The translations under genes were made by a program, and so were the position numbers. Below the pieces are notes generated by a model that was not told where the DNA came from, ran no database searches, and saw only the letters and a list, made by a program, of their open reading frames with translations. This document shows positions 1-64,000 of a stretch of 64,000 bases of DNA, one piece after another. The first letter of the stretch is position 1. Each line of letters starts with the position of its first letter. Origin of the DNA: Methanomicrobium sp. W14 (GTDB lineage Archaea > Halobacteriota > Methanomicrobia > Methanomicrobiales > Methanomicrobiaceae); NCBI RefSeq assembly GCF_017875315.1, contig NZ_JAGGMM010000001.1:806001-870000 (forward strand), given 5' to 3'.

Positions 1-1184
1 TTTGTTTCAAGAGCGGTCATACTTGAAACCCTTACTATCTCATGGGCGACCTGTCTTTCCATACCCTTTTTGGTAAGTTCTATCATCACCGATTCTGCCA
101 TGTTAACCCCGTGAAGCATATTCAGGTTGCGCCTGATATTTTCCTTGTTAAGCTTTAATCCCTCAATCACTTTTATCATGACGTTAAGAATATGATCCGC
201 AAGAATCGACGATTCAGGAAATATAACCCTTTCAGTAGATGAATTTGTCAGATCCCTTTCATCCCACAAAGTATTGTTCAGAAGTGCAGGCTCTACAAAA
301 GACCTGACGATTCTTGCGAGTCCGCATACCTGTTCTGATTTGATAGGATTTCTTTTGTGCGGCATTGTCGAAGACCCGACCTGATTTTTGCCGAAGGCCT
401 CTTCCATCTCGCCTATCTCAGACCTCTGCATCATCCTTATCTCAACACCCATCTTATCAAGAGTCGTCGCGATATTTGCAAGGAGCATAAAATATTCTGC
501 ATATCTGTCGCGCTGAATGAGCTGGTTTGATACGTCAACAGGCCTTAAGTCAAGATAGTTCATCATTGTAATCATAACGTCGTGGCCCTTCTTTCCAAGA
601 GAAGCCTGCGTTCCGACGGCTCCGGTCATCTGGCCTACAGCCACTCTGGGGCGGACTTCCCCTAACCTTTCTATATGACGGGCAACTTCTGCCGCCCATA
701 TCGCAAATCTCAGACCGTAAGTTGTAGGGACACCAATCTGACCGTGCGTCCTTCCGGCGCAGACAAGCTTCTTGTTTTCTTCAGCCCTTTTCAGGAGAAG
801 AGAAAGAAGTTTTTTTAGTTTTTCCTCTATTAAAGAAAGGCTTTCCTTTACCTGAAGGCCTGTCGCCGTATCAAGAATATCATTTGAGGTTGCCCCGTAA
901 TGGATCCACCTCCCTGACTCCCCCGTAACTTCGGTAACAGACTTAACTATTGCCATCATGTCATGGTTAATTTCGGCTTCAATTTCTTTTGCACGTTCAA
1001 GTGAAGCGTATCCAGCCTTTTCGGATATTTCTTTCGCCGCTTTTTCAGGAATTAAACCGTTGTCAGCCTCTGCTTTTGCCAAAGCGACCTCTGCCCGGAC
1101 AATTGCTTCAAATCTGCTCTTTTCCTCCCAGATATTGCGCATCTCAGCCGTTCCGTAACGATAGTCAATGGGATGAACTGCCAT
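1..1184 (-). CDS. purB: Adenylosuccinate lyase, C-terminus cut by window edge
   Basis: Catalyses two fumarate-releasing steps of purine synthesis: SAICAR to AICAR, and adenylosuccinate to AMP. The reverse-strand reading begins MAVHPIDYRYGTAEM at 1184 and runs open to the window edge, giving about 394 codons of a family usually near 445-450 residues. The fumarase/aspartase superfamily signature SSTMPHKRNP is visible near residue 273, together with the GRTHGQ segment that carries a conserved histidine. It is the first gene of its minus-strand unit; the PspC-domain gene lies upstream on the same strand after about 140 bases. The identity is clear from the signature; only the C-terminal end is missing. 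Confidence 0.95.
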   Translation of the reverse strand, partial: MAVHPIDYRYGTAEMRNIWEEKSRFEAIVRAEVALAKAEADNGLIPEKAAKEISEKAGYASLERAKEIEAEINHDMMAIVKSVTEVTGESGRWIHYGATSNDILDTATGLQVKESLSLIEEKLKKLLSLLLKRAEENKKLVCAGRTHGQIGVPTTYGLRFAIWAAEVARHIERLGEVRPRVAVGQMTGAVGTQASLGKKGHDVMITMMNYLDLRPVDVSNQLIQRDRYAEYFMLLANIATTLDKMGVEIRMMQRSEIGEMEEAFGKNQVGSSTMPHKRNPIKSEQVCGLARIVRSFVEPALLNNTLWDERDLTNSSTERVIFPESSILADHILNVMIKVIEGLKLNKENIRRNLNMLHGVNMAESVMIELTKKGMERQVAHEIVRVSSMTALET

Positions 1185-1325
1185 AGTGTGTATTTATATG
1201 TCATCTTTAATCTAAAACAATACTGTTTGGCTTTATAGGGCCACAGAAAAACTGACGTAAAAAATATACTGTTTTTCACATAACGGACAAATATAATCTA
1301 ATTCCAGTGTTTATTGTCTTATAGT

Positions 1326-1556
1326 TTATTCTTCTTTGTCCTTTATCACATACTCGGCGTCAATGACCCCGGCCTCTTCCTCTTCAGGCAAAAAAACCCA
1401 CGAGACGATATAAGCAATAATTCCCAGTCCATATGCAAAACAGAACAAAACCCATAATATTCTCAGAATATTCGGATCAACATCCAGTGATCTACCCAGA
1501 CCTCCGCAGATTCCTGCTATCACGCGGTCGTCCTTTGATCTGTATAATTTCTTCAT
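1326..1556 (-). CDS. PspC-domain small membrane protein
   Basis: A 76-residue protein with the PspC pattern: a basic N-terminus (KKLYRSKDDRVIAGICGGLG), the D-P-N-I-L-R-I-L-W segment, one hydrophobic helix at roughly residues 30-56, and an acidic tail. In bacteria PspC belongs to the phage-shock membrane-stress response; stand-alone archaeal PspC proteins have no established role, so a membrane-stress function is inference. It is divergent from the helicase gene at 1638, leaving about 80 bases for both promoters. No other psp gene is nearby. Length is normal for single-domain PspC proteins. Confidence 0.85.
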   Translation of the reverse strand: MKKLYRSKDDRVIAGICGGLGRSLDVDPNILRILWVLFCFAYGLGIIAYIVSWVFLPEEEEAGVIDAEYVIKDKEE

Positions 1557-1637
1557 GATATTTCACCCGGGAATTTCGATTTATAAATCTGTATACGTAC
1601 GATATTACAAAATGCAACCACATACAATATGTAAGTA

Positions 1638-3641
1638 ATGGATTGCTCTGATGACTGGTTTCCTTACGAAACATACAGGCCCCACCAAAGGGAAATGCTT
1701 AATCTGGCAGAAGATGCCGCAAGAAATCATGATATCTGCATGATAGACGCCCCGACCGGCAGTGGTAAATCCAGTGTCCTGTCAGCGCTTTTATCAGCTG
1801 CGAACGGCAGAAAAATAATCGTTGCCGTAAGAACAGTCAGCCAGCTGAATACATTTATCAGGGAACTTGAATTAATCAAACGGAAAAAAGGGCACCTTAA
1901 GGTTGCATACCTCGTCGGAAAACGCAGGATGTGCATGATGGGGGCGGACGGCGACATTTACAGGATGTGTGAAGGATTAAAGGCCTTCTCAACGTCACTT
2001 ATGCGTGAACGCGCCCACAGAGGGTCGCTTATACCCGCAAATGATCCGGTCCTTAAGACGCAGATAAGACGACAGGATGCAGAACATCCTCTTTTATGTC
2101 CTTATTTTATTAAGTCAAAAATCTATATTGAAGGCAGCGACGGACTCAAAATGGTCCCGTCAAACACCCTTAAAGTAAAGGCAGAACAGGTATCAAAAAG
2201 GATAGTCCCCCCTGAAAAAATTCACGAAGTCTGCAACGAAATATGCCCATATGAAGTTATGCTTCAGGCCGCACGCGATGCAGATGTTATTCTGATGAAC
2301 TTCTATCATATCTTCGACGAAACAATAAGAGACCAGATGTACCAGTCAATATCCGTAGAGCCTGAAAATACGATTCTTCTGATAGACGAAGCCCACAACT
2401 GCGGAGACACTGTCCAGAGTATACAGACTGTTACATTAAGCGAACAGTCACTTGAAATGGCGCAGAACGAACTGTCCCACATGAGAGGTCGCGTAGGGGG
2501 AGTTGAAGCTGTCCTGAATCTTATCCCGCAGGTCCAGAATTTTATGTCCAGTCTTAAAAGGTCTGTCAAACAGGAGGACTGGTTTGACCCGCTGATCTTC
2601 ACAAAATACATACTTAACGGGACACTTTACCAGAAGACGGACGAAATTTCAGACGATCTTTTAAGAATTAATGAAACCATAAACGAAGCAAAGCTGGAAA
2701 AAGGTGACTTTAAGGAAAGCCCTGTCGAAAATCTTACCAGCTTTTTTACAAGGATACTCCAGTCTGCCGGCGACGACTCATTCCTGACAATATACAAAAA
2801 AAATCTTATGGATATCTCTCTTGAAGTAAGAAATATAGACCCTTCAAAAACCCTTTCTGAAATAGCGAAGATGCATTCTGCATCTATTCTAATAAGCGGA
2901 ACGCTTTCTCCGGTTGAGAGTTATAAAAAGCTTTACTTCGGTGATATGAATATTAAAACACTGTCACTTCCAAATGCATTTCCAAAGGAAAACAGACTTA
3001 TCTTCTGCGCAAACGACATAACATCAGCATTCAGTCTGAGAAGGGATCCTGAAAATACCAAAAGGATTCTGGATTATATCAATTCTTTTGCCGCAATTAA
3101 AGGAAACCTTGCAGTTTACTTTCCTTCATATGATATGCTGAAAATGTTTACGAAAGACCTGCCGAAAAAACTTAAAAGAAAGGATGTATTCATTGAATCA
3201 CAGGACTCTTCCCAGGCAAACAGCGATCTGAGGGTCTTTATGTCACTTCCGGAAGTGGGCAGGTCAGGCATCATCTTTGGGGTATGCGGCGGCAAATGGA
3301 GTGAGGGTCTTGACTACAGGGGCGAGATGCTAAACGGTGCGGTCGTAATCGGACTTCCACTCGCTCCTTACAATGATGTAAGGAGAATGATAAACGACTA
3401 CTTCAAAAATAAATTCGGAAAAGAGGGGGAATTTCTTTCATATACCCTGCCTGCCATAAATAAAGCCACGCAGGCCCTTGGCAGGGTTTTGAGAACACCT
3501 GAAGACAGGGGTGTTCTTCTTATAGGAGAAAGCCGATTCCTTGATAAGTCAGTAAAAAAAGGCCTCCCGCACTGGATGCAGGAGGAACTTGCGGAATGCA
3601 ACATTGATGAATTCAGGTCGGGAATTGCCGGATGGAATTAG
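1638..3641 (+). CDS. XPD/Rad3-family ATP-dependent DNA helicase
   Basis: A superfamily 2 5'-3' DNA helicase of the XPD/Rad3/DinG group, 667 residues. Visible features: a Q-motif-like start (YETYRPHQREM), Walker A APTGSGKS at residues 38-45, the DEAH box in LLIDEAHNC near residue 250, and helicase motif VI QALGRVLRTPEDRG near residue 611. Cysteines between Walker A and DEAH (about residues 98, 110, 153 and 202) are in the right region to hold the 4Fe-4S cluster of XPD helicases. Archaeal XPD is linked to nucleotide excision repair. The downstream alkyltransferase gene ogt overlaps its 3' end by 10 bases, so the two repair genes are probably cotranscribed. Confidence 0.93.
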   Translation: MDCSDDWFPYETYRPHQREMLNLAEDAARNHDICMIDAPTGSGKSSVLSALLSAANGRKIIVAVRTVSQLNTFIRELELIKRKKGHLKVAYLVGKRRMCMMGADGDIYRMCEGLKAFSTSLMRERAHRGSLIPANDPVLKTQIRRQDAEHPLLCPYFIKSKIYIEGSDGLKMVPSNTLKVKAEQVSKRIVPPEKIHEVCNEICPYEVMLQAARDADVILMNFYHIFDETIRDQMYQSISVEPENTILLIDEAHNCGDTVQSIQTVTLSEQSLEMAQNELSHMRGRVGGVEAVLNLIPQVQNFMSSLKRSVKQEDWFDPLIFTKYILNGTLYQKTDEISDDLLRINETINEAKLEKGDFKESPVENLTSFFTRILQSAGDDSFLTIYKKNLMDISLEVRNIDPSKTLSEIAKMHSASILISGTLSPVESYKKLYFGDMNIKTLSLPNAFPKENRLIFCANDITSAFSLRRDPENTKRILDYINSFAAIKGNLAVYFPSYDMLKMFTKDLPKKLKRKDVFIESQDSSQANSDLRVFMSLPEVGRSGIIFGVCGGKWSEGLDYRGEMLNGAVVIGLPLAPYNDVRRMINDYFKNKFGKEGEFLSYTLPAINKATQALGRVLRTPEDRGVLLIGESRFLDKSVKKGLPHWMQEELAECNIDEFRSGIAGWN

Positions 3642-4090
3642 AAAAAGGAATTTGCAGATTTGGTCTCTGGAAAGTTGGCGTAATATGGGGAGGAAATATA
3701 ATTCATAAAGTCTCTTTTCTGCGCTTCGGAGAGGAGTCGGTGGTACCCATGCAGTTCAGCCAGTACCTGAGCGGAAAAAAAGACAGTTTCTCACCATATA
3801 AATCAATAGCAGTCTTTGACGAATATCCTTATTCCGGAATATATAGGGCCGTCTCAGTGATTCCTTATGGTGAAACTAAGACATACTCTGAGATTGCACA
3901 GGTTGCAGGGACACATCCAAGAGTGGTAGGCTTTGCAATGAAGAGAAACCCCACACCTCTTATAATCCCCTGCCACAGGGTTGTATCCAAAAACGGAATC
4001 GGTGGTTTTACCCCAGATATCGATATAAAAAAAGAGCTTTTAAAAATGGAATCTAAATATAAAGAATCTCTTAGATTTATCATAGAGTGA
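3632..4090 (+). CDS. ogt: Methylated-DNA-protein cysteine methyltransferase
   Basis: Suicide repair protein that moves the alkyl group of O6-alkylguanine onto its own cysteine. The active-site motif PCHRV is intact, with the acceptor at Cys114, and the upstream helix-turn-helix-like segment IPYGETKTYSEIAQ is typical of the family. Its 152 residues mean only a short N-terminal region precedes the catalytic domain. The start overlaps the helicase gene by 10 bases, which suggests translational coupling and a small DNA-repair unit. The next gene, a ketopantoate-reductase homologue, follows after 24 bases and may share the transcript. Confidence 0.95.
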   Translation: MELEKGICRFGLWKVGVIWGGNIIHKVSFLRFGEESVVPMQFSQYLSGKKDSFSPYKSIAVFDEYPYSGIYRAVSVIPYGETKTYSEIAQVAGTHPRVVGFAMKRNPTPLIIPCHRVVSKNGIGGFTPDIDIKKELLKMESKYKESLRFIIE

Positions 4091-4114
4091 ATCCAAATAT
4101 AAGGAAGATTAACA

Positions 4115-5035
4115 ATGAAAGTCGCAATTTTAGGTGCAGGAGCTGTGGGGCTTAGTATAGCTGCAAAACTTTCTAAGATCTGTGATGTCTATGCTGTAAG
4201 CAGGAAACGCAACGCAGATGCCATAAAACAACGCGGATTTGTAATGACAGGTCTGTGGGGTGAAGAAAAATACAGTTTTAAATGCTCTGAAAATTTGCCT
4301 GAAAGCGAAAAATTTGACTATATAATAATCACATCAAAATCAAACTCGACAGGAAGTGTATGCGAACAGTTTAAAAAATATATTAAAGACACTCCTACAG
4401 TGAGCCTTCAAAACGGGATAGGAAACGAAGAAATCATCTATGAATACACCGACAGGGTAATCGGCGGGATGATAATAACAGGATTTGAATGGCGTCATGA
4501 CGCATATATTCATGTATCTGTTCAGGCTGCACCAATGCGTCTCGGTGTGTATCCGACAGGAACAAACGAAGAGGTAAAAGTTCTTGTAGACCTCATTAAA
4601 AGTGCAGGCATTGATGTTATGGAGGATAGCAACATAGCAGGTGCCATCTGGGGAAAAACCCTCTATAATGCTGCCTTAAATCCTCTGGGTGCAATAATGA
4701 AGGTGCCATATGGCCGCCTTCTTGATGAAAATGCATGGAAAATAATCAACGAAATTGTAAATGAGGCATTTGATGTATGCAAAGCGGAAGGTATTGTCCT
4801 TGAATGGGACTGCGCAGAAGATTACCTTAAATTTTTGAAGAAGAACCAGATTCCGTCAACGGCAGAACATCATTCATCCATGTACCAGGATCTCTCTGTC
4901 TGTAAAAGAACAGAGATTGATTTCATGAACGGCCAGATAGTAAAGTTAGGCCTAAAGAACGGCATAAGTACTCCTGTAAACAGGACTATTGTCAATCTTA
5001 TAAAATTCAAGGAAAACCTGATTCTTGCCAAATAA
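4115..5035 (+). CDS. panE: 2-dehydropantoate 2-reductase (ketopantoate reductase)
   Basis: NAD(P)H-dependent reduction of 2-dehydropantoate to pantoate, a step of coenzyme A synthesis. The protein starts with a Rossmann dinucleotide loop GAGAVG (residues 7-12). It also has the family segment SLQNGIGNEE and, in the C-terminal helical domain, IWGKTLYNAALNPLGA, where the lysine and asparagine correspond to conserved catalytic positions. At 306 residues the length is normal for the ApbA/PanE family. The start at 4115 follows AAGGAAG at suitable spacing. No other CoA gene is adjacent; MobA follows after 17 bases. Some family members act on other 2-keto acids, so substrate is inferred from family. 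Confidence 0.9.
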   Translation: MKVAILGAGAVGLSIAAKLSKICDVYAVSRKRNADAIKQRGFVMTGLWGEEKYSFKCSENLPESEKFDYIIITSKSNSTGSVCEQFKKYIKDTPTVSLQNGIGNEEIIYEYTDRVIGGMIITGFEWRHDAYIHVSVQAAPMRLGVYPTGTNEEVKVLVDLIKSAGIDVMEDSNIAGAIWGKTLYNAALNPLGAIMKVPYGRLLDENAWKIINEIVNEAFDVCKAEGIVLEWDCAEDYLKFLKKNQIPSTAEHHSSMYQDLSVCKRTEIDFMNGQIVKLGLKNGISTPVNRTIVNLIKFKENLILAK

Positions 5036-5052
5036 ACAAGGGGAATACGTTA

Positions 5053-5649
5053 TTGAAGTCGGGGATCATTCTTGTCGGGGGACAGGCGAGACGTGCGGGA
5101 GGCAGGGAAAAATATCTTTTTTGCTATAAGGGAAAAACATTTTTGGAAAGACTTATTTCAACGCTTCAGGGTTCAGTTGACGAGATAATAATCGTAGCAA
5201 AGGATGAATACCACTGCAAAAAGTTCATGAACATCCCCGGTGTCAGGGTGGTCTATGATATAAGAAGAGGAAAGGGTCCTGTAGGAGGGCTCCATGCCGG
5301 AGTTCAGGCTTCACACGGGGAGACAGTCTTTGCAGTCGCGTGCGACATGCCTTTTGTAAACAAAGACGTAGTCAACAGGCTTTTTGAAATGGCTGAGAAC
5401 TACGATGCCGTAATACCGTGCTGGAATGAGAGGATGTTTGAACCATTGCATGCCGTTTACAAGAAAAAAGCCCTTGAAAACTACATGAAATCGCATAAAT
5501 CTCTGTCCCTTCGGGAAATGATCAAGAGTATGAAGTCATGCTATATTAATGTGGAAATTCTAAGAGACATCGATCCTGACCTCAGGACATTTACGAATAT
5601 AAACCACCTTGAGGAGCTAGAAAAACTGAATACGGGGGAATTCTTCTGA
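5053..5649 (+). CDS. mobA: Molybdenum cofactor guanylyltransferase
   Basis: Attaches GMP to molybdopterin to make the guanine-dinucleotide form of the molybdenum or tungsten cofactor, which methanogens need for formylmethanofuran dehydrogenase and formate dehydrogenase. The 198-residue protein has a nucleotidyltransferase loop GGQARRAGGREK near residues 9-20, a diverged form of the family pattern, and the metal-binding ACDMPF segment with Asp98. The start is TTG at 5053, preceded by a purine-rich AAGGGG. The loop carries arginine and alanine where the family usually has S-x-R-M-G, so activity is likely but less certain than family membership. rlmH starts 1 base after its stop. Confidence 0.88.
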   Translation: MKSGIILVGGQARRAGGREKYLFCYKGKTFLERLISTLQGSVDEIIIVAKDEYHCKKFMNIPGVRVVYDIRRGKGPVGGLHAGVQASHGETVFAVACDMPFVNKDVVNRLFEMAENYDAVIPCWNERMFEPLHAVYKKKALENYMKSHKSLSLREMIKSMKSCYINVEILRDIDPDLRTFTNINHLEELEKLNTGEFF

Positions 5650-5650
5650 A

Positions 5651-6136
5651 ATGGCAGGGAATATCATAATTATCGCCGTCGGAAAAATAAAGGAAAAATA
5701 TCTCAGGGACGGAATAAATGAATATTTAAGGCGCCTTAAAAACTACACAAACCTTGAAATAACAGAAATTTCCGACGAGAGCATACCTGATAAGCTGTCT
5801 TTACCGACAAAACAAAAGATACTGGATAAAGAAGGGGACAAAATACTCTCTTTAATAAAAGACGGCGATTACCTTATACTCCTTGACCTTAAAGGAGACA
5901 CTACTGACTCGGAAATGCTTGCAAAAAAAATAAAAACACTTGAAGTGTCACGGCAGGGGAGAATTGTCTTTGCCATAGGCGGAAGCCTTGGTGTGTCTGA
6001 AAGACTTATAATAAGAGCGGATTTCAGGCTCTGCCTTTCACATCTCACGTTCACCCACCAGATAGCAAGGTTTATTCTTACAGAGCAGATTTACCGGGCA
6101 TACAACATAAACAATGGTGGAAAATATCACAGATAA
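5651..6136 (+). CDS. rlmH: 23S rRNA (pseudouridine1915-N3)-methyltransferase RlmH
   Basis: SPOUT-class SAM methyltransferase that methylates pseudouridine 1915 in helix 69 of large-subunit rRNA. Its 161 residues are close to the bacterial length of about 155. The knot region FAIGGSLGVSERL (about residues 110-122) and the C-terminal R-A-Y-N-I-N-N-G-G-K-Y-H-R tail match the family; the tail helps form the active site. The start codon follows the mobA stop by one base, so translation is probably coupled. The gene ends a + strand unit facing pyrK. It is typical of bacteria and present in only some archaea. Confidence 0.92.
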   Translation: MAGNIIIIAVGKIKEKYLRDGINEYLRRLKNYTNLEITEISDESIPDKLSLPTKQKILDKEGDKILSLIKDGDYLILLDLKGDTTDSEMLAKKIKTLEVSRQGRIVFAIGGSLGVSERLIIRADFRLCLSHLTFTHQIARFILTEQIYRAYNINNGGKYHR

Positions 6137-6219
6137 CAGCTAATAAATCATTATTAAATAGTTGATTTTTTTATTTTTCATAAAATAAGATATTTAAATC
6201 CCAGAGGGTGGAATTTGCC

Positions 6220-7002
6220 TTAATGTCCCCTTGCATAGACTTTTCTTCCGGATGCATCCCTTGAATAATTACCAAATTCACTGCTTTTTAAAAGGACATC
6301 TCCAGAAAATACGGGGCCGTCACGGCATACACGGAGCCCGTCAGGATCGATACAGCATGAACCGCATATTCCTACTCCGCATTTCATATACCTTGCAAGC
6401 GAAAACTGACCTCTCCCTGCAATGCCCTTTGATTCAAGAATATCAAGAACTCCTTTCATCATAATCTCAGGACCGCACACGCAGACGGTGTCAAAAAAAG
6501 CAAGGTCTATATCCTGCATAAGTTCAGTAACAAAACCGTGATGGCCTTTTGAACCGTCGTCGGTTGCTATCATAAAACGGCATACTTCAGAAAGCTCACC
6601 GGCATATAACAGTTCATCAGAATTTCTTGAGCCAAGAAGGAAAGTGTCACACCGGCCACTCATTGCAAGAGGACGCAACGGTGCCGCACCAACTCCTCCT
6701 GCAACTGCAAGCACTTTACCGGACGGTGAAAAACCATTGCCCAGAGGAGCCCGGATTCCTAGCTTATCACCCGCTTTAAAACCAAAAAGAGCTGTTGTTG
6801 CAGGACCTGCCTTCTGGACGGTAATCGAATTACCGGAAGAAAGGCCCATAGGAACTTCATCAACACCAGGAATCCAGACCATACAGAACTGCCCTGCCCG
6901 GAACTCAAATTTTTTGTCGAATACAAATGTCTTTATCAACGGAGTTTCATCGATTATCTCCGTAATCTCCATCGCATATGACTGAATATCACTCATGCGC
7001 AC
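6220..7002 (-). CDS. pyrK: Dihydroorotate dehydrogenase electron-transfer subunit
   Basis: FAD and 2Fe-2S subunit that passes electrons from PyrD to NAD+ in type 1B dihydroorotate dehydrogenase. It has a ferredoxin-reductase-like FAD domain, then an NAD-binding segment VAGGVGAAPL near residue 80, and a C-terminal cluster-binding motif CGVGICGSCC with a further cysteine in GLRVCRDGP. At 260 residues the length is typical. Its start overlaps the 3' end of pyrD by 14 bases, the usual pyrD-pyrK order for the heterodimer. It converges with rlmH across 83 bases. Confidence 0.95.
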   Translation of the reverse strand: MRMSDIQSYAMEITEIIDETPLIKTFVFDKKFEFRAGQFCMVWIPGVDEVPMGLSSGNSITVQKAGPATTALFGFKAGDKLGIRAPLGNGFSPSGKVLAVAGGVGAAPLRPLAMSGRCDTFLLGSRNSDELLYAGELSEVCRFMIATDDGSKGHHGFVTELMQDIDLAFFDTVCVCGPEIMMKGVLDILESKGIAGRGQFSLARYMKCGVGICGSCCIDPDGLRVCRDGPVFSGDVLLKSSEFGNYSRDASGRKVYARGH

Positions 7003-7879
7003 ACCCTATAATGTCCACGGGCATTTCCCCGTCATCGGAATAAAGTGAGTTCTTAATATTTTCAAATATGTCAACCCTGTCAATGACACTGCTTCCGATT
7101 TCAACAGCCTGTGCTCCGGCCATCATCATCTCTATGACATTGTCTGCACATGATACTCCCCCACATCCTATAACAGGGATATCAAGCGCCTCGTACAAAT
7201 CCCAGACGCACCTGACAGCTATGGGAAATATTGAGTGACCGGAAAGTCCCCCTGTTTTGTTCCCGAGAACCGGCCTTTTCATCTCAGTCGAAATTCTCAT
7301 GGCCTTTACGGTATTTATAGCAACAACAGCACAGGCCCCACCCTCCTGGGCTGCAATTCCAGACTGAGTAATATCAGTAACGTTGGGAGTAAGTTTTACC
7401 CATACGGGAAGTCCGGTTTTTGCAACCGCTTTTGTGCATTCCAAAACCATGTCGGGGTTGCAGCCTATCTGCGCACCATAGCCCTCCGCGTGAGGACATG
7501 ATACATTAAGCTCAAATCCCCGTACAATATCCTTAAACCAAGATGCAACAAGAGAGAATTCTTCAGGATTTCCTCCAAATATGCTTGCAATGACCGGTTT
7601 TCCTGACAACCCGAAAATTTCATCCTTAAAGTCTGACGAAGGGTTGGGAAGACCCATCGCGTTTATCAGGGAATTACCCATGACACATACACACGGTCCC
7701 TTATGACCCTCTTTCGGAAAAGGACCTATCGATTTCGTTACAACTGCCCCTGCCCCGGAATTCAGAATCCTGTTAAGAGATGCACCGGTTGTACCGAGTA
7801 TGCCTGCGGCAAGTATCAGGTGATTATCTATTTTAACGCCACCGGCAGTGATGTTATCCTCTTTTAACAAAGTCACCAT
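6989..7879 (-). CDS. pyrD: Dihydroorotate dehydrogenase B, catalytic subunit
   Basis: FMN enzyme oxidising dihydroorotate to orotate in pyrimidine synthesis. Class 1B features are visible: NAMGLPNP near residue 75, the catalytic cysteine in [11 protein letters not shown] near residue 129, the KLTPNVTD segment, and the phosphate-binding GCGGVSC near residue 240. The length of 296 residues is normal. It is first in a two-gene minus-strand operon with pyrK, overlapping by 14 bases. Upstream is a 310-base region with no convincing gene. Confidence 0.96.
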
Positions 7880-8189
7880 TTGAATTGAAAGTACTTTTGG
7901 AGTTATTTATTATTAACACTCGCCGAACAGGATAAGCCACATGCAAGAGAGAACAAAAATGATCATACAGTGGCATGAAAACCTGCCAGAAGCAACAATA
8001 AAATGACCATTAAACGTTCAGCCATTAAAAAAAGAAGAATAAGAAAAAAACATTTCCGCGATATACATGAAAAAATGATATGCACCCTAAAAAACTTAAT
8101 GAATAAACGCGGGACAAATGAGAAAATAAAACAACCACAGTCCGGTTAAGAGTCATTTTATTATCAGCGTAACCAAAACTTGATCAACT
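7880..8189. other. Intergenic region between divergent pyrD and mdh
   Basis: A 310-base, AT-rich stretch that should hold both divergent promoters. One short ATG frame (8003-8149, 48 codons, very basic) exists on the + strand but lacks a ribosome-binding site and has the lysine/arginine bias that A-rich sequence gives by chance. I do not call it a gene. No strong hairpin or repeat was noticed. Confidence 0.5.
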
Positions 8190-9062
8190 ATGACACATCT
8201 CTCGGTTATGGGAGCCGGAAAGATCGGCGGAGAAGTAGCATATCTTTCCACAATTATGGGAATAGCAGATAGTCTGACACTGGCTGACTGCAACGCTCCG
8301 TTTCTTAACGCACAGAAACTCGACATAATCCATACTGGAATCGATATTGATATATCAACTGACCCTGCAGACATTAAAAATTCTGATATTATTGTTTTTT
8401 CAGCAGGAAAACCCAGGAATCCTCAAATTAAAACACGGGCAGACCTGCTTGGCGAAAATATACCTGTCGCAAAAGAGTTCTGCTCAAAGATAGAAGGCTT
8501 TGACGGCATCTTAATCTGCATAACAAACCCTGTCGATGCTGTAAACGAATATATATGCAGAAATTCCGGAATCGAAAGAGAAAGATGCATAGGGTTCGGC
8601 GGTCAGCTTGACCTTGCACGCTTCAGGAACTTTTTGAAATCACGGGGAATAAATCCTGACGGTTCGGTGGTTTTGGGTGAACACGGTGAACACCAGGTTC
8701 CGCTGTTCTCAGGACTTAAAGAAAAAGTGGACAACGGCACAAGAGAGGAGATATTATCCGAGATGAGAGGTGCAAGCATGCCTGTCATAAAGGGAAAAGG
8801 AGGGACTGTATTTGGTCCGGCGTACAATATAACCAGACTTATTCAGGCTGTAAAAAATGGTAAAAACGAGATCTTCCCGTGTTCGTGCTGCCTGAAGGGT
8901 GAATACGGATATTCAGGCCTGTCAATAGGTGTTCCGGCAAAAATCGGAAAAGAAGGCATAATAAAAATATATGAAAAAGATATGGACTCATGGGAGAAAG
9001 AAAAATTCTCCAAAGCAGCGAACCACCTCATTAACCTTTGCAGGAGGACACATGACAGATGA
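8190..9062 (+). CDS. mdh: Malate dehydrogenase (LDH/MDH family)
   Basis: NAD(P)-dependent 2-hydroxyacid dehydrogenase of the lactate/malate family, 290 residues. It shows a Rossmann loop GAGKIGG at 8-14, the mobile substrate loop SAGKPRNPQIKTR with the two arginines expected for a dicarboxylic substrate, the CITNPVDAV segment, LDLARF, and catalytic His165 in GEHGEHQV. In methanogens malate dehydrogenase belongs to the partial, reductive TCA branch. The loop sequence favours malate over lactate, but the substrate is inferred. It overlaps the start of polB by 11 bases. Confidence 0.88.
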   Translation: MTHLSVMGAGKIGGEVAYLSTIMGIADSLTLADCNAPFLNAQKLDIIHTGIDIDISTDPADIKNSDIIVFSAGKPRNPQIKTRADLLGENIPVAKEFCSKIEGFDGILICITNPVDAVNEYICRNSGIERERCIGFGGQLDLARFRNFLKSRGINPDGSVVLGEHGEHQVPLFSGLKEKVDNGTREEILSEMRGASMPVIKGKGGTVFGPAYNITRLIQAVKNGKNEIFPCSCCLKGEYGYSGLSIGVPAKIGKEGIIKIYEKDMDSWEKEKFSKAANHLINLCRRTHDR

Positions 9063-11448
9063 TATGACACCAATAAAACTTGCAATAAACCAGGTCGAAT
9101 ACTCAAACAGTCCCGGCGGGACTATTATTCACATATTCGGGCGTGAAGAATCCGGTAAAGCGCACCAGATAATAGTCACGGGATTCGAACCGTATTTCTA
9201 CGCACCCGAAGACGAGGTCAAGAGTATTAACCTCCCGAAAGGGGCAAAAACCGAATTTTCAGACAAATTTCTCTCGATACGCGGCGAGAAACTGGCAAAG
9301 ATAATCACCCCGAAACCGGGTGACGTCAGGGAAATGCGTGAGTCCTATAAGCATTATGAAGCAGACATACCTTTTGCCACAAGATTCATGATAGACACAG
9401 GCCTTACGGGTGGTGTAAATGCAATTCCAGAGACAACTTCAGAAACAACGGACTATCATGAAATCTCTCCTGCCAAAGTTAACGTTCCTGCAAGAATATG
9501 CTTTCTTGATATTGAATGCGAGGACAAAAACGGATTTCCGGACCCAAACAGAGAGATGATAAACTGCATCTCATGCTGGGACTCGTTTGACGATGTCTAT
9601 ACCACTTTTTTCTGGCCGCATGACCATGACACTAAAAAAGACCTGAACAACATATCCGGCAGCCATATCCTTAAAGTATTCAGAACTGAAAAAGAGCTTC
9701 TGGCCGGACTTTCGGAGTACATTGCAGAAAAAGACCCTGACATTATCTCCGGGTGGAACCTTGTGGATTTCGATATCCCCTATATCCTGAAAAGAATGGA
9801 GGTTCTGGGACTACGCGAGGACAGTCTTTCAAGAATTCCGGGTATGGGTGCAAGAAACCCAACAAGAGGAAGAGCCCTTTTTGACCTTCTTACGGCCTAC
9901 AAAAAAATGCAGGGAGCAAGAAAGGAGTCATACAGGCTTGATGCAGTAGCAGAAGAGGAAATAGGGGAAGGAAAAATCCGTTACACGGGGACGGTCTCTG
10001 ACCTGTGGGAAAAAGACCCTGAGAAGCTTATCGAGTACAACGTAAAGGATGTCGAGCTCTGTGTAGGTATAAACAAAAAAAACAATATAGTAGAGTTTTA
10101 CAGGGAAATAGCACGCTATGTTGGCTGTCCTTTGGACAGGACGCTGAACTCGTCAAACGTCATCGACATATTTGTCCTGAGAAAGGCGTTCGGAAAATAC
10201 ATACTCCCGTCAAAAGGATATTCCGACGCCGAGGAATTTGAGGGTGCAACAGTATTCGAACCGTCCCTTGGCGTAAGAGAAAACGTCGTTGTCCTTGACC
10301 TTAAATCGCTGTATCCCATGTGTATGATGACAATCAACGCTTCACCCGAGACAAAGGACATAAACGGCGAGCTTCATGCACCTAACGGGATACGCTTCAG
10401 AAAAAAGCCCGACGGACTTACGAGAAGCATCATCAGCGACCTCATGAAGGAAAGAGACGAAAGAAAAAAGCTGAGGAACAACTACGAATACGGCTCTGAC
10501 GAATACATTCTCCTTGACCTCCAGCAGAACGTACTCAAGGTCATAATGAACACCTACTACGGTGTCAGTGGATATGCAAGGTTCAGGCTCTACGACAGGG
10601 AAATAGGCTCGGCCGTAACTTCCGTCGGAAGGGCGATTATAGAGCACACGAGATCTGTCATCGAAAAACTCGGTTATACAGTAATATATGGGGATACTGA
10701 CTCCTGTATGATAAGGCTTCCAGAAATGAACAAGGAAGAGACAATAAAAACCGCCCTTGCCATAGAAGAAGTATTAAATGAAAGTTATTCAAATTTTGCA
10801 AAGACTAAACTCGGTGCTGATCATCACTACTTTTCGATAAAATTCGAGAAAATTTACAGGCGTTTTTTCCAAGCCGGAAAGAAAAAAAGATATGCAGGAT
10901 ACCTGATCTGGAAAGAGGGTAAAGACGTTGACAAAATTGATATCATCGGCTTTGAAATGAAAAGAAGCGACTCACCGCACATTACAAAGGAGGTCCAGCA
11001 CAATGTAATGGATCTCATCTTAAAAGGCGCCGACAGTGCCGAGCTTAAAAAATATCTTGGAGATGTAATCCGAAACTACAGGAAAGGCAGGTATTCTCTT
11101 GACGATATCGGTATTCCTGGAGGTATAGGAAAGAACCTTGAATCGTATGAAAACCAGGACGCACACGTAAGAGGAGCCATTTACTCAAACAAAAACCTTG
11201 GTACCGACTTTAAAAGGGGAAGCAAACCCAAGAGAGTCTATATAAAATGTGTTACGGCAAAATACCCCCAGACCGATGTCCTGGACTTTGAATACGCGGA
11301 CCAGGTGCCGGAGGAATTCGTGATAGACTGGGAGACCATGATGGAAAAAAGCATTAAACAACCCATATCACGGATCATTGAGGCTATCGGAATGAAATGG
11401 AACGATGTAGACCCGTCGAGGACAACACTGTTCGACTTCGGGATGTGA
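9052..11448 (+). CDS. polB: Family B DNA polymerase
   Basis: Replicative or repair DNA polymerase with 3'-5' proofreading, 798 residues from the chosen start. In order: N-terminal domain; exonuclease motifs DIECEDK (near 153), NLVDFDIPY (near 236) and YNVKDVELC; polymerase motifs DLKSLYPM (near 416), NTYYG (near 500) and YGDTDSC (near 546); then the thumb. An in-frame ATG exists at 8971, but 9052 is chosen because GGAGG lies 5 bases upstream at 9043-9047 and the longer form would run deep into mdh. No intein is present: all polymerase motifs are contiguous. The next gene starts 6 bases after its stop. Confidence 0.97.
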   Translation: MTDDMTPIKLAINQVEYSNSPGGTIIHIFGREESGKAHQIIVTGFEPYFYAPEDEVKSINLPKGAKTEFSDKFLSIRGEKLAKIITPKPGDVREMRESYKHYEADIPFATRFMIDTGLTGGVNAIPETTSETTDYHEISPAKVNVPARICFLDIECEDKNGFPDPNREMINCISCWDSFDDVYTTFFWPHDHDTKKDLNNISGSHILKVFRTEKELLAGLSEYIAEKDPDIISGWNLVDFDIPYILKRMEVLGLREDSLSRIPGMGARNPTRGRALFDLLTAYKKMQGARKESYRLDAVAEEEIGEGKIRYTGTVSDLWEKDPEKLIEYNVKDVELCVGINKKNNIVEFYREIARYVGCPLDRTLNSSNVIDIFVLRKAFGKYILPSKGYSDAEEFEGATVFEPSLGVRENVVVLDLKSLYPMCMMTINASPETKDINGELHAPNGIRFRKKPDGLTRSIISDLMKERDERKKLRNNYEYGSDEYILLDLQQNVLKVIMNTYYGVSGYARFRLYDREIGSAVTSVGRAIIEHTRSVIEKLGYTVIYGDTDSCMIRLPEMNKEETIKTALAIEEVLNESYSNFAKTKLGADHHYFSIKFEKIYRRFFQAGKKKRYAGYLIWKEGKDVDKIDIIGFEMKRSDSPHITKEVQHNVMDLILKGADSAELKKYLGDVIRNYRKGRYSLDDIGIPGGIGKNLESYENQDAHVRGAIYSNKNLGTDFKRGSKPKRVYIKCVTAKYPQTDVLDFEYADQVPEEFVIDWETMMEKSIKQPISRIIEAIGMKWNDVDPSRTTLFDFGM

Positions 11449-11453
11449 CAGTT

Positions 11454-12434
11454 ATGAAGATCAAAGGGTGGGCGGAATTAAACGGCAGGGTCCTGCATGA
11501 AAATGAGATTAAGTCTGTTATAAAAGACAAACCGGAAAATATTGCCGGGTTCGGCGGAGAATTCCTTATCGAATGGGACGACTGCAAAGCAAGGGACTTA
11601 TTCGGAATAATACAGGGAGACTGCCCTCCTGGAAAAATTGTCTGCGGGGGAGCTGAAAAAAATAACATTCTCCCTCGTACCGAAGACCTCTCTCTTGAAG
11701 AGGCAATAATCAAAGCGGTAGACCTGAGACGCGAAGATTCTGTAACAGCTTTTTCAGGAGGCGTCGATTCTGCTCTCATCGCAAAGCTTGCGCAAAGACC
11801 CTGCGTGACCGTTGGTCTGAAAGATTCACATGACCTCAGGCATGCAAGAGTGGCTTTGAAAAGTCTCGGGTTAAATGTCGCAGACTTCGTTGAAATACGG
11901 AAAAGTGACATCGAAGACGCACTTAAGACGGTAATCTCAGTAATTCCGGTGAAAACCCCGGTTGAAGTGTCAATTGCCACAACAATGTTTTTCGTAACAA
12001 AATGGACATCTGAGAACGGATATAAGAAAGTTCTGGCAGGTCAGGGCGCAGACGAACTCTTCGGCGGATACGCCAGGTACCTTGAAACCGACAACATAGA
12101 AGAGACCCTTAAAAAAGACTTTGAAGGCCTTTCAATGCAGGGAAAAAGAGATCAATTGGTTGCCTGCAAAAACAACACCTATATATCATGTCCGTATCTA
12201 GATGTTAGGGTAGTGCGCGCTGCAAGGGCCATACCCCCATCAGAAATGGTAGTTGGCGGCATCAGGAAATACCCCTTAAGAAAGGTTGCTTCCCTGCATA
12301 TGAGTGAGGATCTCGCCTTTTACGGCAAGAAAGCTATGCAGTACGGCAGCGGTGTCATGAAGGAAATACAAAAACTTGCACGGGACAACGGTTATAAAAA
12401 CTCGGTGCAACGGTACATAGATCACTTAATTTGA
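11454..12434 (+). CDS. Asparagine-synthetase-like ATP-pyrophosphatase lacking the glutaminase nucleophile
   Basis: A 326-residue protein homologous to the synthetase half of AsnB. The PP-loop SGGVDSA lies near residues 101-107 and the downstream synthetase motif GQGADELFGGY near 198-208. The N-terminal 90 residues include a stretch (FGGEFLIEWDD) that resembles the end of a class II glutaminase domain, but the mature N-terminus is Met-Lys-Ile, with no Cys2 nucleophile, and the region is about half normal length. Glutamine hydrolysis is therefore not expected from this polypeptide. It sits directly before gatCAB, itself an amidotransferase. The substrate is unknown; asparagine synthesis with free or borrowed ammonia is one possibility. 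Confidence 0.8.
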   Translation: MKIKGWAELNGRVLHENEIKSVIKDKPENIAGFGGEFLIEWDDCKARDLFGIIQGDCPPGKIVCGGAEKNNILPRTEDLSLEEAIIKAVDLRREDSVTAFSGGVDSALIAKLAQRPCVTVGLKDSHDLRHARVALKSLGLNVADFVEIRKSDIEDALKTVISVIPVKTPVEVSIATTMFFVTKWTSENGYKKVLAGQGADELFGGYARYLETDNIEETLKKDFEGLSMQGKRDQLVACKNNTYISCPYLDVRVVRAARAIPPSEMVVGGIRKYPLRKVASLHMSEDLAFYGKKAMQYGSGVMKEIQKLARDNGYKNSVQRYIDHLI

Positions 12435-12447
12435 GGTTCTTACAAGA

Positions 12448-12717
12448 ATGGTCTCTGAAGATGAAGTGGAAGGCATAGCCAGACTTGCCGATATATCTAT
12501 AGAAAAAGAAAAACTGGCAGGATTTACTGATCAGTTCAATAATATTCTGGAATATTTTGATATTCTGGACACGGTTGAATCCGCTGAGATAACAGACGAA
12601 GATCTGATTAATATCCTGAGAGAAGACATTGAAGAACCTTCGCTATCCCAAGAGGAAGCCCTGTCCAATGCAGGCGAAACTGATGAAGGCTACATAAAAG
12701 CACCAAAGGTGATGTAA
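12448..12717 (+). CDS. gatC: Asp-tRNA(Asn)/Glu-tRNA(Gln) amidotransferase subunit C
   Basis: Small 89-residue subunit that wraps and stabilises GatA in the heterotrimeric tRNA-dependent amidotransferase. The family pattern is clear: VEGIARLADISI near the N-terminus, FNNILEYFDILDTVES in the middle, and the acidic, proline-containing C-terminal strand with EDIEEPSLSQEEAL. The gene is followed by gatA after two bases and then gatB, giving the full operon. In methanogens, GatCAB generally makes Asn-tRNA while GatDE makes Gln-tRNA. Confidence 0.93.
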   Translation: MVSEDEVEGIARLADISIEKEKLAGFTDQFNNILEYFDILDTVESAEITDEDLINILREDIEEPSLSQEEALSNAGETDEGYIKAPKVM

Positions 12718-12719
12718 CA

Positions 12720-14015
12720 ATGGCGGAATACACCTTTGACGCAAAAGACGAGAACAACGCATTTATTTCAATAATCAAATCATCTGAGTACGGAGACGGA
12801 AAACTCTCTGGCATCCCTGTTGCCGTAAAGGACAATATATCAACAAAGGGCATTGAGACAACATGCGGCTCAAACATTCTCAGAGGCTACGTACCCCCAT
12901 TCGATGCACACGTGGTAACACTCCTGAAAAACGAAGGTGCGGCGGTTGTCGGCAAAACCAACATGGACGAATTCGGAATGGGAACCACCACCGAAAGTTC
13001 GGCATACGGAATAACCACAAACCCCTGTGATAAGTCACGTGTCACGGGAGGTTCCTCGGGCGGAAGCGCTGCCGCAATTGCTTCGGGGATGGTTCCAATG
13101 GCGCTTGGAACGGATACGGGCGGCTCAATCAGGTGTCCCGCATCTTTCTGCGGCATAGTGGGCCTTAAACCTACATACGGGCGTATCTCAAGATACGGAC
13201 TTATTGCCTATTCTAATTCTCTTGAACAAATAGGACCTATGGCTGCAAACGTTACAGACGTCTCAAAACTTTTTGAGGTCATATCAAAACCTGACGGACA
13301 TGACGCCACAGCATACAGCAGGCCCTATGAACATGTACCGTCTCCAGAGATCAAAGGAAAAAAGATAGGCATTCCTAAGGAGTACTTCGGGGAAGGCGTT
13401 GATGAAAAAATCTCAGAATGCGTTAAAAATGCAATCTCCAGAATGGAAGGACTTGGCGCAGAAATTGTTGAATGCTCGATTCCTTCCATGAGCTACGCCC
13501 TTGCGGCATACTATGTCATCTGCACAAGCGAGGCCTCTTCAAACCTTTCAAGGTTTGACGGTGTCAGGTACGGCCCGGCACTTGATGCAAAAAGAAGCTG
13601 GCATGACGAATTCAGGGACTACAGGGGAAAATACTTCGGTGAAGAGGTCATACGAAGAATCCTTCTCGGAACTTTCGCGCTTTCAGCCGGTTATTACGGT
13701 AAATACTACGCAAAGGCGAAAATCGCAAAGGAAAACATCAAAAAGGACTTTTTGCGTGTCCTAAAAGAAGTCGACCTGATTGCAGGGCCGACTATGCCAA
13801 ACATAGCATATAAAATCGGCGAAAAAAGCAATCCGCTTGAAATGTACCTCAGCGATATCCTCACAGTCCCGGCAAACCTCGCAGGTGTCCCCGCGATATC
13901 GGTCCCCTGCGGAAAAGTTGAAAAGATGCCTGTAGGTCTTCAGATTATAGGAAGGCACTTTGACGAAGAGACCGTCATTGATGCTGCCTTTGCATTCGAA
14001 CAGGAGGGAATGTAA
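12720..14015 (+). CDS. gatA: Asp-tRNA(Asn)/Glu-tRNA(Gln) amidotransferase subunit A
   Basis: Amidase-signature glutaminase that releases ammonia for transamidation of misacylated tRNA. The catalytic Ser-cisSer-Lys elements are visible: Lys37 in PVAVKDN and the serine-rich loop GGSSGGSAAA at residues 110-119. The nucleophilic serine normally lies further on, in the region matching DTGGSIRCPA. At 431 residues it is at the short end of the family. It starts two bases after gatC and ends three bases before gatB, so the three subunits are expected to be made together. Confidence 0.96.
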   Translation: MAEYTFDAKDENNAFISIIKSSEYGDGKLSGIPVAVKDNISTKGIETTCGSNILRGYVPPFDAHVVTLLKNEGAAVVGKTNMDEFGMGTTTESSAYGITTNPCDKSRVTGGSSGGSAAAIASGMVPMALGTDTGGSIRCPASFCGIVGLKPTYGRISRYGLIAYSNSLEQIGPMAANVTDVSKLFEVISKPDGHDATAYSRPYEHVPSPEIKGKKIGIPKEYFGEGVDEKISECVKNAISRMEGLGAEIVECSIPSMSYALAAYYVICTSEASSNLSRFDGVRYGPALDAKRSWHDEFRDYRGKYFGEEVIRRILLGTFALSAGYYGKYYAKAKIAKENIKKDFLRVLKEVDLIAGPTMPNIAYKIGEKSNPLEMYLSDILTVPANLAGVPAISVPCGKVEKMPVGLQIIGRHFDEETVIDAAFAFEQEGM

Positions 14016-14018
14016 AAA

Positions 14019-15464
14019 ATGGCTGAAACAAAGGATGTAAAAGACCTTAAGGTGCGTATAGGTCTTGAAATTCACTGCCAGCTGAATACAAAGACGAAGC
14101 TTTTCTGCAGCTGTTCAACAGACTACCGTGACGATGAGCCAAATACGCATGTCTGCCCGATTTGTCTGGGACTTCCGGGAGCAATGCCGAAACTTAATAA
14201 ACAGGCTGTCATCTATGCCCTGAAAGTTGCAAAGGCGCTAAATCTTGAAATACCTGAATATTCGGAATTCTCCAGAAAAAATTATTTCTACCCAGACCTT
14301 CCCAAAGGCTACCAGATAAGCCAGTATGACAAGCCTATAGCAGTAGAAGGAAAAATGACCGTCGACGACGACGCAGGCCATGAAAAAGTCGTCAGGATAC
14401 GGAGAATACACCTTGAGGAGGACCCGGGAAGACTTGTGCACAAAATATCCCGTGACAGGGCGGGGTATTCTCTTGTCGACTACAACAGGTCCTGCATCCC
14501 CCTGATTGAAATTGTAACCGAGCCTGACATATCCTCACCAAAAGAAGCAAGGCGCTTTTTAAATAAACTGCGTGCAACGCTTGAATACCTCAACGTCTTC
14601 GACGGCGAAAAGGAAGGGTCCATACGTGTCGATGCAAACATCTCCCTTGAAGGCCACAACCGTGTTGAGTGCAAAAACATATCCTCATACAAAGGTGTCG
14701 AAAGGGCCCTTACCTTTGAGACTACAAGACAAAGAAGCCTCATCAGGAGAGGCCAGGAAATAGTGCAGGAGACAAGACATTTCCAGGAAGGAAGAGGTAT
14801 CACCACAGGCTCAAGGAGCAAGGAGGACGAAAACGACTACCGCTACTTCCCTGAACCCGACCTCCCGCCATTGAGGGTAAAGCCGTGGGTGGAAAAGATT
14901 GACCTGCCTGAACTTCCTGACGCAAGACGCGAAAGGTTCATAGAACAGTACAACATCTCGACAAACCACGCGAAGACACTTACAGGCGACATCAAAGTTG
15001 CAGAATTCTACGAGGATATTGCAAAGTGCGAACCGGCACTTTGCGCAACGTGGATTGCGGATACTCTTCTCGGCGAGCTTTACTACCGCAATATGAAAAT
15101 TGACTCGGTTCCGAAGGACAATTTTAAGGACCTTATCATACTTCTAAAAGACAAAGAGATAACTGACAGGGTTGCCGTCGATGCGTTAAGGATTATGCTT
15201 GACAGGATCAAAAACGGAGAAGAATGTGAAATGCCTTCTGACATCGTCTCAAGGCTCGGTCTTTCAAAAGGATCAGACGATGAATTTTCCGAAATAATCA
15301 AGGTCGTTGTTGAGGTAAACCCCCAGGCAGTGGCTGACTACAAAAACGGAAAGGGCAATGCCCTCAACTTCCTTGTGGGGCAGGTCATGAAGGAGACAAA
15401 GGGGCGTGCGGACCCAAAGAACCTGAACAAAATGATTTCAGCATACCTTTCAAAAATGGAGTGA
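14019..15464 (+). CDS. gatB: Asp-tRNA(Asn)/Glu-tRNA(Gln) amidotransferase subunit B
   Basis: Kinase and transamidase subunit that binds the misacylated tRNA, activates its side chain with ATP and uses ammonia from GatA. The protein begins with VRIGLEIHCQLNTKTKLFC, has the cysteine pair of HVCPICLGLPG, the GatB signature around YYPDLPKGYQISQYD, and a C-terminal YqeY-like helical domain ending in GQVMKETKGRADP. Its 481 residues are normal. It closes the gatCAB operon; topA begins 9 bases after its stop. Confidence 0.97.
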   Translation: MAETKDVKDLKVRIGLEIHCQLNTKTKLFCSCSTDYRDDEPNTHVCPICLGLPGAMPKLNKQAVIYALKVAKALNLEIPEYSEFSRKNYFYPDLPKGYQISQYDKPIAVEGKMTVDDDAGHEKVVRIRRIHLEEDPGRLVHKISRDRAGYSLVDYNRSCIPLIEIVTEPDISSPKEARRFLNKLRATLEYLNVFDGEKEGSIRVDANISLEGHNRVECKNISSYKGVERALTFETTRQRSLIRRGQEIVQETRHFQEGRGITTGSRSKEDENDYRYFPEPDLPPLRVKPWVEKIDLPELPDARRERFIEQYNISTNHAKTLTGDIKVAEFYEDIAKCEPALCATWIADTLLGELYYRNMKIDSVPKDNFKDLIILLKDKEITDRVAVDALRIMLDRIKNGEECEMPSDIVSRLGLSKGSDDEFSEIIKVVVEVNPQAVADYKNGKGNALNFLVGQVMKETKGRADPKNLNKMISAYLSKME

Positions 15465-15473
15465 ACTCATTTA

Positions 15474-18269
15474 ATGCACCTTATAATAGCTGAAAAGAAT
15501 ATAGCTGCACAGAGAATAGCTGGTTTTTTAGCCGGCGGCAATAAGGTTACCGCGGATAAAACCGGAGGAATAAGCTCATATTTTTTTAATGACTCCATAT
15601 CAATCGGTCTTCGTGGTCATGTCGTCGAGATTGACTTTGAGGAAGGTTACTCAAACTGGCGAAGCGAGGTGCACACTCCCAGAACTTTAATAGACGCGGG
15701 AATGGTTAAAAAACCGACAGAAAAAAAGATTGTGTCCCTGATAAAAAAATATGCCAAAAAAGCCACACTTGTAACCATTGCAACTGATTATGACCGTGAA
15801 GGAGAACTTATCGGAAAAGAGGCATACGAAATAGTCAGGTCTGTCAACAAAAATGTCAAAATAAACAGGGCCATTTTCAGCGCAATAACGAAACAGGAAA
15901 TATTAAACGCATTTGAAAACCCCACTGAAATAGATTTCGACCTTGCATCTGCAGGAGAGGCGAGACAGGAGATAGACCTTGTCTGGGGTGCGTCACTTAC
16001 CCGTTTCATTAGTATTGCCGCAAAAAGAGGCGGAAACAACATATTAAGTGTCGGCAGGGTCCAGAGCCCGACTCTCGGGATGATAGTTGACAGGGAAAAG
16101 GAAATAGAAGCCTTTGTCCCGGAACCCTACTGGCTTTTAGGCCTGACTACGGAAAAAGACAGTGAAAGCTTTGAGGCAAGACATACATCAGGTAAATTCT
16201 GGGATTTGAAAGAGGCTGAATGCGCAAAAGAAAACACCAGAGAACCCCTGACCGTCAAGGAGGTAAAGGAAGGGAAAAAGAATGACTCGGCACCGACACC
16301 TTTTGACACAACTGCATTTATTGTCGCCGCCGGCCGTCTGGGGCTTAGTGCATCAAATGCAATGAGAATTGCAGAAGAGCTGTACATGAACGGTTTCATA
16401 TCCTACCCCAGAACTGACAACACTATTTATCCACCGTCACTGGACCTTGACGCAATAATCTCGGAGATTAAAAAGACGCCTTTTAAGAGCGAAGCCGAAT
16501 GGGTCGAGAAGAACAAAAGAAAAGAGCCGACCCGCGGAAAAAAATCAAGTACAGATCACCCCCCCATTCACCCGGCCGGAGCTGCAAATCCGTCCCAGAT
16601 GAACGAACAGTCATGGAAAGTCTATGAACTTGTTGTCCGCCGCTTCCTTGCAACGCTGTCGCCGGATGCAATGTGGAAAACTCTCAAAATTCTGTTCGAC
16701 GCCGGAAGCGAAGAGTATACATCTACTGGACAGAAGCTTGAAACTGAAGGCTACAGGCACGTATACACTTACAGCCAGGCAAAAGATCAGATCCTTCCTG
16801 ACATAAAAGAGGGTGAAATTCTTCCAATCAAGAAAGTAACTCTCGATGAAAAGGAGACGCAGCCCCCGCCACGCTACTCGCAGAGTAAGCTCATTATGCA
16901 GATGGAGCAGCTCGGCTTGGGAACGAAATCCACTCGTCATGACGTAATCGGAAAACTCATTTCAAGAAGATACGTTGAAGAATCACCATTAAAGCCCACC
17001 CTTGTCGGAAAAGCCGTTACCGAGACTCTCGAGGAATACGCCGAACTTATCACGAAGCCTGACATGACGCAGACCCTTGAATCCCATATGGAGGACATCA
17101 AAAAAGGTATGCGCAGCAAGACCAACGTTGTCGAAGAGTCAAAACATATGCTCCACGAAATATTCGACGAACTTGAAGTAAACGAGGAGAATATTGGCAA
17201 CGACATTATGGACAGGACAGCCGAGGAAAGGATAATCGGCAAGTGTCCGGTCTGCGGGAAAAACCTTATGCTGAGAACTTCAAAGGGAATGGCGCAGTTT
17301 ATAGGCTGCACAGGCTACCCTGACTGTTCGTTCAACATAGGACTTCCGTCTGCGCAGTGGGGAAAAGCAATAAGGGATGACAAGATCTGCGAGGTTCACG
17401 GGCTTAATCATATAAAGCTCATCAGGAAAGGAGCCAGGCCGTGGGATATCGGGTGCCCCCTGTGCAGTCATATCGATTCAAACCTTGAAGCGCTGAAACT
17501 TATGCCTTGTATGACAGACGAACTTGTAAAAAAGCTTCACAAGGTTCATGTCTATTCGGTATACGAAATTGCAAATACAAAACCGGCGATCCTGGAAGAA
17601 AAGCTTGAAATAAAAAAAGAACTGGCTGAAAAACTGAAAAGTGACGCCGATGAGGTCCTTGACCTTTTGAGAAAAAGAGCGGAACTGAAAAAGTTTGTCC
17701 GAAAAATAATTCCCCCGAAAAGGGGGAGAAGCCATGCAAAAGTCCTCAATGCCATAATAAGTTCAGGAATAAACAACATCTCGGACCTTTCAGAGAGTGA
17801 CAAGAAAACACTCCATAATATGCATCTAAGCGAACAAGAAGCTGAGACTCTTATCCTGGAGGCTAAAGTAATACACAACACAAACCTCCTGAAAGGTTAC
17901 GGAATCCCGTCTGTGAGCCTGAAAAAATACATAGATGCAGGGTTCATCTCCCCAGAGGACTTTTGCAGTATCAGCCCTGCGTACTTAAGCCTTAAAACAG
18001 GAATCAACATCGACACTGTCTATAAGCATGTCGGAATGATCTGTGATGCCTTAGGAGCAAAAAAACCCAAAAAAATAAGCAAAAAGGCTTTTGAATCAGG
18101 CAGACAGGAGCTTTTGTCTGTTAACGGAATAGGCGAATCAATGATTGAAAAACTATTTTTTGCAGGGATTACAGACACTGAAAAGCTGAGAAATACGGAT
18201 TCATCCTATATCTACCAGAAAACCGGAATTTCAGAAGAAAAAATAAAAAAACTCCAGGCGGAGTGTTAA
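15474..18269 (+). CDS. topA: DNA topoisomerase I (type IA) with helix-hairpin-helix tail
   Basis: Relaxes negative supercoils through a transient 5'-phosphotyrosine link. The 931-residue protein has a TOPRIM domain with ATDYDREGE near residue 103 and the catalytic tyrosine, Tyr311, in FISYPRTD. A four-cysteine zinc ribbon follows (CPVCGKNL to GCTGYPDCSF, near residues 589-620), then a second, partial metal-binding pair ending in CPLC. The last 260 residues contain repeated helix-hairpin-helix-like units such as VNGIGESMIEKLFFAGI, probably extra DNA contacts. It follows gatB after 9 bases. Confidence 0.95.
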   Translation: MHLIIAEKNIAAQRIAGFLAGGNKVTADKTGGISSYFFNDSISIGLRGHVVEIDFEEGYSNWRSEVHTPRTLIDAGMVKKPTEKKIVSLIKKYAKKATLVTIATDYDREGELIGKEAYEIVRSVNKNVKINRAIFSAITKQEILNAFENPTEIDFDLASAGEARQEIDLVWGASLTRFISIAAKRGGNNILSVGRVQSPTLGMIVDREKEIEAFVPEPYWLLGLTTEKDSESFEARHTSGKFWDLKEAECAKENTREPLTVKEVKEGKKNDSAPTPFDTTAFIVAAGRLGLSASNAMRIAEELYMNGFISYPRTDNTIYPPSLDLDAIISEIKKTPFKSEAEWVEKNKRKEPTRGKKSSTDHPPIHPAGAANPSQMNEQSWKVYELVVRRFLATLSPDAMWKTLKILFDAGSEEYTSTGQKLETEGYRHVYTYSQAKDQILPDIKEGEILPIKKVTLDEKETQPPPRYSQSKLIMQMEQLGLGTKSTRHDVIGKLISRRYVEESPLKPTLVGKAVTETLEEYAELITKPDMTQTLESHMEDIKKGMRSKTNVVEESKHMLHEIFDELEVNEENIGNDIMDRTAEERIIGKCPVCGKNLMLRTSKGMAQFIGCTGYPDCSFNIGLPSAQWGKAIRDDKICEVHGLNHIKLIRKGARPWDIGCPLCSHIDSNLEALKLMPCMTDELVKKLHKVHVYSVYEIANTKPAILEEKLEIKKELAEKLKSDADEVLDLLRKRAELKKFVRKIIPPKRGRSHAKVLNAIISSGINNISDLSESDKKTLHNMHLSEQEAETLILEAKVIHNTNLLKGYGIPSVSLKKYIDAGFISPEDFCSISPAYLSLKTGINIDTVYKHVGMICDALGAKKPKKISKKAFESGRQELLSVNGIGESMIEKLFFAGITDTEKLRNTDSSYIYQKTGISEEKIKKLQAEC

Positions 18270-18288
18270 CTGATAAAAGTGAGAGACA

Positions 18289-18978
18289 ATGAAAGACAAC
18301 TGGAAAGACTGGAAACACATAACAAAACTTGACCCCGACAAACACATTCCCGAAAACTGCGTTGAAGACATAGTTACAAGCGGAACTGATGCACTGATGC
18401 TGTCCGGAACACTCAACGTGACTCGTGAAAACATTACATGCCTGCGCGAACAGGTAAAAGCATACGATGTTCCTATGGTCATAGAGCCGGCCGATCCCAG
18501 CGGAGCTATATTCAATGGGGTTATGGGCCTGTTCGTTCCCAGTGTCCTCAACTCTCCGAATACTACATGGATTGTCGGAAAGCACGAGTACTGGGTGAAA
18601 AAGGACAAACAGATAAAATGGGACATGGTTGTTCCTGAAGCATACATTGTACTTAATCCCAATTCCTCTGTCGGGAAAGTAACAAAAGCCATATGTACAC
18701 TTCCCGCAGAAGACGTCTGCGCATATGCTCTGGTTGCTGAAAAATACTTTAAATTCCCGGTTGTTTATATAGAATATTCAGGGACATACGGAAATCCGGA
18801 GATTGTCAAAGCTGTCTCAGAAACAATAAATGAATCCCTTCTTTATTACGGCGGGGGAATAAATTCCAGAGAAAAGGCCTCGGAAATGGCAAAATATGCA
18901 GATACGATAGTAGTCGGAAACGCCGTCTATGAAAAAGGCGTCAAAACACTTAAAGAGACAATAGAAGCTGTTCATTAA
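18289..18978 (+). CDS. Geranylgeranylglyceryl phosphate synthase
   Basis: Makes the first ether bond of archaeal membrane lipids by joining geranylgeranyl diphosphate to sn-glycerol-1-phosphate. The 229-residue TIM-barrel protein starts with W-K-H-I-T-K-L-D-P-D, has IEPADPSGAIFNG in the middle, and carries the phosphate-binding C-terminal pattern YYGGGINSREKA followed by ADTIVVGNAVYEKG. Residues such as YIEYSGTYG match the substrate-binding segment of the family. It lies between topA and a methyltransferase gene that begins on the next base after its stop codon. Confidence 0.95.
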   Translation: MKDNWKDWKHITKLDPDKHIPENCVEDIVTSGTDALMLSGTLNVTRENITCLREQVKAYDVPMVIEPADPSGAIFNGVMGLFVPSVLNSPNTTWIVGKHEYWVKKDKQIKWDMVVPEAYIVLNPNSSVGKVTKAICTLPAEDVCAYALVAEKYFKFPVVYIEYSGTYGNPEIVKAVSETINESLLYYGGGINSREKASEMAKYADTIVVGNAVYEKGVKTLKETIEAVH

Positions 18979-19737
18979 ATGCCGGAAATAGAAATTGTCC
19001 TCTGCGAACCCCTTTACGAAGGAAACATAGGTTTTACTGCAAGGGTTATGAAAAATTTTGGGTTTTCTGATTTAACACTTATAAACCCGCCTGAAATCGG
19101 CGATGAAGCAATAGCCCGTTCATCACACGCAAGGGATGTTCTGGAAAACTCCAAAATTGTGGAGTCGCTTGATGATGTTATCAAAAACAGCAGCCTTCTT
19201 GTCGCAACAACAGGGGAAACGTCCAAAAGTGTTTCAACATCGATGCGCATGCCGTATTATTCCCCCGCAGAACTGAGGGAAAGGATAAAGGACATCAAAG
19301 GAAGAGTTTCGATAATCTTCGGGAGGGAAAACTGGGGCCTCTCAAACGAAGAAATCTCAAAATGCGATATTATATGCACTATTCCTACATCACACGAATA
19401 CCCGATACTAAACATCTCACATGCAGTAGGTGTAGTTGTGTACGAGCTCGCAAACATTCCGCCAGGAACGTACAGTGTTGCGTCAAGGGTCGAAATGGAC
19501 TACCTGTACAGTCATTTCAGTGAGTTTCTGGATACAATCGATCACCGCGAGTACAAAAGGGAAAACACAATGATAATGCTCAGAAGAATTTTCGGAAGAG
19601 CTGCTCTTACAACCCGCGAAGCGTCTACTCTCCACGGCCTATTAAGAAGAACCGAAAACATCATCAAAGGTGTTTACGAACCTGAAAATGAAACAGAATC
19701 AAATTTTGGGTCTTCTGAAGGTAGTCCGGATAACTAA
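18979..19737 (+). CDS. SpoU/TrmH-family tRNA (cytidine-2'-O)-methyltransferase, TrmJ-like
   Basis: SPOUT methyltransferase expected to 2'-O-methylate tRNA, probably at position 32 as in archaeal TrmJ. The 252-residue protein shows the family N-terminus with EPLYEGNIGFTARVMKNFG, the knot motifs IIFGRENWGLSNEEI and IPTSHEYPILNISHAVGVVVYEL, and a C-terminal helical extension with about 40 polar residues. The start codon directly abuts the stop of the GGGP synthase gene. The family is certain; the exact target nucleotide is inferred from the archaeal TrmJ group. Confidence 0.85.
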   Translation: MPEIEIVLCEPLYEGNIGFTARVMKNFGFSDLTLINPPEIGDEAIARSSHARDVLENSKIVESLDDVIKNSSLLVATTGETSKSVSTSMRMPYYSPAELRERIKDIKGRVSIIFGRENWGLSNEEISKCDIICTIPTSHEYPILNISHAVGVVVYELANIPPGTYSVASRVEMDYLYSHFSEFLDTIDHREYKRENTMIMLRRIFGRAALTTREASTLHGLLRRTENIIKGVYEPENETESNFGSSEGSPDN

Positions 19738-19878
19738 AAAAACAGGAAATCCGGAAAAATTTTACAGACGTATTTTTTGAAAAATCCATAAAAATTTTTT
19801 TCGCAGAATTCAAAGCAGTTCACCTTTTTTCTTCAGGAAATTTTAACCGATTATCCTGCCAATAAATGTTGGAATAAC

Positions 19879-20445
19879 ATGATCCTTGTTGACTGGCAAA
19901 TTCAGGACCACATCAAAAGGGGCTTTATCGGAATTAAACCGTTCGACCAGAAATTCATACAGCCCAACTCTCTTGATATTCGCCTTGGAAATCATTTTGT
20001 ATGGTATAAAGAGAGCGATGACATCATTGACCCTTATGACGGCGGTTCGATATGCTCAAATGTTTCCGAAAAGAAAGCGGAATTCATTGATATAAAACCC
20101 GGAAGTTTTCTGCTTGCAGAAACTCTCGAAGAAATTACTCTCCCTGACAATATTGTAGCGACAATTGAAGGAAAAAGCAGCATAGCGCGTCTTGGTATAA
20201 CCCTTCACCAGACCGGAGGATGGATAGACGCAGGCTTTTCCGGAACGATTACTCTTGAAATTGCAAACGCCAACCAGAGGCCTGTCAGGCTTTATGCAGG
20301 CATGCCTGTAGGGCAGCTTGTTTTTTACACGACCGAGCGTTCTCTCCACCCCTACGGGGCGAAAGGCGACGCTAAATATCTTCACCAGAAAAATGCTACT
20401 CTGTCCAGATATTATGAAAATAAAAAACAGGACACGGTAATATAA
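19879..20445 (+). CDS. dcd: dCTP deaminase
   Basis: Trimeric dUTPase-fold enzyme converting dCTP to dUTP for thymidylate synthesis. The 188-residue protein carries [10 protein letters not shown] near the N-terminus, [16 protein letters not shown] with the phosphate-binding serine and arginine, and [15 protein letters not shown] containing the catalytic glutamate. Some archaeal homologues also cleave the triphosphate to dUMP; the sequence alone does not settle that here. A 141-base AT-rich gap separates it from the methyltransferase upstream, so it probably has its own promoter. Confidence 0.92.
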
Positions 20446-20500
20446 CGATAACCTAAATACAGAAAGACACCAATTTTTAAGGATACTGGAGAAACAAAAA

Positions 20501-22336
20501 ATGCGACTTCTGTTAATTCATTCTGACAATATAGAATACTCTGCACAGAAAAAGACCCCGTCCGCGGAGGGGGAGGCAATACTTAAGGACTCAATGAAAG
20601 AAGCCCTTACGGTATTTTGTGCGGTAGAGTCCATCGATGAAGAAAATATCCCCTATATCATTTCAAAGACAAAAGACGAAATTCTGGACACGGTAAAAAA
20701 ACTCGGTGTAGAAAACGTAATGATATACCCGTATGCACACCTTTCCAGCGACCTGTCTTCACCGGACGTTGCCATAGAAGTTTTAAAGGGAGTCGAAAAA
20801 GCGTGCCGTGAAGAAAGTAGTCTTAACGTCAAACGTGCTCCTTTCGGTTGGTACAAGGCATTTACTCTCTCCTGCAAAGGGCATCCGCTCTCAGAGCTGT
20901 CAAAGACGATAACCCCTGAGGATGCCGCAGACAAACCTGAGAAAAAAGAGGTCGAACACAAATTCTTTGTTATTACCCCAAAGGGCGAAATAAAGGACTT
21001 CCATGATTATGCTGACAATACCCCTCTTGGAAAACTGATAAAAAAAGAGACAGGGATGGGAGTTGAACTCGGCGGAGAGCCTCTCCACGTAGAACTTATG
21101 CGCTCGAAAGAACTTGTGGACTACGAACCCCTGGCGGATGTGGGCCAGCACCGCTGGATGCCCCGCGGAAAAGTCATCCGTGACCTCCTTGCCGACTATG
21201 TCCTTAAACTTGTTCTGGATTATGGTGGAATGCCTGTTGAAACACCGATTATGTATGACCTCGGGAACTCTGCAATCAACGAGCATGCGGCAAAATTTGG
21301 TGAAAGGCAGTACCGCTTCAAATCCGGAAACCGCAATATGATGCTCCGCTTTGCAGCATGCTTCGGTATGTTCTCGGTTATGCACAGTATGCACGTATCG
21401 CCTAACAACCTCCCGATGAAGATGTATGAACTTGCGACATACGCCTTCAGACATGAGCAGAAAGGCGAGTGCATCGGCCTTAAACGTCTGCGCGCATTCA
21501 CGATGCCGGATATGCACTCAATGTGTGGAGATATGGCACAAACCCTCAAATGCTTTGAGGAACAGCTTTTAATCGGGTGGAAAACGGGAAAAGACCTTGA
21601 GTACCCGCTTGCCGGGGTTTTCCGCTGCACAGAAGACTTCTACAAAGAGAACGAAGAATGGGTGAAAAAGATTGTCAAAATGTCGGATACCCCCATGCTT
21701 ATTGAGACTCTTTCGGACCGTGTCCATTACTGGATAGCAAAAGTTGACCTTGCCGCAATCGACGGCCAGGGAAGGCCTATCGAAAACCCGACAGTCCAGA
21801 TAGACGTTGAAAGTGCAAAACGCTTTGATATAAAATACTACAATACCAAAAACGAACTTGTTTATCCTATAATCATGCACTGCTCACCTACAGGCTCAAT
21901 AGAACGTGTTATATGCGCCCTTCTTGAGAATACTGCATCGCAGGATGTGCCAATGCTTCCGGTATGGCTGTCACCCACGCAGGTAAGAATAGTTCCTGTT
22001 GCAGAGCGTCACCTGAAATCTGCAGAGGAATTCTGCAATAAACTAAATAATTCAGGAATAAGATGTGACATAGACGACCGCGAGGAGAGTGTAGGTAAAA
22101 AGGTCAGGGAAGCAGGAATGGACTGGGTGCCGTATGTCGCGGTTCTCGGGGACAGCGAAGCTGAATCAGGCAAACTTACCGTTACAGTAAGAAAGGAATC
22201 AAAACCTAAAGTGCCCAAAAAAGTGGAATATACAGTTGAAGAACTTGTGGGGCATATTAAATCGGAATGCAGTGACTATCCTGTAAGGCCTCTGTACACT
22301 CCAAAAAAGCTTTCAAATAAACCCAGATTTATTTAA
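20501..22336 (+). CDS. thrS: Threonyl-tRNA synthetase, archaeal type
   Basis: Charges tRNA-Thr. The 611-residue protein is the archaeal form: the first 140 residues ([15 protein letters not shown] and so on) form the D-tyrosyl-tRNA-deacylase-like editing domain that removes serine, in place of the bacterial TGS-editing module. The class II core follows, with zinc-ligand cysteine in FAACFGMFS, the motif 2 segment [20 protein letters not shown], and motif 3 [12 protein letters not shown]. The anticodon-binding domain occupies the last 120 residues. It begins 55 bases after dcd. Confidence 0.96.
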
Positions 22337-22423
22337 ACACATTAACTTTTTTAAAGCCAAAAAGGCTGTCAAGGCGATTGGCTTAAATCCAAAGAAGATG
22401 CATTTCTAAAAACCTAAAGATTA

Positions 22424-23122
22424 ATGGTGATAATATTGGGTAAAGACATTATAAACAGTGCATTCTCCTACACAAAGAACGGTTTTGTCGGAGAATGGAC
22501 AAAATGGATTCTTCTGATTGTCTGCGCAGTAATTCAGTCCTTAACTCTCTGGATTGTTCCTCTGATGAACGGTTATCTGGTAAGAGTATATGCAGGAAAC
22601 GAAAAAGCACCTGAAGTTAACGAATGGGGGAAACTGTTCATAGACGGGTGGAAGTTTAACATCACATGCATTCTGTATATGATACCGGCAATTATTATAG
22701 GCCTTATACTAGGTATCTTTTCGTTCTTCTCTGCAGTTGCAGGTTTTGCGACAGCAGGAAGGTTCGATGAGATACTTGGACTTTTAGGCACCGTCACAGG
22801 AATATTCATAATAGGTATAGTTATTCTTATTCTTGCGCTGTTTATGTTCATGGGCCTTGTACGCCTCGGTAAGACAAACAGGATCAGTGAAGCCTTCAAC
22901 TTCAGCGCACTAAACAAACAGGTACAGGAAGGTACAGGATGGCTTGGGTACATAGGCTACTTTATTCTCCTGTGGTTCATCGCCGTAATATTCGCCGTAG
23001 TGATAGCAATTCTTAGTGTTGTACCATTCCTCGGATTAATTCTTGGATTTATTCTTACTCCGCTTCTAACTGTATTCTTCGCAAAATACCTGACAAACAT
23101 CTATGATGCCGGAGGAAACTAA
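22424..23122 (+). CDS. DUF4013-type multi-pass membrane protein
   Basis: A 232-residue hydrophobic protein with about five membrane segments. Its N-terminal pattern (SAFSYTKNGFVGEWTKW, then a helix and NGYLVRVYAG) is the one I associate with DUF4013, a family common in methanogens with no known function. The ATG at 22424 is used here, but TTG at 22436 is preceded by GGTGAT and would give a shorter start, MGKDIINSAF, so the true start may be there. A hairpin with a T-run lies about 45 bases downstream and probably ends the transcript. Confidence 0.75.
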   Translation: MVIILGKDIINSAFSYTKNGFVGEWTKWILLIVCAVIQSLTLWIVPLMNGYLVRVYAGNEKAPEVNEWGKLFIDGWKFNITCILYMIPAIIIGLILGIFSFFSAVAGFATAGRFDEILGLLGTVTGIFIIGIVILILALFMFMGLVRLGKTNRISEAFNFSALNKQVQEGTGWLGYIGYFILLWFIAVIFAVVIAILSVVPFLGLILGFILTPLLTVFFAKYLTNIYDAGGN

Positions 23123-23167
23123 ACCAAACAATTTTTTTCAAAACGGGTACTTAAAGCAAAACGGCAA

Positions 23168-23191
23168 CACCGTAAACGGTGACTTTTTTTT
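23168..23191 (+). terminator. Hairpin plus T-run terminator
   Basis: Inverted arms CACCGT and ACGGTG (23168-23181) separated by only two A residues, followed by an eight-T run at 23184-23191. It is downstream of the DUF4013 gene and upstream of the thioredoxin-fusion gene. Archaea can terminate on T-runs alone; the hairpin is an added feature. Confidence 0.55.
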
Positions 23192-23271
23192 GAATAAATG
23201 ATCTTTTGATACTCTACATTTACAGATACGGATTAATTTTTAAATAAACGGCCGTCCAATTAATACTTTAA

Positions 23272-24471
23272 ATGCATTTTTGTGCAGGGAACACAGGCAG
23301 ACTTTTTTTAATTCTTATTATAGCCGTATTAATTTTAACACCGGGGATTTCAGCAGGCCCTGCGGGAGAGTCCGGCTTAAGTTGTGATATTTCATACAAT
23401 GAAACATTTTTACAGGAAAATACAACTTCAGATAATGCTGTTTACGTTTTTTACAACAGGTACTGCAGTGCATGTCACAGGGCTCTTCCGGTAATAGAAG
23501 ATTTTTCAAATAAATATCCTGAAATTGAAGTGTATTACTTTGACACCTATAATTCGTCAGAAAACCTGACACTCTTACGCGAATTCGGTGACAAATACAA
23601 TATCCCTTTCCCTGCATACCCTATTCTTTTTACAGGAAAAACCGTTGTCCTTGAGGGAGTCTCCTCAATATCAGAAAACTCTGGTGATGTTTTTAAGTCG
23701 ATTAAAGAAGGCCTTATTCCAAACGCGGAATATGAAAAGAAGTGGACTGATAAAGGCTCTGAGTCACAAAATAACACGCAGACCGGAAATAATTCATCAA
23801 AAACCATAAATTATTTTGCAGTCGCCCTTGCAGGGCTTGCTGACGGTATCAACCCCTGTGCATTTGCAGTCCTTGTATTCCTCCTTATTTCCCTTATGTC
23901 AGCAGGGTCAAAACGCGGGATTTTACTGACCGGGGCTATCTATACATGCGCTGTTTTTATTTTTTATACGCTTGCAGGCTTTGGGATAATGGGTTTTGTT
24001 GAATTTGCAGGATTTTCAGTGATCTTTTCAATTTTTGCAGGACTCGTTGCAATAACTGCCGGAATAATAAGCCTTTGCGAAGCAGCAGACATGAGCCTTC
24101 CGTTTTCACTGTCCATATCCAAAACCGGAAGGAGAATAATATCAGGAGTCTCAGAGAGAATCACACTTACATCCGCATTCCTGCTCGGTATCTTGGTGGG
24201 GCTGTTTGAACTTCCGTGTACAGGAGGAATATACCTTGCCATAATAAGCCTTCTGTCATCAGAAATGACGTTTTACGGTGGATTCCCTTACCTGATTCTA
24301 TACAACGCAGTGTTCATCCTGCCCCTTCTTGTGATAACCTGTGCCGTATACCTGGGAGTTTCACCCGAAAAGATTGATGAATTCCGCAGCAGCAAAAAGA
24401 AGGCACTGAAACTTATAATGGGAATTATACTCACAGCTCTCGGTTTATTTGTTATATTATGGAAGATCTGA
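23272..24471 (+). CDS. Exported thioredoxin domain fused to a CcdA/DsbD-like membrane domain
   Basis: A 399-residue redox protein. Residues 1-28 form a signal peptide or anchor. A thioredoxin-like domain follows with CxxC motif C65-S-A-C68. After an Asn/Ser-rich linker near residues 165-180 come about six membrane segments of the CcdA/DsbD type. Two membrane cysteines are placed as in that family: Cys196 in INPCAFAV and Cys316 in ELPCTGG. The likely role is carrying reducing power from the cytoplasm to an extracytoplasmic thiol partner; the substrate is unknown. Bacterial DsbD has its thioredoxin domain after the membrane part, so the order is reversed here. Confidence 0.85.
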   Translation: MHFCAGNTGRLFLILIIAVLILTPGISAGPAGESGLSCDISYNETFLQENTTSDNAVYVFYNRYCSACHRALPVIEDFSNKYPEIEVYYFDTYNSSENLTLLREFGDKYNIPFPAYPILFTGKTVVLEGVSSISENSGDVFKSIKEGLIPNAEYEKKWTDKGSESQNNTQTGNNSSKTINYFAVALAGLADGINPCAFAVLVFLLISLMSAGSKRGILLTGAIYTCAVFIFYTLAGFGIMGFVEFAGFSVIFSIFAGLVAITAGIISLCEAADMSLPFSLSISKTGRRIISGVSERITLTSAFLLGILVGLFELPCTGGIYLAIISLLSSEMTFYGGFPYLILYNAVFILPLLVITCAVYLGVSPEKIDEFRSSKKKALKLIMGIILTALGLFVILWKI

Positions 24472-24550
24472 ACCGCAAAAACTTTTGAACTTTCTGAAAA
24501 TACTGCCATGCTCAACCGGATTGTAAAATAAAAATTTGGATTTTAATAAG

Positions 24551-25447
24551 TTATTCCTTACTGTAAAGGCATCCCTGAACGTCATGCCCGAGTTTCCCGA
24601 TAGCATCTGACCTACACCTCTGGCAGTGCCTCATCTGCTTTATGTAAACCGAGCACTTGTCCTGCATTGCCTTTTTTTCGACATGAGTAGGGGGCACAAC
24701 ATCCTTGAACTTGTACTGCGGAATAACGGGTATCAGGTTGAACGTAAATACACCCAGTTCCGATGCTTTTTTTGCTATATCTACGATATGATCATCGTTG
24801 ACACCGGGAATATACACTGTGTTGACCTTTACGAGAATTTTTCTTTCAACAGCCATCTTAATTCCCCTGAGCTGCTGCGACAACAGAACTTCCGCCGCTT
24901 TTCTTCCTTGAAGTTTTTTTCCGTTCCATTCAACGAATGAATAGATTTTCTCCCCTACAGCAGGGTCAACAGCATTTACAGTTACTGTCAGGTTTCCGAC
25001 ATCGTACTTTACAAGCTCATCTATCTTTTCAGGGAGAAGAAGACCGTTTGTGCTCAGGCATTTGATTGGCGTTGGAAACTTCTCTTTCAAAAGCCTGAGT
25101 GTCTCAAATGTCTCTTCATTTGCCAGGGGGTCACCGGGTCCGGCTATACCTATCACTTTTATGTATGGGTACTCTTCCAGGGCTTTCTGGACCAGCCGGA
25201 CAGCCTCTTCCGGTTTCAATAATTCACTGCAGACACCGGGACGGCTTTCGTTTACGCAGTCGAAGTCGCGGACACAGTAATTGCACTGTATATTGCACTT
25301 TGGTGCAACGGGAAGGTGCATTCTTCCGGAGGTATGACAGGCCTGCTCGCTGTAGCACGGGTGCTCATTTATCTTTCTGAGCTGCTCGGGGTCATAGGGT
25401 ACATCCCTGCCTGCGACATTAGCTGTCGGGTATTCACTATCACTCAT
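24551..25447 (-). CDS. nifB: NifB-like radical SAM protein
   Basis: NifB builds the 8Fe-9S carbide core (NifB-co) of nitrogenase cofactor from two 4Fe-4S clusters. The 298-residue protein has the radical SAM motif as C51-x3-C55-x2-C58, the early cysteine-containing segment HPCYSEQACHTSGRMHLPVAPKC, the AGPGDPLAN segment, and late cysteines in RHCQRCRSDAIG and QGCLYS. It lacks the NifX-like C-terminal domain, as do archaeal NifB proteins generally. An in-frame ATG at 25636 exists, but the upstream part would be a hydrophobic run unlike the family, so 25447 is chosen. No other nif gene is in the window. Confidence 0.88.
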   Translation of the reverse strand: MSDSEYPTANVAGRDVPYDPEQLRKINEHPCYSEQACHTSGRMHLPVAPKCNIQCNYCVRDFDCVNESRPGVCSELLKPEEAVRLVQKALEEYPYIKVIGIAGPGDPLANEETFETLRLLKEKFPTPIKCLSTNGLLLPEKIDELVKYDVGNLTVTVNAVDPAVGEKIYSFVEWNGKKLQGRKAAEVLLSQQLRGIKMAVERKILVKVNTVYIPGVNDDHIVDIAKKASELGVFTFNLIPVIPQYKFKDVVPPTHVEKKAMQDKCSVYIKQMRHCQRCRSDAIGKLGHDVQGCLYSKE

Positions 25448-25529
25448 ATCTATCTTATAAAGTAGATTGTCCTTATGACTAAAAAATATAACCAAACAAG
25501 ACAATCCAATTAAAAGGAGGAAAAATAAT

Positions 25530-26063
25530 ATGCACAAAAAAATTGTCCTTTTGATTGCGGCTGCAATTGTAGCGTGTGTCTTTATTTCAGGATGCTCTTC
25601 AACTGACAGCATTTTAAATAAACCCGAAAACACCACCGTAACTCAGGTTACCCCCACTGCGTCAGTTTTAGTGCATGACGAGCCTTTTGTTGTAAGAGGA
25701 GACGGCATTCCGGATGATATTATGGTAAATATCAGTGCGGTTCCGGCAACAGAAGATTCTGCGGTTCTTGTATATTATGTATTAAACTCTTCAGAAACGG
25801 GTGTATACAGCAACAGCAATTCCAGCGGATGGAATATAGTAGTAACGGCGTTTGCGTACAACCCGTACAGTGCCCCGGAAAATTTTGACCCCAAGAATGT
25901 TCATGACATTATTGATTCGGGTGTGCCGTATAAATCAAGAAACATTCGTCTATTCCCTGATAACGTCTATAATGACAGAATAGAGGTCTCAAAATCACCG
26001 GATGGAAATTCTATAAACCCTGATGAGCCATACAACTATGGGATTATCCTGACCCTGCAGTAA
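25530..26063 (+). CDS. Putative lipoprotein, first of a tandem pair
   Basis: A 177-residue exported protein of unknown function. Residues 1-21 form a signal peptide ending in a lipobox with Cys22 (FISGC). After a Thr/Pro-rich linker the domain resembles the neighbour at 26108: both contain a V-x-x-F-A-Y-N segment followed by P-x-x-F-(D/N)-P, an I-P-Y-K or V-P-Y-K segment, and end in PYNYG-(I/A)-(I/L)-(L/V). GGAGG precedes the start by about 9 bases. It is divergent from nifB. The paralogy is seen directly; surface anchoring is inferred from the lipobox. Confidence 0.7.
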   Translation: MHKKIVLLIAAAIVACVFISGCSSTDSILNKPENTTVTQVTPTASVLVHDEPFVVRGDGIPDDIMVNISAVPATEDSAVLVYYVLNSSETGVYSNSNSSGWNIVVTAFAYNPYSAPENFDPKNVHDIIDSGVPYKSRNIRLFPDNVYNDRIEVSKSPDGNSINPDEPYNYGIILTLQ

Positions 26064-26107
26064 CAAAAAGCCGATATTTTTTTATCCTAGAAATCCTTTT
26101 TTTATGC

Positions 26108-26662
26108 ATGAAAATATCTGGTCCGCTAACAATGGTTTGTCTTTTAATAATTATGGCACTTGTATTCTTTTCCGGGTGTACGACCGACAGTGTAAAAACA
26201 AATACACAGGCCACTGCAAGTCCTGCTGCATCTGCTGCCACAGTTACCGCCACCCCTACAGAGGCCGTTTACACTGTAACAGAACCGGTTCTTATCGTTG
26301 ACGACGGGATATATTCAACAAAAACGACTATCAATGCAAGTGATTCAGGAAGCAATACGCTGGTTGTCACGGTAAAATTTGACAGTACAAATTCTTTGGG
26401 TACAACAGGCAAGGGAATGGAGATTTTTTCGACCATCTTTGCGTACAATTACGCTGATGTCCCGTACTCTTTCAATCCCCGGAGCAAAGATGATGTAATT
26501 GCCGCCGGGATTCCATACAAGACGGTCAAAACAACCGTTTATCCTAACAATATCAAAAATGCGGTTGCAGACCTTCCCACCGATTCTGTCCAGGGGTCTT
26601 TGTCATTATCAAAACCCTATAATTACGGGGCAATTGTTTCTCTGGACAGCCTGAGAAATTAA
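26108..26662 (+). CDS. Putative lipoprotein, second of a tandem pair
   Basis: A 184-residue exported protein, paralogue of the product at 25530. The signal peptide ends in a lipobox with Cys24 (FFSGC), followed by an Ala/Thr-rich linker and one conserved domain with IFAYNYADVPYSFNP, IPYKT and a C-terminal PYNYGAIVSL. The start at 26108 (MKISG) is preferred over longer or shifted frames because it gives a clean signal peptide. No enzyme motif is visible. The pair probably arose by gene duplication and later diverged. Confidence 0.7.
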   Translation: MKISGPLTMVCLLIIMALVFFSGCTTDSVKTNTQATASPAASAATVTATPTEAVYTVTEPVLIVDDGIYSTKTTINASDSGSNTLVVTVKFDSTNSLGTTGKGMEIFSTIFAYNYADVPYSFNPRSKDDVIAAGIPYKTVKTTVYPNNIKNAVADLPTDSVQGSLSLSKPYNYGAIVSLDSLRN

Positions 26663-26842
26663 AATAATACTAAATATTTTAAGGCGATAATTTCTTCTGA
26701 TTTTTTCATGCAAATGATATTTTACCGGAAGCAAAATATCACAAAAAAATCCACAAACCATTTCCTGTCGGGGGATATTACCGGACAAGATAAAAACGCA
26801 GACATTAATATTCACTAAATTACTCATAAAGATGATATTAAA

Positions 26843-27085
26843 ATGATAAAAAAAGCATCTGAGATGACAGCAGGAGAGCAGGGAACAGTTAAAAAAATCT
26901 CAGGGTTTAAAAATGAACTTGAATGCATGGGCATTACCGGTGGATGTAGTATAATTGTGAAATCAAAAAGTGGCGGAAAAATAACGGTTTTCTCCAATAA
27001 AGACAGTCTGGACTCAGATATTGTTATATTAAACAAAGTGGCATCAAAAATAGACGTTTTGGTTACAGGTCCAAAATCAAAATAA
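26843..27085 (+). CDS. feoA: FeoA-domain protein, stand-alone
   Basis: An 80-residue SH3-like FeoA domain protein. The pattern TAGEQGTVKKISGFKNELECMGITGGCSIIVKSKSGGKITV fits FeoA, which in bacteria supports the ferrous iron transporter FeoB; the segment spans about residues 8-48. No feoB is adjacent, so its partner is either elsewhere or the protein works in another way. A GATGAT element lies just upstream of the start. Downstream is a nearly 600-base stretch with only small possible genes. Confidence 0.75.
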   Translation: MIKKASEMTAGEQGTVKKISGFKNELECMGITGGCSIIVKSKSGGKITVFSNKDSLDSDIVILNKVASKIDVLVTGPKSK

Positions 27086-27192
27086 TTCTTAATTTCACAT
27101 TTTGATAGTCGGCATTTAAGTTTTCAGTACCTAAGTGGTTATTAATTGAACCTGTGCAGTTTCCAAAATAATTCAGACAATCACAAGTGAAT
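27086..27192. other. Gene-free start of the small-gene pocket
   Basis: The stretch from feoA to tRNA-Val (27086-29381) contains only small genes. The 107 bases here, and 27370-27406 and 27578-27684, show no gene or strong repeat. The region is AT-rich and breaks the density of surrounding operons. Confidence 0.5.
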
Positions 27193-27369
27193 TTACGCTT
27201 TTTTTCCAGTTACCCTTTTGTAAACAAAATCAAGACAGTAGTACACTACAATAATTGTTAAAGCCGAAATTATAAGAGATACAGGAAATACTCCATATTT
27301 ATTTCCGGTATAATACCCTGCCATTACTGCCATAAATAAAAGAATTATATCTCTACTGTAAGACGCCAT
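27193..27369 (-). CDS. Small membrane protein, 58 residues
   Basis: A short reverse-strand frame coding MASYSRDIILLFMAV, then a second hydrophobic stretch VFPVSLIISALTIIVVYYCL and a basic tail KRVTGKKA. That gives two membrane helices separated by a short polar turn, with a positive C-terminus. GGAG lies 5 bases upstream of the ATG, which supports translation. I do not recognise a family. It sits at the edge of the small-gene pocket that ends at tRNA-Val. Confidence 0.55.
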   Translation of the reverse strand: MASYSRDIILLFMAVMAGYYTGNKYGVFPVSLIISALTIIVVYYCLDFVYKRVTGKKA

Positions 27370-27406
27370 AATTACTCCGGGGTTATACCAGATTTGTATT
27401 CACGTT

Positions 27407-27577
27407 TCAATAAAACTGCTTATATTCATCTATCCTAAAAATTCCTGTTATCCCGTGCCGGTTTAGCTCCACACTGTCCGCCTCCGACCAGGAAATATTT
27501 CTGCCTGCCTCTGTTCGTAAACCGGGACGCATCAGCACTTTTAATTTCTGTAATTTGGGACAAAGGCTAAACCCCAT
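27407..27577 (-). CDS. Possible small protein, 56 residues
   Basis: An ATG-initiated reverse-strand frame of 56 codons beginning MGFSLCPKLQ and ending RIDEYKQFY, 37 bases upstream of the small membrane protein gene on the same strand. No ribosome-binding site is visible and no family is recognised. The mixed-charge composition is more protein-like than random AT-rich sequence, but this is weak evidence. Confidence 0.25.
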   Translation of the reverse strand: MGFSLCPKLQKLKVLMRPGLRTEAGRNISWSEADSVELNRHGITGIFRIDEYKQFY

Positions 27578-27684
27578 ATAAAATTTAAACAGTTATCTTT
27601 AGCATCTTGCCTGTGCGGGGTGAAAGTGTGACATTAGTATTGACCGTAAAAAATATTTGATTTCGGGTAATAGATACTGGTACA

Positions 27685-27879
27685 ATGCGGACCATAGAAA
27701 TATCAGATACTGCATATGAAGAGTTGATGTCTCGGAGACTAGGGCGGGAAGCAATCTCAAAGACATTAATTCGGGAACTCAAACCGGTCAAAAAATGTGC
27801 AGCCGTTGAAGAGCTGGAAAGATTACGTAAAGAACCGGGTTCTAAATTATCAGTAGTTGAAAAAAGATTAGGTCTTTAA
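27685..27879 (+). CDS. Putative antitoxin-like small protein
   Basis: A 64-residue charged protein beginning MRTIEISDTAYEELMSRR. This N-terminus resembles VapB-like or related archaeal antitoxins that start with a short DNA-binding strand and continue as helices ending in a toxin-binding tail. The usual VapC toxin is not downstream; instead a RelE/ParE-like gene lies on the opposite strand and the two stop codons overlap. No ribosome-binding site is obvious. Function as an antitoxin is inference from size, pattern and context. Confidence 0.5.
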   Translation: MRTIEISDTAYEELMSRRLGREAISKTLIRELKPVKKCAAVEELERLRKEPGSKLSVVEKRLGL

Positions 27880-28169
27880 CAAGACTTGATCCAATTATGA
27901 TACTCTTTTTCAGTCATTATCTTTAGAACTGTTGCATATCTATTTGGCCTGGTTCCTTCAATAACGTAAATCACGACATGCTTATACGGAACATGCAACC
28001 GCCAATAACCCTTGCAATTTCCTTTTAATTCATGTTTGTTACATGTGGTTACGTTCACGAATAAATATTCTTCAAGGCATTTTTTTATCTTATCTAGTAC
28101 TGCCTTTTTAATAGAGGGATTCTTCTTAAGATAAGCCTCTACATTTCGTTTTATCTCAGCCTCTATCAT
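27876..28169 (-). CDS. RelE/ParE-superfamily toxin-like protein
   Basis: A 97-residue basic protein with the RelE/ParE layout: N-terminal helices (EAEIKRNVEAYLKKN and a second lysine-rich helix), then strands with HELKGNCKGYWRLHVPYKHVVIYVIEG and a C-terminal VLKIMTEKEYHNW. RelE-type toxins cleave mRNA on the ribosome; the conserved K, G-x-W-R-L and Y-(K/R)-x-x-Y-like positions suggest this fold. The adjacent antitoxin-like gene is convergent, not upstream in the same operon as is usual. The toxin fold is fairly convincing; the pairing is not proven. Confidence 0.65.
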   Translation of the reverse strand: MIEAEIKRNVEAYLKKNPSIKKAVLDKIKKCLEEYLFVNVTTCNKHELKGNCKGYWRLHVPYKHVVIYVIEGTRPNRYATVLKIMTEKEYHNWIKSC

Positions 28170-28188
28170 CTTAAAGAACTGTATTAAG

Positions 28189-28389
28189 TTAATCTAATAA
28201 TTCACTATTGGATAATACGATTAAAAGACTCTCCCACAGTGGAACCCGCCTTTTATACGCCTCTTTAAGAGATACTTTTTTGCGGTATAGGGAGCGGCAA
28301 AAAATAGAATAACCAACAAACATACCAACACCAAAAGCAATTAAAACGGGAATGGACTCTGGTTTGAATGCATAACATAACTCCTTAAA
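28189..28389 (-). pseudogene. Micro-peptide frame, copy 2, without a normal start codon
   Basis: A 66-codon open frame with no ATG, GTG or TTG before its conserved part. It contains AFKPESIPVLIAFGVG, closely matching copy 1 (AFKPEAAPVLIALGVG, 28480-28632). Most of the base differences between the copies in the shared part are synonymous, so this frame was under protein-level selection. It then adds a basic tail, LYRKKVSLKEAYKRR, and a hydrophobic end. A plausible initiation site (AAGGAG then ATG at about 28378) lies one reading frame away, so the gene is frameshifted, recoded or starts unusually. Confidence 0.45.
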
Positions 28390-28479
28390 TCACCTCTAAA
28401 TTTTCCTTATACCGCCCTTTGTTAACTCCTTTTCGATGTGAGTTACGTAAATATTATCACTTCAAAAAATAGATTAAGT

Positions 28480-28632
28480 TTAGTTATGTCTTGCAAAAGC
28501 ATAACCTAAGATAATTCCTACTCCCAGAGCAATCAACACAGGAGCTGCTTCCGGCTTGAATGCTTCTGGCGGTGGGCATACATTAAGAACTGTTCGAGAA
28601 GTTCTTTTTGAATCACTTCTAATCTTTTTCAC
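28480..28632 (-). CDS. Micro-peptide, copy 1, 50 residues
   Basis: A short frame from GTG at 28632: basic N-terminus MKKIRSDSKRTSRTV, a CPPPEAFKPEAAP segment, one hydrophobic helix VLIALGVGIILGYAF and the end ARHN. The GTG itself lies in the purine-rich GGGAGGTGA, too close for a normal ribosome-binding site, so its start is uncertain. It shares its proline-rich and membrane segments with copy 2 (28189-28389). It follows the HTH membrane-protein gene on the same strand and is probably cotranscribed. Function unknown; a membrane-inserted peptide is the simplest reading. Confidence 0.45.
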   Translation of the reverse strand: MKKIRSDSKRTSRTVLNVCPPPEAFKPEAAPVLIALGVGIILGYAFARHN

Positions 28633-28672
28633 CTCCCGGAGGACCTTTATTCCCCCTACAAATTTGACTCAT
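28619..28672 (-). other. Leader-like 17-codon frame overlapping micro-peptide copy 1
   Basis: ATG at 28672 is one base past the stop of the HTH gene and is preceded by GAGGGG at good spacing. It encodes MSQICRGNKGPPGGEKD and ends at 28619, inside the copy 1 frame, which lies in the +1 frame relative to it. It could be a coupling leader peptide or the true start of copy 1 if ribosomes shift by +1. Confidence 0.35.
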
Positions 28673-28673
28673 C

Positions 28674-28976
28674 TTAATTCCCCTCAGACGTTTTCATCAT
28701 AGTAGCTGCAAATGCCAGAAGAAACGCACCTGCACCTATGAGTGCAATTATCAAAAGAAGCGTCTTTAAATCCTCATCACTCATCGTGTTTAGAGCACTA
28801 ACATATTTTCCCACAGTATTTTTATTCAAATCTAAGCGCTCTGCTATTTCCGCGTTATTATAACCTTTATTCCTTTCGAGCATTATTCTCTGAAGAATTT
28901 CTGGGTCTAAATGGTGCTTTAGGGCAATTTCTTCAAAACGCTCTTTTGCACGGTCTTCATCTACATTTAATGCCAT
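28674..28976 (-). CDS. Helix-turn-helix protein with C-terminal membrane anchor
   Basis: A 100-residue protein of unknown function. Residues 18-63 form helices with a helix-turn-helix pattern (YNNAEIAERLDLNKNTVGKY), like the DNA-binding part of resolvases or sigma-70 region 4. A single hydrophobic helix TLLLIIALIGAGAFLLAFAA follows near residues 71-90. A membrane-tethered regulator is the natural reading. A GGAGG lies just upstream of the ATG (plus-strand cctcctt at 28988-28994). Its stop is one base before the ATG of a leader-like frame and it heads the micro-peptide unit. Confidence 0.6.
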   Translation of the reverse strand: MALNVDEDRAKERFEEIALKHHLDPEILQRIMLERNKGYNNAEIAERLDLNKNTVGKYVSALNTMSDEDLKTLLLIIALIGAGAFLLAFAATMMKTSEGN

Positions 28977-29040
28977 GGTTATAAATCCTCCTTTTAAACG
29001 TATTTAGTAACATAGTATTTCATAATATATAAGGTACTTG

Positions 29041-29057
29041 ATAGGATATTGTCCTAT
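29041..29057. promoter_or_regulatory. Inverted repeat between divergent small regulators
   Basis: Arms ATAGGA and TCCTAT separated by five bases, about 65 bases upstream of the HTH gene start. A TATA-like TTATATAT for the minus strand lies near 29021-29030. It may be an operator, but the arms are short. Confidence 0.35.
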
Positions 29058-29141
29058 GTCCCAACTTTTAAAAACAGGTAACCTTTTTGGAACCTGCTAT
29101 TTTTACCCCTTCAGACTGACATTGTAGTAAGCCAAAATGTC

Positions 29142-29163
29142 CGTATGTGTACGTACACATACG
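29142..29163. promoter_or_regulatory. Perfect 22-bp palindrome, candidate operator
   Basis: The half-site CGTATGTGTAC is followed directly by its exact reverse complement. It ends 17 bases before the ATG of the gene at 29181 and just before that gene's GGAG. A perfect palindrome of this length at a promoter-proximal site next to a small ribbon-helix-helix-like gene fits autoregulation. Confidence 0.6.
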
Positions 29164-29180
29164 TATAGGAGAAAAGAGAA

Positions 29181-29393
29181 ATGGAAAATAGAGAAAAAAA
29201 GAAAAAACGCGATATACATCGAATTAGAAAAAAATTGTATATTACGATTAGCCCTGAGAATTACGAATATATTAAGAATAACGACCTAAATGCTTCCAGA
29301 TTTACAGATAACGCTTTAAATGAACTTAGAAATAAAACAACCAATGAATTGGTCTTTATTTTACAAAACAAGAATGAAACATGGGCCCGTTGA
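29181..29393 (+). CDS. Small basic ribbon-helix-helix-like protein
   Basis: A 70-residue protein with a very basic start (MENREKKKKRDIHRIRKK) followed by LYITISPENYEYIKNNDLNASRFTDNALNEL. That pattern, a short strand LYITIS then two helices with a turn N-D-L-N-A-S, fits ribbon-helix-helix regulators of archaeal mobile elements, although I cannot name a family. GGAG lies 9 bases upstream of ATG. The last 12 bases of the gene, including its stop, lie inside the 3' end of tRNA-Val on the other strand, so Trp-Ala-Arg at its C-terminus is encoded by tRNA sequence. Confidence 0.6.
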   Translation: MENREKKKKRDIHRIRKKLYITISPENYEYIKNNDLNASRFTDNALNELRNKTTNELVFILQNKNETWAR

Positions 29394-29455
29394 GATTCGA
29401 ACTCAAGATCTTCGCCGTGTAAAGGCGACGTCATAACCAGCTAGACCACGAGCCC
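29382..29455 (-). tRNA. tRNA-Val (anticodon TAC)
   Basis: The reverse strand folds as a 74-base cloverleaf. The acceptor stem is GGGCTCG with CGGGCCC, allowing one G-T pair; the anticodon stem is CGCC/GGCG around loop TTTACAC, giving anticodon TAC; the T loop contains TTCGAATC. The discriminator is A and CCA is not encoded. Its 3' end abuts the small-gene pocket at lower coordinates. Confidence 0.93.
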
Positions 29456-29598
29456 CTTTTGGAATGTCGCTTTTACATATTTGCACTTTTAATTATTAAA
29501 TATATAGGGTTTGAACCTGAAATTTCCACGATTTGATAAAGCAAAAACGATAAGTATTACCCATATTTCTGCAAAAATTTTGTGATTCGGATTATATA

Positions 29599-29629
29599 AA
29601 CATTCTAAGAAATTTATTAACATTCTTAG
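29599..29629 (+). promoter_or_regulatory. Two 11-base direct repeats 20 bp apart upstream of pit
   Basis: AACATTCTAAG at 29599-29609 recurs as AACATTCTTAG at 29619-29629, start to start 20 bp, close to two helical turns. The same bases also form an inverted pair CTAAGAA/TTCTTAG. They lie about 190 bases before the phosphate transporter and could bind a dimeric regulator. The rest of the 362-base gap after tRNA-Val (29456-29817) is AT-rich with no gene. Confidence 0.4.
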
Positions 29630-29817
29630 CATAATACTCTTCAATTACACCAAAAGAATAAAACTCACAAGAGGCAACCTTCCAAAAACCATGATAAAAT
29701 CAATTCATGCATAAAAGCATACTTCAAAGAAATTTTTCATAAATAGTTAAAAATAACTTCTAATCAGGTTTATCGTATAAAAAAGGATATAAAGATACAT
29801 AAGAGGAAACACCAGAA

Positions 29818-30846
29818 ATGCTTGATCTTGCCCTTGCTACAATAATCCTTGCTTTTGCATTTACATTCACAAACGGATTTCAGGATGCAAGCTCTATTGC
29901 CGCAACTTTTATAGCCTCAAGATCAGCGACACCAAAACAGGGTATATCGGTTGTCGCCGGAATGTCGCTTTTAGGTGCAGTACTTGGGGGAAGTGCCGTT
30001 GCATTTACACTTTCAGGACTTATATCAGTCAATTCAGGACCAACTGTAATTTTAGTGCTGCTTTCGGCAATTATAAGCGCAACATTCTGGAATCTGTTCA
30101 CCTGGAAATTCGGACTTCCCTCGTCATCAACCCACGCGCTAATAGGGGGACTTATCGGGGCAGCAATTGCAGGAGAAGGCATAGGAAGCGTATTCTGGGG
30201 AGTCAACGAACTCTTAATGCCAGGACATGAACTTGCAGGTCTTGTAAAAATTATAGTATTTCTTCTGATATCTGTTGCAATCGGATTTTTTTTAGGTTAT
30301 ATTATTCACAAAATATCAATGGTTGCTCTCAGAAACCAGAACGTTTCGATTAACAGGAAGATTATTAAAATCAACTGGCTCGCAGCTGCATTAATAGCAT
30401 TCAGCAACGGAGCCAACGATTCACAGAAGCAGCTCGGTATTATAGCTCTCGTATTATTCGCTGCAGGAAGCTCTGCAACACTTGAAGTTCCCATGTGGGC
30501 GAGAATAATTTGTGCAGTATTTATAGCCCTCGGGACTCTCAGCGGAGGATGGAGAATTATGAAGACTCTCGGAAATAAAATATTCAAAATTAAGCCGATT
30601 CACTCGTTTGATTCTCAGGTATCATCCGGTGTTGCAATCGGTCTTTCAACGATTGCAGGAGCACCCGTATCTTCAACCCACATAATATCCACATCAGTCC
30701 TGGGAGTGGGTGCGGCCGAAAACCCAAAAAAAGTCCAGTGGGAAGTAGGAAAAGAGATAATTATTGCTATGATTCTGACTATTCCGGCCACAATGCTGAT
30801 ATCATCAGTGCTCTGTTACGGATTAACATATGTTGCAGGAGTCTGA
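29818..30846 (+). CDS. pit: Inorganic phosphate transporter, PiT family
   Basis: Membrane permease that takes up phosphate with a cation. The 342-residue protein has about ten membrane helices and two copies of the PiT signature: FTNGFQDASSIAATFIA near the N-terminus and FSNGANDSQKQLG near residue 200, plus the paired LPSSSTHALIGG and APVSSTHIISTS motifs of the two inverted halves. AGAGG precedes the start by about 11 bases. The DUF47 gene begins 6 bases after its stop, the common archaeal pairing of transporter and PhoU-like partner. Confidence 0.94.
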   Translation: MLDLALATIILAFAFTFTNGFQDASSIAATFIASRSATPKQGISVVAGMSLLGAVLGGSAVAFTLSGLISVNSGPTVILVLLSAIISATFWNLFTWKFGLPSSSTHALIGGLIGAAIAGEGIGSVFWGVNELLMPGHELAGLVKIIVFLLISVAIGFFLGYIIHKISMVALRNQNVSINRKIIKINWLAAALIAFSNGANDSQKQLGIIALVLFAAGSSATLEVPMWARIICAVFIALGTLSGGWRIMKTLGNKIFKIKPIHSFDSQVSSGVAIGLSTIAGAPVSSTHIISTSVLGVGAAENPKKVQWEVGKEIIIAMILTIPATMLISSVLCYGLTYVAGV

Positions 30847-30851
30847 TTAAA

Positions 30852-31502
30852 ATGACAATTAAATCAAAAGACTGGCTAAAAAAAAGAAAAAGTGTGTTTA
30901 ACTCGATATTCCCAAGAGAGTATGATTTCGAGGAGATGCTCTACATTCAGGCGCAAAAAACCCTTAGCGGCGTGGAATGCTTTATAAAATGGCTAAAAAA
31001 GAGCCCGCAGGAAAAACCATCAAATCTTGAAAAAATTGCCCTTGAAGTTGACAGTATGCGGTATGATATGGAGGAAAAACTGATTAATGCATTTTCAACA
31101 CCTTTTGACAGGCAGGACATATACTCCCTGTCAAGAAACATGGACTATATTCTCAATTACTCCACCGAAACTGCAAAGGAGATATACGCCTTCGGGGTTG
31201 TTCCCGACGAATATATCCTGAAAATGGCAGACGCCCTGTTTAAAGGTACCAAATGCATGGAAGAAGGAGTCAGGATAATAAGGACTGACAAAAATGATGT
31301 AGAAAGAAAAATCAGGGAAGCAAGAAGTCACATGCATGCCATCGAAGACTTCTACATAACCGGCATGTCAGAGACTTTCAACAACAGCGACGCAATATAT
31401 GCAATGAAAAAAAGAGAAGTAAACTATCATATCAGGGACGCCGGGTGGGCTTTGAGAAAAACAGTAGACGTCATGCACAAGGCTGTTGTAGGACTGAATT
31501 GA
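30852..31502 (+). CDS. DUF47/PhoU-like protein, partner of PiT
   Basis: A 216-residue, almost entirely helical protein of the DUF47 family, distantly related to PhoU. The N-terminus (W-L-K-K-R-K-S-V-F-N-S-I-F-P-R-E-Y-D-F), helices with regularly spaced acidic residues, and a C-terminal DAGWALRKTVDVMHKAV fit that family. DUF47 proteins are usually encoded beside PiT transporters and are thought to modulate them. A longer in-frame start at 30738 would lie within pit; 30852 is chosen because it follows the pit stop by 6 bases. Confidence 0.87.
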   Translation: MTIKSKDWLKKRKSVFNSIFPREYDFEEMLYIQAQKTLSGVECFIKWLKKSPQEKPSNLEKIALEVDSMRYDMEEKLINAFSTPFDRQDIYSLSRNMDYILNYSTETAKEIYAFGVVPDEYILKMADALFKGTKCMEEGVRIIRTDKNDVERKIREARSHMHAIEDFYITGMSETFNNSDAIYAMKKREVNYHIRDAGWALRKTVDVMHKAVVGLN

Positions 31503-31712
31503 ATTCATATTTGCAGAACAAAAATAATCCAATCAAATCTGGCTTATCTTTAGATTAAATGTAAACCGGTACAATAAAAGATTTACATAAAAATAAACAG
31601 GCACATCAGCGTAAATTAAAAAAATCAAAGATTATTTTTCTACTACAACGATTTACGACAATGATGATTTAAAAAGATCAAATCACTAAAGGCTTTGAGC
31701 CAAACCAGTGAG

Positions 31713-31784
31713 AGCCGCTGGAGGGATTTGAACCCCCGACCTGCTGATTACGAATCAGCCGCTATACCTCTAAGCCACAACGGC
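31713..31784 (-). tRNA. tRNA-Thr (anticodon CGT)
   Basis: Reverse-strand cloverleaf of 72 bases. The acceptor GCCGTTG pairs with CAGCGGC, with one T-G pair; the anticodon arm is GCTGA-TTCGTAA-TCAGC, giving CGT; the T loop is TTCAAATC. The discriminator is T, as expected for archaeal tRNA-Thr, and CCA is not encoded. The flanking 210 and 276 bases (31503-31712, 31785-32060) show no gene. Confidence 0.93.
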
Positions 31785-32060
31785 ACAAAGTCAATGACTT
31801 ATCCTATATGTTGAACCTGAAAAATTATAAAACAGGTGGATTTTATTCCCGGACTTTCTGGTTTTCCTGTGATCTATTTCATCCGGCACGCATAAAATAA
31901 TTTCAGTGCCGGTTCATCCGTTATTTTCTCACAAACCCGAAAATACCGCATCAAACTCATAAAACATACTGAAAACATGCAGATAAAATCCTCAGGAAAA
32001 CTCATATTTTTGCTTTTCCCATGCTTAAAAACCAGACGGTAAAAAAATCAGGTAAAAACC

Positions 32061-32360
32061 TCAGGAGTAGCCCCTGATTGTCATACCTGAATCCACACCG
32101 TTTTTGGAATCGGAAGTGGTATTTATTTCCCCAAATTTCTCTTCGTAATCCGAGATCATCTTTGAAAGAACTCCTGAAAAATTTTTTGCATGCTTAGGAC
32201 TTATAGAAACAATAGCCTTTGCCCTTGCATGATTCGTCCCTGGTATTTCATGGAGGAAAACAAAAGTAAATTCATCATCCTTATAGGCTATCTGGATCCT
32301 GTTGGCATAAACGGGGTCAAGATCCTGGGGGAGATTCACCGCGAGATCATGTTTTTCCAT
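32061..32360 (-). CDS. DUF3467-type small protein
   Basis: A 99-residue protein whose pattern P-V-Y-A-N-R-I-Q-I-A followed by D-E-F-T-F-V-F-L, then A-(I/V)-S-I-S-P-K-H-A-K, matches what I know as DUF3467. That is a small family in bacteria and methanogens with no established function; the fold recalls proteins that bind nucleic acid or act as accessory subunits. The first residues are MEKHDLAVNL. It is divergent from the Cas4-like gene at 32419, with only 58 bases between the starts. Confidence 0.7.
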   Translation of the reverse strand: MEKHDLAVNLPQDLDPVYANRIQIAYKDDEFTFVFLHEIPGTNHARAKAIVSISPKHAKNFSGVLSKMISDYEEKFGEINTTSDSKNGVDSGMTIRGYS

Positions 32361-32418
32361 ATCATAATATTTATCTTAAAGCAAATAAGGATTTTTTATA
32401 ATAATCAGGTATTTTACA

Positions 32419-33084
32419 ATGCACTCCATAAGTATCCCCTCCATAGTCTCATGCCATATCTGTCCTATAAGATTTATGCTTGAACAGGAAAGAAAACCAA
32501 AAGAAGAGCCCGAAAATTATACAATCGCAAAACAGATATCATATCATCTCGGAGAAGAGATGGACCCCGGTGAAATCTGGGACGAAATAAAAACCGTAAA
32601 TCCTGAACTTTCAAAAGATTCATTTGAACTTTATACATCATGGATTGAAAAGTGCAAAAATTCCCCGTGGCCAAGGTCTTCGCAGCAGGATGTCAGAGTA
32701 TCATCTGATAAATTCGGGATACATGGCAATATCGACAGACTTTTTGATTCACCACCTTATATCGCGCTGTTAAGGCTTACCCCTGCTCCCGATATAGGAA
32801 TATACAGCGCCGACAGGGTGCGTGCTGCATGCTACTCTCTGTGTGCAAAAGAGGCACTCGGAAAGGACGCTAACGAAATCATCCTTGAGTACATACCTTC
32901 AGGAACGTCAAAAACCTGTAAAATATCCCCAAGAGACAGAAGAGAAGCCCTTTATGCAATCAAGACGGCAAAAAAGATATTATCGGGGTACGTTCCCGTC
33001 AAAAACAAAACAATGCCGTGCGGGCACTGTTACTTAAAAGATAAGTGTGTCCCTGAACCGAAAAAACTCTCGGACTTACTATAG
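32419..33084 (+). CDS. Cas4/RecB-like protein with degraded nuclease motifs
   Basis: A 221-residue protein with Cas4-like architecture. An N-terminal cysteine pair, Cys12 and Cys15 (SCHICP), and a C-terminal cluster, Cys201, Cys204 and Cys210 (PCGHCYLKDKC), could hold a 4Fe-4S cluster. Between them GNIDRLFD places Asp106 where PD-(D/E)xK nucleases have their metal-binding aspartate. The expected acidic-x-lysine motif is absent, reading IALLRLTP, and the later Q-x-x-x-Y position is DRVRAACYSL without the glutamine. It may therefore be a non-catalytic paralogue. No cas genes or CRISPR repeats are in the window. Confidence 0.6.
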   Translation: MHSISIPSIVSCHICPIRFMLEQERKPKEEPENYTIAKQISYHLGEEMDPGEIWDEIKTVNPELSKDSFELYTSWIEKCKNSPWPRSSQQDVRVSSDKFGIHGNIDRLFDSPPYIALLRLTPAPDIGIYSADRVRAACYSLCAKEALGKDANEIILEYIPSGTSKTCKISPRDRREALYAIKTAKKILSGYVPVKNKTMPCGHCYLKDKCVPEPKKLSDLL

Positions 33085-33216
33085 GAACCAAAAAACGTTA
33101 TTCCATACCGGCAAAACCACATGATATATGTTACTCCTGCAAAATTTTGGAAATCCAAAAAGAACAGGTTTAATTAATCCGGTTCTGTTAACCGCCGGGC
33201 ATATCCAAAAAAGTTT

Positions 33217-34155
33217 TTAGGAACTATTTTCAATAAGTGTCTTTGAGATAATATATTCCCCTTTGGCCTCTCTTGTAGTCCCGACAATAAGCCATTTTTC
33301 AGAACCGTGATCCTCCAAAACCCCGCATGCCTCAATAACTTCCCCTTTCTTCGCCTGACCACTGTAGGTATGAGTAAATGAAAGAACCTTTGAGACCTCA
33401 GGGTTGTCTATACAGTATAAGGCAGGGCTGTCAAATGAAAAAGATGCGTCAGTGACCATTCCCTCAACAGTTTTTTTACCACAGACTTTACCTTTATTGA
33501 CAACGACTGAATTTAATCTGTCATAACCACGCGTAAACAAAAGATCAAAATATGTACCGTTTATTTCCCCCCTGTTCCATTTTCTCATTTCGTGTAGGAC
33601 AAACGTATCATAATCAATCTCCGGGACACGCTTATTGTAAACCTTCTTCCACAGGTCTTCCGAAAGTGCACCGACACGCCCTTCTTCCACCGCCATTTTG
33701 AGGTTTTTCTGTGCAGTGAACCAGAAGTCCCCGTATACAACCATGTCTATATCAGAAGACTCATTCTCAAGACCGCAGAGAAGAGAACCTGTACAGCCGT
33801 AAGTTCCTTTTGGAACACCAAATATTCCGGCAAGCTTTTTCACACGCTTATCCCTTGCCGTGACTTTGTCAATTTCCTCATCAGGTTTCAAAACCCTTTT
33901 TATATCATCATACGGAACACGATGGACAATATCCAGATATTCAGGTTTATACTTCCTGATATACCCGAACGCCTGCTCAAAGTCATATTTTTTGTACCTG
34001 GTGCCATCAGAAGACATCCTCTCGCCGTTTTCATCCGGAACATACCTTAAAACACAGCCGGCCTTCTGATCGTTGTCGTATACCGATACCGCATAAAGAC
34101 GCCCGTCTGTATCCTCTATAAAATCCCTAAGTCTTACAGGTTTTACTGGTCTCAT
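33217..34155 (-). CDS. Polymerase-beta-type nucleotidyltransferase domain protein
   Basis: A 312-residue archaeal protein of unknown role. Near residues 121-140 it has the nucleotidyltransferase signature G-S-L-L-C-G-L-x(4)-S-D-I-D-M-V-V-Y-G, with the G-S and D-x-D metal-binding residues intact. The N-terminal 100 residues (VKPVRLRDFIEDTDGRLYAV) are of no recognised family, and the C-terminus contains a beta-rich segment (GEVIEACGVLEDHG) that could bind nucleic acid. Members of this fold add nucleotides to RNA, proteins or small molecules; which one applies here cannot be said. Confidence 0.7.
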   Translation of the reverse strand: MRPVKPVRLRDFIEDTDGRLYAVSVYDNDQKAGCVLRYVPDENGERMSSDGTRYKKYDFEQAFGYIRKYKPEYLDIVHRVPYDDIKRVLKPDEEIDKVTARDKRVKKLAGIFGVPKGTYGCTGSLLCGLENESSDIDMVVYGDFWFTAQKNLKMAVEEGRVGALSEDLWKKVYNKRVPEIDYDTFVLHEMRKWNRGEINGTYFDLLFTRGYDRLNSVVVNKGKVCGKKTVEGMVTDASFSFDSPALYCIDNPEVSKVLSFTHTYSGQAKKGEVIEACGVLEDHGSEKWLIVGTTREAKGEYIISKTLIENSS

Positions 34156-34221
34156 AGTTTAAAGCCTCGAAAAAACAGAATAATTTCAAAAGAATAAAAT
34201 GAATTATATCATCTGAAGAGA

Positions 34222-34803
34222 TCATTCTTTTTCATCCGCCAGGTATCTGCCTATCTCATCAAGCTGCGGGCCTGCACGAATGACCTCTTTTCTGCAAAGA
34301 TCAACAACAGTGCTTGGTGTTCCGGGAAGTCTGCCGCCGTCAACAAAAAGATCGTAGACAACTGTTACCTCATTAAAGTCCACAGGTGATTTTCCACCGG
34401 AAATATTTGCACTTGTAGAAGTTATCGGCGCATCAAACTCCCTGATTATGTTTAGTGCCGTCTCATTGTCAGGTATCCTGATGCCTATGTAATCGGTTCC
34501 TCCCGTAAGGACTTTGGGAATACAGCTACCTGCCTTAACCACTGCCGTTACAGGCCCCGGGAGAAACCTCTCAATAAACTCCTGCTCAAAATCACTCATC
34601 AGAGTAATCGCAAGGGCCATCTCAAGGTCGCACACGGCAACAGATATCGGATTTGAAACCGGCCTTTTTTTAACTTCATACACTCTGTGAATTGCATTTT
34701 CGGAAAACGCATCACATCCAAGACCATAAACGGTCTCTGTAGGATATACAATGAGACCATCCCTGTGAAGAACTGAGACAGCTTCGTCTATTTTGGACCT
34801 CAA
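34222..34803 (-). CDS. Threonylcarbamoyl-AMP synthase (Sua5/YrdC)
   Basis: Makes threonylcarbamoyl-AMP from threonine, bicarbonate and ATP, the first step of the t6A37 modification of tRNAs reading ANN codons; KEOPS completes it, and the KEOPS subunit Pcc1 is encoded at 37894. The 193-residue protein is a single YrdC domain with GLIVYPTETVYGLGCDA, KKRPVSNPISV and the T-S-A-N-I-S-G motif near residue 130. Its start overlaps the ACT-protein gene by 4 bases, so the two are translationally coupled. Confidence 0.93.
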   Translation of the reverse strand: MRSKIDEAVSVLHRDGLIVYPTETVYGLGCDAFSENAIHRVYEVKKRPVSNPISVAVCDLEMALAITLMSDFEQEFIERFLPGPVTAVVKAGSCIPKVLTGGTDYIGIRIPDNETALNIIREFDAPITSTSANISGGKSPVDFNEVTVVYDLFVDGGRLPGTPSTVVDLCRKEVIRAGPQLDEIGRYLADEKE

Positions 34804-35474
34804 AACTCATGCCCCCTTACCCTATCAATATTAAATACCGCAAGACTGCTTGACTGCATCACCGCAAAAACTCCTGCCTGAATAGGATCGGTTACAATCA
34901 GATCTGCGTGTTCAGGAACACTTCCTGCCATCTTAAGGGAGATTACTGGAATCCCTGCAGAACGCACATTTTCCACAGAATCCGAAATTGAACCACCCAT
35001 AAGAGACCCCGCAAGAACAAGAACGGATACTCTCGGCAGGCGGCAGACCGCATCGATTGTTGCCGCAAGGTCCTTTTCACCCACAAGAGGTATGGTGTCA
35101 ACCGAAATCCTCTCGCCGCGGATATTATGCCGGTCTGCTTCATTTACGGCTCCAAGAGCAACCTGTGCAACCTGAGCCCCGCCGCCGATAATAATGACTC
35201 TCTTGCCAAAAATCTTGGACAAAGGCTGATACGTCTTAACAGAATGAATTTTCTCAAGACGCAAAAGATCTGAAGACAATGACTCAATATTATCTACATT
35301 CTCAAATTCAAAATAGATAAACGACGTCTTCTTCTCCGATTCCGCCGGGAATACCGACGCCTGAGCGAGGACTATATTCACACCATGAGATGCCATCACA
35401 TCAGAGACATCCCTTAATACTCCCTGACAGTCATCACTCAGAATACTAATAGCATATATTTCTGAATTCTTCAT
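34800..35474 (-). CDS. ACT-domain protein with C-terminal DUF5612-like domain
   Basis: A 224-residue protein. Residues 5-80 form an ACT domain (ISILSDDCQGVLRDVSDVMASHG), a small-molecule sensing fold usually for amino acids. The rest has a Rossmann-like loop VIIIGGGAQVAQVALGA and segments such as VLAGSLMGGSISDSV that I associate with DUF5612, a methanogen family without known function. It leads a two-gene unit with Sua5, overlapping by 4 bases. A threonine-sensing link to t6A synthesis is possible but only inferred from this arrangement. Confidence 0.72.
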   Translation of the reverse strand: MKNSEIYAISILSDDCQGVLRDVSDVMASHGVNIVLAQASVFPAESEKKTSFIYFEFENVDNIESLSSDLLRLEKIHSVKTYQPLSKIFGKRVIIIGGGAQVAQVALGAVNEADRHNIRGERISVDTIPLVGEKDLAATIDAVCRLPRVSVLVLAGSLMGGSISDSVENVRSAGIPVISLKMAGSVPEHADLIVTDPIQAGVFAVMQSSSLAVFNIDRVRGHEF

Positions 35475-35622
35475 TTGCGTTAACTTTATCTTGTATTTTA
35501 GGATAGTTATAACTTTTTAATAACAGCAAAAAAGACATGATTCCTGTCGAAAAAGATAATTCCCACTGTTATAAAAGAATATAAAAAAATTATTCATTTC
35601 ACAAAAGAAGATAAACATTTTA

Positions 35623-35693
35623 TGCGATAACCGGGGATCGAACCCGGGCTGGAGGCTTGGGAAGCCTCTGTCCTACCGCTAGACTATTATCGC
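35623..35693 (-). tRNA. tRNA-Gly (anticodon CCC)
   Basis: Reverse-strand cloverleaf of 71 bases. The acceptor GCGATAA pairs with TTATCGC; the anticodon arm is GAGGC-TTCCCAA-GCCTC, giving CCC; the T arm is CCGGG-TTCGATC-CCCGG. The discriminator is A and CCA is not encoded. No intron. Confidence 0.94.
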
Positions 35694-35946
35694 AAAGTCA
35701 TCTGCTATCTCAAACATTGGATAAATTAATTTATAAATCTTGCTTTTAATTGAAAAATAATTGGATATTCCATGAAAATGTAGTCCCGGTTCCGGACATC
35801 TGTTTCAATCAAATAAAACCAAAAAAACTGATGAATTCAATTTAGGATACGGATAAAATACACTCAAAAAGAATATATTATACGATGCATTTATCCATCT
35901 GCAGACCCAATGAATTTACAGCACATGAAATATGGTGCTGACTTTA

Positions 35947-36042
35947 ATGTAAGTCCGACGTATCTGTCTTAAAAAAGATACTGCCACAGAGGCTATGGGA
36001 TTACAAAAAAGGTCAGTTATGGCTCTTTTTGTGGACTTACAT
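35947..36042 (+). ncRNA. Candidate structured RNA with closing stem and three hairpins
   Basis: Within the 525-base gene-free region 35694-36218, arms ATGTAAGTCC (35947-35956) and GGACTTACAT (36033-36042) are exact complements and enclose three hairpins. These are GTATCT/AGATAC (35960-35981), GCC/GGC (35983-35993) and ACAAAAA/TTTTTGT (36003-36032), the last extended by GG-T-C pairing. It resembles a multibranched RNA. It could be a free ncRNA, part of a long rps15 leader, or the remains of a small element with terminal inverted repeats. No known family is recognised. Confidence 0.4.
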
Positions 36043-36115
36043 GCATATCTTGATATTTCATCAAAATGAAATGCAATCCGTAAAAATAATATTGCCTCGT
36101 CTTAAACAGGCAGAA

Positions 36116-36179
36116 TTTACAGGATTAAAGATATAAAAGTTAAAAGAACGGTTTTTACAAAGGCAAAATGTCCTGTAAA
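36116..36179 (+). promoter_or_regulatory. rps15 promoter region framed by a 9-bp inverted repeat
   Basis: TTTACAGGA (36116-36124) and TCCTGTAAA (36171-36179) are exact inverted repeats that flank a TATA-like ATATAAAA near 36131-36138. The rps15 ATG is at 36219, with a ribosome-binding GGTGGTGA just upstream. The symmetry could serve an operator or a leader hairpin. Confidence 0.35.
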
Positions 36180-36218
36180 ATACCAGAAAAACCAAAGTTA
36201 AAATAAAGGTGGTGAACA

Positions 36219-36677
36219 ATGGCACGAATGCATGCCCGAAGACGCGGAACGTCCAGTTCGGTACGTCCGCTTCGCACGGAGGCACCAGAATGGTCCAACA
36301 AGGACACAGCAGAGATAGAAAAGATCATAGTTGATCTGAGAAAGAGCGGGATGTCAAGCGCACAGATTGGTCTTGTTCTTCGCGACAAACACTGTGTTCC
36401 AAGTGTAAAACTTGCTACAGGGAAACGCATTGAACAGATTCTTGCTGAAAACAACCTTGCATCAGAGATCCCTGAAGATCTCAGGAACCTGATTGTAAAG
36501 GCGCTTGGAATGAGAAAACACCTCACCGAGAACAAAAAGGATCTCCACAACAAACGCCAGCTTCATCTTACTGAGGCAAAAGTAAGAAGACTCGGCAGGT
36601 ATTATTCGAAAAACGGCAAAATGCCACAGGACTGGACATACAAGCCGGAAACAGCGGAGTTCCTGCTATCCAGATAA
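36219..36677 (+). CDS. rps15: 30S ribosomal protein uS15
   Basis: Small-subunit protein binding the central domain of 16S rRNA. The 152-residue archaeal/eukaryotic form has the extra N-terminal domain (MARMHARRRGTSSSVRP, then PEWSNKDTAEIEKIIVDL) before the S15 core ending in HLTEAKVRRLGRYYSKNGKMP. GGTGGTGA just upstream is a strong ribosome-binding site. It leads the recJ-pcc1-rps3ae group, an arrangement seen in many euryarchaea. Confidence 0.97.
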   Translation: MARMHARRRGTSSSVRPLRTEAPEWSNKDTAEIEKIIVDLRKSGMSSAQIGLVLRDKHCVPSVKLATGKRIEQILAENNLASEIPEDLRNLIVKALGMRKHLTENKKDLHNKRQLHLTEAKVRRLGRYYSKNGKMPQDWTYKPETAEFLLSR

Positions 36678-36686
36678 CTTCATAAT

Positions 36687-37901
36687 ATGTCCATTGAAAC
36701 CGTTTCAGAAAGTATTGCAGACAAAATAACCGATTCTGATTTTATCAGGATATACGGTCACCATGATGCAGACGGAATAGCTTCGGCCGCGATTATGTGC
36801 CATGCACTAAAACGCCTCGGAAAAAATTTCCAGCTGACCATAAAGGACCGGATCCTTCCAAAAGATGTAAAGTCTGATGAGGTTTCGCTATTATGTGATT
36901 TCGGTTCTTCTCTCGAGGATCTGCCGGATGAAACGATAGTAATTGATCATCATATTCCCTGCTTCAATGGTGAATATCATGTCAACCCGCGTTTGTTTGG
37001 AATAGACGGAGAAACGGAGCTTTCAGCATCAGGCGCTGCATATATTGTTGCAAACAGGCTTGGAGACAACAGGGACTTAAGCGGACTTGCACTGCTCGGA
37101 GTTATCGGGGACAGGCAGAAAAACTCTGGAAAAAACCTCGAAATCATAAGCGAAGGCATTGCAAATCAGTTCATTGTACCCGGAAGAGGAATGACGCTTC
37201 CCGGGAGAAATATTGAGGAGAAACTGAATATCGCAACAGACCCTTACCTCTGCGGAATAAGCGGAGACATGAAATCTGCAAAAGATCTCGTAAAATTATC
37301 GGCTGCTGACGATAAATTCAGCTATGAAAAGCTCATTTCAGCAATTGTTCTGAAAATAGCCTCTAAAACAAATCATGTGTCAATGCTTTCACTGTGGGGA
37401 GACACGTATGAACTTGAGAGAGGTGCAATTCACGACGCACACAGTATGGCAGCCGTAATTGAATCATGCGGCCTTTGCGGAAGAGGTGGTCTTGGCGTAT
37501 CACTATGCCTCAGAATGACCGAATTTGTTGAGGAAGGCTGGGATGTTGCGGTAAAACACAGGTTAAATGTTATATCCTCAATAAAAAACGCACATATGAT
37601 AGATGAAAAAGTCCCGGTGTTTGAGGTCTCAGACCCGGCAGCAGCAAGCTGCGTTGCCGATTCACTCGCATTTGACAGACTGTTTGAAAAACCTGTATTC
37701 GTGATAGTAGGCTCCGGTGAAAAGTACTCGGTCTCCGCAAGATGTCCGAACGGAGTTGAGTGCAACCTTTCTGAGTTTATGAAGAACATTACGGAAAAGG
37801 CAGGCGGAACAGGAGGAGGGCACAAATACCGTGCCGGAGGATACTTTGACAAAAACGGTATCTCCACATTCATAAACGGAGTTAAGGAGACTTTTGCTTA
37901 A
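36687..37901 (+). CDS. RecJ-like DHH-family phosphoesterase
   Basis: Single-strand-specific exonuclease of the RecJ group; archaeal relatives include the GAN nuclease that joins GINS in the replisome, and other RecJ-like nucleases. The 404-residue protein has the DHH motifs HHDADGIASAA near residue 25, LCDFGSS near 72 and the DHH triad IDHHIP near 92. The C-terminal DHHA1 region reads GTGGGHKYRAGGYF. It starts 9 bases after rps15 and overlaps pcc1 by 8 bases. Confidence 0.9.
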   Translation: MSIETVSESIADKITDSDFIRIYGHHDADGIASAAIMCHALKRLGKNFQLTIKDRILPKDVKSDEVSLLCDFGSSLEDLPDETIVIDHHIPCFNGEYHVNPRLFGIDGETELSASGAAYIVANRLGDNRDLSGLALLGVIGDRQKNSGKNLEIISEGIANQFIVPGRGMTLPGRNIEEKLNIATDPYLCGISGDMKSAKDLVKLSAADDKFSYEKLISAIVLKIASKTNHVSMLSLWGDTYELERGAIHDAHSMAAVIESCGLCGRGGLGVSLCLRMTEFVEEGWDVAVKHRLNVISSIKNAHMIDEKVPVFEVSDPAAASCVADSLAFDRLFEKPVFVIVGSGEKYSVSARCPNGVECNLSEFMKNITEKAGGTGGGHKYRAGGYFDKNGISTFINGVKETFA

Positions 37902-38142
37902 AATGATAAAAATTACAGGGACAATTACAACATACCATAAGAATCCCTTATGTATATCCGAATCACTGAAAGCGGACAACCTTAGATCTATGAATACTGA
38001 AGTCTCCGGAAAAAACGTCATCTGTAGAATCAAAAACGACAAACTCAGATCTGTCGTGGCATCAGTAGACGATTACATGATGAATCTGTCAATAGCAGAT
38101 GAAATATGCGGTTTGGTACCTGTCGCTAAAAAAAGAACATAA
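37894..38142 (+). CDS. pcc1: KEOPS complex subunit Pcc1
   Basis: Dimerisation subunit of KEOPS, which transfers the threonylcarbamoyl group to A37 of tRNA. The 82-residue protein fits the CTAG/Pcc1 family: SLKADNL followed by strands with ISGKNVICRIKNDKLRSVVASVDDYM and a final helix. The start overlaps recJ by 8 bases and rps3ae follows after 32 bases. Together with Sua5 at 34222 this gives two components of the t6A pathway close by. Confidence 0.85.
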   Translation: MLKMIKITGTITTYHKNPLCISESLKADNLRSMNTEVSGKNVICRIKNDKLRSVVASVDDYMMNLSIADEICGLVPVAKKRT

Positions 38143-38174
38143 ATGGACACAGAAAAAATATTTGAGGTGAAAAA

Positions 38175-38771
38175 ATGGCAAAAAGGAAACAAATAGGAAG
38201 AAGAGTAGAAGGATGGAAAGCAAAGAACTGGTTTAAAGTATACTCACCAGAAGCTTTTGACAAGGTATACCTTGGAGATACAATCGCAAACGAACCCGAA
38301 AAGGTCTACGGAAGGGTTATGCAGACGACACTGGGTGAAATGACTCAGGACTACTCCAAGCAGAATATCAAGATGAGGTTTAAAATTACGGAAGTTGCAG
38401 GAGATGCAGCATACACTGACTTTGCAGGGCATGAGGTCACAAAAGACTACATCCGTGCAATGGTCAAGCGCCGCACTTCAAGAATCGACAGTATAGTTCT
38501 TGTGACTACAAATGACGATAAAAAACTCCGTGTGACAACCACATGCTTCACAATTAACCGTGCGGATGCAAGCCAGCAGCACGCAATAAGGGCTGAGATA
38601 ACAAACTACATCATCAACAAGGCAAAAGAGCAGTCATACTACCAGTTTGTCAGGGACATGGTGTCAGGGGAAATCTCACGTGATATCTTCAAGAGCATAA
38701 AGCAGATTCACCCTACAAGACGTGTTGAAGTAATAAAATCAAAAGCAGTCGAGGCTGTTGTTGCAGCATAA
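38175..38771 (+). CDS. rps3ae: 30S ribosomal protein eS1 (S3Ae)
   Basis: Archaeal/eukaryotic small-subunit protein at the mRNA exit region. The 198-residue sequence shows GWKAKNWFKVYSPEAF near the N-terminus, the beta-rich centre with KMRFKITEVAGDAAYTDF, and KDYIRAMVKRRTSRID. The last part, IFKSIKQIHPTRRVEVIKSK, matches the family tail. It has a GAGGTGA ribosome-binding site and sits last in the rps15-recJ-pcc1-rps3ae cluster. Confidence 0.96.
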   Translation: MAKRKQIGRRVEGWKAKNWFKVYSPEAFDKVYLGDTIANEPEKVYGRVMQTTLGEMTQDYSKQNIKMRFKITEVAGDAAYTDFAGHEVTKDYIRAMVKRRTSRIDSIVLVTTNDDKKLRVTTTCFTINRADASQQHAIRAEITNYIINKAKEQSYYQFVRDMVSGEISRDIFKSIKQIHPTRRVEVIKSKAVEAVVAA

Positions 38772-38818
38772 ATCCAATGCAGGTTCAGTTGTTAAAAAAA
38801 TTAAAGGAAGTGTTATAA

Positions 38819-39106
38819 ATGGGAAAAACTGGTATTACTACCTGGACTCAGATCAAAAGTGTATCAGGCCAGCTGAGGCTTGTTCCCCAGAAAGAAGGGA
38901 ACTACAAAAAGCCGGGCCCAAACCAGCGCTTTAAATCAGGTGCCAAATTAAAAAGAGCTGTTCAGAAAACACAGGACGCAGGACGAGGCGGCAGAAGAGG
39001 AAGACAGCAGTCCCGTTCACGCACGCCACAGGTTGATCCGCGCTTCAGAAGGCGCATCAAACGCTCTGCAGCTTCAATCAAAGGCGCAAAAGCCAAATCC
39101 AAATAA
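38819..39106 (+). CDS. Basic DUF5350-like protein
   Basis: A 95-residue, strongly basic protein with MGKTGITTWTQIKSVSGQLRLVP at the start and an Arg/Gly/Gln-rich centre (GRGGRRGRQQSRSRTP). It resembles DUF5350, a methanogen family of unknown function. Its charge and its place after rps3ae suggest an RNA- or ribosome-associated protein, but that is inference. AAGGAAG precedes the ATG by about 8 bases. Confidence 0.65.
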   Translation: MGKTGITTWTQIKSVSGQLRLVPQKEGNYKKPGPNQRFKSGAKLKRAVQKTQDAGRGGRRGRQQSRSRTPQVDPRFRRRIKRSAASIKGAKAKSK

Positions 39107-39177
39107 GAACATAAATGAGACCCTTAATAAACAAAGGTCTCACTTTTTGCTGAGAGAACAAAGGTAGGTTTATTGTG

Positions 39178-39534
39178 ATGAATTCAAAAGAAGCTATTCA
39201 GAATTACCTTTTTGCAGAACGTGTCAAGACAAATCTTATCACGGTTTCACAGATGATTCCGGTACTCTGCGAGCTGAAAGGTGCAGAGAAAACCGGTGCG
39301 AAAAGAATGCTTAAGATACTTATAGGATCGATAAATCAGGATCTTATAATAGCCTACAACAAAAGTAAAAAAGCCGAATTTCTGGAGGCGTCCGGCATTC
39401 TGGAAAATAGTGAAAACATGATTGACAACGAAGATTTTGACGACTTTTCTCTTGCGGTAGGAAAAGCCATGACTAAAGCAACTACTCCTGCACAGCAGGC
39501 GTGGCAGGTGTTATCGGAAAATGAATTCGTCTGA
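39178..39534 (+). CDS. Helical protein of unknown function, 118 residues
   Basis: Starts MNSKEAIQNYLFAERVK and is predicted to be mostly helical, with amphipathic stretches such as TGAKRMLKILIGSINQDLIIAYN. No motif for catalysis or metal binding is visible and I do not recognise the family. A GTG one codon earlier (39175) is also possible; ATG at 39178 is preferred. The nitroreductase gene overlaps its end by 14 bases, so the two are probably coupled. Confidence 0.65.
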   Translation: MNSKEAIQNYLFAERVKTNLITVSQMIPVLCELKGAEKTGAKRMLKILIGSINQDLIIAYNKSKKAEFLEASGILENSENMIDNEDFDDFSLAVGKAMTKATTPAQQAWQVLSENEFV

Positions 39535-40048
39535 TTTTTACGATTTTATCGAAACAAGATCGTCTGTCAGGGATTTCAGCAGCGATCCTGTCTCGGATGA
39601 GGACCTGAACTATATCATTAAGTGTGCCGGAAAATCCCCGAGTGCAGGAAACCGCGAGTCCTGGGACGTTGTTATCGTAACGGATGAAAGCATAAAAGAA
39701 GACCTTTCAGATGCAGCCTTCGGGCAGGAGCATATAATACAGGCACCAGTGGTTCTGGCCGTCTGTGCAAACTATGTCCGTTCGATGTCGCAGTATGGTG
39801 AGAGAGGCATACTATATGCAGTCGAAGACGCATCTATTGCAGCTACTTATATGATGCTTGCCGCACATTCACTGAGACTTCAGACATGCTGGACAGGGGC
39901 ATTCGACGATGATGAAATTTCAGAAATCCTCGGACTTTTAAAGCACGCAAGACCAGTAACGCTGCTTGCGATTGGACACGGCACCCTTCCCGAATACAGG
40001 GCGGAAAGAATGCCGATTAGTGAACATGTTCACGAAGAAACCTGGTAA
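39521..40048 (+). CDS. Nitroreductase-family FMN protein
   Basis: A 175-residue flavoprotein of the nitroreductase family. The N-terminus has the pattern IETRSSVRDFSSDPVSDEDL, followed by AGKSPSAGNRESWDVVIV, where Arg and Ser/Asn contact FMN phosphate. The second half carries AATYMMLAAHSLRLQTCW and an FMN-binding G-H-G-T tail near ALLAIGHGTLPEYRAER. The physiological substrate is unknown. Its start overlaps the preceding unknown gene by 14 bases, and the DUF555 gene follows after 15 bases. Confidence 0.87.
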   Translation: MNSSDFYDFIETRSSVRDFSSDPVSDEDLNYIIKCAGKSPSAGNRESWDVVIVTDESIKEDLSDAAFGQEHIIQAPVVLAVCANYVRSMSQYGERGILYAVEDASIAATYMMLAAHSLRLQTCWTGAFDDDEISEILGLLKHARPVTLLAIGHGTLPEYRAERMPISEHVHEETW

Positions 40049-40063
40049 ATCAGGGTAAAAAAA

Positions 40064-40402
40064 ATGTCAGATTATCTTGTAACTCTTGAATCAGCATGGA
40101 TTGTCAAAGACGTAGACACTCTTGACGATGCAATAGGCATAGCAATTAGTGAAGCAGGCAAACGCCTTAACCCGTCCGCGAAATTTGTTGATATTGAAAT
40201 AGGACAGCTTATCTGCCCGTTTTGTGAGGAAGCGCTGAACAACGCACTTGTTGTCGCAAATATGGGACTTGTCGGCCTTATACTTGAAATGAAGGTCTTC
40301 AAAGCCGAATCAAAGGAACATGCAGGCAGAATCGCAAAGTCAGTCGTCGGAAAGGCTCTTCGCGATGTACCGCTGAAAGTCCTGGAAATAAAGGAGCTCT
40401 AA
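40064..40402 (+). CDS. UPF0212/DUF555 protein
   Basis: A 112-residue protein of a family restricted mostly to methanogens and relatives. The signature [10 protein letters not shown]-(I/L)-V-(K/R)-D-V near the N-terminus and the centre with Cys-Pro-x-Cys (ICPFCEEAL) fit UPF0212. The CPxC pair may bind a metal. No function is known. The ribokinase-like gene begins 4 bases after its stop. Confidence 0.82.
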
Positions 40403-40406
40403 AATT

Positions 40407-41282
40407 ATGATTTCAGTTGTAGGACATACTGCAATTGATCATATTTTTACTCTACCAAAACTTCCGGAAAGACACAACTCGGTTCCCGTACTTGATCATA
40501 AAATCTATTTTGGAGGCGGTGCAGCAAATATCGCCGCAGGAATCGCAGTTCTCGGCGGAGATGCCGTTTTAATAAGTGCTGTAGGAAAAGATTTTGAGAA
40601 CAGCAACTACGACAAATGGCTTAAAGAACTCGGTGTTTCAGGCAGTTTCTTCGTCTCTGAAGACAAGAACACCGCCACGTGCTACCTGTTCAATGATACC
40701 AGAGGAGATCAGACCACTGTATTTGAATGGGGTGCATCCGAGCTTTTCAAGACCGAAGATGCACCAGCCCTTGAATTTGTGCATATGGCAACATCAGATC
40801 CTGAATTCAACGTAAGGGTTGCGGAAAAAGCAGAATTTTCCTCATTTGACCCAGGCCAGGACCTTATAAAATACACAAAGGAAGAGCTTATATCAATAAT
40901 CGGAAACATTGATATCCTGTTTGCAAACCAGCACGAAGTCAAAAGAATGTGTGATAAAACCGGGATTAAAAAGACAGATTTCCTGAAAAATATTCCCGTT
41001 TCAGTAATAACCATGTCAGAGGAGGGAAGTGAGCTTCACGTAAACGGAAACACTTTCAGAATTCCTGCAATTCCCGTGAAATTAGAAGACCCTACAGGCG
41101 CCGGAGATGCCTACAGGGCCGGTTTTCTTACGGCATACAAAAAAGGCTGTTCTGAAGAAACATGCTGCAAGATAGGAACAACAACCGCGTCTTTTGCAGT
41201 TGAAAAAACGGGATGCCAGACTAACCTCTGCGACTGGAACCGAATGCTGGAAAGATATAAAAAGTATTTCGGTGAGCTCTGA
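40407..41282 (+). CDS. PfkB-family carbohydrate or nucleoside kinase
   Basis: A 291-residue ribokinase-fold kinase. It has the glycine-rich N-terminal signature FGGGAANIAAGIAVLGG near residue 32 and the catalytic C-terminal signature DPTGAGDAYRAGFL near residue 229, whose aspartate is the base. Archaeal PfkB proteins phosphorylate sugars or nucleosides; the substrate here cannot be read from sequence. It begins 4 bases after the DUF555 gene. Confidence 0.88.
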   Translation: MISVVGHTAIDHIFTLPKLPERHNSVPVLDHKIYFGGGAANIAAGIAVLGGDAVLISAVGKDFENSNYDKWLKELGVSGSFFVSEDKNTATCYLFNDTRGDQTTVFEWGASELFKTEDAPALEFVHMATSDPEFNVRVAEKAEFSSFDPGQDLIKYTKEELISIIGNIDILFANQHEVKRMCDKTGIKKTDFLKNIPVSVITMSEEGSELHVNGNTFRIPAIPVKLEDPTGAGDAYRAGFLTAYKKGCSEETCCKIGTTTASFAVEKTGCQTNLCDWNRMLERYKKYFGEL

Positions 41283-41357
41283 ACAATCTATATACACAAT
41301 AATAGTTTTCAAAACCTGAAAACCAATAGACCATAAATCAAAGAAGGTATTAATTAA

Positions 41358-43097
41358 ATGGCACAGGTTGGTGAATCAAAAATTGAAGGTCTCAGCAGGT
41401 TCCTGTTCAAGGCTCCTTCATGGCCGAGATCTCTTGTAATTATATTTATTCTTGGGATGGTTCTTGACATTGCAAGTATAATAAGAAATAATGACATTCA
41501 CCTGTTCGGTTTTTTCGGATTTTTTATTCCGGCATTTCTCGCTTTCATCCTGACAAAGCCGCTTGTCGAAATATTCGGTAAAAAAATTACATGGAACAGG
41601 TCGGCTCTTCTTGCACTTGCATGCACGGTCTTTTCGATAATAATAAGTTTATTTCCGGTTCTTCTGGTATTTGAAGGGATTTTTCCGCTTTTATTTTCCA
41701 TATCATTAGGATTTATATTTGCAATCAGGCTGATTGTTCTTGTAGCGATTGCAGATTATAAAATGTCTCATATGATAATTCCAGCCTTTACACAGAGTTT
41801 TTTTGCAATAATTCCCGGAATATTTTATTTTGACATCATGTTTGCATTTAGTGCTCTTCTTATTCACCTGTTGTTCGGCATTGGTGTAATTCTTTTTCTG
41901 TGGCTTATAGAAAGGCCGTTAAAGAAAAACTTTCATATAAGCGCTCTTAACTTTATCAACGCCTTTATAGCCCACAACACCGACGGATCAAAATCCCTTG
42001 AGGACTTTTTTCATGAAATCGGAGAAGATGTATATGTCCCACAGGTCACACTTTTCTTTAAAAGAGAAGACAAAAAAGACATCCTGTTTACTGTCCCCAA
42101 CCTTCACCCCGGCCCTATGGGAGAGATAGGTGGAGGGAACCTTCCGAGGATTCTTCACGAATCCCTCGGAGGTGAAACCATCGTTGCGCACGGATGTGCA
42201 ACACATGATTTCAACCTCATATCCGAAAACGAAATTCCCAAAGTCGTATCCGCAATCGAAAAAACGAAAGACACAATTGTTTACAGCAGCACAGCCGGAA
42301 GATCAGAGAGATATAAATACGGTTCAGTCCAGGTCCTGGCACAGCCTTTTGGTGATGCCCTTCTTCTTATAAGCACAAGGTACCCTGAAATGACCGAAGA
42401 CGTGGACTATCCTATCGGTCTTTCCATAATGTCCGAGGGGCACAAAAGGTTTAACCATATTGCATTTGTAGACGCCCATAACTGCATGGTTGAAGTAGCA
42501 AGTCCTGTTATGCCCGCATCTCTTACGGCGTATGAGTACATGAAAGTCTGTGATCTCGCAGGAAAAGAGTCTTTTAACAAAAAACAGGAGAACTTTGAGG
42601 CAGGGGTCTCACATATAAAAGTCCCTTTTACGCGTGAAGAAGGATTCGGAGACATCGGGATACAGGTCCTTGTCACCAGGACAAACGGAAACACAACGGC
42701 TTATGTTCTTTTCGACGGCAACAACATGTTAAACGGTGTCAGGAAAGTCTTAAGGGACAAAATCCTAGAACTTGTTGACGAATGCGAACTTATGACCACC
42801 GACTCGCATGTAGTAAACACGCTCAGCGGAAAAAATCCTGTCGGGTATAAAATACCGGCAGACAAGATACTCCCGTATGTATTATCGTCTGTAAAAGAAG
42901 CAATATCAGACCTTTCTCCTGCCAGTTGCGGCGCAACAACCGCTTGGTGCGAAGGAATAGCAGTCTTCGGCTCGCACAGGATATCCCAGCTTGCAAGTTC
43001 GGTAAACGCAATGCTCACATTTATTGCACCTTTGGGTCTTGCAATACTGCTGCTGGCCTTTGTTTTCTCGATTATCGGGTATTTTATCCTTGTATAA
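41358..43097 (+). CDS. DUF2070 membrane protein
   Basis: A 579-residue archaeal protein of unknown function. The first 190 residues contain about six membrane segments. A long soluble domain follows, with a repeated histidine-rich character: NLHPGPMGEIGGGNLP, VAHGCATHDFN and FVDAHNCM could coordinate metal. One more membrane helix closes the C-terminus (FIAPLGLAILLLAFVF). The layout matches DUF2070. A strong hairpin and T-run lie 16 and 56 bases downstream. Confidence 0.82.
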   Translation: MAQVGESKIEGLSRFLFKAPSWPRSLVIIFILGMVLDIASIIRNNDIHLFGFFGFFIPAFLAFILTKPLVEIFGKKITWNRSALLALACTVFSIIISLFPVLLVFEGIFPLLFSISLGFIFAIRLIVLVAIADYKMSHMIIPAFTQSFFAIIPGIFYFDIMFAFSALLIHLLFGIGVILFLWLIERPLKKNFHISALNFINAFIAHNTDGSKSLEDFFHEIGEDVYVPQVTLFFKREDKKDILFTVPNLHPGPMGEIGGGNLPRILHESLGGETIVAHGCATHDFNLISENEIPKVVSAIEKTKDTIVYSSTAGRSERYKYGSVQVLAQPFGDALLLISTRYPEMTEDVDYPIGLSIMSEGHKRFNHIAFVDAHNCMVEVASPVMPASLTAYEYMKVCDLAGKESFNKKQENFEAGVSHIKVPFTREEGFGDIGIQVLVTRTNGNTTAYVLFDGNNMLNGVRKVLRDKILELVDECELMTTDSHVVNTLSGKNPVGYKIPADKILPYVLSSVKEAISDLSPASCGATTAWCEGIAVFGSHRISQLASSVNAMLTFIAPLGLAILLLAFVFSIIGYFILV

Positions 43098-43112
43098 TAA
43101 ACCGGATATTAA

Positions 43113-43159
43113 CATGCCGGATGAGTCCGGCATGAAAATCAAATCAGTTATCTTTTTTT
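43113..43159 (+). terminator. Hairpin with distal T-run after DUF2070 gene
   Basis: Perfect 9-bp arms CATGCCGGA and TCCGGCATG (43113-43134) with a four-base loop, followed by a seven-T run at 43153-43159. It probably ends the DUF2070 transcript and insulates the tRNA region. Confidence 0.6.
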
Positions 43160-43183
43160 CTTAGGATGAGAAATATGTATACT

Positions 43184-43197
43184 CCACATTAATGTGG
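43184..43197. repeat. Perfect 14-bp palindrome
   Basis: CCACATTAATGTGG is its own reverse complement and ends 12 bases before the tRNA-Leu half relic. It may be a protein site or a remnant of an inserted element. Confidence 0.4.
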
Positions 43198-43209
43198 GAA
43201 AAAACACCG

Positions 43210-43258
43210 GCGAGAGTTTGCCGGGCCTGGCCAAAGGCGTTGGACTTAAGATCAGATG
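43210..43258 (+). pseudogene. Degenerate 5' half of tRNA-Leu (TAA)
   Basis: Bases from GCGAGAG through the anticodon loop CTTAAGA closely follow the intact tRNA-Leu at 43305: the same 5' acceptor, D arm with GGCCAAAGGCG, and anticodon. The anticodon stem has a mismatch, and no variable arm, T arm or 3' acceptor strand follows. It is a partial copy about 95 bases ahead of the functional gene. Confidence 0.7.
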
Positions 43259-43304
43259 CTTAAAATAAAGAGTTGATTCATTTAAATTAAAAAAACACAA
43301 ATAT

Positions 43305-43389
43305 GCGAGGGTTGCCGAGCTTGGCCAAAGGCGCGGGACTTAAGATCCCGTTTTGTAGAAATTCGGGGGTTCGAATCCCCTCCCTCGCA
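43305..43389 (+). tRNA. tRNA-Leu (anticodon TAA)
   Basis: An 85-base class II tRNA with a long variable arm. The acceptor GCGAGGG pairs with CCCTCGC; the anticodon arm is GGGA-CTTAAGA-TCCC, giving TAA; the T arm carries GGTTCGAATCC. The discriminator is A and CCA is not encoded. Confidence 0.95.
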
Positions 43390-43393
43390 TTGT

Positions 43394-43552
43394 CTATCTT
43401 TTGATTTCTTCAAGATAATTGTTAAGTGCTATATTCGTAACGTCGTTTAAATCAAGCAGTTTCAGATGCACTGCTTCAGGAAGTTCTTTTTCTATCCTGA
43501 TCCTTGTCTGTTCATGGTTCTTAGGCTCAATCGGCCTTGTAGAAATCCTCTC
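43394..43552 (-). pseudogene. Possible remnant of a ribbon-helix-helix-like gene
   Basis: An open reverse-strand frame of 52 codons with protein-like composition (TRIRIEKELPEAVHLKLLDLNDVTNIALNNYLEE contains a strand then two helices). It lacks ATG, GTG or TTG after the upstream stop, although AGAGAGG sits just before an ATT. It may be a decayed regulator gene or use a rare start. It lies right after tRNA-Leu. Confidence 0.3.
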
Positions 43553-43579
43553 TTAAAATAAGCGGCGGGATAAAAATCC

Positions 43580-43599
43580 TTCAGGTTTACCTACCTGAA
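43580..43599 (+). promoter_or_regulatory. Inverted repeat upstream of M24 peptidase gene
   Basis: Arms TTCAGGT and ACCTGAA with a six-base loop lie just downstream of a TATA-like TAAAAAT (43571-43577) and 38 bases before the ATG at 43637. Position between TATA box and expected start site suits a repressor site. Confidence 0.4.
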
Positions 43600-43636
43600 T
43601 GCCAATTATTATGCTATTCTTCCAAAATAACTGTTT

Positions 43637-44827
43637 ATGCAAAATAAAATCCCTTCAGGCGAACTTAAAAAAAGAATGAAATATTTTCACAACAATATGG
43701 ACTCCAAAAACCCTGAATGGGAATATACGGTGATTTTCGGTAAGGTGAACCAGTACTACTTTACAGGGACAATGCAGGACGGAGTTCTGATTATTCCAAG
43801 GGATGAAGAACCAGTTTTTTACGTAAGAAACAGCTACGAACGTGCAAAAGACGAGTCTTGCTTCAGCAACCTGAAACAAATGCAGAGTTTTCGTGATGCC
43901 GCAGAAGACTGTGACATAAAAGGGGAATCCCTGTACACCGATACCGAAGTGATATCATACGCACAGCTTAAAAGATTTTTAAAACATTTCCATTTTGACA
44001 AAACCCTTTCGGCAGACAGGCAGATTGCTGATACCAGGTCAGTAAAAACCGGCTATGAGCTGAATCTTATGATAAAATCCGGAGAAATCCACCGTCATGT
44101 AACAGAAGACCTCGTTCCTGAAATGCTCAGGGAAGGAATGAGTGAGGCTGAACTTGGAACCGAACTATACAAGGTATTCGTTGATGAAGGTCACCAGGGA
44201 ATTGTAAGGTTCGGGATGTTCGACACTGAAATCATGATGGGCCATATATGTTTTGGGGACAGTTCAATTTACCCGTCATATTTCAACGGGGCCAGCGGAA
44301 ACCGTGGTGTAGGCCCCTATGCACCTGTTTTAGGCAGTAAAGAAAGGAAACTGAAACCAGGTGACCTTGTATATCTTGATGTAGGGTGTGGTTATCAGGG
44401 TTACCAGACCGATAAAACCATGACATACATGTTTCAAAAAAAGCTGCCGGAATACGCAATAGACATTCACAACAAATGTGTTGAAATACAAAACCAGATT
44501 GCCTCAATGCTAAAGCCCGGCAACACACCCTCAGAAATATACCGGTCTGTTATGGAAAGCCTTGAAAATGATTTCAAAGAGAATTTTATGGGGTACAAAG
44601 ACAGAAAAGTCAGATTTCTGGGGCACGGAATAGGTCTTTTAATAGATGAAATGCCTGTTATTGCAAAAGGGTTTGACGACCCCGTTAATGAAAACATGAC
44701 ATTTGCAGTAGAACCCAAAAAAGGGATAAAAGATATTGGCATGGTTGGTATTGAAAACACATTCATAGTGAAAGAAAAGGGGGGCATCTGCATAACAGGA
44801 AACAAAAAGGGTCTGATTTTAGTCTAA
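43637..44827 (+). CDS. M24-family metallopeptidase (Xaa-Pro aminopeptidase-like)
   Basis: A 396-residue creatinase-fold peptidase. An N-terminal creatinase-like domain of about 150 residues precedes the catalytic pita-bread domain. All five metal ligands are visible: two aspartates in [17 protein letters not shown], His in FLGHGIGL, and glutamates in AVEPKKG and GIENTF. Prolidase-type enzymes remove residues before proline, but some family members use other substrates. It has its own promoter region and stands alone before the archaellum locus. Confidence 0.88.
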
Positions 44828-45202
44828 TCAAGAAAATACTTTGGTTTCAGATTGCAATGAATAAATTACTTTAAAAAATCACTCATTTTTCATAACACTA
44901 TTTTAATTTGAAAAAAATATTATAGCGCCGGGAGGTACACCGGATTCACAAAATATGGAAAAATATGCGATGACATTTGAATGATAATAAAAAAATGAAA
45001 TAATTACTCTCTTTTATCAAAATATCGAAATAAAATTTCGTGAATTTCATACGTATTCCTATAATACGTCTAACGTACTCATGACAAATAAATAAAATTT
45101 TTAAACAATGCCCATGTTAAATACTACTGATAGAGGTTGGAGGGATCCAATACTCTCTCATAAGGAAATGTTAATGAAAATAATATAATTGGAGGAATTG
45201 TA
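44828..45202 (+). promoter_or_regulatory. Archaellum operon promoter region
   Basis: A 375-base AT-rich gap with no gene. Inverted arms ACGTATT and AATACGT (45051-45069) lie about 25 bases upstream of a TATA-like AATTTTTAAAC near 45097-45107, which would place the transcript start near 45130. GGAGG at 45191-45195 is the ribosome-binding site of the first archaellin. The inverted repeat is a candidate site for motility regulation. Confidence 0.5.
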
Positions 45203-45802
45203 ATGCTAAAAATAAACACAGAAGAAGGTTTTACAGGCCTTGAGGCTGCAATTGTACTGATTGCATTCGTAGTTGTGGCAGCAGTTTTCTCATACGTTGT
45301 ATTGGGAGCTGGTTTCTTCACGACACAGAAAGCACAGCAGGTAGTCTATTCAAGTGTAGACCAGGCTAGTTCAAGCGTAGAAGTTCTGGGTAATGTATAC
45401 GGTATCGGTGATGACGGAGACAGTTCAGTCAATATTGATCAGATCAGGTTTTCGGTCGGGCTTACAGCAGGTGGTTCACCTGTTGATTTCAGCCAGACAA
45501 CAATTGCATTCAGCAATGCTGATAACGTAAGCAAACTGGAAAGACAGGCTGATATAGTTACAGGGGATTCGGAACCGAAAAACGTCAACCCAGGAAACTG
45601 GTCAGTTGTACTTGCAAAGAACAACAAGAGCGATGATCTTCTCCTCGAAAACGAAGAGCATTTTGTTATTGTAGCAAACCCACTAGACAATATCTCTTCA
45701 AACCAGGATTTCACTCTTGATCTGCGCCCGGCTGTAGGGACATCCTACACAATTGCAAGGTCGGCACCTGCAAGGATTCAGGGGATAAACACACTCTACT
45801 AA
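45203..45802 (+). CDS. flaB1: Archaellin FlaB1/ArlB1
   Basis: Structural filament protein of the archaellum, 199 residues. It has a short type III signal peptide cut before FTGLEAAIVLIAFVVVA, with glycine at -1 but acidic residues at -2 and -3 (TEEG) instead of the lysine or arginine common in other archaea. The hydrophobic alpha-helix that follows forms the filament core, and the rest is the surface beta domain. GGAGG lies 7 bases upstream. It is the first of three archaellins and nearly identical to FlaB2 over the N-terminal helix. Confidence 0.95.
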   Translation: MLKINTEEGFTGLEAAIVLIAFVVVAAVFSYVVLGAGFFTTQKAQQVVYSSVDQASSSVEVLGNVYGIGDDGDSSVNIDQIRFSVGLTAGGSPVDFSQTTIAFSNADNVSKLERQADIVTGDSEPKNVNPGNWSVVLAKNNKSDDLLLENEEHFVIVANPLDNISSNQDFTLDLRPAVGTSYTIARSAPARIQGINTLY

Positions 45803-45815
45803 GGAGATGAGAAGA

Positions 45816-46424
45816 ATGGCTAAATTATTCAAATCAGAAGAAGGTTTTACCGGTCTTGAGGCTGCAATTGTCTTGATTGCATTCGTTGTCGTAGCCGCAG
45901 TTTTCTCGTACGTTGTATTGGGAGCAGGTTTCTTCACGACACAGAAAGCACAGCAGGTAGTCTACTCAAGTGTTGACATGGCTTCATCAAGCCTTGAAGT
46001 TCTCGGTGACGTATACGGTAACGGTACAAACTCATACATTGATGGTGTAAGATTTGTAGTAGGACTTACCTCGGGAGGGTCATCAGTTGACTTTGCAAAC
46101 ACAAACCTTGTATTCACAAACACAACAGCTATCGTTGATCTTATAAATTCATCAAAAATCTCAAGTTCAGGAAGCGTAATCGACACACTGTCAGATCTTC
46201 AGGGTGGCGCCCCGAACACTTGGGGTATTATTGACATAGCAAACGGTGATGACGGCGCACTTCTTGAAAATGAAGAGCAGTTTACTATCTATGCAAAACT
46301 TGACTCCACCGCAGTGGCACCAAATGAGGAGTTCACCATTGAAGTCAAGCCTCCGGAGGGAACAACCTATGCAATAAAGCGTGGTGCTCCTGCAAAGATA
46401 GAAAAGGTCAATATCCTATACTAA
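45816..46424 (+). CDS. flaB2: Archaellin FlaB2/ArlB2
   Basis: Second archaellin, 202 residues from the chosen start. An upstream ATG at 45807 lies directly against the GGAG element, so ATG at 45816, nine bases from GGAG, is preferred. The leader MAKLFKSEEG is cut before FTGLEAAIVL. The N-terminal helix matches FlaB1 almost exactly at both protein and DNA level; the outer domain diverges. It begins 13 bases after flaB1. Confidence 0.95.
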   Translation: MAKLFKSEEGFTGLEAAIVLIAFVVVAAVFSYVVLGAGFFTTQKAQQVVYSSVDMASSSLEVLGDVYGNGTNSYIDGVRFVVGLTSGGSSVDFANTNLVFTNTTAIVDLINSSKISSSGSVIDTLSDLQGGAPNTWGIIDIANGDDGALLENEEQFTIYAKLDSTAVAPNEEFTIEVKPPEGTTYAIKRGAPAKIEKVNILY

Positions 46425-46459
46425 ATTTTTTTTAACGCCAGACCAAGGAAGTGATACGA

Positions 46460-47101
46460 ATGGTTATAGACACAGGCAGTTTTGAGTTTCTTGGACTTGA
46501 TTTAGAGGCATTTACGGGTCTTGAAGCTGCTATCGTATTGATTGCCTTTGTTGTGACGGCTTCAATATTCTCATACGTTATACTTGGTGCAGGCTTCTTT
46601 GCAACGCAAAAGGCACAAGACGTCGTATATACAAGTGTAGGGCAGACATCATCAAGTATTGAAGTAATGGGTGATGTTTATGGGAATAGCACAACAGTCG
46701 GAGGAGTTGATGCAAAAATGGACGGGTTAAGGTTTGTGCTTGGCCTTACAGCCGGCGGTTCGCCAGTTGACTTTGCATCAACGACGATGACTTTCTCAAC
46801 AGACGAAGACGTTACAAAAATTAATAATGTAACGGCAATCAAAAGTACTTCAACAAACGTAGTTGTCGACAAAAGCTCAATAGGAGCTAATGAATGGGGA
46901 ATTATTGATATAGCAAACGGAGACAAAGGCGCACTTCTCGAAAACCAGGAGCAGTTCACAATTTATGTGCATCTGGATTCTGGCAATGAGATTGCACGAA
47001 ACAAAGAATTCAGCCTTGAGGTAAGACCTGCAAAAGGCTCTTCCTATGGTATAAAACGTAAGGCTCCTTCAAAGATTGATAAAGTAAATGTTCTATATTA
47101 A
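46460..47101 (+). CDS. flaB3: Archaellin FlaB3/ArlB3 with atypical leader
   Basis: Third archaellin, 213 residues. The mature part starts FTGLEAAIVLIAFVVTA and keeps the VLGAGFFATQKAQDVVY-type helix end. The leader is long and acidic (MVIDTGSFEFLGLDLEA), with Ala at -1 and Glu at -2 and no lysine or arginine, unlike the other two archaellins. The GTG at 46451 is also in frame; ATG at 46460 follows GGAAGTGA at better spacing. It may be a minor or specialised subunit such as a proximal filament section. Confidence 0.92.
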   Translation: MVIDTGSFEFLGLDLEAFTGLEAAIVLIAFVVTASIFSYVILGAGFFATQKAQDVVYTSVGQTSSSIEVMGDVYGNSTTVGGVDAKMDGLRFVLGLTAGGSPVDFASTTMTFSTDEDVTKINNVTAIKSTSTNVVVDKSSIGANEWGIIDIANGDKGALLENQEQFTIYVHLDSGNEIARNKEFSLEVRPAKGSSYGIKRKAPSKIDKVNVLY

Positions 47102-47217
47102 TCAGGCAATTACTAAATTTAAAAAATATATCCTTTTTTTTAGCGCGGAATGATTCGCATATCAAATAAAATTCATTAAACAGTATTTTAAATACTGAGA
47201 GAGAAATAAATATAATC

Positions 47218-48060
47218 ATGGCTATAAACCAGTCGCAGGTTGACCATATTATAAGCGCAGCATCAGCCGACGATCCGGAAGTAAAGCTTCAAAACCTTCA
47301 GGATGAAGTTGATCTCCTCAAAAAATCCGTTAAAAAACTGCTAATTGATCTAAGGGAGAGACTCAACGAAACAGAAAATCCGTTTATCGTTTCGAATTCA
47401 CTGCCGCAGGCAGGACTTCCTCCGGTTCTGTCAGAAGAACATGAACCTGATGAAAATGAAACACAAGGCAAAAATGAGACTGTTCCGGAAGTCACTCCTG
47501 CTCCTGATGATACATTGTCTGACATTGAGGTATTTCCAGAAAATAATCCTGACGATAGTATCAACCAGAATTACCCTGTCCCAGCCGACAAGAATTCAAT
47601 GATGCTTCTTAAAAAGCAAATAGAAGATATAGAAAAAAATGCAAAAGAAATTCCTGTTGATACAAAACAAAAGGACAGACCCAGACTCCAAAAACTCCAC
47701 AGACTCTTTGAATGGGTAAGCAGGATGGTAAAAAAATACGGTCAGGACAGACTTCTTATAATGACAGAATCATACAAGGCTATGGGATATATAAACGAAA
47801 CAGCCTGTGACCAGGTAAAGGAGATTTCAAAACTTATGCCTGAAACCATAGGAGACTTCCACGAAATAAGCTCTGAAGAATTTGTAGCTGAACTTTATGT
47901 TCTGAACAGAATTCTCTTTCCTGAAGACTCATCACTTGACAGGGAAATGATCGAAGTCATGATGGATAAAAGAGAGATCTCTGAAAAAGAGACTTCAGAC
48001 AAAAAAACAGGGGAAAATACATCAGAAGACGACTGGATAGACCTGCTCGAAAAAGTGTAG
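47218..48060 (+). CDS. Archaellum accessory protein of the FlaC/D/E group
   Basis: A 280-residue cytoplasmic protein. Residues 20-50 form a coiled coil (DEVDLLKKSVKKLLIDLRERL), then comes an acidic, proline-rich linker. The FlaD/E domain follows near residues 155-245 with the pattern LFEWVSRMVKKYGQDRLLIMTESYKAMGYI. These proteins form the cytoplasmic ring that relays CheY and CheF signals to the motor. No separate flaC gene exists here, so this product may combine both roles. It has its own upstream gap of 116 bases after flaB3. Confidence 0.85.
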   Translation: MAINQSQVDHIISAASADDPEVKLQNLQDEVDLLKKSVKKLLIDLRERLNETENPFIVSNSLPQAGLPPVLSEEHEPDENETQGKNETVPEVTPAPDDTLSDIEVFPENNPDDSINQNYPVPADKNSMMLLKKQIEDIEKNAKEIPVDTKQKDRPRLQKLHRLFEWVSRMVKKYGQDRLLIMTESYKAMGYINETACDQVKEISKLMPETIGDFHEISSEEFVAELYVLNRILFPEDSSLDREMIEVMMDKREISEKETSDKKTGENTSEDDWIDLLEKV

Positions 48061-48094
48061 ACCTGCTAAAAGACTTATTAATACTTTATATAAC

Positions 48095-48592
48095 ATGTCA
48101 AGTGAAACATTTGCAACAGCAATTTTTCTTATAACTGCGATCGTAGCTGCGGCGGTACTTGTAAATGCTTTTTTCCCGATAATATTCCAGGCAACATCCA
48201 CTTTTTCCGAATCGTCAAATTCAGCGGACGAACGTCTCAGAACGGATATAACAATTATCAACAACTATGCTGCAAGTCCTGACGCAAAAATCTGGATAAA
48301 AAATATAGGTTCTTCGAAAATCGGCACAAATATGATAAATTCATCAGATCTTTTTATAGGAGCCGAAGGGGACTTTGATTTAATGACACTTGACAATTCA
48401 GGGACTCTGAGTGACGGAGAGTGGAGCTACAAAATAATCAATAACACAAATGACTACTTAGACCCTCATGAGACCCTTGAAATAACAGTTAAGAGTAGCA
48501 AAATACCTGGGAACTCCGGCAACTATGTGTACTTCAGCTTTACCCTTTCAAACGGAGTAAGCATATCCAAAACATTTACGACGAGTGGTTAA
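48095..48592 (+). CDS. flaF: Archaellum stator protein FlaF/ArlF
   Basis: Single-pass membrane protein whose beta-sandwich domain outside the membrane binds the S-layer and anchors the motor. The 165-residue protein has the N-terminal helix TFATAIFLITAIVAAAVLVNAFF and an exported beta-rich domain with IWIKNIGSSKIG. It starts 34 bases after the FlaD/E-type gene and overlaps or abuts flaG. Confidence 0.9.
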   Translation: MSSETFATAIFLITAIVAAAVLVNAFFPIIFQATSTFSESSNSADERLRTDITIINNYAASPDAKIWIKNIGSSKIGTNMINSSDLFIGAEGDFDLMTLDNSGTLSDGEWSYKIINNTNDYLDPHETLEITVKSSKIPGNSGNYVYFSFTLSNGVSISKTFTTSG

Positions 48593-49076
48593 ATTGGGAA
48601 GTGCAACAATTATTGCAACGGCATTTGCTCTGATTCTTCTGATTATAACCGCCTATTTTCTTGTTGCAGTGGTTTTGACAACAGCTGAAGTTGTTTCTGT
48701 TGCCCAGCAGGATAAAGTAAACCTGCAGGACTTGCGACTTAGAACATCCATAGACATAAGCAACATATCGGTGAATGAATCATCCAGCCTGCTGTATATC
48801 GAAATTCTAAATGACGGTAATGCAGAGATTTCAGAATATAAATACTGGGACATATACACAGGAAACAATTCTGCTCTTGCCCCGCTGCACTACATGACAG
48901 GAAACAGTTCAGGAGAATGGAGCATCATCTTAATCAAACCCGATATCCTCAACCCCGGCATTCTTGATCCTCAGGAAACAATAAACGTCTCCGTACAATA
49001 TCCCGGACAAAAACCCCTGTGGGTACAGGTGACAACTCCCAACGGAGTGTCGGCATCATCATATGTCAATACATAA
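48585..49076 (+). CDS. flaG: Archaellum stator protein FlaG/ArlG
   Basis: Forms filaments at the cell surface and works with FlaF in the stator. The 163-residue protein has one N-terminal membrane helix (TIIATAFALILLIITAYFLVAVVL) followed by a beta-sandwich domain with YIEILNDGNAEI. GTG at 48585 overlaps flaF by 8 bases; a TTG at 48594, two bases after the flaF stop, is a possible alternative start. Confidence 0.9.
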   Translation: MVKLGSATIIATAFALILLIITAYFLVAVVLTTAEVVSVAQQDKVNLQDLRLRTSIDISNISVNESSSLLYIEILNDGNAEISEYKYWDIYTGNNSALAPLHYMTGNSSGEWSIILIKPDILNPGILDPQETINVSVQYPGQKPLWVQVTTPNGVSASSYVNT

Positions 49077-49142
49077 AAATAATCTCCATTCAGCAAGTGA
49101 TCGGATAAGTCAGATTAAAACTAAAAAAAAGTGAGACCTGAA

Positions 49143-49886
49143 ATGTACGAAGAAGAAGAAAATCTTGGAGACCTGATAGGTGGAGAAGATAGAAAAATAC
49201 TCTCCACAGGAAATAATGAAATAGACAAAAAACTGGCTGACGGACTGCCTCTCGGGTCACTCACCCTTATAGAAGGTGAAAACGATACCGGAAAAAGCGT
49301 AATGACTCAGCAGATCATATGGGGTGCAATGAAGGCAAGTCTTAACGTAGAACTCTTTACGTCTGAAAACACTGCAAAAAGTTTTCTTTCCCAGATGGAG
49401 TCAATGAGCCTTGACATCTCAGATTACTTTGCATGGGGATACCTGAAAATATTTCCCATGCATACAATTGGTTTTGAGTGGGGTGAAACTGAGATGCAGG
49501 GAATTCTCAAAAGACTTATAAATAAAATGCAGAACAGCAAAGCCGAAGTGATTGTAGTAGACTCTCTTACACTTCTGACCGAATCAACATCACAAAGCGA
49601 TCTTCTGGCGTTTTTGACAAACTGCAAAAATCTCGTGGATCATGGCAAAACTATCCTGATAACTCTTCACACATATGCATTTGAAGAGGACACACTTGTA
49701 AGAATTAGATCAATCTGTGATGCACACCTGTTTATGAAAAAAGCCCTTGTAGGTGACAAATACGTCATGGTAATGGAGGTCATAAAAGTAAGAGGAGCAA
49801 GAAAAACGACAGGAAATGTCGTTTCATTTGAAGTCCACCCGGGATATGGCATGAAAATTATTCCAATGTCAACTGCAAGAGTCTAA
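49143..49886 (+). CDS. flaH: Archaellum motor ATP-binding protein FlaH/ArlH
   Basis: RecA/KaiC-like protein that binds ATP and docks on FlaI. The Walker A loop GENDTGKS is near residue 46 and the Walker B strand VIVVDSL near residue 140; catalytic glutamate is not evident, as is usual for FlaH, which binds but barely hydrolyses ATP. ATG at 49143 is chosen because GTGAG lies just upstream; an in-frame GTG at 49131 would add four residues. About 247 residues. Confidence 0.93.
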   Translation: MYEEEENLGDLIGGEDRKILSTGNNEIDKKLADGLPLGSLTLIEGENDTGKSVMTQQIIWGAMKASLNVELFTSENTAKSFLSQMESMSLDISDYFAWGYLKIFPMHTIGFEWGETEMQGILKRLINKMQNSKAEVIVVDSLTLLTESTSQSDLLAFLTNCKNLVDHGKTILITLHTYAFEEDTLVRIRSICDAHLFMKKALVGDKYVMVMEVIKVRGARKTTGNVVSFEVHPGYGMKIIPMSTARV

Positions 49887-49905
49887 AGGAGAGACATGAT
49901 AAAAT

Positions 49906-51768
49906 ATGGGATCATCTCTAAGTGCTAACATAAATCTTCCTTTTCAGCCGGAGGAGCTTGATGAGGATGAAGATATCTATTCAAACTATGAATCCTCTGC
50001 CCTTTACAGAATGCTTCCTGCAAATGCAAAGGAATACGTAGCTCAAAGTCCTCATCTTCTTGAATACCTTCAGATGTTTCCGGTCAACCTCTATGGAATC
50101 CCGCTTTTTTTCTCTGAACTCAAAAGAGACTTAAAAAGTATGGAAAACCCAAATGTCATATACCCTGTAAATGAATTCACATTTATCCACATATTCCCGG
50201 ACCAGGACGATGTAAGAAACTATTACATTCCAATAGAGCCCTCATTTCTTCATTCTGTCTCAGATGCAATGCCTTTGATAGAGAAAAAACTTATAGATCT
50301 TATTGATGTTCTGGAAGAAGACCCTGTTACAGAGGAAGAAAGGAAAGAAGTTCTGAAAAGGGTATTAAAAGAAGTAGTCTACATAAAAAAACCTGAAGAG
50401 TCCTATGCATCCCTTACTGGTGAGACAGATGGAAATACAGGAGTAAAAGATAAAATTGTCCACTTCCTGAATACTGATTTTACCGCAAAAAAAGAGACTA
50501 CAGAACTTGCAGGAAGCAAAATTCCACAGACAGAGGACGGAAGAGTCATCCTCACTCTGGCAGAGTACCGCTCTATTGAGTATCTATTAATAAGAGACAA
50601 AATAGAGATGGGCATATTAAACCCGTTTCTTGCAGACCCTTACAACGAAGATATAACGTGCGACGGGGTCGGCCCTATATTTGTAGAGCATAAGATCTTT
50701 AAAGGACTTAAATCTGCGGTTGGATTTAAATATTCTGAGGAGATAGACAATTTTGTAATAAAACTGGCTGAACGCATCAAAAAGCCGATAACTTTCAGAA
50801 ATCCTATAGTTGATGCTACCCTTCCTGACGGTTCGCGTATAAACATAGTTTACGGAACAGAAATTTCAAAGAACGGAAGCAATTTTACCATCCGTAAATT
50901 TTCAGAAGAACCTGCAAGTATACTTCAGCTTATTGAGTGGAAGACCACGGACTATATGGTTGCAGGGTACCTCTGGATCTGCATCGAATTCGGAATGTCA
51001 CTTTTTGTAAGCGGAGAAACTGCAAGTGGAAAAACAACAACTCTCAACGCCATAACCACTTTTATTGCACCGGAAAGCAAAATAGTGACAATTGAGGATA
51101 CACCGGAACTGACGGTTCCTCACAAAAACTGGACAAGACAGGTCTCAAAGGGAAAAGGAAAAGGTGAAGGCGAAGGCAGTGACATAACAATGTTTGATCT
51201 ACTTCGTGCAGCTCTTCGTCAGCGTCCAAATTACATTCTTGTCGGTGAAATACGTGGTTCTGAAGGAGCTGTCGCATTCGGTGCAATGCAGACCGGACAC
51301 CCTGTAATGAGCACATTTCACGCTGCATCGGTGGAAAAACTTATTCAGCGTCTCTGCAGTGAACCTATCAATATTCCTATGACACACGTCGATAACCTAA
51401 ACCTTGTAATTATACAGAGTGCAGTGAGAAGACCTTCAGGTGATACGGTAAGGCGCATGCTAAGTATAAATGAACTTGTTGGTTACGATCCCGATACTCA
51501 CGGATTCTCATTTGTGGCAGTATTTGTATGGAATCCTGTTACGGACGAATTTGACTTTCCCGGAAGAGGCAGCAGCTACATTCTTGAGTCAAAGATTGCA
51601 ACCTTACTTGGTGTTCCTGAAAATAAGAGGTCTGAGATGTATTTTGAAGTGGAAAAACGTGCAAAAATTCTTCAAAGGCTTCATAAAGCAGGATATACCG
51701 GATTTTGGGATTTATACCACATGACAACCAAGGTAAAAAAGCAGGGCTTACTAAAAATTGAATTTTAG
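49906..51768 (+). CDS. flaI: Archaellum assembly and rotation ATPase FlaI/ArlI
   Basis: Hexameric type II/IV secretion ATPase that powers both assembly and rotation. The 620-residue protein has an N-terminal domain of about 200 residues, Walker A SGETASGKTTT near residue 371, Asp box and Walker B YILVGEIRG near residue 440, and the His box TGHPVMSTFHA. GGAG lies 14 bases upstream of the start. It is followed by flaJ after 9 bases. Confidence 0.96.
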   Translation: MGSSLSANINLPFQPEELDEDEDIYSNYESSALYRMLPANAKEYVAQSPHLLEYLQMFPVNLYGIPLFFSELKRDLKSMENPNVIYPVNEFTFIHIFPDQDDVRNYYIPIEPSFLHSVSDAMPLIEKKLIDLIDVLEEDPVTEEERKEVLKRVLKEVVYIKKPEESYASLTGETDGNTGVKDKIVHFLNTDFTAKKETTELAGSKIPQTEDGRVILTLAEYRSIEYLLIRDKIEMGILNPFLADPYNEDITCDGVGPIFVEHKIFKGLKSAVGFKYSEEIDNFVIKLAERIKKPITFRNPIVDATLPDGSRINIVYGTEISKNGSNFTIRKFSEEPASILQLIEWKTTDYMVAGYLWICIEFGMSLFVSGETASGKTTTLNAITTFIAPESKIVTIEDTPELTVPHKNWTRQVSKGKGKGEGEGSDITMFDLLRAALRQRPNYILVGEIRGSEGAVAFGAMQTGHPVMSTFHAASVEKLIQRLCSEPINIPMTHVDNLNLVIIQSAVRRPSGDTVRRMLSINELVGYDPDTHGFSFVAVFVWNPVTDEFDFPGRGSSYILESKIATLLGVPENKRSEMYFEVEKRAKILQRLHKAGYTGFWDLYHMTTKVKKQGLLKIEF

Positions 51769-51777
51769 GCGTATTTT

Positions 51778-53376
51778 ATGTTTGAATCTCAGGTCAACAG
51801 TCTCAGGGAAAAAAACGGCGGAAAACTTCCTTTTGAAGATCTGCTAAAAAAAATAAAAACCAAAATTACTGACATTCGTGAGAATAAAAAAATGGGACCG
51901 GACCTCCTTTTCATGATTACTTACATGGCATCAATAACACATGCCAACGTATCACGTCCTGAGATTTTTGCCTATACCGCAGAAAGAAAAGAATACCTGC
52001 CGACAAAGTATATGAAAAGAGTTGAATGCTTTGTCAAAAGATGGAACTACAGCTATTCCGAGGGTCTTAGGATAGTTGCAGACAGGGTAAGAAATCCTCT
52101 TATTGAAAGTCTTTTAAACCGTTTCGGAAATTCAATAGAGGCAGGAATCCCGGATCACGAATTCCTTAACGAAGAACTTGGAACGGTAAGAAACGTCTAC
52201 CGCAGTACAGTTGATCAGGGAGCTGAAATGCTCAAAAAGTGGGGAGATGCGTACATTGCCCTTATGCTTTCATCCACAATTGTAGCAATCATCATAATGG
52301 TTTCAGTAGCAATTTATGCACCTGATGATCTTGATGCTACACTTAATTCTGCATATCTCCTGACAATCGGTGTTTCAGCATTCGGTATAATTACGATGTA
52401 CAAATCAATTCCGGACGAGCAGAAGTGCCACAATCTTCCAGAAGGAGGGAGCTACGAGCAGAACATGATAAAAAAATTTGAACGCATCATCGTTCCTATT
52501 ACATTATTTACATGTTTTTTTATGGCCTTTGCCGGACTGAACTTTGGTCTTATATGCATTCTTTTTGGAGTACTTTTAGCACCTCTTGGAATCTTCGGCT
52601 GGAAAGACGATCAGAACATCACAAAAAGAGACGAGGATTTTACAACATTCATCCGTGGACTGGGTTCTATCATGGGCGGCATGGGCATGACAGCCGCTCC
52701 GGCAATTGCAAAAGTTGACAGGAAATCATTAAAGGTTTTGGGTCATTTTATCGATTCGGTTTACTCCAAAATGAACATAGGTCTGGATGAAGTCATGGTC
52801 TGGAAAAAGTTTATCCAAGATACCGGAAGCAACCTAATATACAAATATCTTGGAATTTACCATGATTCTGTAGAACTTGGAGCTGACCCTGCAGAAGTTG
52901 CCCACATCGTAAGCACTTCAATGCTTGAACAAAATCTCCTGCGTGAGAAAAGGGAAATGCTTGCAATGGGTTTTATTGTGCTCCTTATACCGATGCACAT
53001 GGCAATGATTGCAATTTTCGCATTTCTTTTTCATATTCTCATGAAAATGGCAAATGCAATACATGAGGTTATGTCAACTTTCAGTAACACCGCAGCCGCA
53101 CTGAGCTCAAGCACAACATCAATAAGCGGTTCAATGCTGGGAGCAATAAACATTTTTGCAAATTTCCCAGCAGATAAAATGGAAGAATTCCTTATCATAA
53201 CTCTTCTTATAATAACTATCTCAAACGTACTTGCAGGAAGAATTGTAAAAGGCGGGGATCGCTATATGTACTACTTTTTCGGTAGTGTTTTATTTCTATT
53301 GACCGGAATAATATATATTGTAACTCCGGTTTTGGTTAATATCCTGTTTACGATACCTACATTTGAGGCGGTATAA
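51778..53376 (+). CDS. flaJ: Archaellum membrane platform protein FlaJ/ArlJ
   Basis: Polytopic membrane protein that forms the motor platform for FlaI. The 532-residue protein has two cytoplasmic T2SF-type domains, with RVRNPLIESLLNRFGNSIEAG and VYSKMNIGLDEVMVWK, separated and followed by membrane helices, about nine in all. Its stop overlaps the start of the unknown gene at 53376 by one base (TAATG), so translation is coupled. Confidence 0.95.
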   Translation: MFESQVNSLREKNGGKLPFEDLLKKIKTKITDIRENKKMGPDLLFMITYMASITHANVSRPEIFAYTAERKEYLPTKYMKRVECFVKRWNYSYSEGLRIVADRVRNPLIESLLNRFGNSIEAGIPDHEFLNEELGTVRNVYRSTVDQGAEMLKKWGDAYIALMLSSTIVAIIIMVSVAIYAPDDLDATLNSAYLLTIGVSAFGIITMYKSIPDEQKCHNLPEGGSYEQNMIKKFERIIVPITLFTCFFMAFAGLNFGLICILFGVLLAPLGIFGWKDDQNITKRDEDFTTFIRGLGSIMGGMGMTAAPAIAKVDRKSLKVLGHFIDSVYSKMNIGLDEVMVWKKFIQDTGSNLIYKYLGIYHDSVELGADPAEVAHIVSTSMLEQNLLREKREMLAMGFIVLLIPMHMAMIAIFAFLFHILMKMANAIHEVMSTFSNTAAALSSSTTSISGSMLGAINIFANFPADKMEEFLIITLLIITISNVLAGRIVKGGDRYMYYFFGSVLFLLTGIIYIVTPVLVNILFTIPTFEAV

Positions 53377-54815
53377 TGACAGAAATTAGCGACACAAAAA
53401 GACGACTCATAATGATGCTGACAATCATTCTGGCAGGCACGGCTATTACATTTATGGACTTAAGTCCTGTACTTGTTATAACCGCCACCCTCGGAGTAGG
53501 CATAGTCATGCTATTTGCCATGAAGATGATCTCTGTCAGTGAATTAAAAAAGGACATTCTTAACCTTAAAAACAAACTTCACCAGCCCATAGAGATTAAA
53601 AAGAAAAAATCAAAAAATATTGATAATGATACTCCGGAAAAGAAGAATGTAAAAGAAAAACAGGTACAAAAGTCCAAAGATAAAGGAAAAGGTTCATTTT
53701 TTGCATCATTCAGCAGCAAAATTTCAGGAATCCTGCCCAAAAAAAATACCGTAACAAAAGATGGTTCTTCCGGAAAAGAGAATCAGGAATCAACTAAAAA
53801 ATCTGGCAAAAATTCATTGTTCTCCCATATACCCTCTTTAAAGGGGATTTTTGGAAGAAAAAAAGCAGTCGAAAAAAAGACAAAGAAAATCGATGATCTG
53901 GTAGATAAAACCATAAAGGGAGAATTCCCTTTACAGGATAACAATCAGGATGAGGATACAGCTAAAAAGGCAGGCCAAAATCAGGGCAAAAATAATGATA
54001 ACAAGAATAGAAACATTTCTGATGATCAGATAAATGATGATGACCTTTCCGATCTGGACAGTCTCGATCTCGGTCTTGATGAAGAAGAAGTTTCTGAAAC
54101 AGAAAGTCCTGAAAAAGTTAACTTTGAGGAAGAAATTCCTGAATCCACTATTGCAGAAATCCTTGCAAATGAGGGAATCGAACTCGAAATGGACGATGAG
54201 GAGTTCCCCAACGTTGAAAATAGCAGCTCTGATGAAGAGGATTCCAAGAATGACACTGCATTATCAACAGATGAGCTTGACGAGCTCAATGAAGACATTT
54301 CCGGTCTTGATCTCGACAACGGGGAACTTGAAGAGTTTGATGACATAGACCTTGATGAGCTTGATGTCGAAACGGATGAAGAGATAGAACTGGATGAGGA
54401 AGAACCAGCTGATGAGGTTGAAATAGGAGATTCCGGAATAGAGGATGATGAAACTGTTAAGGAAACACCGGAAGAGGATGACATCTTTTCATCACCTCCA
54501 AAGGAATGGACACAGACAAAAACCTTCGGAGGTCTGGATTCAGGCGAAAACATTTTTGAAGAGCCTATGTCTCTTTCCATGGGTGGAAATGTTGACGAAG
54601 ACGATCTGTTTGCAATGCTTAAGTCAGATACAAAGAAAGCTGTATCTGTACAGGAGTTCAGCCTTGTCCGCGATCTTAAGGATGCAAAAATAGAAAGTGA
54701 AGAACTTGTCGAGGACCTTGAAAACATTCTGGAGAAATTTGGTGTCCAAAAAGAGATAAAGTCAGAGAAAACAAAGTTAACTGACAAAACGGACATAAAC
54801 AAGAATAATTCATGA
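53376..54815 (+). CDS. Membrane-anchored acidic protein of unknown function in the motility operon
   Basis: A 479-residue protein I cannot assign. Residues 11-50 make two membrane helices. Residues 60-180 are strongly basic (many KKK runs), 200-370 are strongly acidic with repeated D/E-L-D/E, and the C-terminal 100 residues form a structured or coiled segment (SLVRDLKDAKIESEELVEDLENILEKFG). It starts on the last base of flaJ and is followed by cheF after 18 bases. This position, between motor and adaptor, suggests a link between chemotaxis and the motor, but no function is proven. Confidence 0.8.
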   Translation: MTEISDTKRRLIMMLTIILAGTAITFMDLSPVLVITATLGVGIVMLFAMKMISVSELKKDILNLKNKLHQPIEIKKKKSKNIDNDTPEKKNVKEKQVQKSKDKGKGSFFASFSSKISGILPKKNTVTKDGSSGKENQESTKKSGKNSLFSHIPSLKGIFGRKKAVEKKTKKIDDLVDKTIKGEFPLQDNNQDEDTAKKAGQNQGKNNDNKNRNISDDQINDDDLSDLDSLDLGLDEEEVSETESPEKVNFEEEIPESTIAEILANEGIELEMDDEEFPNVENSSSDEEDSKNDTALSTDELDELNEDISGLDLDNGELEEFDDIDLDELDVETDEEIELDEEEPADEVEIGDSGIEDDETVKETPEEDDIFSSPPKEWTQTKTFGGLDSGENIFEEPMSLSMGGNVDEDDLFAMLKSDTKKAVSVQEFSLVRDLKDAKIESEELVEDLENILEKFGVQKEIKSEKTKLTDKTDINKNNS

Positions 54816-54833
54816 TATGAGGTATTATTTGAT

Positions 54834-55628
54834 ATGACGCAGCTTCCGGTTAAACTTGAACAAAAAGGGAAATGGATCTCACTAAAAATTAACTTAGAGG
54901 AGGATAAAATAACTATCCCTGGGCCTGTTTCAGTTGATATAAAGATTAAGGACATAGACGATCTTGAAGAGAAAAAAAGCATTCTTGTTATAAATACCAA
55001 AAAAAGTGAAAAAATAAAACTTGCATCCATTCCAAAAGTTCTGAATCTGCTGAAACGTGCTGTAATTATGGGATGTACAGCTTACAGGCTCAGTGCATAC
55101 TTCATGTCTCCGGCAGTAAGAGGAGGTGTAATGGTAAAGAACTCCAAATGGGAGAAAGGTGCTATTGCAGTCCTTAAAACAGGAATATGGTTTGTAAGCA
55201 AAGAGCAGCAGATATGTATTCCGTTAAATGAGGTTTCAGGGATTGAAATTACAAAAAGGGAAGTTCAGGGAAGAGAAAGTGATGTAGTCCAGATAGAGCA
55301 TATTGAATCAGATGAAGTTGTAACAAGCTTTGTATTATGCCCTCTTACAACTCTTCAGATTCTTTTCAACTATCTTAAGGATGCAACAAAAGAGCTTGAC
55401 GTGTCTTCAGGAGAACTTGACGGTACATCCGCCCAGGTTGCAATGCTCGTGTACAGCGGAATGGACACACACGCAATTGAAAACATGTTGAGCATCTCAA
55501 ACAAGCAGATTGAGTCTATTTACGACAAACTTATTGAGAAAGGTCTTGTTGAAGTAGTACTTGTCAGAAGAGAAGTTAAGCTGACAACAAAAGGTGTAAG
55601 ATTCGTAAATGAATCTGTAAAGACATAA
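54834..55628 (+). CDS. cheF: Archaeal chemotaxis adaptor CheF
   Basis: CheF carries the CheY signal to the FlaC/D/E ring of the archaellum and exists only in motile archaea. The 264-residue protein has the CheF layout: an N-terminal beta-rich domain (KWISLKINLEEDKITI), a centre with KAVLKTGIWFVSKEQQ-type strands, and a C-terminal winged-helix-like segment (SISNKQIESIYDKLIEKGLVEVVLV). It ends the archaellum run; a T-rich region follows and cheY has its own promoter region. Confidence 0.88.
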   Translation: MTQLPVKLEQKGKWISLKINLEEDKITIPGPVSVDIKIKDIDDLEEKKSILVINTKKSEKIKLASIPKVLNLLKRAVIMGCTAYRLSAYFMSPAVRGGVMVKNSKWEKGAIAVLKTGIWFVSKEQQICIPLNEVSGIEITKREVQGRESDVVQIEHIESDEVVTSFVLCPLTTLQILFNYLKDATKELDVSSGELDGTSAQVAMLVYSGMDTHAIENMLSISNKQIESIYDKLIEKGLVEVVLVRREVKLTTKGVRFVNESVKT

Positions 55629-55636
55629 AGTCAGCT

Positions 55637-55689
55637 TTACCTGTTTTATCGCGAAAACCTGAAATAATCAATAATTTTTCGTTTTTTTT
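55637..55689 (+). terminator. T-rich terminator region after cheF
   Basis: A weak hairpin (GTTTT/AAAAC, near 55642-55657) is followed by two T-runs at about 55674-55678 and 55682-55688. It could end the archaellum transcript before the che unit, though read-through is possible. Confidence 0.45.
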
Positions 55690-55765
55690 GAAAGTTATAA
55701 CGTTTATTTCGGATTACATTCGATAGCCTTAATAGTCTTCATAAAAGAAGTACTATCGATTCACA
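55690..55765 (+). promoter_or_regulatory. cheY promoter with inverted repeat
   Basis: A TATA-like TTATAA near 55695-55700 would place the transcript start near 55722. Arms CGATAG (55721-55726) and CTATCG (55753-55758) are inverted repeats 26 bases apart, just before the cheY start. The che genes may thus be transcribed separately. Confidence 0.4.
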
Positions 55766-56128
55766 ATGGGAAGGATCCTTGTTGTAGACGATACAATGTT
55801 TATGAGAACCCTTTTGAAAAATATTTTATTCTCCGGTTCGCATGACATTGTAGGAGAAGCTGAAAACGGCGAAGACGCTGTTGAAAAGTACAAGTCACTT
55901 AAACCTGATCTTGTTACTATGGATGTTGTAATGCCTAAGATGAACGGCATAGAAGCACTGAAGACTATTATGGCTTCAGACCCCGGTGCAAAAGTTGTAA
56001 TGTGTACTGCCGTTGGCCAGGAGCAGATGGTGAAGCTTGCAATAAAAACCGGAGCAAAAGGATATATTGTAAAGCCTTTTCAGGCTCCAAAAGTGCTGGA
56101 AGAAGTAAATAACGTATTAAGTTCATAA
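55766..56128 (+). CDS. cheY: Chemotaxis response regulator CheY
   Basis: Single receiver domain, 120 residues. Asp53 in MDVVMPKMNG is the phosphorylation site; the acidic pair in VVDDT near residues 7-9, the conserved Thr in CTAVGQE and Lys in VKPFQAP complete the active site. In archaea phosphorylated CheY binds CheF and the FlaC/D/E ring to switch rotation. cheB starts 2 bases after its stop. Confidence 0.96.
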   Translation: MGRILVVDDTMFMRTLLKNILFSGSHDIVGEAENGEDAVEKYKSLKPDLVTMDVVMPKMNGIEALKTIMASDPGAKVVMCTAVGQEQMVKLAIKTGAKGYIVKPFQAPKVLEEVNNVLSS

Positions 56129-56130
56129 AA

Positions 56131-57153
56131 ATGATCAGAGTTCTGGTTGTTGATGATTCCGTATTTATGCGTACGGTTCTTACCGACATTTTAAAAACAG
56201 ATCCGTCGCTGGAAATTGTCGGAACGGCTGAAGACGGCATAAAAGCATTACAGAAAATTGAGGAATTATCCCCTGACGTAATCACTCTTGATATTCAGAT
56301 GCCAAATATGGATGGCATAGAAATGCTTGAGCGTATGCAGTCATTAGAAAATCCCCCAAAAATTTTGATGCTAAGCACTCTCACATCAAAGGATGCCGAA
56401 CTGACAAAAAAAGCCCTGGATCTTGGTGCAGACGATTTCATGTTAAAACCAAGAAATCTTGGAAAAATCAGGGGAATCGAAAAAGAGCTTATCACAAAGA
56501 TTAAGCATCTGGTCACAATACCGTCGGTACATAAAAAAACCAAAATAACCGAAGTTCCCGCTGAAAAAATAGTATTAATAGGTTCATCCGCCGGAGGGCC
56601 CCCTATGCTGGACTCTATTGTATCATCTTTGAAAGCAGAGATAGATGCAGCTGTTGTAATTACCCAGCATATGCCGGCGGGTTTTACCGCATCTCTTGCT
56701 GAAAGACTGAACAGAATTTCTCCCCTTGAAGTTAAAGAAACTGAAAACGGTGATATTCTTCAAAAAGGGAAAATATTCGTTTCAAAAGGCGGTTTTCATA
56801 CTATAATCTCAGCTACTCTTAACGACTCAGGTAAAAGAGGAGGAAAGATTACTCTTTCAAAATCGCCTCCCGTCCACGCAGTAAGACCTGCCGTAGACAA
56901 AACATTCGGCTCAGCCGCAAAGGTGTACGGCCCAAAGATTGTGGCTGCAATTTTAAGCGGTATGGGCAGTGACGGTGGTGAAGGCATGGCTGCAATAAAA
57001 GATGCAGGCGGAAAAACGATTGTAGTTAGAGAAGAAGACTGTCTTGTCTACGGAATGGCACGTTCAGCACTTGAAAGAGACTGTGTTGACAGGGTACTGC
57101 CTCTAAAATCCATTCCAAGAGAACTTATAAAATCTGTTTCAGATATGGAGTGA
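56131..57153 (+). CDS. cheB: Protein-glutamate methylesterase CheB
   Basis: Removes methyl groups from chemoreceptors during adaptation. The 340-residue protein has a receiver domain with phosphorylated Asp in TLDIQMPNMDG, then a methylesterase domain with the serine in GSSAGGPP near residue 152, His in TQHMPAGFT and Asp in SGMGSDGGEG. The domain order and length are typical. cheA follows 7 bases after its stop; no cheR is in the window. Confidence 0.96.
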   Translation: MIRVLVVDDSVFMRTVLTDILKTDPSLEIVGTAEDGIKALQKIEELSPDVITLDIQMPNMDGIEMLERMQSLENPPKILMLSTLTSKDAELTKKALDLGADDFMLKPRNLGKIRGIEKELITKIKHLVTIPSVHKKTKITEVPAEKIVLIGSSAGGPPMLDSIVSSLKAEIDAAVVITQHMPAGFTASLAERLNRISPLEVKETENGDILQKGKIFVSKGGFHTIISATLNDSGKRGGKITLSKSPPVHAVRPAVDKTFGSAAKVYGPKIVAAILSGMGSDGGEGMAAIKDAGGKTIVVREEDCLVYGMARSALERDCVDRVLPLKSIPRELIKSVSDME

Positions 57154-57160
57154 CCAATAT

Positions 57161-59539
57161 ATGTCAGATGAAGATTCATACAGAAAACTTTTTGTTGCTG
57201 AATCTACCGAAAATCATGAAAACATTGTAAATAATATTCTGGTGCTTGAAGAAGGCTCAGACGATGCTGCCATAGATGAAATTTTCAGGTCCGCTCACAC
57301 TCTCAAAGGTATGTCAGCGTCAATGGGATATATGGAAATGGAACATCTCTGCCACAAAATGGAAGATATATTCCAATCTATCAGAAGCGGTGAGATTGAA
57401 ATATCTCCGGATTTAACCGATCTTCTGCTGGCATGCACAGACAGAATAGAAGAAATGATCGATGACATAGAAGGCGGAGGAGACAGCTCAACAATAGAAT
57501 CAGGAGACCTCATTGCTGAATTAAAGAAGTACGAGGACAATATAGAGGCAGGGAATGATTCATGCAGCAAAATTGCACTTTCTGGTGAAAAGAATACATC
57601 TGACGTACGGAAAAACTCAGGTGAACAGTCCGAAAGTCCCAAAAATTCAGAGATTCTGACAGAACCATGCGATATTCAGGCTCCTGCTATTCCACATATA
57701 CAAAAATACAGAATTAAAGTTACAGTTGATAAGGACTGCGGAATGAAGGACGTAAGAGCGATGATTGTCCTTCAGAACCTTGAAGATGTAGGAAACATCA
57801 TCTCAAGCAGCCCCTCTGCAAAAGAGCTTGACGACGGCATAATAGACGACAGCCTTGAAGTTATTATTGAAAGCGACTCAGGCGAGGAAGCACTGAAAAG
57901 CGCTGCTTCTGTAACTGAAATCTCAAACGTTGAGATAGAACCTCTTGATGAAAACATTCCTTCAGATTCTCCGGTGTACACCTTAAACATTAAAATATCT
58001 CCTGAATGCAACACGAAGGACATAAGGGCCATGATTGTCCTCCAAAACCTTGAAAAGGTGGGTACAATATTATCCTCTTCACCAACTGCCGAAGAGATAG
58101 ATGCAGGAAATACAGGAGATTCTCTTGAGGTTACAATATCAAGCAATAACTCAAAAAGCGATCTGGTAAAAGCGTCATCAGGCTCAGAAATTAAAGAAGT
58201 TTCAATAAAACCGGTTTCCCAGAAAAAAGAAGAGAAGTCAGCTCCTGAAAATAGCTCTCGTCCTTCTGAAAACAAAAAAACGCCGGAAACTTTTAATGAC
58301 AACGGAAACGACACAAACCCCCAAAAAGATAGTAACAGTCCTGAAAAGAAAGAAGAAAATAAACCTGAAAAAAACAGGCATCCCGATAACAACAGGAAAA
58401 AAGAAGTCAAAAACATCAGGGTTGACATCCACCGTCTGGACCAGATGATGAATCTTGTCGAAGACCTTGTAATAAACGGCGGGAGACTTAAACAGATTGC
58501 AAAAGAGCACCAGATTAAAGAGATGGATGAAGCTCTTAACATGGTCAGCCGTTCTATATCCGATCTCCAGAACCTGATGATGTACATCAGGATGATACCT
58601 CTCAACCAGATATTCAACCGTTTCCCGCGTGTAGTCCGTGATGTAGCGCACCATGACGGAAAGGAAGTCGAATTCATCATGAGAGGAGGGGAGACCGAAC
58701 TTGACAGAAGTGTTATTGACAACCTTGGAGACCCGCTTTTACATCTCATAAGAAACGGCGTCAATCACGGAATCGAGACTCCTGACGAAAGACTGGCTAT
58801 GGGTAAAAACAGAAAAGGAACCCTTAACCTTTCTGCAAGAAGAGAGCAGGGAAATGTCATTATTGAACTTTCTGACGACGGTGCAGGCATCAAAAGGGAA
58901 AAAGTCCTAAAAACAGCAGTAAAAAGAGGACTCATCTCTGAAGATGATGCTGCAATATACCCTGAAGAGGATATTCCTGGTTTTCTTTTCCAGCCCGGAT
59001 TTTCGACCGCAGAAGTGATTACTGACATCAGTGGAAGAGGTGTCGGTCTGGATGTGGTCAAAAGCGCAATCGAGTCACTTAAAGGAACGATAAAAGTAGA
59101 ATCCGAAGAAGGCAAAGGTACAACTTTCAGGCTGACGCTTCCTCCGACAATGGCGATTATTGAGGTAATGATGGTCAGAATTAATGACAAGAGGTGTGCA
59201 ATACCCATTAACGCCGTTGTCGAAGTCGCCAAAGTTGACTTCAGCCAGGTTACCCGTATAGGCAAGAGCGAAGCAATTCTATTAAGAGACGAAGTTCTTC
59301 AAATAAACAGGCTCGATCAGATGTTCGGTCAGGTTAAGGAAACAGGAATTGTGGTTATTGTCCAGTATAAAGGGACAAAATGCTGTATTCCGGTTGACAT
59401 AGTTGAAGGCCAGCAGGAAGTTGTGGTAAAGCCGGTAAGCAACATTATAGGCAACTGCCCCGGAGTAGGCGGAGTTACAATTCCCGGCGACGGGGACGTT
59501 CTCCCTATTCTTGATGTAAATACGATGATTTTAAACTAA
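57161..59539 (+). CDS. cheA: Chemotaxis histidine kinase CheA with two P2-like repeats
   Basis: Sensor kinase of the chemotaxis array, 792 residues. The order is P1 with His46 in RSAHTLKGM, then two related P2-like domains near residues 185-245 and 270-335, each with a D-(V/I)-R-A-M-I-V-L-Q-N-L-E segment, then a charged linker, the P3 dimer helices, P4 kinase domain (NLGDPLLHLIRNGVNHG, DDGAGI, DISGRGVGLDVV) and a P5 CheW-like domain. P2 normally docks CheY and CheB; the duplication is unusual. It sits between cheB and cheC. Confidence 0.96.
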   Translation: MSDEDSYRKLFVAESTENHENIVNNILVLEEGSDDAAIDEIFRSAHTLKGMSASMGYMEMEHLCHKMEDIFQSIRSGEIEISPDLTDLLLACTDRIEEMIDDIEGGGDSSTIESGDLIAELKKYEDNIEAGNDSCSKIALSGEKNTSDVRKNSGEQSESPKNSEILTEPCDIQAPAIPHIQKYRIKVTVDKDCGMKDVRAMIVLQNLEDVGNIISSSPSAKELDDGIIDDSLEVIIESDSGEEALKSAASVTEISNVEIEPLDENIPSDSPVYTLNIKISPECNTKDIRAMIVLQNLEKVGTILSSSPTAEEIDAGNTGDSLEVTISSNNSKSDLVKASSGSEIKEVSIKPVSQKKEEKSAPENSSRPSENKKTPETFNDNGNDTNPQKDSNSPEKKEENKPEKNRHPDNNRKKEVKNIRVDIHRLDQMMNLVEDLVINGGRLKQIAKEHQIKEMDEALNMVSRSISDLQNLMMYIRMIPLNQIFNRFPRVVRDVAHHDGKEVEFIMRGGETELDRSVIDNLGDPLLHLIRNGVNHGIETPDERLAMGKNRKGTLNLSARREQGNVIIELSDDGAGIKREKVLKTAVKRGLISEDDAAIYPEEDIPGFLFQPGFSTAEVITDISGRGVGLDVVKSAIESLKGTIKVESEEGKGTTFRLTLPPTMAIIEVMMVRINDKRCAIPINAVVEVAKVDFSQVTRIGKSEAILLRDEVLQINRLDQMFGQVKETGIVVIVQYKGTKCCIPVDIVEGQQEVVVKPVSNIIGNCPGVGGVTIPGDGDVLPILDVNTMILN

Positions 59540-59559
59540 TATACAGGAGGAACAGGAAA

Positions 59560-60174
59560 ATGATACTAAACGAAAAACAGCTTGACGCCATGAAAGAGCT
59601 TGGAAACATAGGGGCATCCCATGCCGCAACATCTCTGTCCACAATGCTTATGTGCGAGATAGAAATGACTGTGCCTGAAGCACTTATAGTTGACATTTCC
59701 AAAATATCAGATTATTTTGGAGATGAAATCTCTGCACTTGTGGTTTTTGAAATTCAGGGTGAGCTTCAGCCCGGCGGATATGTAGTTCTCCACCTTCCGA
59801 AGAAATCGGCAATCAGGCTTACAAACACAATGCTCGGGTCCAGTGACGAAGAGCGTGAGTTTAATGATATGGATGAGAGTGCCCTTTTGGAAGTAGGAAA
59901 TATTATGGTTTCGCAATTTCTGGATGCAACAGCAACACTACTCGGGATAGTAATGCTTCCGTCACCTCCTGCAATTGCCATTGATATGGCTCATGCGGCG
60001 TTTGCAAATGTTGTTTCCATGATTGCCGGAGACATAAACGAGATTATACTGTTCAGAACAGAATTAAAATCCAAAGCCCACGATATAGACAGCACTATCG
60101 TAATGCTTCCCTACGAAGACACTCTCGGGCAGATTCTTGATCTCCTTGACAAGCTTGTAAGCCTGAAAGAATAA
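59560..60174 (+). CDS. cheC: CheY-P phosphatase CheC
   Basis: Dephosphorylates CheY-P and binds CheD. The 204-residue protein has both copies of the E-x-x-N phosphatase motif: KELGNIGASHAATSL near the N-terminus and LLEVGNIMVSQFLD near residue 112. GGAGGAA is a strong ribosome-binding site. Its location beside cheD matches the usual CheC-CheD pair. Confidence 0.94.
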   Translation: MILNEKQLDAMKELGNIGASHAATSLSTMLMCEIEMTVPEALIVDISKISDYFGDEISALVVFEIQGELQPGGYVVLHLPKKSAIRLTNTMLGSSDEEREFNDMDESALLEVGNIMVSQFLDATATLLGIVMLPSPPAIAIDMAHAAFANVVSMIAGDINEIILFRTELKSKAHDIDSTIVMLPYEDTLGQILDLLDKLVSLKE

Positions 60175-60198
60175 ACACGAAAATATTTTAAGATTAGA

Positions 60199-60687
60199 AT
60201 GGCGGAAGAAACTCCTAAAGAAAAGGGTATCAACGTGGGAATAGGTGAATATCATGTTGGTGAGTCTCTTATGACATCAATTGGTCTTGGTTCGTGCGTT
60301 GCGGTGGTTTTGCATGACAGCAGAAGGTCCACAGGAGCTGTTGCTCATGTTATGCTTCCCGAATCAAACGGAAAATCCGACAGACCGGGTAAATTTGCCG
60401 ACACAGCCATACCTGCCCTGTTCGATGAACTCATAAAGCTTGGAAGCAACAAAAGAGATATCACTGCAAAAATTGCAGGAGGGTCCAGTATGTTCAAGCA
60501 GTTTAAGGGAAATCTTGACATCGGAGGGAGAAACGTTGAAGCTGTCAAAACGGCTCTTGAAAACTGCCGGGTAAACCTTGTGGCAGAAGATGTCGGAGGA
60601 AGTTTCGGACGCTCTATAACATATGATCCAAAAAAAAGCGGAAAGATACTTGTGAGACGGGCTGATGGAACATGCAAAGAAATTTAG
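60199..60687 (+). CDS. cheD: Chemoreceptor glutamine deamidase CheD
   Basis: Deamidates receptor glutamines and forms a complex with CheC. The catalytic cysteine is Cys34 in GLGSCVAVVL and the catalytic histidine is His50 in AHVMLPES; the family core G-G-S-x-M-F is present near residue 95. The 162-residue length is typical. Its last 16 bases overlap the start of the secreted beta-propeller gene. Confidence 0.95.
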   Translation: MAEETPKEKGINVGIGEYHVGESLMTSIGLGSCVAVVLHDSRRSTGAVAHVMLPESNGKSDRPGKFADTAIPALFDELIKLGSNKRDITAKIAGGSSMFKQFKGNLDIGGRNVEAVKTALENCRVNLVAEDVGGSFGRSITYDPKKSGKILVRRADGTCKEI

Positions 60688-61733
60688 TCTTATTTTTTTT
60701 CCTGCTATTTGTGTGTTCCCCGGTTTCTGCTGAAATCTGCAGTTTCTGGCCTGGACCAGGGAATTCAATTTCATCCGCTGATGTCATGGATATTGCAAAC
60801 GGACCTGACGGGAGTGTCATTTTTGCAACGGCAAACGGCCTCTGTATATATAATGACGGCTCCTGGGAAAACTACCATTCAGAATCCAGGGAAGAACATG
60901 GATATGTTGACGGTATTCCGCTTAATGATTATGTCGTCTGTGCTGAATCAGATAACCTGGGAAATCTATGGCTTGGGTATGGTAACGGCCTGCAGATATA
61001 TAACGGATATACAAAACCCGTTTCAATAATCTATCCCCAGAACACAATAGCATCATATTCTATAAATGATATCCAGTCATTTGGAAAGCAGATGTGGATA
61101 GCTACAGGCAACTCAGGAGTATACTGCTACCAAAACGGAGAGTGGAGGTGGTACAGACCATTTGCTGATGACGGTGTTGCAGCAAACAGAATAGAAAGTA
61201 TTGCAGCTGATTATTCAACAGGCACTGTTGTCCTTGCAGCAGACAGATACGGCCAGTTTGTACTCAGTCAAAATGAAAACAAAGAAAAATGTTTCCAGAA
61301 GATTAAAGAAAGCAGGATATCTCCAGATATGACAGAAGTCCGCTCCGCAAATACAGGAGGCGTATATTTCTTCAACAGAACCTGGATTGTTCACTATATA
61401 CCGGGTACAGGAGTCACAGAAAAAATAAACCTAACAGACCTTTCCGACACAGTTAACTATATCTCAGACATATCTTCGTCACCTGACGGAAAACTTGTTA
61501 TAGGGACAAATGAAGGTATTTTTGCATGGAAGAACGGAGTAATCACAGATCACCTTTCAAGAAAAGACCTTATAAACAACCAGATAAAAAAAGTCTTCGT
61601 GGACTCGGAAGGCCGCTGGTGGTTCACAAACAAACTTTTTACAGGGTATTACTATAAAAACGGATTCAAATCAGTAATATCATTTGATATTTCAGGAAAA
61701 GAACAGAATACCAATTCTACTCCTGAATTTTAA
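60672..61733 (+). CDS. Secreted beta-propeller protein, last gene of the motility block
   Basis: A 353-residue exported protein. The signal peptide spans about residues 1-20 (NLVLFFFLLFVCSPVSA). The mature part has repeats of a propeller type seen in sensor regulators: D-(I/V)-x(3)-P-D-G-x(4)-A-T-x-x-G-(L/I), for example ANGPDGSVIFATANGLCIY and SSPDGKLVIGTNEGIFAW, with aromatic W-x-x-Y strands. No membrane anchor or kinase domain follows. The start overlaps cheD by 16 bases, so it is likely translated with the che genes. A sensory or surface role is inferred; no characterised archaellum component of this kind is known to me. Confidence 0.75.
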   Translation: MQRNLVLFFFLLFVCSPVSAEICSFWPGPGNSISSADVMDIANGPDGSVIFATANGLCIYNDGSWENYHSESREEHGYVDGIPLNDYVVCAESDNLGNLWLGYGNGLQIYNGYTKPVSIIYPQNTIASYSINDIQSFGKQMWIATGNSGVYCYQNGEWRWYRPFADDGVAANRIESIAADYSTGTVVLAADRYGQFVLSQNENKEKCFQKIKESRISPDMTEVRSANTGGVYFFNRTWIVHYIPGTGVTEKINLTDLSDTVNYISDISSSPDGKLVIGTNEGIFAWKNGVITDHLSRKDLINNQIKKVFVDSEGRWWFTNKLFTGYYYKNGFKSVISFDISGKEQNTNSTPEF

Positions 61734-62910
61734 TTACCTGCATTGCATACTTATCCAGCGACTCAAAAAATACATTTTTTGCACTAATTCTGCGTATTTT
61801 GTCTTCGGAAAAGATATCCTTCATCATATAGTCGATTAGAATAAGGTAAAAACCCAGTGATTTGAACCGTTTTTTCAAATCCCTGAACTGAATCTCGGAT
61901 TCATTCTTCTCATCCCTCAAAACATAATACGCAAGATCGAAAAGCTGTACAAGATAATGCGGCATCCCTTTTTTAAGTGAGGTCTCCCTGAAATCATTAT
62001 ACAGATTTTTGCTGCCTGAAAGAAGAGACAGCTTTATACCGTAATAGAAGGGCTCAAGACTGTCAGGCGACTGCTGAATCATCTGCTTGACTACTCCTGC
62101 CGCACCGGCGCCGTCACGCTTTTCAAGTTTCAGGTAAAAATCCTCTCTTAAAAAGTCCTGATCATCATAAAATTTGTCAATTGCATATTTTAAAAGCCAG
62201 AACCTGCGCTCATTATTTCCGTCTGACTTCGCTTTTTGAAGACCAATTTTGACAAACCATTTTTCATCGGGAAACCAGTCAAACGTTTTCTTTATAATTA
62301 CCCAGAACGCCCGCTCCATAACCTCGTTATCTTTGATATCCAACTGTTTTAAGCGTGAAACAGGAGGTTTTGTTTTAAGAAGTTCCAAAAGGGTCTCTCT
62401 TGACAAAAGTTCAAAATCTGAAGGCGTCTTAGTCCCTCCGGGACTATTCCTCTTGGACTCAATCTCAGAAAGACAGAAATAGCAGTACGAAATATATATC
62501 CCTATTCTGGCGTCGTATTTCCAGTATTCACCAAAATATTCTATTGCTTCGTTATATTTGCCAATATCCATCATTTTGACGCCGGACAAAATTTTAAGGG
62601 TGAAACGACCTGATTTTTTCTTCTTGCACCTGAGGGCGTTTTTTATCAGTCTTTCTATAAAATCAGTCTTATTCCCCTCTTTGCTTGACATCATAATGCG
62701 ATATGCCATGGAGTCTATAAATTCATCATATGTACTGTTGTCAATGTCAGGAAACGCATTATCTAGTGCCGACATCACATGACCGAAAAAAACAGGGAGA
62801 TTTGATGATACTTTCTCAGGATTGCTGTCAATATAATAAAACAAATCGTTTTTTAATGACTCTACTTTATCATACCTGATGGCATCTGTAAGTTTCTCCC
62901 CACGCGGCAT
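61717..62910 (-). CDS. TPR-like helical protein of unknown function
   Basis: A 397-residue, almost wholly helical protein on the opposite strand to the che block, overlapping the propeller gene by 17 bases tail to tail. A segment such as MMDIGKYNEAIEYFGEYWKYDARIGIYISYCYF looks like one TPR-like helix pair; others are weaker. No catalytic motif is seen. It is probably a protein-binding scaffold. Its function is unknown, and any link to motility rests only on position. Confidence 0.7.
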   Translation of the reverse strand: MPRGEKLTDAIRYDKVESLKNDLFYYIDSNPEKVSSNLPVFFGHVMSALDNAFPDIDNSTYDEFIDSMAYRIMMSSKEGNKTDFIERLIKNALRCKKKKSGRFTLKILSGVKMMDIGKYNEAIEYFGEYWKYDARIGIYISYCYFCLSEIESKRNSPGGTKTPSDFELLSRETLLELLKTKPPVSRLKQLDIKDNEVMERAFWVIIKKTFDWFPDEKWFVKIGLQKAKSDGNNERRFWLLKYAIDKFYDDQDFLREDFYLKLEKRDGAGAAGVVKQMIQQSPDSLEPFYYGIKLSLLSGSKNLYNDFRETSLKKGMPHYLVQLFDLAYYVLRDEKNESEIQFRDLKKRFKSLGFYLILIDYMMKDIFSEDKIRRISAKNVFFESLDKYAMQVIKIQE

Positions 62911-62961
62911 TTTCGCACCCGAATTAATTTCTCTAATTTCTCTATTTATAAAAGTTAAAGA

Positions 62962-64000
62962 TTATGATTTACTAATTTCAGCATAATAATACTGGCCTAA
63001 AGAGCGCTGTTCCCTGTCCAGATAGCTGCCCGGTTTATTTATCCTTGGCCTTCCGCTTTTATCCCTTCTGAAAGTCACCCCGAGCTCCTTTAAGAAATAG
63101 TTCATGCCTTCCTCCATTTCAAACGGACCCGAGGCCTTACCGTATACTCCGGGACTTCCTTCAAACACAAGAAGCCTTTCGCTTATCATGTCTATTACGT
63201 ATATATCATGGTCTATGACAAGGACTCCGGAACCGCTGCTTTCAGCATGCCTCCTTAAGACACGGGCAAGTTTTACGCGCTGCTCAACGTCCAGATGAGC
63301 ACTGGGCTCATCAAGGATATACAGGTCTGCATCCTGTGCAAGACACAGGGCAATTGATACACGCTGAAGCTCTCCGCCTGAAAGCCTGTCGACACCTGAC
63401 TGAAGGATCTGCTCCAGTGACAATGGTTCGATTATTTCATGGAGGAAATACGACGAATCGAATTTGTTCGTTGCCCTTCTCAGAAGAAATTCAACAGTAT
63501 CGGTTGAATCAGTCTTTATGTACTGCGGCTTGAATGAAACCTTTACAGTATCGGAAAGACTTCCCGAATCAGGAGTTTCGACACCTGCAAGAAGTTTGGC
63601 AAATGTACTCTTTCCTATACCGTTTGCGCCGACTACTCCCAACACCTCTCCTGCCTTAATCTCCCCTCCGTTTACGTCAAGCGAAAATGAACTTTCGTAG
63701 CTCTTCCTGAAAGATGGAAAGGTAAAAAGAGTCTCTCTTTTACTTTCGGTGTTATGGGCCCTTGTCTCAAAGGTAACGGAATAATCCCTGAACCTTACAT
63801 TCTCTTCTGTAAGAAATCCTTCAAGATACTGGTTTATTCCCACCCTGACGCCTTTGGGCCTTGTTATTATTCCGAAAACCGACGGTTTGCCGTATGCGAC
63901 GTGGACATTGTCAGCAAGCATATCGAGAATGGCAAGGTCATGCTCCACAATCATTACAGGACTTATCTCCGCAACCTCGCGAATCAGATTTGCAGATGCC
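62962..64000 (-). CDS. ABCE1 ribosome recycling ATPase, N-terminus beyond window
   Basis: The C-terminal part of ABCE1/Rli1, which splits post-termination ribosomes. About 346 codons are present and open at the window edge; the Fe-S domain and most of the first ATPase domain lie outside. Visible are the end of domain 1 (IVEHDLAILDMLAD), the ABCE1-typical hinge KPSVFGIITRPKGVRVGINQYL, Walker A GANGIGKST, signature LSGGELQRV and Walker B YILDEPSAHLD. The hinge makes identification secure. Confidence 0.93.
   Translation of the reverse strand, partial: ASANLIREVAEISPVMIVEHDLAILDMLADNVHVAYGKPSVFGIITRPKGVRVGINQYLEGFLTEENVRFRDYSVTFETRAHNTESKRETLFTFPSFRKSYESSFSLDVNGGEIKAGEVLGVVGANGIGKSTFAKLLAGVETPDSGSLSDTVKVSFKPQYIKTDSTDTVEFLLRRATNKFDSSYFLHEIIEPLSLEQILQSGVDRLSGGELQRVSIALCLAQDADLYILDEPSAHLDVEQRVKLARVLRRHAESSGSGVLVIDHDIYVIDMISERLLVFEGSPGVYGKASGPFEMEEGMNYFLKELGVTFRRDKSGRPRINKPGSYLDREQRSLGQYYYAEISKS

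Follow-up and report, generated by a model that had tools for sequence, protein, structure and literature searches.

Transmembrane transcription regulators (TTR proteins) and co-component systems, among them ToxR-ToxS and the membrane-bound regulators of Sulfolobus, combine an N-terminal helix-turn-helix (HTH) domain with a membrane helix and sometimes are accompanied by an adjacent small membrane partner (PMC10269533, PMC6396743). The Panacea family comprises small transmembrane (TM) peptide toxins, which depolarise membranes, together with antitoxins, some with an HTH domain; in PanA/PanT the regulator gene is located on mobile DNA beside the gene for a small peptide with a charged N-terminal part and a C-terminal helix (PMC8832971). 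Archaeal 'dark matter' islands and tRNA-targeted integrated elements contain small, rapidly evolving genes for membrane proteins at the 3′ ends of tRNA genes, and the ends of the elements are marked by displaced gene fragments (PMC4158269; Islander, PMC4383910).

A locus that resembles these systems was analysed in a 64,000-nucleotide stretch of DNA from Methanomicrobium sp. W14 (positions 806,001 to 870,000 of contig NZ_JAGGMM010000001.1), which is termed the window. Compared with ToxR-ToxS and the Sulfolobus regulators, the module is without an outside sensor domain, has a partner of 50 residues with one helix, includes an extra micro-ORF, appears to be mobile with a single putative operator, and displayed no sequence relation to them. 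In contrast to Panacea, the regulator itself is in the membrane and the toxicity of the peptide is putative; no Pfam or NCBIfam match to the Panacea/DUF4065 domain was obtained with the HTH protein. The module differs from tRNA-targeted elements in being a minimal 1.2-kb unit with no integrase and in its repeated use of the atpD 3′ end. From its sequence, the locus is tentatively best read as a mobile, self-regulated, defence- or toxin-antitoxin-like module of the Methanomicrobiales that is carried as hot-spot cargo and in which the TM peptide would be the membrane effector. The features of the locus and its surroundings are as follows:

29382 to 29455, minus strand: tRNA-Val(TAC), the 3′ end of which borders the accessory slot (ARAGORN; Rfam tRNA).
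29181 to 29393, plus strand: small ORF, RHH-like by eye, a slot resident that reads into the tRNA 3′ end; 47 of the 232 genomes have homologues.
29042 to 29056, minus strand: candidate operator, palindrome TAGGACAATATCCTA; TAG-N9-CTA in four of five loci.
29024 to 29032, minus strand: TATA-like box TTATATATT, from the sequence.
28674 to 28976, minus strand: HTH protein of 100 residues with one C-terminal membrane helix, a probable autoregulator (profile searches; AlphaFold for the HTH part).
28619 to 28672, minus strand: micro-ORF MSQICRGNKGPPGGEKD with invariant GxKGPP, starting 1 nt after the HTH stop; KGPP is common to all five loci.
28632 to 28636, minus strand: Shine-Dalgarno-like GGAGG for the TM peptide, within the micro-ORF (from the sequence).
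28480 to 28632, minus strand: single-helix membrane peptide, copy 1, 50 residues from GTG at 28632; ATT at 28623 where relatives have ATG.
28189 to 28389, minus strand: copy 2 of the TM-peptide core, with a C-terminal extension and no in-frame start; a probable remnant.
27876 to 28169, minus strand: YafQ/ParE-like toxin gene, an older slot resident (Pfam YafQ_toxin, E 1.4e-5, below cutoff).
27685 to 27879, plus strand: VapB-like antitoxin ORF, tail to tail with the toxin gene (Pfam VAPB_antitox, E 0.0035, below cutoff).

HTH profiles matched the window's HTH protein at E 2e-4, below cutoff, and the HTH part was modelled by AlphaFold with pLDDT values of 82–90. Foldseek searches with this model returned nothing below E 0.001, the best matches being HTH domains of the MarR/LuxR type. 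As in TTR proteins, a single polypeptide carries the DNA-binding domain as well as a membrane helix (KD19 2.3–2.9). A profile search of 232 Methanomicrobiales genomes located the gene in six, which belong to five genera, and the carriers include Methanoculleus sp. SM3-B2, Methanogenium marinum DSM 15558 and Methanocorpusculum parvum XII; a seventh, weak match (E 8.7e-7) in a 193-codon frame was left out of the count. No more members with the small-protein layout were recovered among 295 genomes sampled from the phylum. The five full-length copies all have one terminal membrane helix with 9–10 residues beyond it, a topology that is based on hydropathy only. The sixth copy (M. parvum) no longer has the helix, and no peptide was detected behind it. 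Differences between the window and Methanoculleus genes at codon positions 1/2/3 number 18/9/56, a distribution that points to strong purifying selection on the HTH gene.

Each of the five full-length HTH genes is followed on the same strand, about 40–80 nt downstream, by a peptide ORF of 49–53 residues, and the peptides of all five loci end, as judged by hydropathy, in one hydrophobic helix and then 1–4 residues. Of random 350-nt stretches taken from the same DNA, 0.55% contained an ORF that fits this description, and chance was rejected as the source of the HTH and peptide pair. A profile built from three of the peptides (core P-x-E-A-F-x-P-E-A) recovered the fourth at E = 7e-8 and matched copy 2 at E = 1.7e-5, in each case among 2,698 frames. 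Homology of the Methanoculleus peptide was not detectable with this profile (E 3.8), and the likeness is in place, size and topology only. When genomes were searched with the peptide only, the sole stand-out was the G030 copy next to its HTH gene (E 0.0135); chance probably accounts for the remaining matches listed, which extend to E = 1. The original prediction envisaged a module of a 100-residue HTH protein with one membrane helix and, downstream on the same strand, two small peptides. The HTH ORF was found as described, and homologues of the peptide motif outside the locus are located directly behind the HTH-TM gene. As homologues exist elsewhere and the HTH gene is under purifying selection, the module of a membrane-tethered regulator and a membrane peptide is considered real, with one peptide instead of two.

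The peptide with the AFKPE...GVG...GY core was located at 28480 to 28632 on the minus strand (copy 1), but the reading of two functional micro-peptides is not supported. The frame of copy 2 includes no ATG, GTG or TTG from the preceding stop up to the core, the tool-listed ORF starts within the core (MFVGYS..), and the other loci each carry one TM peptide compared to the two core copies in the window. The predicted excess of third-position differences in the core was reproduced: the copies differ in 26 core codons at positions 1/2/3 by 9/3/17, an excess (17 of 29 differences) with P = 0.0045, and the first 18 core codons give dN = 0.17 with dS saturated. Copy 2 is regarded as the leftover of a duplication that formerly was selected as protein and, because there is no start codon in frame, as a probable remnant instead of an intact gene. 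Copy 1 has an ATT, preceded by the GGAGG Shine-Dalgarno sequence and 8 nt, at the position of the relatives' ATG, and its sole GTG falls within that Shine-Dalgarno sequence. As the peptide starts with ATT where others have ATG, the window's own copy of the module may be partly inactive or dead, the starts of both peptides being doubtful. That the copy is a decaying relic in which the HTH gene is functional and the peptides no longer are made is a serious possibility in view of these two altered starts; the third-position bias that is retained between the copies, the potential of GTG 28632 or ATT to serve as a start, and the intact palindrome and HTH gene weigh against it.

A micro-ORF intervenes between the HTH and peptide genes at the five intact loci, starting from −8 to +2 nt relative to the HTH stop, and the GxKGPP motif is invariant in all five. 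None of 2000 shuffles contained any tetrapeptide common to all five micro-ORFs, which rules out chance as their source. The third component of the module elsewhere is not a second copy of the peptide, as the original layout suggested, but a different micro-ORF that had gone unnoticed. In Methanoculleus, the micro-ORF frame continues into the TM peptide. Gly-Pro-Pro-Gly/Asp is a strong context for ribosome pausing. Two adjacent prolines are reported to be the shortest common pause signal (PMC6544042). Given these pausing properties, it is an appealing idea that the micro-ORF is a leader that controls how much of the peptide is translated, and this probably is its role. It is possible, if somewhat doubtful, that GxKGPP instead is the trace of a conserved RNA element, a GGNGG/CCNCC hairpin able to pair with the Shine-Dalgarno sequence. 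The GGG and AAA codons are the same in all five loci, and an upstream stem of 5–6 pairs can form in all of them with exchanged pairs (A-U/U-A, G-U/U-A). However, an open frame with a start codon between −8 and +2 relative to the HTH stop recurs in five of five loci, folding is not clearly stronger than in shuffles (z −1.6 to 0.1), and third positions vary in the proline codons and in the second glycine codon. Peptide pausing and an RNA hairpin are not separable with five sequences, and the G-rich/C-rich hairpin may compete with the Shine-Dalgarno sequence.

A 15-bp palindrome of the form TAG-N9-CTA is positioned upstream of the TATA-like box, 59–80 nt before the HTH start, in four of five loci. 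Neither this palindrome nor the tRNA-Val 3′ end at 29382 had been part of the original prediction. Any such palindrome arm was shared in 2 of 3000 shuffle sets, a test that is partly post hoc because the pattern was first spotted by eye. The TAGGA type occurs in the window and in Methanoculleus, in which the recognition helix reads NTVGKYV, and the TAGTCA type accompanies NT[VI]NKYV at the other loci. The exact sequence TAGGACAATATCCTA is present once in the window's own genome, and the related palindrome TAGTCANNNTRACTA once each in carriers G107, G056 and G030, at the module position, with zero occurrences in five other genomes. Because each of the carrier genomes searched has the palindrome at a single place, the most likely role of the HTH protein is autoregulation, with its own operon as the only target. 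A scan for terminators and promoters yielded nothing exceeding shuffles.

The position of the palindrome directly upstream of the TATA box is activator-like, and this bears on an unlikely reading in which the two proteins form a non-toxic co-component signalling pair similar to ToxR/ToxS: the peptide would tune or stabilise the regulator, and the element would sense the state of the membrane through it. Methanomicrobia commonly have membrane-tethered HTH regulators, some with a small partner (PMC10269533), and purifying selection on both the HTH and the helix would suit such a pair. However, the 9–10 residues past the helix leave no ToxR-like sensor domain beyond the membrane, and the unique palindrome provides no evident targets outside the module.

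The HTH start is located 295–488 nt downstream of a tRNA or atpD 3′ end on the same strand in the five intact loci; the neighboring gene is a tRNA in four (Val, Val, Thr, Ile) and atpD in one. Downstream of atpD in M. marinum are three repeats of the 3′ end of this gene, with identities of 87%, 79% and 79%, and the first interval between the repeats (1,220 bp) contains the module and nothing else. Arrays of atpD 3′-end repeats with other cargo are present in four other Methanogenium genomes. Displaced tRNA fragments or target repeats were not found at the module's tRNA loci, the window included, and the only displaced tRNA fragment is at L097, which has other cargo. Therefore, we infer integration at the window site from the position and the patchy distribution of the module. 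The tRNA/atpD location resembles that of archaeal integrated elements, and the M. parvum copy has an archaeal phage integrase-like gene in its vicinity (E 7.9e-6, slightly short of the cutoff). Nevertheless, it is improbable that the module is the surviving end of an integrated virus or plasmid and served it as a cassette for control or superinfection exclusion: an integrase was not noticed at the other loci examined, no relatives of the module were found in 50,697 phage records, 72,556 plasmids or IMG/VR viral contigs, and the M. marinum 1.2-kb unit contains nothing besides the module.

The surroundings are compatible instead with the preferred defence- or toxin-antitoxin-like module. The second repeat interval of M. 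marinum encodes a SIR2-nSTAND protein with a ThsA-like match (E 1e-21) and the third encodes ParE and HicB, and ThsB_TIR (E 2e-26) is present in a sister Methanogenium array. The M. parvum copy is situated among pVip, AbiA, a Csa3-type CARF protein and a TPR protein of defence models. The tRNA-Val slot equivalent to that of the window is filled by other genes in G037 and G060, and in G060 one of these, next to the same toxin-like gene, encodes a HEPN/Ymh family protein that matches defence models. In PADLOC-DB, the HTH protein showed only generic HTH/CARF similarity (E ≥ 6e-4) and the peptides had no match, and Pfam, NCBIfam, PHROGs and PADLOC contain no model specific for the module. The 'signalling or antagonism' function that was proposed originally is narrowed by the tRNA/atpD hot spots, by the defence or toxin-antitoxin neighbors at several of them, and by a putative operator that is present once per genome searched.

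Toxicity, defence, DNA binding, autoregulation and helix-helix contact are what we infer from the sequences. The membrane-held HTH protein would bind the palindrome, regulate its own operon alone and restrain the TM peptide via helix-helix contact. A trigger, for example a virus attacking the membrane, or the disappearance of the regulator would free the peptide or cause it to be made, and the peptide then would damage or depolarise the membrane so that the infected cell is halted by abortive infection or toxin-antitoxin logic. Through a Pro-Pro pause, an RNA hairpin adjoining the peptide's Shine-Dalgarno sequence, or both, the micro-ORF leader probably would set how much of the peptide is translated. 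In its fullest form, which is rather unlikely, the module would be a minimal mobile immune switch: a membrane-tethered repressor would read the membrane state directly, act through one operator on its own operon alone, and hold back or free a 50-residue membrane-killing peptide, the translation of which would be gated by the GPP-pausing micro-ORF. Few defence systems of methanogens are understood in detail, and the module is a testable 1.2-kb candidate for immunity or addiction at the membrane in this group; its peptide, its leader-like micro-ORF and its putative operator each can be tested separately.

The tRNA and atpD 3′ ends in Methanomicrobiales are minable hot spots for defence genes. 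At L073 and L118-L121, the 3′ end of Methanogenium atpD (A-type ATP synthase subunit D) forms a degraded direct-repeat array with defence or toxin-antitoxin cargo between the repeats, and apparently is an undescribed integration hot spot. The small RHH-like ORF was rejected as part of the module, and probably lies outside it, because it is present in 47 genomes with many other cargoes; a homologue has a weak Pfam CcdA match (E 0.014). Among the located copies of this family (29181–29393, L088-L101, L123-L142), 31 of 33 converge on a tRNA 3′ end, the tRNAs being Val, Thr, Ala, Phe, Met, Lys and Arg, and the variable cargo behind them includes type I restriction-modification, HEPN and membrane proteins. 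The family looks like a marker of tRNA-end hot spots. A perfect palindrome, CGTATGTGTACGTACACATACG, at 29142–29163 is directly upstream of the RHH-like gene and a similar sequence precedes the G037 homologue (L090); it is a probable operator. At L097 (8987–10581), the 3′ part of tRNA-Met, 46 nt, is repeated about 1.5 kb downstream, and the repeats flank a very small unit of an RHH-like and a RelE-like gene. Homologues of the YafQ/ParE-like gene that are 77–78% identical occupy the same tRNA-Val slot in G037 and G060. In three genomes (27685–28169, L090, L100), the YafQ/ParE-like and VapB-like genes are arranged tail to tail with touching ends, and not as one operon.
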